IMG/VR virus record: IMGVR_UViG_3300009551_000128
Span: 1-21,159 of that record
Source of the DNA: a virus
Direction: 5' to 3' (one strand)
DNA: 21,159 nt
Shown: in pieces, positions 1 to 21,159 of the stretch
Position numbering within the stretch: position 1 is the stretch's first letter
Layout: each line of letters begins with the position of its first letter
Position numbers and translations under genes: made by a program
The notes under the pieces: generated by a model
What the model was told of the DNA's origin: nothing
The model's input: the letters and a program-made list of their open reading frames with translations, nothing else
Databases searched by the model: none

Positions 1-191
1 TCAAGGGGGACAGAGCCGGGTTCTTCATGACCATTGAGGCTTGGGAAATCCCAGTGATCTCCGAGATGGACAACTACGTCAGGTTTTTTCTCAGCTAGAT
101 ATTCCGCAATCCAATCAAGGTGGTCTAGCGGTACTCCTGGCCTAGTCTGCGTGTCTGGGATGATGAAGTGCCGTCTTGGCTCCCCTCCCAT
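1..191 (-). CDS. Calcineurin-like metallophosphoesterase, N-terminal part (cut by left window edge)
   Basis: The reading frame starts with ATG at 191 and stays open for 63 codons to the left edge, so it has no stop in the window. Seen: the N-terminus reads HFIIPDTQTRPGVPLDHL, then PDVVVHLGDHWDFPS. This matches the first metal-binding blocks of the calcineurin-like phosphoesterase superfamily, with D13 in the PDTQ segment and the GDHWD block at residues 44-48. Phage members of this family often have the same 'PDTQ..PG....H' opening. They hydrolyse phosphoesters with two metal ions, but the substrate is usually unknown. A GAGG Shine-Dalgarno core lies about 8 nt upstream, and the gene begins 4 nt after the stop of the preceding small membrane protein, so it probably belongs to the same transcript. 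The C-terminal His motifs are outside the window. The family call is fairly sure; the role is unknown. Confidence 0.8.
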   Translation of the reverse strand, partial: MGGEPRRHFIIPDTQTRPGVPLDHLDWIAEYLAEKKPDVVVHLGDHWDFPSLNGHEEPGSVPL

Positions 192-195
192 GCGG

Positions 196-378
196 CTAAC
201 CTCGGAACCGTCGCAACATGGCCTGGACCGTGTTGCTCTCAAAGATGCGTATGAGCGTCCATATGATCGTCAGGAGCGCCGCAACAGGGGGCAACCAATT
301 CACTATCGCCCCCACAACCACGAAAGCAGATATCGCATCACCCGCGTGTTTCATCGTTTCTGTCGTCTCGTGGTTCAT
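196..378 (-). CDS. Small membrane protein, second holin candidate (60 aa)
   Basis: A 60-residue protein with a short polar N-terminus and one long or two tightly packed hydrophobic segments (about residues 16-31 and 34-48, joined by WLPP). The C-terminus is basic (MLRRFRG). It resembles the short class II-type phage holins with a 'WLPPVAALLTIIWTLIRI' core, a pattern I recall from phage lysis regions. Its ATG overlaps the stop of the upstream beta-rich protein as ATGA (375-378) and has a strong GGGGAGG Shine-Dalgarno 4 nt upstream. It could be the true holin, an antiholin or another inner-membrane lysis accessory. A second holin candidate sits two genes upstream. Membrane localisation is well supported by sequence; the lysis role rests on context and resemblance. 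Confidence 0.68.
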   Translation of the reverse strand: MNHETTETMKHAGDAISAFVVVGAIVNWLPPVAALLTIIWTLIRIFESNTVQAMLRRFRG

Positions 379-641
379 ATGGCCTCCCCCTTAAAATCCA
401 GGGAGAAAAACCAGCCTGCCTTGATAGTGCCGGTAATGGCGCCATTGGTTACGTCTGCTGAAAACTTGGCTGTATGGCCGTCTAGGATGATTGAGCCGGT
501 GTAATGATCCCCGGTAACGACGCCAGCGATTGAGCCGTCTCCGAACTCGGTACTTTCGATCTTCCCGGAGAAGCCGCCCTTGCCGTCCGTTTCCAGATCG
601 ACAAGGGCATGGTGTGGGCCGGCTAGAACGCTGAATCTCAC
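375..641 (-). CDS. Beta-rich protein of unknown function in the lysis cassette (88 aa, GTG start)
   Basis: I place the start at the GTG at 641, which overlaps the TGA of the upstream holin as GTGA. The frame is open further upstream to 704, but that would overlap the holin gene by 67 bases and adds only a charged, unstructured-looking extension. The 88-residue product alternates short hydrophobic strands with Gly/Asp turns (for example GSIAGVVTGDHYTGSIIL and AITGTIKAGWFFSLDFKG), the pattern of a small up-and-down beta barrel or sandwich. No signal peptide, membrane segment or catalytic motif is visible. Its stop overlaps the next gene as ATGA. I do not recognise the family; position alone suggests a lysis accessory or a superinfection-related factor. 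Confidence 0.65.
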   Translation of the reverse strand: MRFSVLAGPHHALVDLETDGKGGFSGKIESTEFGDGSIAGVVTGDHYTGSIILDGHTAKFSADVTNGAITGTIKAGWFFSLDFKGEAI

Positions 642-838
642 GACCGGAGGTCTTTTGCCGCTTGCAGTTTCTCGGCCGCGTTTTTCTTCTGGATCAGCGA
701 CCAAGCAACCGTGCAGAGAACGGCTGCTGCGCCAGCAACGGCGGTAATTTGGTCTGGGCTAAATACAGCCCCGCCGCCGAATGTGATAATGAGTGCCCGG
801 ATAATGGAACCGAGCATGGCTTTGGTGGTGTCATCCAT
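638..838 (-). CDS. Holin, Pam3-gp28-like two-TM type (66 aa)
   Basis: This 66-aa protein has two predicted membrane segments (about residues 9-27 and 31-48) separated by a short FSPDQ turn, and a charged C-terminal tail (QKKNAAEKLQAAKDLRS). The layout 'short N-terminus, TM, turn, GAAAVLCTVAWSLIQKK' matches the Pam3-gp28 family of putative phage holins. Holins make inner-membrane lesions that let a signal-less endolysin reach the peptidoglycan, and the endolysin here (2107-2538) has no export signal. The ATG lies 1 nt after the stop of the lipoprotein gene, and the stop overlaps the following GTG start. The Shine-Dalgarno is weak (GAAGTAAG), so translation may be coupled to the upstream gene. 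Family assignment is by pattern memory, not by search. Confidence 0.75.
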   Translation of the reverse strand: MDDTTKAMLGSIIRALIITFGGGAVFSPDQITAVAGAAAVLCTVAWSLIQKKNAAEKLQAAKDLRS

Positions 839-839
839 C

Positions 840-1241
840 TTACTTCACCATCAGCAAGCGAGCCTGGGCCTTATCGGCCTGCAGCTGATGAACGAAATCG
901 GAAAACTTCTGAACCGCCGTAACCACATTCTGCACATCGGTGGAGAAGGTGGCGGACGAAACCTGCACGCTGCCATCCGGGCCAAGAACGCTCTCGGCAA
1001 CCTTGATCGCGGCCAACACGGCCTGCTCCAAGGTCTGGGCCTGCTCCATGTTCGCGGCAGTGCAGAACGGTGCGGAAGTATTGGCGCTGCACACGCTCTC
1101 GTAGAGATTGAGCGCGACGGAGAAGGCAGTTTCCGCAAGCTGGAGGTCGTTCTTCGGATTGCTGAAATACTCGCCCATACCGGCGCAACCACCCAACAAC
1201 AGGGCGCACGTCAGCGAGCCCGCAATGAGAGCTTTTTTCAT
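840..1241 (-). CDS. Phage-encoded small lipoprotein (133 aa), possible outer spanin
   Basis: The N-terminus is a bacterial lipoprotein signal peptide: MKK, a hydrophobic stretch, then LLGGC with the lipid-modified Cys at residue 19. The mature part (about 114 aa) is predicted helical, with two further cysteines close together (in ESVCSANTSAPFC) and a C-terminal amphipathic helix (TAVQKFSDFVHQLQADK). The start has an AGAGGA Shine-Dalgarno about 8 nt upstream, 17 nt after the stop of the peptidase gene. Known: many phages of Gram-negative hosts carry an outer-membrane lipoprotein (o-spanin) beside the endolysin. This one fits by location and lipobox. However, it is longer than a typical o-spanin, is not proline-rich, and no inner-membrane partner is seen. 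It could instead exclude superinfecting phage. Confidence 0.75.
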   Translation of the reverse strand: MKKALIAGSLTCALLLGGCAGMGEYFSNPKNDLQLAETAFSVALNLYESVCSANTSAPFCTAANMEQAQTLEQAVLAAIKVAESVLGPDGSVQVSSATFSTDVQNVVTAVQKFSDFVHQLQADKAQARLLMVK

Positions 1242-1258
1242 TCGATGTTCCTCTTTGA

Positions 1259-2110
1259 TTAGTTGATTGGAGTCAGTGAAACTTGGCGCACGTCGGCCAA
1301 GAGAGCACCGAGGTCGAAACCATTAGGAGCCCTGCCAGCCTTGTCGAACCATGCGGAGGTGATGGGAACCCAAAGCTCGTCGCAGTATTTGGCGACCCAC
1401 GCGGCCGTCATGTTCTGCTCTTTGCCCCAGGTGATGGCAGTAAGGGTCTTGGAGTTGAAGAAGCTGCATAAGCCACGCTTCTCGCGGTACGCGCTGGTGA
1501 CCATGCAATGACCGCCCCACTCGCCGGGCGCCCCGTTCGTGTCAGCCCATAGCCCATCCTTCTGGGCCGAGAGCGGGAGACTGACGCCCATGTAGAGCGA
1601 GCCGGAAAGCCAGTGTGCGAGCTTTACATGCTCCCAGTTGCGCGGATCGACAGCGGCAAAGGCCAGGAGTTCGCAGCCCGCGATAGGCTCCTTGCGCCAA
1701 GCTTTGAGAATGTCTATTTCAATGCCGCCCTGGTCGGTTTCAGGACGGCCGGGAATATACCCACAAAGTTTCTGGTACAGGTTGACCGCGTCGCTATCTG
1801 CAAACCGAGCCAGAAAGCCATTGTTTGAGAGCCACAGCTGGATCGCGTGCAAGATGCCGGCGCACGTGCAATCCCCCAGGATATCGTTAGCGAGCATTCC
1901 CCATGACTTCACCTTATCGCCGTAATCAATAGACGCGGGAGGGTCTGGAAGGTCCGTGATGTAATTGGCAAATCGGAGCGTGCGCGGGTCTTTCGGAGAC
2001 GGTGCGGCGCGGCCCAGCTTCAGGTTCGACGGATTGAACGGAATAATCGCTTCGTTCGGATCGCGCGGCCATAGCCATTTGAAGCGGACATCAATGCCGA
2101 AAATGTTCAT
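1259..2110 (-). CDS. Papain-like cysteine peptidase of the lysis region (283 aa)
   Basis: The 283-aa protein has the layout of a C1/papain-like fold. A candidate nucleophile Cys81 sits in ILGDCTCAG, followed by a helix (ILHAIQLWL). His201 lies in EWGGHCMVTSAY, followed by a beta-rich end with TWG (residues 227-229) and NMT. Small-residue and turn positions around both sites are conserved-looking. No signal peptide or membrane segment is visible. Its ATG overlaps the endolysin stop as ATGA, so the two are likely co-translated. Related proteins occur in phages and bacteria, mostly annotated as hypothetical or as peptidase-like. It could cut cell-envelope peptides, process a virion or lysis protein, or act on a host target. 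The fold is likely; activity and substrate are inference. Confidence 0.68.
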   Translation of the reverse strand: MNIFGIDVRFKWLWPRDPNEAIIPFNPSNLKLGRAAPSPKDPRTLRFANYITDLPDPPASIDYGDKVKSWGMLANDILGDCTCAGILHAIQLWLSNNGFLARFADSDAVNLYQKLCGYIPGRPETDQGGIEIDILKAWRKEPIAGCELLAFAAVDPRNWEHVKLAHWLSGSLYMGVSLPLSAQKDGLWADTNGAPGEWGGHCMVTSAYREKRGLCSFFNSKTLTAITWGKEQNMTAAWVAKYCDELWVPITSAWFDKAGRAPNGFDLGALLADVRQVSLTPIN

Positions 2111-2538
2111 GCACCCTCTAGGTATGTGGCAGCTTCGATAAGGCGGCGGTGCAGGAGGCCCTTGACCTCTTTGCCGTTGTCGTGATCCCAGGCGATGAAT
2201 TGGCGCACGACATCGGACCAGCGCCCGTCATTTACAGCCGTGATGAGCATTGAGCCTTTGAGCGCACCCGCTCCCACGTTGAAAGCGAGACTGATAACCG
2301 CGGCCATCTGACGGTCTGAGACGGTGGCTTTGATGAGGCCGAATAGCCCCATTGCCGCGTTCTGTAGGTCGGTCGTTAGGGCCGCTTCAGCCTGTTCCTG
2401 GGTCCAGACAAGACCCTCATGGGCGCCAGCCGCGTGGCCGTATCCGATAGTCCAGACGCCGCCCCCGTCCTTGTAGGCCGTGAGTTTGCAGCCCTCGAAT
2501 TGGCGCACCAATCCGGCCGCCAGGTCGATTGCGGACAT
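2107..2538 (-). CDS. Endolysin, GH24 (T4-type) lysozyme, 143 aa
   Basis: A glycoside hydrolase family 24 lysozyme, which cleaves the MurNAc-GlcNAc bond of peptidoglycan. The catalytic triad is visible with T4 spacing: Glu15 in RQFEGCKL, Asp24 in AYKDGGG, and Thr30 in WTIGYGH. The C-terminal half carries the usual AAVISLAFNVG helix and the closing LLHRRLIEA segment. I start at the ATG at 2538, preceded 4 nt upstream by GAGGG. The frame is open upstream to 2589, but that extension has no good ribosome site. There is no signal peptide or SAR-type membrane anchor, so release should depend on a holin, and two holin candidates lie downstream. Its length is at the short end of the usual GH24 endolysin range. 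Confidence 0.93.
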   Translation of the reverse strand: MSAIDLAAGLVRQFEGCKLTAYKDGGGVWTIGYGHAAGAHEGLVWTQEQAEAALTTDLQNAAMGLFGLIKATVSDRQMAAVISLAFNVGAGALKGSMLITAVNDGRWSDVVRQFIAWDHDNGKEVKGLLHRRLIEAATYLEGA

Positions 2539-2631
2539 ATTTCCCTCGGAATGTGGAAGTGGTAGAGTGGTGGGATGGATCACGACCAATGGCTTGGCCT
2601 GACCGTCTTGGCGGTAGAGTTGCCAATTTTC
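2539..2631 (-). other. Intergenic gap before the endolysin; small hairpins, no clear terminator
   Basis: This is the longest gene-free stretch on the minus strand (about 93 nt). Just after the stop of the ejection protein the minus strand holds the inverted repeat TTGGC-9 nt-GCCAA, then GGCCAA-GCCA-TTGGTC. Neither is followed by a T-run, so I do not call a terminator. A TTGG-type -35-like box with a poor -10 could be a late lysis promoter, but the match is too weak to call. The placement, just ahead of the lysis genes, is where a separate promoter would make sense. Confidence 0.3.
2543..2547 (-). promoter_or_regulatory. Shine-Dalgarno deciding the endolysin start
   Basis: GAGGG on the minus strand, ending 4 nt before the ATG at 2538. 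It favours this start over the upstream in-frame codon at 2589 and gives the conserved 14-residue lead-in to the catalytic Glu. Confidence 0.7.
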
Positions 2632-4839
2632 CTAGTTCTTAGAGCCTATCTGCGGAAGCGTAAGGCCAACGAGCCCAGCCGCTCCGGGGGATATGGCATA
2701 CTGCTTACGCGGGACCGGAAGGGGCGGGAGCAAGTCAGTTCCACTATTCGCTACACGAAGACGCGGATCGAGTAGCAGCTTAGAGATTTCCATGTTCAAG
2801 GCCGGATTGTTACGGAGGCCAAGAGCGCGTTTCGTGTCATAGGCGGCTTTGACCGCTCCGAGGATATTGCCACCAGCCGCATGGCCTATGCCGCGCACCC
2901 CATTGAACAGCATGTCCGCGTTGCCATTGTCCGAATCCTCAATGAACCTTTGAGCCGTCGCAGAATTACCCGTGATGGCATTCTTAGTGTCGAACATGGC
3001 ACGCTTGCGAGCAACATTATCAATGAACTGTTGCGCCTGTGCCGGCGAGTCAAACAGCATGTTGAAGCGTTTCCGGTCACGCTCGCTGTTGATGACTCTC
3101 TTAGACTTGTCGCTTGCGTCGGGGGCACGCTCAAGCGCGTCAACCTTAGCTTCGGCGGCGCCCATGCGATAAAAGTCTTTGTCGGAAGGGCTGAGAGCAT
3201 TAAATTCAGCCTTCAGTTGTTCATTGCTTTCAGTGCGGCTGAAGTGCTGGCGCCCATCAATCACGGCCTCCATAGATTGCGTGGGACCAGACCATGCCTC
3301 CCGCGCAGCCTTATAGGCCGGGTTAATATTGTCCAACTCATCGCGGAATGCATCGCGGAATTTTCCAAGCGACAATCCCGCCTTAGTTGGGCGACCTGTT
3401 ACCGGGTCGCGCATCTCGGCAACTTTGGCGTCTAAAGCTTCCTTTGCCACTGCAAGTGATTTCATTGTCGGAACCGCACCGACAATCGGCTTACCGGCTT
3501 CATCCGTCCCAATGATGCTGTAGTCGGATGGCTTGAATGGACGGTTATTAGTAATTGCGTCCTGCATTTCCTGCATAAGGCCGTTCTTTAGGCCGGTCTG
3601 TACGTCAGGGTGATCTAGAAATTGTTGCAGCCTTGGACTCCAAGTCGCACCAGGAGCGTTCGCTGTCTTATCAGCTTGCGCCTTCTGGAACACAGAAAGA
3701 GCAGCCTGACGGTCACTCTCGGCGCGCTGTAATTGGTCGTGCAGATCCATATATCGAGCGCGCACATCTGCACCGGCCGCGCCACGGGCCGCAAGCGCGC
3801 CAGGATTATTGGTATCAATATCCCTTATCTGCTTTGCGATCTGCCCCTTAGCCCCGGTCGCCTTTTGCAGCGCATCACGGAATTGGCTTTCAAAAGGTGC
3901 CGTACTCTCAGCGGTCAATGCCTGCTTATACAGTGGGCCTGCCGCATTAGAACGGGCCTGTAGCAAGTCTTGAACGGCGCTGTAGGTCGAACCATTGGCT
4001 ACCCCACCCTGAATATCCTTAGTGAGCGCGCTAGCCGCCGTGTCATCCCGCTTCGTTAAGAAGTCACCAATATCTGTCCCCGCCTGCCCAGGCGCACGAT
4101 AAACTGCCCCAGCAAGTCCCTTCGTATTCTTGCCGCCCAAATCCATGAGCGTGAGGTTGTCTCCATTGGCGGCGGCTTGCTGCTGCCTAGCGGCAATGTC
4201 AGAAGGAACGAGGTTATCTTGAGCCGCCCTCTCGTTGACCTTCGCAATAGCCTTATTGCGGAGAATGGCGGCTGTCCTCTCTGCATTCGTCGCGGCTCGC
4301 GCCGGGGCGGAGGCCGCTATAGCGGCGGGGTCAGACGGCATGGCAAGCGGTAATGCTTGGTCTAGAACATCATCTGCGGCGCGTTTGGGGTCGGCATAGA
4401 GCGTAGGACCGAATCCTAACGGTCCCTTGCTCGTGTCAATATCGTTTGGCAGCTTGGGCAACGTATAGGATAGCGCACTGCCTCCGATCCCATGTATCGC
4501 ACCAGTAATGGGCGACGCTACAACGCCAAGGGCATCGAGCGGCACCTTAGCAGCCGCACCCATGCGCTTGAGACTTGCCAATGGCCCGTAATCGCCGCTC
4601 GTCGGCGCAGACATAGCGGTCGAGGCGTCTTGCTTGAGCGCGTCGAATGCACCAGACGCAGCGCGTCCGATATCACCAAGAACATCCCAACGCAGCGCTT
4701 CAGGAGCCTGTTGTGGCGCAGAGGCAAGATGCGGATTCTGCCGCATGACCTCGGCTTGAACCTGCTCTTGTGTCGCGCCCTGCGGACCATCAATACGATA
4801 GGTTTTTCCGTCAGGTGCTTGAATTGAATAGGTTGTCAA
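2632..4839 (-). CDS. Large internal virion / DNA-ejection protein (735 aa, TTG start)
   Basis: A 735-aa, mostly helical, Ala/Gln/Asp-rich soluble protein. The N-terminus (TTYSIQAPDGKTYRIDGP then ATQEQVQAEVMRQNP) is a small beta-plus-helix module recurrent at the start of phage internal-virion proteins. The rest has long amphipathic helices (for example residues 320-420), a glycine-rich region near the C-terminus (GIGHAAGGNILGAVKAA), and no catalytic motif I can identify. It is the last and largest of three consecutive proteins of this type, the position of ejection proteins in short-tailed phages. I choose the TTG at 4839, which overlaps the upstream TGA as TTGA and begins the conserved module directly. 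The frame also has a GTG at 4866. Role by context and composition; no transglycosylase domain is visible. Confidence 0.7.
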   Translation of the reverse strand: MTTYSIQAPDGKTYRIDGPQGATQEQVQAEVMRQNPHLASAPQQAPEALRWDVLGDIGRAASGAFDALKQDASTAMSAPTSGDYGPLASLKRMGAAAKVPLDALGVVASPITGAIHGIGGSALSYTLPKLPNDIDTSKGPLGFGPTLYADPKRAADDVLDQALPLAMPSDPAAIAASAPARAATNAERTAAILRNKAIAKVNERAAQDNLVPSDIAARQQQAAANGDNLTLMDLGGKNTKGLAGAVYRAPGQAGTDIGDFLTKRDDTAASALTKDIQGGVANGSTYSAVQDLLQARSNAAGPLYKQALTAESTAPFESQFRDALQKATGAKGQIAKQIRDIDTNNPGALAARGAAGADVRARYMDLHDQLQRAESDRQAALSVFQKAQADKTANAPGATWSPRLQQFLDHPDVQTGLKNGLMQEMQDAITNNRPFKPSDYSIIGTDEAGKPIVGAVPTMKSLAVAKEALDAKVAEMRDPVTGRPTKAGLSLGKFRDAFRDELDNINPAYKAAREAWSGPTQSMEAVIDGRQHFSRTESNEQLKAEFNALSPSDKDFYRMGAAEAKVDALERAPDASDKSKRVINSERDRKRFNMLFDSPAQAQQFIDNVARKRAMFDTKNAITGNSATAQRFIEDSDNGNADMLFNGVRGIGHAAGGNILGAVKAAYDTKRALGLRNNPALNMEISKLLLDPRLRVANSGTDLLPPLPVPRKQYAISPGAAGLVGLTLPQIGSKN

Positions 4840-6383
4840 GGATTGACTACCGTTGCTTTTCCCCACCCGCCAGTCGGCTTTGGCGGGAGGCGGGGGAGAT
4901 TTTGCGGAGCGGGCGCGACACCCGGCGCATCAGGTACAGCCGCAACTTGCGGAGAGCGACCGCTGATAGCACCACGGAACTCACCACGAACTGATCCTGG
5001 AGAACGACGAGCTGCAGCGATTTCCTTCTGCATCTGGTCGATTGCAGCGCCAAATTGGCCTTTGGAATAAGCCGCCTCAAGAATTTCGCGGGCATGTTCC
5101 TTGTCATTGACCGTAGGCGTGCCGGACGGGCTAATAGCGCGGGAATAGGTGTTGACCAAGCTGTTGACGGCCTGGTTGAGCCGAATGACATTCTCGTCGC
5201 CAGTGCCCTGTTTAACCGCCAATTCCACCTTGTTGAGCGACGGGAATTGAGAGCGGTTGACGGCTTCAGAGGCTTGGAGAGCGAGAGGCGCGAGCTGCTG
5301 AACTTCGGACGCAGCCATTTCAACATTGGCCGTGCGAGTGCCAAGCGTGCGTTCGCCAGCCTGAAGGCCGGTAAACTCGGCATTGAGGGCAGCAAGGTCG
5401 GCACCACCAAGGCCGCGCGCTTGAGCCTGGCGCATAACCTCACCGCGAAGGAGCGCGATATTCTGTGCGCCCTGCACGCCACGGCCGAGATTCTGGAACG
5501 GGCTCTTATCGCCAGCCAAAACTTGCTGCGCCATGAAGGTCAATACATCAGGGTCGAGCTTACCGGACTGAGCATTCTCAAGCTTCTGCTTGTCCAGACC
5601 AAGGCGCTGTTGGGCTACCGCGAGTTGACCTCGCGAAATCGCCAAGTTCGGGTTGGCATTCTCCAATGCAATCTGCTGGTCAATGGCGTCCTTCGACTTT
5701 ACGTCGCTGGCTTGGGCCACATGATAGTTCCCGGCCAAATCCTGCTGCACGACCGCACCCGGCTTGAACCCAGCCGCCTGAGCTTCCTGCGGAGATAGTG
5801 TCCGCATCGCTTTCATCTGCATGGCAAGCTGGTTCTGGATCAACTGCGGAGCCATCTCAGCGGTCAATTCCGGGCTCCCGGTACGCTGTAAAGCACCAGA
5901 AAGCGTGGAGGGCTGCATGGACATGGCCGGGGCAGCATTGGTCTGCATGGCCGCCGCACGGGCTGCATCGACTCCGGGACCGGCCGCGTTCGCCGCGGGC
6001 GTCACGCCTACCGGATTGTCATTGAAGCCCATGGAAGGCTGAAGGTTCTGCATCAGTTGCGGCATGGCCTGGAAGGCCTGGGCGTGCTGCAAGGCCGTGG
6101 GATCGCCGCCAGCCGCCAAGATGGCGCTATACGCCTGCTGGCGTGTCGCTGGGTCAGTGGCCGTCGCAGCCTTGGAATAGGCGTCACGAAGTTGCTGTCT
6201 GCGAAGCAGGGATTGGAATTCGCCAATGCTGTTCGTATCACGACCATTCAGAGCGGCACCCGCATCTGATAGACCGGCGCTGAACAAGCCAAGCTTACTC
6301 TGCCAAGTCGGTTGAGACCCCATACCGAGAATACCGCCTTGAGGCGCATCGTCCAGGCCGAGGAAATTCAGAATACCCGCCAT
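4836..6383 (-). CDS. Internal virion / DNA-ejection protein (515 aa)
   Basis: A 515-aa protein rich in Ala, Gln and Leu, starting with a hydrophobic MAGILNFLGL helix and a Gly-rich turn. It is followed by helical blocks with coiled-coil character (about residues 240-300 and 350-470) and a proline-rich C-terminal tail (NLPRLPPKPTGGWGK). No enzyme motif is visible. It sits between a 292-aa Gln/Asn/Ala-rich protein and a 735-aa helical protein. This trio resembles the ejected internal proteins of P22- and T7-like phages, which leave the capsid with the DNA and form a conduit across the envelope. ATG start with AGGGA about 12 nt upstream and a 12-nt gap from the gene before; the stop overlaps the next start as TTGA. 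Confidence 0.7.
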   Translation of the reverse strand: MAGILNFLGLDDAPQGGILGMGSQPTWQSKLGLFSAGLSDAGAALNGRDTNSIGEFQSLLRRQQLRDAYSKAATATDPATRQQAYSAILAAGGDPTALQHAQAFQAMPQLMQNLQPSMGFNDNPVGVTPAANAAGPGVDAARAAAMQTNAAPAMSMQPSTLSGALQRTGSPELTAEMAPQLIQNQLAMQMKAMRTLSPQEAQAAGFKPGAVVQQDLAGNYHVAQASDVKSKDAIDQQIALENANPNLAISRGQLAVAQQRLGLDKQKLENAQSGKLDPDVLTFMAQQVLAGDKSPFQNLGRGVQGAQNIALLRGEVMRQAQARGLGGADLAALNAEFTGLQAGERTLGTRTANVEMAASEVQQLAPLALQASEAVNRSQFPSLNKVELAVKQGTGDENVIRLNQAVNSLVNTYSRAISPSGTPTVNDKEHAREILEAAYSKGQFGAAIDQMQKEIAAARRSPGSVRGEFRGAISGRSPQVAAVPDAPGVAPAPQNLPRLPPKPTGGWGKATVVNP

Positions 6384-6395
6384 TATGTCTGTTCC

Positions 6396-7274
6396 CTAAC
6401 CGCCAGGCATGTAGGACGAAGCAACAGCCTGCCCGACTTTCCCGAAGACAGACAGAATGCCGCCGAGGCCAGGATTGCTGCTGGTTGTGGTCGTGCCGTT
6501 GGTATTGACGGTCTGCTGCACTGGGATCATGCCCAAAGCACTATTGAGCAAGTTCTGCTGCTGTATCGTCAGCTGCTTGCCCTGTAGCCAATTATTGTAG
6601 GCGTTGCTGATTTCCGTCTGGCTCTGGGCCTGCTGCGCATCGCCAACTGCACCCAAGATGCCACCCTGCTGAGCAGCTACGCCAAGAGCATTGTTATTGA
6701 GGTTAGCGGTCGTGGTCGCAGCATTGAGACCAAGGTTCTTGGCTGCCAACGAGGCGTTCTGTGCCTGCGTGTAATTCGCCGCGTTCAGGTTGGCGATATT
6801 GCTCTGGTTATTGCGGTCATATGCTTCATTGGTCAACGCATTAGCCACGCCAGAGCGGGAACCTCCAAACGCACCGCCCGCGGTGTTCTGGGCATTCATT
6901 TGGGTTTGTGCGATTTGGCGTGCACGCTCGTTGTCGTTGATCGAAGCGTCGATGACGTCTTTCTGGAATGGGTTCATGTAGGTTTGGAGATCGGCAGCAG
7001 ACAGCGGGTTGCTGTTCAAGATGCCTTGAGCGCCAGCGGTAGCGGCATTCGCCGTCTGGCCATATAGTGGGTTAGTGGCGACGCTACTGAGAATGCCCTG
7101 AGCCTGAAGCTGGGTAGGCGTAAAGCCGGCAGTCAACTGTCCGGTATATGGCGTGCCCAAACTGGCCGCGTTTTGCTGGGCCGTCGCATAGTTATTCTTT
7201 AGAAGCGCCATCGACTCAGGATTGATGGTGTTCGTCTGCGTCTGTTGGGTAGTTTGTTTTGATCCGCCGCTCAA
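6396..7274 (-). CDS. Podovirus internal virion protein, Asn/Gln/Ala-rich (292 aa, TTG start)
   Basis: A 292-aa low-complexity helical protein. It contains the recognisable block DLQTYMNPFQKDVIDASIND, followed by QTQMNAQNTAGGAFGGSRSG and ALTNEAYDRN. I recall this signature in many short-tailed phages, as a virion or DNA-transfer protein placed immediately before the large ejection proteins. The N-terminus (SGGSKQTTQQTQTNT) is polar and the C-terminus is Gly-rich with one weakly hydrophobic segment (GGILSVFGKVGQAVASS). It starts with TTG at 7274, overlapping the upstream TGA as TTGA, and has an AAGGA Shine-Dalgarno 9 nt upstream (7284-7288), which supports this start. No catalytic residues are evident. 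Confidence 0.72.
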   Translation of the reverse strand: MSGGSKQTTQQTQTNTINPESMALLKNNYATAQQNAASLGTPYTGQLTAGFTPTQLQAQGILSSVATNPLYGQTANAATAGAQGILNSNPLSAADLQTYMNPFQKDVIDASINDNERARQIAQTQMNAQNTAGGAFGGSRSGVANALTNEAYDRNNQSNIANLNAANYTQAQNASLAAKNLGLNAATTTANLNNNALGVAAQQGGILGAVGDAQQAQSQTEISNAYNNWLQGKQLTIQQQNLLNSALGMIPVQQTVNTNGTTTTSSNPGLGGILSVFGKVGQAVASSYMPGG

Positions 7275-7636
7275 TGCAGTAAATCCTTATACATGGTGAG
7301 ATACCCGAACCTGTAACCGCGCTTTTCCGTGACCTTCTCCCACCCCTTGCGCCCCGTCCCCATCATCATCGTGCAACCCTCAGAGCGCGCGAACTCGCAC
7401 ATTTTCGGCTCAAGAATGTCGAGCAATTCCGTTAAGTCGCCGCCGCCATGCTGAATGATGAATGCTTTGTGCTGGGCGAATTGCGCGATCTCAGCGACGG
7501 CGCAGGATTGCTTCCCGAAGAACACGAGGTATCTCCCCTCATCCACCATTCGCTCAACGTCTTCGATGCTTTCGAGCCCGGGCGAAGTCGCGAGAGCGGC
7601 TTGGATAAGCGGCCGGCACTTTTCCCAAGGCGTCAA
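7271..7636 (-). CDS. GNAT-fold acetyltransferase-like phage protein (121 aa, TTG start)
   Basis: A 121-aa protein starting (TTG) with TPWEKCRPLIQAAL. It continues with a beta strand ending in GKQSCAVAEIAQF, a helix LTELLDILEPKMCEFARSEG, and then TMMMGTGRKGWEKVTEKRGY. This resembles the GNAT N-acetyltransferase fold. The last block sits where the acetyl-CoA-binding loop and following helix lie, but the classical Q/RxxGxG/A signature is degenerate. Similar proteins recur in short-tailed phages between the tail nozzle gene and the ejection proteins, so it may be a structural or assembly protein reusing the fold. The frame extends upstream to another TTG at 7684, but the TTG at 7636 forms a TTGA overlap with the preceding stop and gives the expected N-terminus. 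Confidence 0.65.
   Translation of the reverse strand: MTPWEKCRPLIQAALATSPGLESIEDVERMVDEGRYLVFFGKQSCAVAEIAQFAQHKAFIIQHGGGDLTELLDILEPKMCEFARSEGCTMMMGTGRKGWEKVTEKRGYRFGYLTMYKDLLH
7284..7288 (-). promoter_or_regulatory. Shine-Dalgarno supporting a TTG start
   Basis: AAGGA on the minus strand, 9 nt before the TTG at 7274. With the TTGA overlap it argues that TTG really is used as the start of the 292-aa virion protein, since no in-frame ATG is nearby before residue 22. Confidence 0.6.
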
Positions 7637-7839
7637 AGCGCGACGGTACTCAGTGTCCCGGTATCGCCCACCGTGACGGACCAAAGGGCGCCACTGGGAC
7701 TTTGGAGAATGAGCCGGCGCCGGACGATTTCCACGTCAGCGGTCTTTTTCATATTCTGCTTGTCAGCATCCGAGATTTGGCGCCTTGTGTCCGCCTCGTT
7801 CGCCTGATCATAACCATTGCCTGGCCGGGGAAGGTTCAA
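7633..7839 (-). CDS. Small conserved phage protein (68 aa, TTG start)
   Basis: A 68-residue protein with a polar N-terminal half (RRQISDADKQNMKKTADVE). The C-terminal beta-hairpin pattern (RRRLILQSPSGALWSVTVGD then GTLSTVAL) looks like a motif seen in many phage tail-region small proteins ('RL.L.SPnG..w.v.V...G.L'). Function is unknown; it could cap or bridge a tail protein. The TTG start overlaps the stop of the nozzle gene as TTGA (7836-7839), with a weak AAGGCGG about 9 nt upstream. The gene overlaps the following GNAT-like gene the same way. Confidence 0.6.
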   Translation of the reverse strand: MNLPRPGNGYDQANEADTRRQISDADKQNMKKTADVEIVRRRLILQSPSGALWSVTVGDTGTLSTVAL

Positions 7840-9305
7840 CGGCCACCGCCTTGCGTCACGTCGATCCTGGGCACGCCTATGCGCCAGTCTGCATTTCTGA
7901 CGCCATCGAACCGGGCCCGTATCAAACGGCCGCCGAAGCGCAAATCTGTCCTGCTGGTGAGCGAATAAGGCCCGTAGCTGGTCTCCGCGTCATCCGGGAA
8001 GAACTTGGCGTAGAACGTGGCATTCACATCCCCCACGGTCTTATCGTCCGGGACAAGCTGGGAGGCGTAAAACACGCTGTCCCCCTGCCCCATCATGAAC
8101 GGCCCGCCCTCCAGGTATGGGAGATCTACATCCCCATAATCATTGCCAACCTCATGCTCATAGACATACCCATCCGCACCGCATTTCATCGGGAACGGAA
8201 ATGGGCTTTTATCGACGGCGCAGAGACGGCTTAGCTTGCCAAACACCCAATGATTTTCTCGGAAATTCCAGCGGACATAGCTATCAACTTCAATTGAGCC
8301 ACCGGACGGATACCGCCACTCAACTTCACCAAACTCGGAATTGATAGCGCACGTGATCTTCGACTGCTGGAGATAGTTCAGATTCGAAAACACATAGTCT
8401 GATACGGCGCAATCCAATGGCTGGGCGAAGCCGTTAAAGGTCCAGAAGTTCCCCACACCCATCCAGACAGCTTGAGAATCCAGAGCAGCCCCGCAAGCCC
8501 GCGATATTGCCCCGCACCCGTCCGACTTTTTCTCAAAGGCATAGACGCGGTTGTCAGCGGTATAGGTCGCTACATGTACATCCTGGTCGGTGAGAAGCAG
8601 AACACCACCATTGATCCGCAGCCCCATCATTAATCGGCCATTTGTCTGCAAATCGAAATCGCCGGCTTGGTTGGTGGCATCAGCCGTCCAGACGGTGTTA
8701 TTGCGCTGGTCCGACCATTTCACCCGGCGCGGAACACCAGCAGCGCCAAGCGCCATCAGAATGCCCTCTTGTGTAACCACAAGAGATGTAGCCGATGGGG
8801 CGTTAGATACCGCGGCCCCAAGCCCAGTTAGGGGCCATTCATATATTGTAGTATCGTCGGGCCCGACAAAGACAAGATGCTCGCCCCAGGTATCCAGGCT
8901 ATTTACTGTAGCGTCCTGAATATCGTCGCTATCGGCTATCGGGGCACCGTATATCCCCATACCGTATAGACCGGAGCCGAAGCCCCCAACCGCCGCCGCA
9001 TCTGCACGTCCTGCGGTATACCCAGACGGAGTAATATCAGCCAAGATACCGCTCTTGGTCATGGCATAGAGGTGGCTGTGCGTTGCGACGGCACACCGCG
9101 CCACATTTCCGTTATCGCGCCATGCGATCATAGTTCGTGGCATACCCGTCACGGCAGACGTGGATTTTGCTCTCCAACCACCATCAGGTCGGATCGTGCC
9201 CTCATAGAAGCGGACTAGGTTACCATCGTACCAGCGGCCTTGGCTCTGGAGTTGAGTACCGTTGTGGTAATAGCCAGGGGGTGCCTTAATCTCAAAATAC
9301 GCCAT
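7836..9305 (-). CDS. Tail nozzle / tail hub stabilisation protein, P22 gp10-like (489 aa)
   Basis: A 489-aa beta-rich protein. Visible marks are the opening PPGYYHNGTQLQSQGRWYDG with LVRFYEG, the glycine-rich turn GSGLYGMGIYGAP, the block GVPRRVKWSDQRNNTVWTA, and YVRWNFRENHWVFG in the second half. This set is characteristic of the beta-propeller nozzle proteins of short-tailed phages (P22 gp10-type), which bind below the adaptor ring and form the channel through which DNA leaves. No enzyme motif is seen. ATG start, 5 nt after the Ig-like gene's stop. Its own stop overlaps the next start as TTGA. Together with the ejection proteins downstream, this gene is the main evidence for a podovirus-type tail. 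Confidence 0.75.
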   Translation of the reverse strand: MAYFEIKAPPGYYHNGTQLQSQGRWYDGNLVRFYEGTIRPDGGWRAKSTSAVTGMPRTMIAWRDNGNVARCAVATHSHLYAMTKSGILADITPSGYTAGRADAAAVGGFGSGLYGMGIYGAPIADSDDIQDATVNSLDTWGEHLVFVGPDDTTIYEWPLTGLGAAVSNAPSATSLVVTQEGILMALGAAGVPRRVKWSDQRNNTVWTADATNQAGDFDLQTNGRLMMGLRINGGVLLLTDQDVHVATYTADNRVYAFEKKSDGCGAISRACGAALDSQAVWMGVGNFWTFNGFAQPLDCAVSDYVFSNLNYLQQSKITCAINSEFGEVEWRYPSGGSIEVDSYVRWNFRENHWVFGKLSRLCAVDKSPFPFPMKCGADGYVYEHEVGNDYGDVDLPYLEGGPFMMGQGDSVFYASQLVPDDKTVGDVNATFYAKFFPDDAETSYGPYSLTSRTDLRFGGRLIRARFDGVRNADWRIGVPRIDVTQGGGR

Positions 9306-9310
9306 CGAGG

Positions 9311-9754
9311 CTATGCCCTGTCATATTCAAGATGGACGCTGAAATCGTGGTGTGCGGAATTACCGAAGCCGTCCGTGACAGTTGCGCGCCAAACCGCATC
9401 TAGCGTTCCAGACGCTCCCGAAGCCGGCGAGAAGCTCTTGCTGAAGCCAGGATTGTTAGTCGTCAGCCCGCTTGTGGTGGCTGTATTGTCGCCAGATATG
9501 AAGGTTATGGAATAGGTATAGGGGCCAACGCTGCCGCTCGGTGTAACCGTAGTGCTGCCGCTCACAGTATGAGGGGCGCCGACGCCGGAATCATTAACAT
9601 TGATGTCAGGGGCCGAGACAGAAAGACTGGCGGAAATCTGCTTCCAGACGCCACTAACCTTCGTCCAAAGTAGTGCGAATTTCCAAACGCCGCTAACATT
9701 CACATTTGCTTGTGCGCTATGATTTGTGCCGGATACGTTGACAGAAAGTGTCAA
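9311..9754 (-). CDS. Ig-like beta-sandwich virion protein (147 aa, TTG start)
   Basis: A 147-aa, Ser/Thr/Val-rich all-beta protein. The N-terminal third has a duplicated short motif (VSGVWKFALLWTKVSGVWKQI) of the kind seen on phage decoration and fibre proteins. The remainder (SAPDINVNDSGVG to VWRATVTDGFGNSA) follows an immunoglobulin-like or PKD-like strand pattern ending in the typical 'VTDGFGNSA' turn. Such domains bind carbohydrates or the cell surface weakly and occur on head or tail exteriors. The TTG start overlaps the fibre gene's TGA as TTGA (9751-9754), and no convincing Shine-Dalgarno is present, which fits translational coupling. There is no export signal. Confidence 0.65.
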   Translation of the reverse strand: MTLSVNVSGTNHSAQANVNVSGVWKFALLWTKVSGVWKQISASLSVSAPDINVNDSGVGAPHTVSGSTTVTPSGSVGPYTYSITFISGDNTATTSGLTTNNPGFSKSFSPASGASGTLDAVWRATVTDGFGNSAHHDFSVHLEYDRA

Positions 9755-10254
9755 GCGTATTGCAACCAGATATCGCCATCGGATCCGCCCGAGGGTGCGC
9801 TAGAGCTAATCGTGACGTTGTGGATAGCGATACTACCAAGACCGAGATTCGAGCGAGCTGTAGCAGCATTTGCAAGACTGGCTAAATTACCCGACTTGGT
9901 AAGAACATCGGTTGCGGCAATTCCAGAATTTCCTATCGTTCCGTTATTATCGGAAAATGAAGGAACGTTTCCAGTTGCGGCACTGACCACCGCAACAACT
10001 GTGCCCGTTGGAGACGTGGATGTGTTCGCGGTTGCGGCCGTCCCAAGACCAAGATTGGTTCGGGCCGTGGCTGCATTAGCCAGGTCGCTAAGGTTATTTG
10101 CCTTCAGAGCTGCGGCAGCCGTCGTGTTATCGACCGTCTTTAAGCTCGCATCTATCGCGATAATCGCGTTATTAAGCGTGGTCCCCCAGGTATCCGCATC
10201 CGCGTTTACGGTGGGATATGCCCAGCCGTAATTGGTGGTTGTGGAATCGGCCAT
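9751..10254 (-). CDS. Short tail fibre-type protein with NLGLG repeats (167 aa)
   Basis: A 167-aa protein. The N-terminus TTTNYGWAYPTVNADADTWG followed by LNNAIIAID is a common attachment region of phage tail-fibre proteins. It is followed by two copies of the fibre repeat LANAATAR(T/S)NLGLG at residues 58-71 and 127-140, and between them a glycine/asparagine-rich shaft segment (TGNVPSFSDNNGTIGNSGI). It closes with SAPSGGSDGDIWLQY, a typical fibre C-terminus. No receptor-binding tip domain is obvious, so it may be a shaft or adaptor for other fibres. ATG start with AGAAGGAA about 9 nt upstream. It begins beside the divergent plus-strand island. Confidence 0.78.
   Translation of the reverse strand: MADSTTTNYGWAYPTVNADADTWGTTLNNAIIAIDASLKTVDNTTAAAALKANNLSDLANAATARTNLGLGTAATANTSTSPTGTVVAVVSAATGNVPSFSDNNGTIGNSGIAATDVLTKSGNLASLANAATARSNLGLGSIAIHNVTISSSAPSGGSDGDIWLQYA
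9835..9876 (-). repeat. Fibre repeat copy 2 (LANAATARSNLGLG)
   Basis: Codes for residues 127-140 of the 167-aa fibre protein and differs from copy 1 by one residue (Ser for Thr). The nucleotide sequences have drifted at several third positions, so this is an old duplication kept by selection on protein. Confidence 0.7.
10042..10083 (-). repeat. Fibre repeat copy 1 (LANAATARTNLGLG)
   Basis: Codes for residues 58-71 of the 167-aa fibre protein. A near-identical second copy lies at 9835-9876. The motif is a known shaft repeat of phage tail fibres. Confidence 0.7.
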
Positions 10255-10328
10255 TATGGAATTCCTTCTGGATTATGGTATAAGGCGGTTCGCCGCGTGG
10301 TTGCGTTGTCCGGCTGGGGAGACATGAC
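10255..10328. promoter_or_regulatory. Divergent intergenic region, weak plus-strand promoter candidate
   Basis: 74 nt between the leftward fibre gene and the rightward peptide/acyltransferase pair. Because the plus-strand pair is otherwise surrounded by leftward genes, its promoter must lie here or be read-through from far upstream. A TATAAG box at 10279-10284 could be a -10, but the -35 position (about 10257) shows only TGGAAT, a poor match. A GGCG-GTT-CGCC hairpin lies at 10284-10294. Treat the promoter as a candidate only. Confidence 0.3.
10316..10321 (+). promoter_or_regulatory. Shine-Dalgarno of the 28-codon peptide
   Basis: GGGGAG, 7 nt before the ATG at 10329. It is the only good ribosome site on the plus strand in this island. 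The acyltransferase ATG at 10402 has none, which suggests that translation enters at the short peptide. Confidence 0.55.
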
Positions 10329-10415
10329 ATGACGAAATTCTTATTGCGTTTACTTCTGCTACCGCTGGCCGCCGCTCACGCCATCATCGGCGTATTTGCC
10401 CATGACGATCTCTGA
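10329..10415 (+). CDS. Hydrophobic 28-aa peptide upstream of, and overlapping, the acyltransferase
   Basis: An ATG-initiated 28-codon frame ending TGA at 10413-10415. It encodes MTKF, a run of leucines, PLAAAHAIIGVFAHDDL: a basic N-terminus, one hydrophobic segment and an acidic end, like a single-pass membrane peptide or uncleaved signal. It has a well-spaced GGGGAG Shine-Dalgarno and overlaps the start of the acyltransferase (10402) by 14 bases. The pair could be translationally coupled, and the peptide could anchor or regulate the enzyme. It is short enough that chance cannot be excluded, and I recognise no family. Confidence 0.45.
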   Translation: MTKFLLRLLLLPLAAAHAIIGVFAHDDL

Positions 10416-10911
10416 GCCGATCAGGACCGGGCCGGTCCGACGGAAACCTGACCACCCGTCTATTCTGCGACGGGCTGTAATGGCAGTCCGCGACAGCGTT
10501 TTGGGCTCTCGTGTCGCCTATCTACGCTGGCTAGGAATGGACATCGGGCGCGATACGAAAATCTCGCTCAAGGCCAGGATCGACGCGACCAACCCACGCG
10601 GCATTCACATTGGCGATGGGACGCTGATCGCCTTCGATGCAACGGTCCTGGCGCACGATCTAGTCCGCACCCTGCACACTGATACCTATATCGGCCGGAA
10701 TTGCTTCATAGGCACCCGGGCTACCATTCTGCCGGGCGTAACCATAGGAGATAACTGCATCGTCGCGGCCGGCGCTGTCGTCAATACCGATCTGCCGTCT
10801 GGCACAATCGCTGCCGGCAACCCGGCACGCGTCGTCCGTTCAGGCGTCACAACCCGAAAATGGGGAATCCTTGAGGACGGGTATCAGGCGGCGCTCAGCC
10901 TGTACGATTAG
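10402..10911 (+). CDS. Hexapeptide-repeat (left-handed beta-helix) acyltransferase, 169 aa
   Basis: A 169-aa enzyme of the LbH/hexapeptide acetyltransferase superfamily (NodL, WbbJ and maltose O-acetyltransferase relatives). It transfers an acyl group, usually acetyl from acetyl-CoA, to a sugar hydroxyl. Seen: an N-terminal helical region (residues 20-45), hexapeptide rungs (GIHIGDGTLIAFDATVLA; YIGRNCFIGTRATILPGV; TIGDNCIVAAGAVV), a candidate catalytic His85 in VLAHD, and the closing signature GTIAAGNPARVV. No membrane segment. I use the ATG at 10402; the frame also has a TTG at 10396. It is the only sizeable plus-strand gene here, lies between tail fibre and spike genes, and its stop overlaps the spike gene's stop. 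The likely role is modifying host surface polysaccharide; the acceptor is unknown. Confidence 0.85.
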   Translation: MTISEPIRTGPVRRKPDHPSILRRAVMAVRDSVLGSRVAYLRWLGMDIGRDTKISLKARIDATNPRGIHIGDGTLIAFDATVLAHDLVRTLHTDTYIGRNCFIGTRATILPGVTIGDNCIVAAGAVVNTDLPSGTIAAGNPARVVRSGVTTRKWGILEDGYQAALSLYD

Positions 10912-12650
10912 CAAGAGCTGGGCGTGCAGGACGCGCCAGTGACCATGTTCTTGTTCGGAACGCTGGTGAAGTCCTGCGACGTGATACGCGTCTGGCCGTC
11001 AATGATGAACGCCGTGCCCGCCCCGGTCAGATCCCAATAATTGCCAATGCCGATCATGTTGACGACCTGGCCCGGATAGCGGGAGGTGCGCCAGCTTGTC
11101 GAAGATGCGACAGGGGTTGGAGTTACATTGAGATTATAGGTTCCTGCCCCACCTGATCCTGTGCCGAAAGATGAAATTTGAATTGGACCAGAGCAGGCGG
11201 TGCATTCAACAAAATCACCAACAGCAATCGTTCCGGTACTGACCGTTGCTATCGTAAGAACCGATCCGCTTATACTCGTGCCAGCGTTCGCCATCGTGGC
11301 GACGGCAGCTTCTTGCTGAAGCGCGCGCCAGGCTGAAGCAGTGGTTACGCCGCTTGACGGATACAGCGTCGAATTTATGACCGCCGTGTTGAAGCTGATA
11401 TCCCACGGATCGTATGTGATCTGATAACCAGCGGCTTTATTGGCACTTGCCGAGGTCAGGAATGTGCCGAATAGAGTGGTACCTGTACTCGGCGCCCAGT
11501 GGTCCCACACCACCGTGTTGAACTTCTGGTAATACGGGATTGTGGTGGCGGTTCCGGGGTCTGCAAGCTGGGCAATCAGATTATCATGGTCGCTAGTCTT
11601 ACCGACCATACGCATATAGTTGAAAGCTGTAATGGTCGTGCCGCCCGTTCCAGCGGCGGCCAGCGTCGAATAACCGTTGATGTAATTGTATTTCGCCGTG
11701 AAAGCCCCGGTACCGCCTGTCGCGGCAAGTCGCATCGCAGCATTCGCGGTTGGTTGGATCGGCCCGGTGGTCGCGTTGACTGGCCCAACATCGGTTACTG
11801 TCGCATTACAAGCCCCATTGTTGGCCGCGGTAACTAATTGGCAGACAGTCCAAGTCGTGCCATTGCACGCCGATCCAGTGCAGTTCTTTAAGCCGCCCGG
11901 TGAAATGTTGGTGCTGACGCGAACCTGTTGCCCAATTCCTGCCCAATTCAGGAATTGGCCTTCCGCGAAGAAGCCCGAGCCTCCGCTATTGATCGTCAAA
12001 ACATTGCTGGCGGTAGTGACGTTCGCAGAGAACTGCTGGGGAAGTCCGGGATCGTATGAGGTGCCGTAAAGCTCGGCTTGCCAGGAACAAGTACTATCGG
12101 TGTCCCAAGTATTGTTCTCAGCGTCTAATGCGCCGCCCGAATAATTTACGTTGATCTGAGCTAGACCAGTGAATGAGCGGCAAGTGTTCTTGCCGAGACG
12201 AATATGGTTGTTTGTTAAAGTCAGCGTCCCGTTCGGAACATAGATCCCGACATCATTGATGTAATAGCCGCTGAGCGAGAGCGAGGCGCCGAAATTTTGA
12301 TAGATGCCAGTTGAAACAACGGTCCAGCCGGACGGGATATTGGTGCCAAAATCCACCAGTCCCGCATCAGCCGTGATCTGGCCGACCGGGTAGGTTACAC
12401 CCGCGATATTCCAAGTTGGCGTGGTCGAATAGGCGGATTGCCCAGATTGCCGCGCGTTCGTGAAGAAAGCGGTGTTGATGAATTGAGCTGTCTTGTCAGC
12501 AGTAGCGCAGCCATCATCTTGCCCACTTGGGACTATTCCGGGGCACGGGTTTGCAACCACATTGCCGCCGCCGTGGCCTGGCCGCGCCTCCACATGGCTA
12601 CATCCAAGTAGAGCAATAAACCCAACTAGAAGGAAAATTCCCTTATTCAC
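10908..12650 (-). CDS. Spike-like beta-helical receptor-binding protein with lipoprotein-type signal (580 aa, GTG start)
   Basis: A 580-aa Ser/Thr/Gly/Asn-rich beta protein. The middle (YYINDVGIYVPNGTLTLTNN, then YNYINGYSTLAAAG) has the rung pattern of a right-handed parallel beta-helix, as in tailspikes and pectate-lyase-like depolymerases. Two segments (near residue 210 and near residue 450-500) follow the repeat 'VLTI...SGT.AVG......I.....G...GTY.L' seen in phage surface proteins. Unusually, the N-terminus is an export signal ending in the lipobox LLGC (Cys17). I count 13 cysteines in all, several in close pairs. It starts with GTG overlapping the previous TGA as GTGA. Depolymerase activity is inference; no catalytic residues can be assigned. 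Confidence 0.68.
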   Translation of the reverse strand: MNKGIFLLVGFIALLGCSHVEARPGHGGGNVVANPCPGIVPSGQDDGCATADKTAQFINTAFFTNARQSGQSAYSTTPTWNIAGVTYPVGQITADAGLVDFGTNIPSGWTVVSTGIYQNFGASLSLSGYYINDVGIYVPNGTLTLTNNHIRLGKNTCRSFTGLAQINVNYSGGALDAENNTWDTDSTCSWQAELYGTSYDPGLPQQFSANVTTASNVLTINSGGSGFFAEGQFLNWAGIGQQVRVSTNISPGGLKNCTGSACNGTTWTVCQLVTAANNGACNATVTDVGPVNATTGPIQPTANAAMRLAATGGTGAFTAKYNYINGYSTLAAAGTGGTTITAFNYMRMVGKTSDHDNLIAQLADPGTATTIPYYQKFNTVVWDHWAPSTGTTLFGTFLTSASANKAAGYQITYDPWDISFNTAVINSTLYPSSGVTTASAWRALQQEAAVATMANAGTSISGSVLTIATVSTGTIAVGDFVECTACSGPIQISSFGTGSGGAGTYNLNVTPTPVASSTSWRTSRYPGQVVNMIGIGNYWDLTGAGTAFIIDGQTRITSQDFTSVPNKNMVTGASCTPSSC

Positions 12651-13768
12651 GGGATCGAGCCGATCTTCCCGGTTATCAATGGAATTGGGGTATTGGCAGT
12701 CGTGCCAAATGTGATTGTGGGGTTATTCGACCAAGTACCAGGGGTCGCCCCAGTTGTCTGATAGTCGGTATTATAAGTAGTCGCGCTACCGCCGAAACTG
12801 GATACGCCTGACCCGCCAAAATAGTAGGCTTGGTTTGTGTCCGCAGAGCTGATCGCATAGATGACGGCGGTGGCATTGTCGGAAATAGAACCCATCCAAT
12901 ACCAGCCAGCGGACGGGAAGGCGCAACTCATCGCCTTGTTGTTCTGGCCTGTGGCGTTCTCAGAGATCCCGCCGCCGCCGACCGTCATTGAACCCAATAT
13001 CGTGCCCGGGAACCCGTTTGTTCCGGTGCTGTCGGCGCAAGCCAGATACAAATTGCCCGACGCCGACAAAGTGGTGACGCGGACATACCAGTCGGTCCAA
13101 GTGGAAGCCTTCCAAATATAGAAGGGCTGCCAATGAATGATCGTGTTGCTCTGCGCAGTACCCGTTGCGCCTAGCGTTCTCTGGATAGGAAACCAACCAT
13201 TGACGCGATATTGTGGAGCAGATTGCGCTGGCGGCGGCGCACTGACATAGATCTTGCCGGCCGCATCGGTAGAGACGGCAAAGAGCCCATTCGCGAGAAG
13301 GGTGACGCTGCCCCCGGTACCGGTGGTCGAGCCATTGAACGTGATCGTGTCGGCCGCATTTGCCTGGAGCGTGACTGGATTGGTGTTCGTGTCGATCAGC
13401 AATCCGCCGTTCGCGCTCAGACCAGACGAAGCTGGGAGCGTGATCGTGCGCCCAGAGCCAGCAATCGTGTATTGGGTAAATGCGGCCCAGGCAGCAGCAT
13501 TCGTGGTGGGATTCGACCCCGTGACGATAGAGACAGCACCCGCCGGGGCGAATGAGGCGGCGCTGTAGCCACTATCTTTCCCCGTCTTTCCTCCGGTTCC
13601 ATTAAACCCGACGAAGTTGCTATCGACGGAAGACCCAGGGCCGCTAAAATCGCCTGTACCTCCACCGCCACCACTACCGGACCCTCCACCACCAGGCACG
13701 GGCTGCGCCATTGCAGGCATGCTTAGAAGGGCCACGATGAACGCAGCCGAAGCAACCTTCCGCATCAT
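12647..13768 (-). CDS. Tail fibre-type protein with Sec signal peptide (373 aa)
   Basis: A 373-aa protein. After a Sec-type signal (MMRK, hydrophobic core, AMA|Q with cleavage after residue 21) it has a glycine-rich linker (GGGGSGSGGGGGTGD). Next comes the phage fibre motif 'sGPgSSVDSNFVGFNGTGGK...DSGY' (about residues 40-70), then a beta-rich body with Thr/Gly/Asn repeats and an aromatic C-terminal half (WTDWYVRV, GWYWMGSISD). The fibre motif is a standard element of phage fibre proteins, yet the signal peptide would send the product to the periplasm. It precedes the spike-like gene with a GTGA overlap. ATG start, 6 nt after the previous stop, weak ribosome site. Receptor binding is inferred. 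Confidence 0.72.
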   Translation of the reverse strand: MMRKVASAAFIVALLSMPAMAQPVPGGGGSGSGGGGGTGDFSGPGSSVDSNFVGFNGTGGKTGKDSGYSAASFAPAGAVSIVTGSNPTTNAAAWAAFTQYTIAGSGRTITLPASSGLSANGGLLIDTNTNPVTLQANAADTITFNGSTTGTGGSVTLLANGLFAVSTDAAGKIYVSAPPPAQSAPQYRVNGWFPIQRTLGATGTAQSNTIIHWQPFYIWKASTWTDWYVRVTTLSASGNLYLACADSTGTNGFPGTILGSMTVGGGGISENATGQNNKAMSCAFPSAGWYWMGSISDNATAVIYAISSADTNQAYYFGGSGVSSFGGSATTYNTDYQTTGATPGTWSNNPTITFGTTANTPIPLITGKIGSIP

Positions 13769-13774
13769 CGTGGC

Positions 13775-14062
13775 TTACCCGTAGTAGGAAATGTGGAGGA
13801 CCGCGCTCGCTGTCTGTTCGATAAATTTCAGCAATGGCAGCACATCGACACGCTCAAACGTATAAGGCGTGTTGACCGGGAGCGGCATTCCCACGGTCCC
13901 GGTTGGGTTGGTGCCGTCATCACGCCAGCGCACGGCCTGCGTTTCAGCAATGACAAGGCATCGCACTGCACCGCTAGGAACCGTCAGCGCCGTTGCGGAG
14001 CTAAGGGACGTGATTCTTTGATATCCCAAAGGGCCAAAAGCCCCAGGACTTTGAGCGGCCAT
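13775..14062 (-). CDS. Small beta-rich virion protein (95 aa)
   Basis: A 95-aa protein with strand pattern ALTVPSGAVRCLVIAETQAV, RWRDDGTNPT, then a C-terminal KFIEQTASAVLHISYYG. Very similar short proteins occur in phage neck/tail regions, where they look like small decoration or knob subunits. The 'VRWRDDGTNPT' and 'LkFI....A.l.vsYY' elements are what I recognise. No signal peptide here, in contrast to the two genes that follow. ATG start with AAAGG about 9 nt upstream, 15 nt after the adaptor gene's stop. The exact structural role is unknown. Confidence 0.6.
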   Translation of the reverse strand: MAAQSPGAFGPLGYQRITSLSSATALTVPSGAVRCLVIAETQAVRWRDDGTNPTGTVGMPLPVNTPYTFERVDVLPLLKFIEQTASAVLHISYYG

Positions 14063-14077
14063 GTAGGATTGCCTTTC

Positions 14078-14719
14078 TTACGGCGAGGGATAGGAGAGGA
14101 TTGGAGCCGCGATGTTCGGCGCAAAGCGCGCGATCTTGTCAGCAGCTATGATGTCGGAGACGATTTGTGTCGCGAACGTACCCCAGACCTGAACGCGGTC
14201 ATCATCTTTGAGATACGGCGCAGATTGCAGGAGGGCGGTGTAGAGATATGCGTCTGGGTACTTGGTCAGAAGCCAATTCGTGTCTGTTGGCGCCGAAAGG
14301 GCCGGGAGCGATTGCCAGTAATTGATCTGGGCCGTGTATGTGCCCGTGTTCCAGGGCCAGAACTGGATCTGATTACCGACAATCGAGAATAGCTGCGGGT
14401 CGCCATCCTGATTGGGCCGCATGATCTTCTGTTCCGCGATCTTCTCGGGCTCGCAGAACTGGACTTGGCCACTGTTAGACATGGTGGACAGGACGATGGC
14501 CCGGAGACCTTCAAAATCGGCCGGCAGATTGGTATACTCGGAGGTGATATTGAGCGTGGACGAGCCCAGCATCTGGCGAACGGGGCCATCCATGAGCAAC
14601 CGGCGCTGGATTTGCACCGTCGCCATCGTCACCCAGTCTGGGATAGCCGAGGTCAAGTCAGAGCGATTCAGCGTGTCGGCAATGGCTGTCTTGAGGCCGC
14701 CAAACGTGCTTTTCGCCAT
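14078..14719 (-). CDS. Head-tail adaptor protein, SU10-adaptor-like (213 aa)
   Basis: A 213-aa protein starting STFGGLKTAIADTLNRSDLT and continuing with IPDWVTMATVQIQRRL, then a middle beta region (LPADFEGLRAIVL) with FSIVGNQIQFWPW, and a C-terminal helical part (YPDAYLYTALLQSAPYLKDD). This is the layout of the phage adaptor family described from SU10-like and other short-tailed phages. Its dodecamer attaches below the portal and connects it to the nozzle. The ATG overlaps the previous stop by one base (TGATG). Order (portal, capsid, adaptor, nozzle) supports the role. Confidence 0.75.
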   Translation of the reverse strand: MAKSTFGGLKTAIADTLNRSDLTSAIPDWVTMATVQIQRRLLMDGPVRQMLGSSTLNITSEYTNLPADFEGLRAIVLSTMSNSGQVQFCEPEKIAEQKIMRPNQDGDPQLFSIVGNQIQFWPWNTGTYTAQINYWQSLPALSAPTDTNWLLTKYPDAYLYTALLQSAPYLKDDDRVQVWGTFATQIVSDIIAADKIARFAPNIAAPILSYPSP

Positions 14720-15057
14720 CAGATGTGCCTATGTTTCTTGCCGATGCGGCCTGAACCAGTCCTAAAGCCCCGATAATCGGAGTCGTTCAGGTAGCGGATA
14801 AGCTCTTTTTCAAAGGCGGGGTGGTAGAGGTTTATGCCCTTAGCCAGGAATTGAGCATGAATCGTGGCCGGGATCGTCCCCACGTACTGCAATTCCCGGC
14901 TCGGCGTGTAACCGTCGAAATTGTTCTGTATCTGCTTATTACGGTCCAGGAGAGCCGATAAATCCTCCTTCTCCGTGACCGTGAAAGTCCCATCCTCGTT
15001 GTCGATCCATTCACGCTTAATGCCTGGATCGCTGAGAAACGGTATGACTTTGCTCAT
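14719..15057 (-). CDS. Conserved phage head/neck protein of unknown function (112 aa)
   Basis: A 112-aa protein. The N-terminal half is acidic and partly beta (REWIDNEDGTFTVTEKED), followed by a helix (LSALLDRNKQIQNNF). The C-terminal half is distinctive: GYTPSRELQYVGTIPATIHA, then a helix ending YLNDSDYRGFRTG and the basic tail GRIGKKHRHI. I have seen this C-terminal pattern in phage structural clusters, always without an assigned function. It starts by ATGA overlap with the previous gene and ends by TGATG overlap with the adaptor gene, so it is tightly coupled to both. It may help capsid completion or adaptor docking. Confidence 0.6.
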   Translation of the reverse strand: MSKVIPFLSDPGIKREWIDNEDGTFTVTEKEDLSALLDRNKQIQNNFDGYTPSRELQYVGTIPATIHAQFLAKGINLYHPAFEKELIRYLNDSDYRGFRTGSGRIGKKHRHI

Positions 15058-15287
15058 TCAGTCTCGCCGTAGCCCTTGGCTTCCATGGAAGCGGCCGTCG
15101 CCGGATCGACAAACAGAACATCGTCCCGCTTTGCCATCACATCGCCACCAGGTGCGTCACCATCAGGCGCCACATGAACGCCCGTCGAGACTTTACCGTC
15201 TCCGTGCTTGGTCACGCGGACAGCGACCATGCCGTTCGGAACCTGAATCTCAGGCTCGTCCGTTCCGTCTGCTTTCTTACGCGGCAT
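15054..15287 (-). CDS. Small post-capsid protein (77 aa)
   Basis: A 77-aa charged protein: basic start (MPRKKADGTDE), a short beta segment (GMVAVRVTKHGDGKVSTGVH), a flexible DGDAPGG stretch, and a C-terminal element DDVLFVDPATAASMEAKG. That last element resembles small SH3-like or fibre-base proteins that follow capsid genes in phages. No function can be assigned. It begins right after the capsid-gene terminator with a very strong GAGGAGGA ribosome site (15291-15298), so it may be translated well even if fewer transcripts pass the terminator. Confidence 0.55.
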   Translation of the reverse strand: MPRKKADGTDEPEIQVPNGMVAVRVTKHGDGKVSTGVHVAPDGDAPGGDVMAKRDDVLFVDPATAASMEAKGYGETE

Positions 15288-15290
15288 TCA

Positions 15291-15298
15291 TCCTCCTC
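15291..15298 (-). promoter_or_regulatory. Strong Shine-Dalgarno directly after the capsid terminator
   Basis: GAGGAGGA on the minus strand, 3 nt before the ATG at 15287, though the inner GAGG register gives 6 nt. It touches the T-rich tail of the terminator. Confidence 0.6.
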
Positions 15299-15331
15299 AA
15301 AGAAAATGGGGCGACCCTTTCGAGCCGCCCC
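15298..15331 (-). terminator. Intrinsic (rho-independent) terminator after the major capsid gene
   Basis: Minus-strand hairpin GGGGCGGCTC-GAAA-GGGTCGCCCC: ten base pairs (two G-U wobbles) closed by a GAAA tetraloop. It is followed by ATTTTCTTTG, in which 7 of 10 bases are T. It begins 17 nt after the capsid stop codon. On the plus strand no T-run follows, so it works only for the leftward transcript. Such sites usually let some transcripts pass and stabilise capsid mRNA, keeping capsid protein the most abundant product. Confidence 0.8.
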
Positions 15332-15348
15332 GGTTGCACCCGGATGCG

Positions 15349-16305
15349 TTACACAGCCAGGATCATGGCGTGGGCCTTCTCGTTCTTCATAACGAGGGTT
15401 TTTTCCGCGATGATCTGGAACTTCTCGGCGTCGCCGGTCTGCGCTAGCGTGTCAGTGAACATGCCGCGAAGAGTGGCAATGCCAACCATGTCGGGATCGA
15501 CCAGCAAGACAGCATTCGCAACCGCGTATTGATGCGGGATGAACGTCAGCTTGCCGAAGTCATCGACATACACATCAGCGGCACCGATGATGGTGGCTTG
15601 CTCAGTCGGCTTCGCATCCACGCGAATGGAGGCAATGCCGGTGAAGCCACTCATCGTCTGCTTGGTGGTGCCCGACATGTAGCACTGGGTCGGGTTGGCA
15701 CCATTGCCAAAAGCCGTCGCGCGGACGGTCTTGAGCAACGCTTCAGTCAGAGTACGGGTCGTGCCGGCAGTGGCCGCCGTGGTCACGCCGCCGGAATAGC
15801 CGGTGGTCGATCCACCCGAACCCAGCGAGGTGTTGGAGGTCAGCCAGGTACGGAAGCCGCCCGAGTGGCGAGCCGTGCCGCCAGATTCCTGGTTGGACGC
15901 GACGTTATTCAGCCACGCCAATTCCATGTCGGTGCGCAGTTCGATGCCCTTAAGCACCTTCTGGCGATTGATTTCCGACGCGCGGCCGGCTTTCTTGACC
16001 ACCTCGTCGGTGCCAGAAACGATGCCGACTTTACGGAAGATCTGGCAATAGTTGCCGACACGGGTGGTGATGTTTTCAGACGAGGCGAAGGAAGGGCTGT
16101 CGTCACCTTCCAATTGAGCATTAGCGGCAGGCGCGGCAAGCGCCTCGGTCTGCCATTCGTGCTTGGTCTGAGTGGCCTTGCCCGCATTACCGACATTGTT
16201 GGTGAACGGGGTCTTGGAGGGAGCAACGCGATAGATGGTATCTTCGAGGTCCTCGCGGATACCGATGGTGGTCAGCGTAGTAGCTGTACCGGAGACTGCC
16301 GACAT
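15349..16305 (-). CDS. Major capsid protein, SU10/DUF5309 type (318 aa)
   Basis: A 318-aa protein. The opening TTIGIREDLEDTIYRVAPSK is followed by PFTNNVG, KHEWQTEAL, ANAQLEGDD and then NYCQIFRKVGIVSGT. This is the recognisable N-terminal region of the SU10-type (DUF5309) HK97-fold major capsid family. The central DMELAWLNNVASN helix, the flexible Gly/Thr loop (SLGSGGSTTGYSGG) and the beta-strand-rich C-terminus (FQIIAEKTLVMKNEKAHA) also fit. It follows the scaffold gene with a TAATG overlap and has an AAAGGA Shine-Dalgarno, and a strong terminator follows it. Length agrees with the family. Confidence 0.88.
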   Translation of the reverse strand: MSAVSGTATTLTTIGIREDLEDTIYRVAPSKTPFTNNVGNAGKATQTKHEWQTEALAAPAANAQLEGDDSPSFASSENITTRVGNYCQIFRKVGIVSGTDEVVKKAGRASEINRQKVLKGIELRTDMELAWLNNVASNQESGGTARHSGGFRTWLTSNTSLGSGGSTTGYSGGVTTAATAGTTRTLTEALLKTVRATAFGNGANPTQCYMSGTTKQTMSGFTGIASIRVDAKPTEQATIIGAADVYVDDFGKLTFIPHQYAVANAVLLVDPDMVGIATLRGMFTDTLAQTGDAEKFQIIAEKTLVMKNEKAHAMILAV

Positions 16306-17336
16306 TAACTTGGTCCTTTGAGTGTGCGCAGCTCGACAAGCTCGTCCACGGTCAGCTCACGCTTCCGGGAAAGGGCTTCGATGCGCGCAGATTGGGTGGA
16401 GCCCGGAGCCGAGGATGCCGGCGGTTTGGCCGGTGTTTTCCTGACTGGGGCGGCTATAGGCGCTGCATTGACAAGCTTCTTCGCCGTCGCCTGACCGTTG
16501 CGCCACTTCATGGCGTCGTAAGCGATGGAGGCTTCGATAGCCGTCAGATGCGGAATACGTTCTGCGGGCAAACCAAGGTCCAATAGGAACTTGCCAAGTG
16601 CCTGCTTGCGTTCGTTTCCAAGTTTCGGGTCGGTTAGCTCTGGCGCGTACTGGCCTAGCTTCGCCTCTTCCTGGGCAACAAACTCTTGGAACCGTGATTT
16701 CTCGGCCTCATCCTTGGCAGACTGGATCTGCTGGATGCGTTTGGCCTGTTCATCGATCCATTCACGTTCGGCATCTCGCTGCATTTGCAGCTTGATGACC
16801 GCGTCGCCACCGTGAAGATCCACGGCAGCATTCCAGTCCACATTCCCCCATTTCTGGTTGAATGCGTCACGTTGATACTTGAGGGCATCGAGAGCGACCG
16901 GGATTTGCTTATCCAGCCCAGCGGTAAGCTGCTGAAGCCTGGATGCTTCGGCGTCGAATGCCTTCTTTTTCTCGGCGCTTTCCTGCATTGCGCGGGCAGT
17001 TGCCGAGTTACGTTCATCCTCCTTTCGGACGATGATCTCTTGCACATCGGGCGGAAGGGCTTTGAAGCGTTCCTTCGCGTCCGCGTCCCAGAACTTTGGC
17101 GGCTCAATCGCGGGCTGGTTAGCCTCTTCGGCTTCAGTTTCCGTGGTCTCTGCCGTCGTTTCACCATCGGTTTGCGTTTCCGCTCCGGTGGTATCCTCAG
17201 CCGTGGGTTCGGCTGGTGAATCTGTCTGTGCCGGCGCTGCCTCAGTGGGCGCTTCCGGCTCTTTCTTGGGGAGGTCCAGGACCGCTACGGCCTGGTCAAT
17301 AGATAACGGGCCAGTGCTTTCGCCTGGTTGAGACAT
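16305..17336 (-). CDS. Capsid scaffolding protein (343 aa)
   Basis: A 343-aa protein with a strongly acidic, Thr/Glu/Pro-rich, low-complexity N-terminal region (residues 20-75). A compact segment follows (FWDADAKERFKALPPDVQEI), then a long helical, coiled-coil-like region (about 100-220) and a basic Ala/Pro-rich C-terminal tail (APVRKTPAKPPASSAP) ending in short helices. Scaffolds typically combine a helical rod with a basic C-terminal clamp for the capsid protein, and this gene sits directly upstream of the capsid gene. No protease triad is visible, so no head protease is assigned here. ATG start with AGAGGT 5-6 nt upstream. Confidence 0.78.
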   Translation of the reverse strand: MSQPGESTGPLSIDQAVAVLDLPKKEPEAPTEAAPAQTDSPAEPTAEDTTGAETQTDGETTAETTETEAEEANQPAIEPPKFWDADAKERFKALPPDVQEIIVRKEDERNSATARAMQESAEKKKAFDAEASRLQQLTAGLDKQIPVALDALKYQRDAFNQKWGNVDWNAAVDLHGGDAVIKLQMQRDAEREWIDEQAKRIQQIQSAKDEAEKSRFQEFVAQEEAKLGQYAPELTDPKLGNERKQALGKFLLDLGLPAERIPHLTAIEASIAYDAMKWRNGQATAKKLVNAAPIAAPVRKTPAKPPASSAPGSTQSARIEALSRKRELTVDELVELRTLKGPS

Positions 17337-17363
17337 GCTTACCTCTGGTGGATGCGATCCCGT

Positions 17364-17376
17364 CCGCTAGGAGCGG
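17364..17376 (-). other. Small hairpin over the stop codon of the 88-aa gene
   Basis: Perfect inverted repeat CCGCT-CCT-AGCGG on the minus strand, spanning the TAG stop of the 88-aa gene. No T-run follows, so it is not an intrinsic terminator. It may only influence ribosome release or mRNA stability before the scaffold gene. Confidence 0.25.
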
Positions 17377-17633
17377 TTGCCGGTTGTCGCTGGGTTAAGG
17401 CTCTCGATGTATTTCTCGATCTCTGCGGAGCCTTGGCCGCAGAACGAGGCTAGTTCGGCTTGGACGCTGTCTAAGATGTGGATTAGGCGATAAAGTTCTT
17501 CGCGCTTGGCCGCTTCGTCTGGCTTGGAAGCGAGGAGGTTCTTAACGGCGACGGCGCGAACCTTGTCGAATGCTTCGCTTGTCTGCGGGTATTCACGGCG
17601 CGCGGCTTGTTCGCGGGCTTTAAGGTCGCTCAA
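17367..17633 (-). CDS. Small helical protein between portal and scaffold (88 aa, TTG start)
   Basis: An 88-aa helical protein (SDLKAREQAARREYPQTSEA, then FDKVRAVAVKNLLASKPDEA and a Leu-rich helix LYRLIHILDSVQAELASF, ending EIEKYIESLN). The same kind of short helical gene often follows portal genes in short-tailed phages; function is unknown. It starts with TTG overlapping the portal stop as TTGA (17630-17633), with AAGG 2 nt and GGGGGG about 8 nt upstream. A role in portal incorporation or as a small scaffold partner is only a guess from position. Confidence 0.6.
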   Translation of the reverse strand: MSDLKAREQAARREYPQTSEAFDKVRAVAVKNLLASKPDEAAKREELYRLIHILDSVQAELASFCGQGSAEIEKYIESLNPATTGNRS

Positions 17634-19720
17634 ACCTTATTCCCCCCGATACCGACTTGAGCCGTCAGATGGCGCTGATGAGCCCCGATGGCCGCTGTCG
17701 TGATATTTGCGGCAGCGTCCTGATCAATCTCGTACTTCTTCAGAGCGGCTTCTGCCTGGGTCTGCTGCTGCTTCAGGATTGCCTGTGTCTGGTTGGCCTG
17801 CTGCTTAACCTGGGCGTCAATGTTTGCCTTCTGCATCGTCGTCTGAGCCTGGAGCTGGGCTTTGACGATGTTCGGATCAGGCTTGGCCTGTACCGGCGGT
17901 GCATTCTGAGGATCGGTGAAGTAGCGTTCCGGCTGCTTGCGGCCCAATGCCTTGGCGAGGTCAATCGCGGCGTTATAGGCATTGTCCAACGTGACAATCG
18001 GACCGACTGCCCCACCCTGCTGCAACACAATGGCGTTCATGGCGCTTGCCAGAGTGTTGAGCGCGGCCAAATCAGCCTCACGCCCAGCGGCACCTAGGCC
18101 AACCTCAATGGTCATTGCGTTGCGCTCGCCCCATGTCGTGGGGTCGATGGGAACCCATTTGCCATTCAGGCGGACGATTGACGAGGCCTCAGCATTTTCC
18201 CGGATCAGGGAATGCAGGCCAAGATAAAGCTCTTTGACGCAGGTTTCGGCCAGGACACGGGCAATCATGCGGACGCGGCGCTGGGCCGCCTGCATGAGCG
18301 CCATAGCACCCTTGGCCGTGTCATGGAGCGTGTCAGGGTTAAGGCCCTGGGCGTTCCTGACCACACCTGACCGCATTTCGCCCACGGTGCTGAAGTATTC
18401 CAGGGCGCCGTATGCATCGAATGTCAGGCCGCCAGCCGAGAGCGGACGCACTGCTTGACCAGACTTGGAGCGGACTGGAACCGCAGGCTCATTACGCAAC
18501 AAGTCGCTGATCGTGTAATCATTGGCCTGGTCCATCGCCACTTCGTAACGCTGGTTAAGCGCGAAATAGCTGGAATCCAGAAGCGAGCGGGTCAGGACCG
18601 TCTTAATCTGCTGCGTGCTGACAAGCTGGTCAGCCAGTGACAGGCCATAGAAGCGGTGGGCTACGAGATATGGCGAGCCAGCAGCGAACGGGATGCGCTG
18701 TTCCTTGCGGATTTCAATAAGCTTATCCGCCGTGGCGTTCGTCACCACGCGCCAGATGTCGAAATCTTCCCCTTCCCGGTCCTTTAGCCGGATGTAATGC
18801 TTGCGGATTTCCACCTGACGGAGCATGTCCGTGGTGGTGTCCGTGGTCTGGCTCTGAAGATGCTCGCCGGCCGTATCGCGAGCCAGTTGAATCTGCTGGT
18901 CCTGGACGGGAGCGTAGGGCTCCAGCTTGAGGACGATATCCTCATCAAAGCCCTCCGCGATCAGGTCTTGGACGCGAGGCCTTGAGCGCACCACGCAATA
19001 GGTAGCGTCTGCAATGCGGATCGTGTCGGGGCTGACGCTGAAATCATCAGGCGGCACGGCCCAATATTCGGCCCGCGAACAATCAGACCGAACAGTAAAG
19101 CTGTAGGTCTGCTGGGCGCTGGGGTAATCATGATCCGGCGGGTCAGCCTTGACATTGACCACTTGCCCAGATTGGTGAGCCAGCATCAATTCTTGGAGGG
19201 ATTTCCCGCTGAAATCCTCGTCCTGATAGTCCTTCTTCCACCCGAATTCGAACAGGCATGTCTTGAGGAGAAGGCCGTCCTTGAAGCCCGTCATCAGGTT
19301 CAGGAAGCCAGGGTTTTCCTGGAATATGACGTGGTTCAGATAATCCGTTTCCTGCCGAGCCGCATCCTCATCACCAGGCTTGACCGGCTCAAACACAGCC
19401 ACATCACCGCCGGCCGTGAAGATTTCCATGATATCGGGCAGGATCGTCTCAACCGCGTCCGCGATATCGGACGAAACGGCCCTGGAACGATTGGGCAAAG
19501 ACGGGATGTCCGCCTTCATGTCGCCCTTGTAATAATCGAGGGCGCGGAGACGGTCTGCCCTTAATGCCTGGTCGTTCTCAAACCCCACCGAACGCTGCAT
19601 CTCAACGCGGACCATCTGCAGCATGGTCTTGTCGTCATAGGGCGGGCGGTCTTGCGCCTCCTCCTTGGCTTCTGGAGCATCCGCCTTGACATCGACGTTC
19701 TCGGGTCCGGCGTAGCTCAA
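17630..19720 (-). CDS. Portal protein, P22-like (696 aa, TTG start)
   Basis: A 696-aa portal, the dodecameric ring at the capsid vertex through which DNA is packed and ejected. Marks of the P22-like portal family are an N-terminal helix with RALDYYKGD, NRSRAVSSDIADAVETILPD with IMEIFTAGGDVAVFEP, the helix DYLNHVIFQENPGFLNLMTG, and a central wing domain. The C-terminal 90 residues are very Gln/Ala-rich and helical (AQTTMQKANIDAQVKQQ), consistent with a barrel-like extension. The start is TTG, overlapping the previous TGA as TTGA, with GGAAGGG 5 nt upstream; the next methionine is at residue 33, inside a conserved-looking helix. Length fits the family (about 650-750). Confidence 0.88.
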   Translation of the reverse strand: MSYAGPENVDVKADAPEAKEEAQDRPPYDDKTMLQMVRVEMQRSVGFENDQALRADRLRALDYYKGDMKADIPSLPNRSRAVSSDIADAVETILPDIMEIFTAGGDVAVFEPVKPGDEDAARQETDYLNHVIFQENPGFLNLMTGFKDGLLLKTCLFEFGWKKDYQDEDFSGKSLQELMLAHQSGQVVNVKADPPDHDYPSAQQTYSFTVRSDCSRAEYWAVPPDDFSVSPDTIRIADATYCVVRSRPRVQDLIAEGFDEDIVLKLEPYAPVQDQQIQLARDTAGEHLQSQTTDTTTDMLRQVEIRKHYIRLKDREGEDFDIWRVVTNATADKLIEIRKEQRIPFAAGSPYLVAHRFYGLSLADQLVSTQQIKTVLTRSLLDSSYFALNQRYEVAMDQANDYTISDLLRNEPAVPVRSKSGQAVRPLSAGGLTFDAYGALEYFSTVGEMRSGVVRNAQGLNPDTLHDTAKGAMALMQAAQRRVRMIARVLAETCVKELYLGLHSLIRENAEASSIVRLNGKWVPIDPTTWGERNAMTIEVGLGAAGREADLAALNTLASAMNAIVLQQGGAVGPIVTLDNAYNAAIDLAKALGRKQPERYFTDPQNAPPVQAKPDPNIVKAQLQAQTTMQKANIDAQVKQQANQTQAILKQQQTQAEAALKKYEIDQDAAANITTAAIGAHQRHLTAQVGIGGNKV

Positions 19721-20103
19721 TTAGACCCTTCCAATTCTTTCCACCATTGAGCTTTGCAATTCATAACTACTTGCTCGGAGATAACCCGGCGCCGGCCCCC
19801 AACCTTCACAAATGCCTCTGGGGGCAACTTTCTGAACGCTTCGCGCCCAAAACGAGCAATAAAGGCTGAGATGGTGGTGCAGCGGCGCTGGAACGCCTCA
19901 TATTTTGTCGATGGCGACCAGTGGAAGCCGCGCGGAGCTTCGCCTTCTTCCTTACCGTTGGGATTGAGGCGCTCAATCCTTTCCGCGACGTTCCGAGAAT
20001 GATTAGTGCGGACCAAATATTCCTGGATAGGCCAAATCTGATTGCCGCCCTTGCCCCGCCCGAGCGATCCCCAGGTTCCGCCGCTATGCGAGATAACGTA
20101 CAT
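19717..20103 (-). CDS. Unknown basic protein between terminase and portal (128 aa)
   Basis: A 128-aa basic protein. It opens with YVISHSGGTWGSLGRGKGGN and has a Trp/Phe-containing middle (GFHWSPSTKYEAFQRRCTTI). A helix runs over SAFIARFGREAFRKLPPEAF, then the basic KVGGRRRVISE and KAQWWKELEG at the C-terminus. No family comes to mind. The spread of Arg/Lys and the compact helical second half would suit a nucleic-acid-binding or packaging accessory protein. It has an ATG start with GAGG about 8 nt upstream, begins 9 nt after the terminase stop and overlaps the portal start by 4 bases, so it is clearly part of the packaging operon. Confidence 0.6.
   Translation of the reverse strand: MYVISHSGGTWGSLGRGKGGNQIWPIQEYLVRTNHSRNVAERIERLNPNGKEEGEAPRGFHWSPSTKYEAFQRRCTTISAFIARFGREAFRKLPPEAFVKVGGRRRVISEQVVMNCKAQWWKELEGSN
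19726..19732 (-). promoter_or_regulatory. Shine-Dalgarno supporting the TTG start of the portal gene
   Basis: GGAAGGG on the minus strand, 5 nt before the TTG at 19720. It makes the non-ATG start of an essential, abundant protein believable. Confidence 0.65.
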
Positions 20104-20112
20104 TCATCAACC

Positions 20113-21159
20113 TCACACAGCCCCGAATGAGGGGATGGATAGTTTCTTTTCTTGTTTGATCACGCGATGGGCCAAAGCCAGATATCGGAACGCGTCAGCC
20201 GCATGACTTGAAAAGTCGTGCAATGGCCGCTCACGCCATGTCTGGCGCTTGCCATCCCATTCACGCCTGTATTGCTTCAGGGCCTCAATGCCGCGTCCGC
20301 AGCGATCAGTATCAAACCAGCAACGAGAAAGCATAAGGCGAACTGCGTTGATGCCGTCAGCCACTTCCTGCTGCGGTATGACGTCAATATCCCGAAGGCC
20401 CAGCTTCTCAAGTGTCTCGCGGCGTGATGTGCCATTATTTAGCTCTCGCACCTCAACGTCATGAGGCAGCATATGCCGGCCGTAACGGTAGTTCTTGGCC
20501 TCAAGGCGCTTGACGATCTGCGGCAACCCCTCGCCGCTTACTTCCATGTAATCAATCAGGCGCCGCTCTTTGCCAACGTCTTGGACGAACCAGATGGCGG
20601 TTGCGTCATCAATGCCCAAGTCCCAGGCCGTATCGACCTTAACCAGCGGCTCAACCGGGATCTTGCAAATCCGCTTGTCATTCTCGGCCGCCATCATCTC
20701 AGCGGCGTAATAGGAACCCTCAATCGTGGCGTCGAAGCTACACTCGTATTCGCGTTGGTAGGCCGCCTCATCCATAGAATTGCGGGCATCCGTCAATTCC
20801 TGTGGACTTAGAACCTTCGTCTCGGAAGCCTTCAATTCCCAGAGCGCCCAACCCTCGTCACCGTTCTTTGCCCGGTTGCGAAGGTCATAGAAGGTGTTCT
20901 TTCCTCGGGGCGTTCCTGCAAATGCGGCCCAGCCGGCGCGGTCCGAAAGCTGCGGACGAATGACCTCAGTCCATGCCCGAGGGTCCATATCCCCGAACTC
21001 ATCAAGAATAACACCGTCAAAATACATGCCGCGAAGAGCATCGTAGTTGTCAGCGCCAAATAGGCGAACACGACCGCCGTTAGGTAAATCCGCCCGAAGT
21101 TCAGCCTCATTGAACTTCACCCCCGGTATAGGTGCGCAGTAATGACGGACGTAATCCCA
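20113..21159 (-). CDS. terL: Terminase large subunit, C-terminal part (348 aa seen; cut by right window edge)
   Basis: The frame is open to the right edge and beyond, so the start and the Walker A region are missing. In the visible 348 residues the Walker B block DGVILDEF is at about 48-55 (acidic pair D53-E54), and the coupling motif AGTPRGKN is at about 81-88. The RNase H-like nuclease begins with TAWDLGIDDATAI (first metal ligand Asp180) and ends with HAADAFRY (Asp322). These are the ATPase and nuclease halves of a phage DNA-packaging motor that translocates and cuts concatemeric DNA. A GTG at 21120 is internal, not the start. The last residues (KKLSIPSFGAV) are the probable portal-contacting tail. 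Confident family call. Confidence 0.93.
   Translation of the reverse strand, partial: WDYVRHYCAPIPGVKFNEAELRADLPNGGRVRLFGADNYDALRGMYFDGVILDEFGDMDPRAWTEVIRPQLSDRAGWAAFAGTPRGKNTFYDLRNRAKNGDEGWALWELKASETKVLSPQELTDARNSMDEAAYQREYECSFDATIEGSYYAAEMMAAENDKRICKIPVEPLVKVDTAWDLGIDDATAIWFVQDVGKERRLIDYMEVSGEGLPQIVKRLEAKNYRYGRHMLPHDVEVRELNNGTSRRETLEKLGLRDIDVIPQQEVADGINAVRLMLSRCWFDTDRCGRGIEALKQYRREWDGKRQTWRERPLHDFSSHAADAFRYLALAHRVIKQEKKLSIPSFGAV

Follow-up and report, generated by a model that had tools for sequence, protein, structure and literature searches.

A divergent papain-like protein family encoded beside phage cell wall hydrolase genes, probably an overlooked helper in bacterial lysis

Introduction

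Phage lysis cassettes are usually read as a combination of holin, endolysin and spanin, and endolysins with papain-like CHAP and NlpC/P60 domains are well known. In the virus record analysed here (21,159 bases, the whole of which is called the window), a first-pass annotation had recognized a putative papain-like peptidase that is encoded by a gene of its own, directly behind the gene of a lysozyme. This locus raises the question of what such a protein does next to an endolysin and whether the arrangement is restricted to this virus. In the part of the literature that was covered by our survey, which included few subscription journals, no papain-family enzyme is described as a separate gene of a lysis cassette.

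Results

On the minus strand of the window, the lysozyme gene is followed by the papain-like gene, a lipoprotein gene and the genes of a 66-aa and a 60-aa protein. The features of this region are the following:

2107..2538, minus strand: phage lysozyme (endolysin), first ATG at 2538, frame listed from 2589; Pfam PF00959, 9.3e-36
2107..2109, minus strand: stop codon TGA of the lysozyme gene, inside the ATGA overlap
1259..2110, minus strand: predicted papain-fold Cys-His protein of the phrog_19005 family, 283 aa, ATG start, taken from the ORF list
840..1241, minus strand: 133-aa lipoprotein with the lipobox LLGGC, helical in a low-confidence model
638..838, minus strand: 66-aa protein with two hydrophobic segments, a holin candidate by hydropathy and a sub-cut-off match to PF23987
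196..378, minus strand: 60-aa hydrophobic protein, a second holin-like candidate by hydropathy

It can be seen that the stop codon of the lysozyme gene (2109-2107) and the start codon of the papain-like gene (2110-2108) share bases. The ATGA joining of the two genes, which the first-pass annotation had put forward, was confirmed in the window, and an identical overlap is present in the relative L002. When we compared the papain-like gene of the window with that of L002 (87% protein identity), we obtained a dN of 0.090 and a dS of 1.29, with 101 silent versus 38 replacement codons. These values show that the gene is kept by purifying selection, and the open reading frame is a real gene. The 66-aa protein scored 25.8 bits against PF23987 (Phage_holin_10), just below the Pfam cut-off of 27 bits, and the 60-aa protein (L001:6733-6912) matched neither a Pfam model nor a PHROG. 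A 40-kb IMG/VR contig is identical to the window at 7107 of 7110 overlapping bases in the part compared, and it carries an integrase gene 3.8 kb downstream of the papain-like gene on the opposite strand.

When the papain-like protein was compared with profile libraries, no Pfam model (E up to 1, no Peptidase_C1) and no NCBIfam model was matched. Among the PHROGs there was a single match, phrog_19005 (2.6e-33), to which no function is assigned in that collection. Relatives were collected by profile scans, from which the best 80 of 139 viral relatives and the best 80 of 93 genome relatives were taken. Gene calling relied on the longest frames, which is error-prone in GC-rich loci; 163 gene calls were reduced to 105 at 85% identity, and the alignment used below (A2) comprises 99 proteins. 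It was built without L001 (the window), L003-L005 and, for reasons of length or unclear letters, L028, L031, L094 and L107; P0004 (L002) was restored. Here, we found that all 99 members match phrog_19005. None of them matched Peptidase_C1, CHAP or NlpC/P60 in Pfam at E up to 0.1, and the seven Pfam families that do appear at this threshold occur in one member each. A viral scan with one single relative as query retrieved nothing, and a scan with L064 retrieved only contigs already in the set.

The family is present in phages and in bacterial genomes. A tblastn search of the phage collection (E 0.01) with the window protein matched four phage records, none of them a mycobacteriophage; the corresponding search of the plasmid collection found no relative. 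In one of the four records, the relative bears the annotation 'cysteine protease and beta' and its gene has an overlap with that of an amidase, as seen in MW202816. The genome relatives (best 80 of 93) come from both Gram-negative and Gram-positive genomes, and their sources include isolates of Acetobacteraceae, Streptomyces, Nocardia and Microbacterium as well as metagenome bins of Desulfosporosinus, Acidobacteriota, Elusimicrobiota and Chloroflexota.

AlphaFold2 modeling from the 99 aligned rows yielded a papain fold with a pLDDT of 88.8 and a pTM of 0.85. The model is weakest at residues 1-15 (mostly below 50), and residues 16-30 and the C-terminus also fall below the core. In Foldseek, the best match among solved structures was xylellain (7.0e-9), and procathepsins and papain relatives were also retrieved. 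VIA-align gave a Z-score of 20.6 for xylellain (203 residues, 2.6 A) and of 18.1 for the next row among the 50 matches listed. One of these matches is Clostridium Cwp84 ('surface layer associated protein'), and neither CHAP nor NlpC/P60 is named among them, although a listing of 50 matches excludes no family. The search of the viral structure library yielded, among others, Peptidase_C1 proteins from giant viruses and from uncultured phages; 'Peptidoglycan binding-like' and 'N acetylmuramidase (Fragment)' are among the names of the entries found. Using sequence only, profile A2 retrieved xylellain (1.1e-4) and, more weakly, cathepsin K (about 0.1). Xylellain was reached by sequence from A2 and from the relative L061 only; phmmer and profile searches of the PDB that started from A1 or from L085 alone gave matches at chance level. 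Taken together, the predicted model, the Foldseek search and the Z-score for xylellain bear out the papain-like fold suspected in the first-pass annotation, the nearest folds listed being of the C1 type, and the family is predicted to fold like papain.

To describe the putative active site, we refer to four positions of the window protein:

1886..1888, minus strand: codon of Asn75, six residues ahead of Cys81; Asn in 99/99
1868..1870, minus strand: codon of Cys81, predicted nucleophile and first residue of the core helix 81-96; Cys in 99/99
1508..1510, minus strand: codon of His201, predicted general base; His in 99/99, aligned with the His of the xylellain GGH
1427..1435, minus strand: Ile226-Thr227-Trp228, at the site of the Asn-Ser-Trp of papain and xylellain (profile alignment, vTWG versus NSWG)

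Eight residues (N75, D76, G79, C81, D126, G128, H201 and W228) are invariant in all 99 rows of A2. Of all Cys and His residues in the window protein, only C81 and H201 are invariant; the others vary. The N75-D76-G79 motif formed part of the viral search patterns (59 of 60 viral rows match), and Cys81 and GGH formed part of the patterns for the genome set. Evidence free of such selection is therefore restricted to C81 and H201 of the viral sequences; each is present in 60/60 rows, which were found with patterns containing neither residue. In a wider alignment of 152 sequences, Cys was present in 151/151 and His in 150/150 of the rows with a letter at the site. Conservation in homologues thus agrees with the earlier proposal that these two residues stand in papain-like contexts.

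The third residue of the papain triad behaves differently. When the profile is aligned with xylellain and cathepsin K over the His strand and the W-G pair, position 226 corresponds to their catalytic Asn (NSWG); here, the 99 rows carry Val, Leu or Ile (91), Asp (4), Ala (2), Ser (1) or Cys (1) and in no case Asn. C81 was aligned with the GSC of xylellain, but in a weak stretch (2.0 bits). Since the third catalytic Asn is absent, most members of the family would have a Cys-His dyad at best. A classical C1 peptidase was rejected on these grounds (triad Asn in 0/99 rows, no Pfam model matched). By spacing only, Asn75 may correspond to the oxyanion-hole Gln of papain. An Asp in the position of the triad Asn was seen in L023, L039, L049 and L061, which all belong to one six-row clade, and L061 also shows this Asp when aligned alone.

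To quantify the genomic setting, five families of cell wall hydrolases were searched in 50 of 63 non-redundant viral records; 13 records (ten under 20 kb and three proviruses) were left out by hand. We obtained 26 matches in 26 of the 50 records, one per record, and 23 of them lie within 3 kb of the papain-like gene on the same strand. Random placement predicts 3.0 of 26, and the corresponding probability assumes independent and evenly placed genes, so that kinship of the records makes its value too small. For integrases, which were used as control, 4 of 24 were found within 3 kb on the same strand (two fragmentary G040 integrase rows left out). The nearby matches comprise Lysozyme (5/5), Amidase_2 (6/6), Rv2525c-like proteins (6/7, one below the cut-off), GH25 (4/6) and GH108 (2/2), and the remaining three hydrolases are 32-67 kb off. 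Both matches to the holin family (2/2, one below the cut-off) are also located within 3 kb. Peptidase_M23 gave no match over the cut-off in the 50 records and one weaker match 29 kb away.

The hydrolase partners vary between and within clades; a lysozyme is found next to L055 and a GH108 protein next to its near relative L040. It follows that the association outlasted changes of partner. No match to any of the five families was obtained in 24 of the 50 records, and these include the two records (L054, L082) that represent the Acetobacteraceae clade (22/99 rows) among the 50. The 111 open reading frames neighbouring the gene in these 24 records include Hydrolase_2 (2), CHAP (2) and one each of Amidase_2, Peptidase_M15_4, SLT_3 and Peptidase_C71, and the record search was incomplete, as Amidase_2 was later found in a record scored without one. 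The association in strand and distance makes a lysis function more than a guess from one overlap. It also bears on the earlier statement that peptidases of this fold are unusual in Gram-negative lysis cassettes: the gene is indeed associated with wall hydrolase genes, but the case of the window is not a one-off, and relatives occur outside Gram-negative bacteria as well.

Some relatives in bacterial contigs have other neighbours. In the Pseudomonadota metagenome-bin contigs L087, L091 and L093, the papain-like gene follows another gene with an overlap of 4-7 bases. This upstream gene encodes a class-3 lipase in L091 according to Pfam, and on visual inspection the L087 and L093 products are similar. 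In addition, L087 has an upstream lipoprotein, found by lipobox pattern, and a downstream frame that resembles HrcA when inspected by eye. In L084, a record that is a stretch of a Mycolicibacter genome, the next gene (L084:5794-6771) appears PPE-like by eye and a partial GH25-like match is 1.1 kb off.

In the window, the lipoprotein gene starts 17 bases after the papain-like gene, and in Komagataeibacter phages a lipoprotein gene overlaps it by four bases. When we counted open reading frames with a simple lipobox pattern, 35 were found in the 140.7 kb within 700 bp of the gene and 25 in the 803.8 kb elsewhere in the same loci. This corresponds to a density that is about eightfold higher beside the gene, and such frames occur in 31 of 105 loci. 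The neighbouring lipoproteins form three homologous groups and 13 singletons (including a few doubtful cases), and a single conserved family of lipoprotein partners was rejected for this reason. The window lipoprotein had no match in the phage collection and was found in IMG/VR only in the near-identical contig of the window and in the contig of L002. In the latter (L246), it is 93% identical and hence better conserved than the papain-like enzyme (87%). Its structural model is of low confidence (pLDDT 65). The lipoprotein of the Komagataeibacter phage phiKX1 (L004:8663-9265), whose gene overlaps the papain-like gene, belongs to phrog_28078 (no assigned function) and shows a weak match to Trypco2 (E 0.0074, below the cut-off). 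The enrichment of lipoproteins could mean that they are partners of the papain-like protein, its substrates, or merely the outer-membrane part of Gram-negative lysis cassettes.

Finally, a simple hydropathy test detected an export-like N-terminal segment or a membrane segment in 0/99 members. The missing export signal had already been pointed out in the first-pass annotation, together with a need for the holin, and our data support both points: lacking an export-like segment, the protein would depend on the holin.

Discussion

The data describe a family of divergent papain-like proteins whose lysis setting has statistical support, and its members are probably overlooked helpers in bacterial lysis. 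As a reading of the window protein, we consider it fairly likely that it is an accessory lysis enzyme that is released together with the endolysin and cuts peptide bonds in the envelope. The parts of this reading have different sources. An enzymatic activity is suggested by the invariant Cys and His, the neighbouring genes point to the envelope as site of action, and release through the holin and a contribution to lysis are proposed in addition. Ordinary endolysins leave the cell through the holin lesion. By analogy, the papain-like protein may be co-produced with the endolysin via the ATGA overlap, would remain cytoplasmic until the inner membrane is opened by the holin and might then act in the envelope alongside the endolysin. 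At the chemical level, Cys81 would attack a peptide or amide carbonyl with His201 as base and no third residue, as expected for a dyad. The first-pass annotation had proposed peptidoglycan cross-links, outer-membrane proteins or the neighbouring lipoprotein as possible targets. For an accessory lysis enzyme, a substrate in peptidoglycan (peptide stems or cross-links) is slightly favoured here over one among the envelope proteins: most bacteria carrying relatives have peptidoglycan in common, and papain-family domains are proposed within mycobacteriophage endolysins (PMC3314691, PMC6116114). Several observations stand against such an accessory lysis enzyme. The catalytic Asn is absent; three of the 26 hydrolase matches are 32-67 kb away, 24 of 50 records match none of the five families, and the Acetobacteraceae clade (22/99 rows) gains no support from the association. 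The nearest folds listed are proteases (xylellain, cathepsins) and not peptidoglycan enzymes; the gene is located near amidases and CHAP proteins as well as near glycosidases, without clear complementarity; and in some bacterial contigs the relatives lie by a class-3 lipase and no wall hydrolase.

The protease character of the closest folds leads to a related explanation, in which the protein would attack wall-anchored, outer-membrane or S-layer proteins at the lysis stage and aid envelope break-up without cutting peptidoglycan. C1-type peptidases are the closest folds, Cwp84 is among the listed matches and lipobox frames are denser beside the gene (35 in 140.7 kb versus 25 in 803.8 kb), and we regard this explanation as possible, if on the unlikely side. 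Relatives are found, however, in bacteria with quite different envelopes, so that a single protein target is improbable, and with three groups and 13 singletons the lipoproteins may be ordinary members of the cassettes. The lipoprotein might alternatively control the protease or guard against it as an inhibitor or immunity protein. The distance of 17 bases in the window, the four-base overlap in Komagataeibacter phages and the weak, sub-cut-off Trypco2 match of one Komagataeibacter lipoprotein (E 0.0074) are consistent with such a pairing, but the neighbouring lipoproteins are not one family, the gene is also present in Gram-positive bacteria and the model of the window lipoprotein is of low confidence (pLDDT 65). 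We hold an inhibitor or immunity function of the lipoprotein to be very improbable.

Two further scenarios remove the protein from the envelope or deprive it of catalysis. Its site of action might be the cytoplasm, or its target some other protein of the phage or the host, and its gene would be located in the lysis region by chance. This would agree with the lack of an export-like segment, with some relatives in bacterial contigs where no lysis cassette is evident and with the 24 of 50 viral records that matched none of the five hydrolase families. The association with these families in strand and distance is hard to explain otherwise, and no PADLOC model was matched; we consider action in the cytoplasm quite improbable. 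For the same reason (no PADLOC match), a defence gene was rejected. The protein might also be a catalytically dead binding or regulatory protein with a papain fold, as the catalytic Asn is lost in 95 of 99 rows when Asp is counted as kept. On the other hand, Cys81 and His201 are fixed in 99/99 rows while other Cys and His residues vary, and enzyme families that combine a complete papain core with only a dyad are known from PMC10318531. A loss of catalysis appears highly improbable to us. Returning to an accessory enzyme released at lysis, a more general version of it would be that the family is a widespread class of lysis proteins apart from holin, endolysin and spanin, namely holin-released dyad proteases that cut wall or outer-membrane tether proteins and are paired with whichever wall hydrolase is present. 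We put this version forward as a speculation that is rather unlikely to be correct in full.

Compared with known systems, the family shares with xylellain and other short bacterial C1A peptidases the predicted fold (Z 20.6), the positions of Cys and His, the D-x-G loop and the W-G pair after the His strand. It differs from them by the lack of a Pfam match and of the triad Asn, by an Asn in place of the Gln ahead of the Cys (judged by spacing) and by its location near phage wall hydrolase genes. Xylellain-type C1A genes were acquired by Myo- and Siphoviridae, as reported in PMC10380794. CHAP and NlpC/P60 endolysin domains belong to the same papain-like superfamily, and some of these enzymes work at phage lysis according to PMC10318531, but the window family has no profile match to them and its nearest listed folds are of the C1 type. 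In mycobacteriophages, the N4 and N5 domains of LysA are predicted cysteine peptidases for lysis and N5 was placed in the papain family, as reported in PMC3314691 and PMC6116114; these are domains within an endolysin, whereas the window protein is separate. Another known case is the SGNH esterase gp40 of Xanthomonas phage PBR31, which PMC10975493 places in a lysis block beside holin, endolysin and spanin. Like gp40, the window protein is predicted to be an extra envelope hydrolase of a lysis block, but gp40 has another fold and, in the same source, a signal peptide. To phrog_19005, which all 99 A2 members match, our analysis adds a predicted fold, a putative active site and a lysis context, so that this group gains a testable function.

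A conserved extra enzyme near lysozymes, amidases, GH25, GH108 and Rv2525c-type proteins suggests that cutting one bond of the polymer may often be insufficient. The recurrence across hydrolase types is worth testing for specialists, and the papain-like enzyme is a candidate for combination with endolysins.

Some members carry additional sequence or have a second protein of possible interest nearby. A SPOR wall-binding tail on L064 and L100, plausible by eye, was not confirmed by Pfam and was rejected, and SPOR in L028 remained below the cut-off (E 0.065). In L064 and L117, a second protein encoded nearby (L064:3257-3748 and L117:5342-5866) shows weak, sub-cut-off matches to the permuted papain-like family C92 (E 0.0016 and 0.053, respectively). 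The C-termini of L021, L022, L029, L030, L034, L036, L063 and L080 consist of a Pro/Thr-rich linker followed by a short tail, as if surface-binding.
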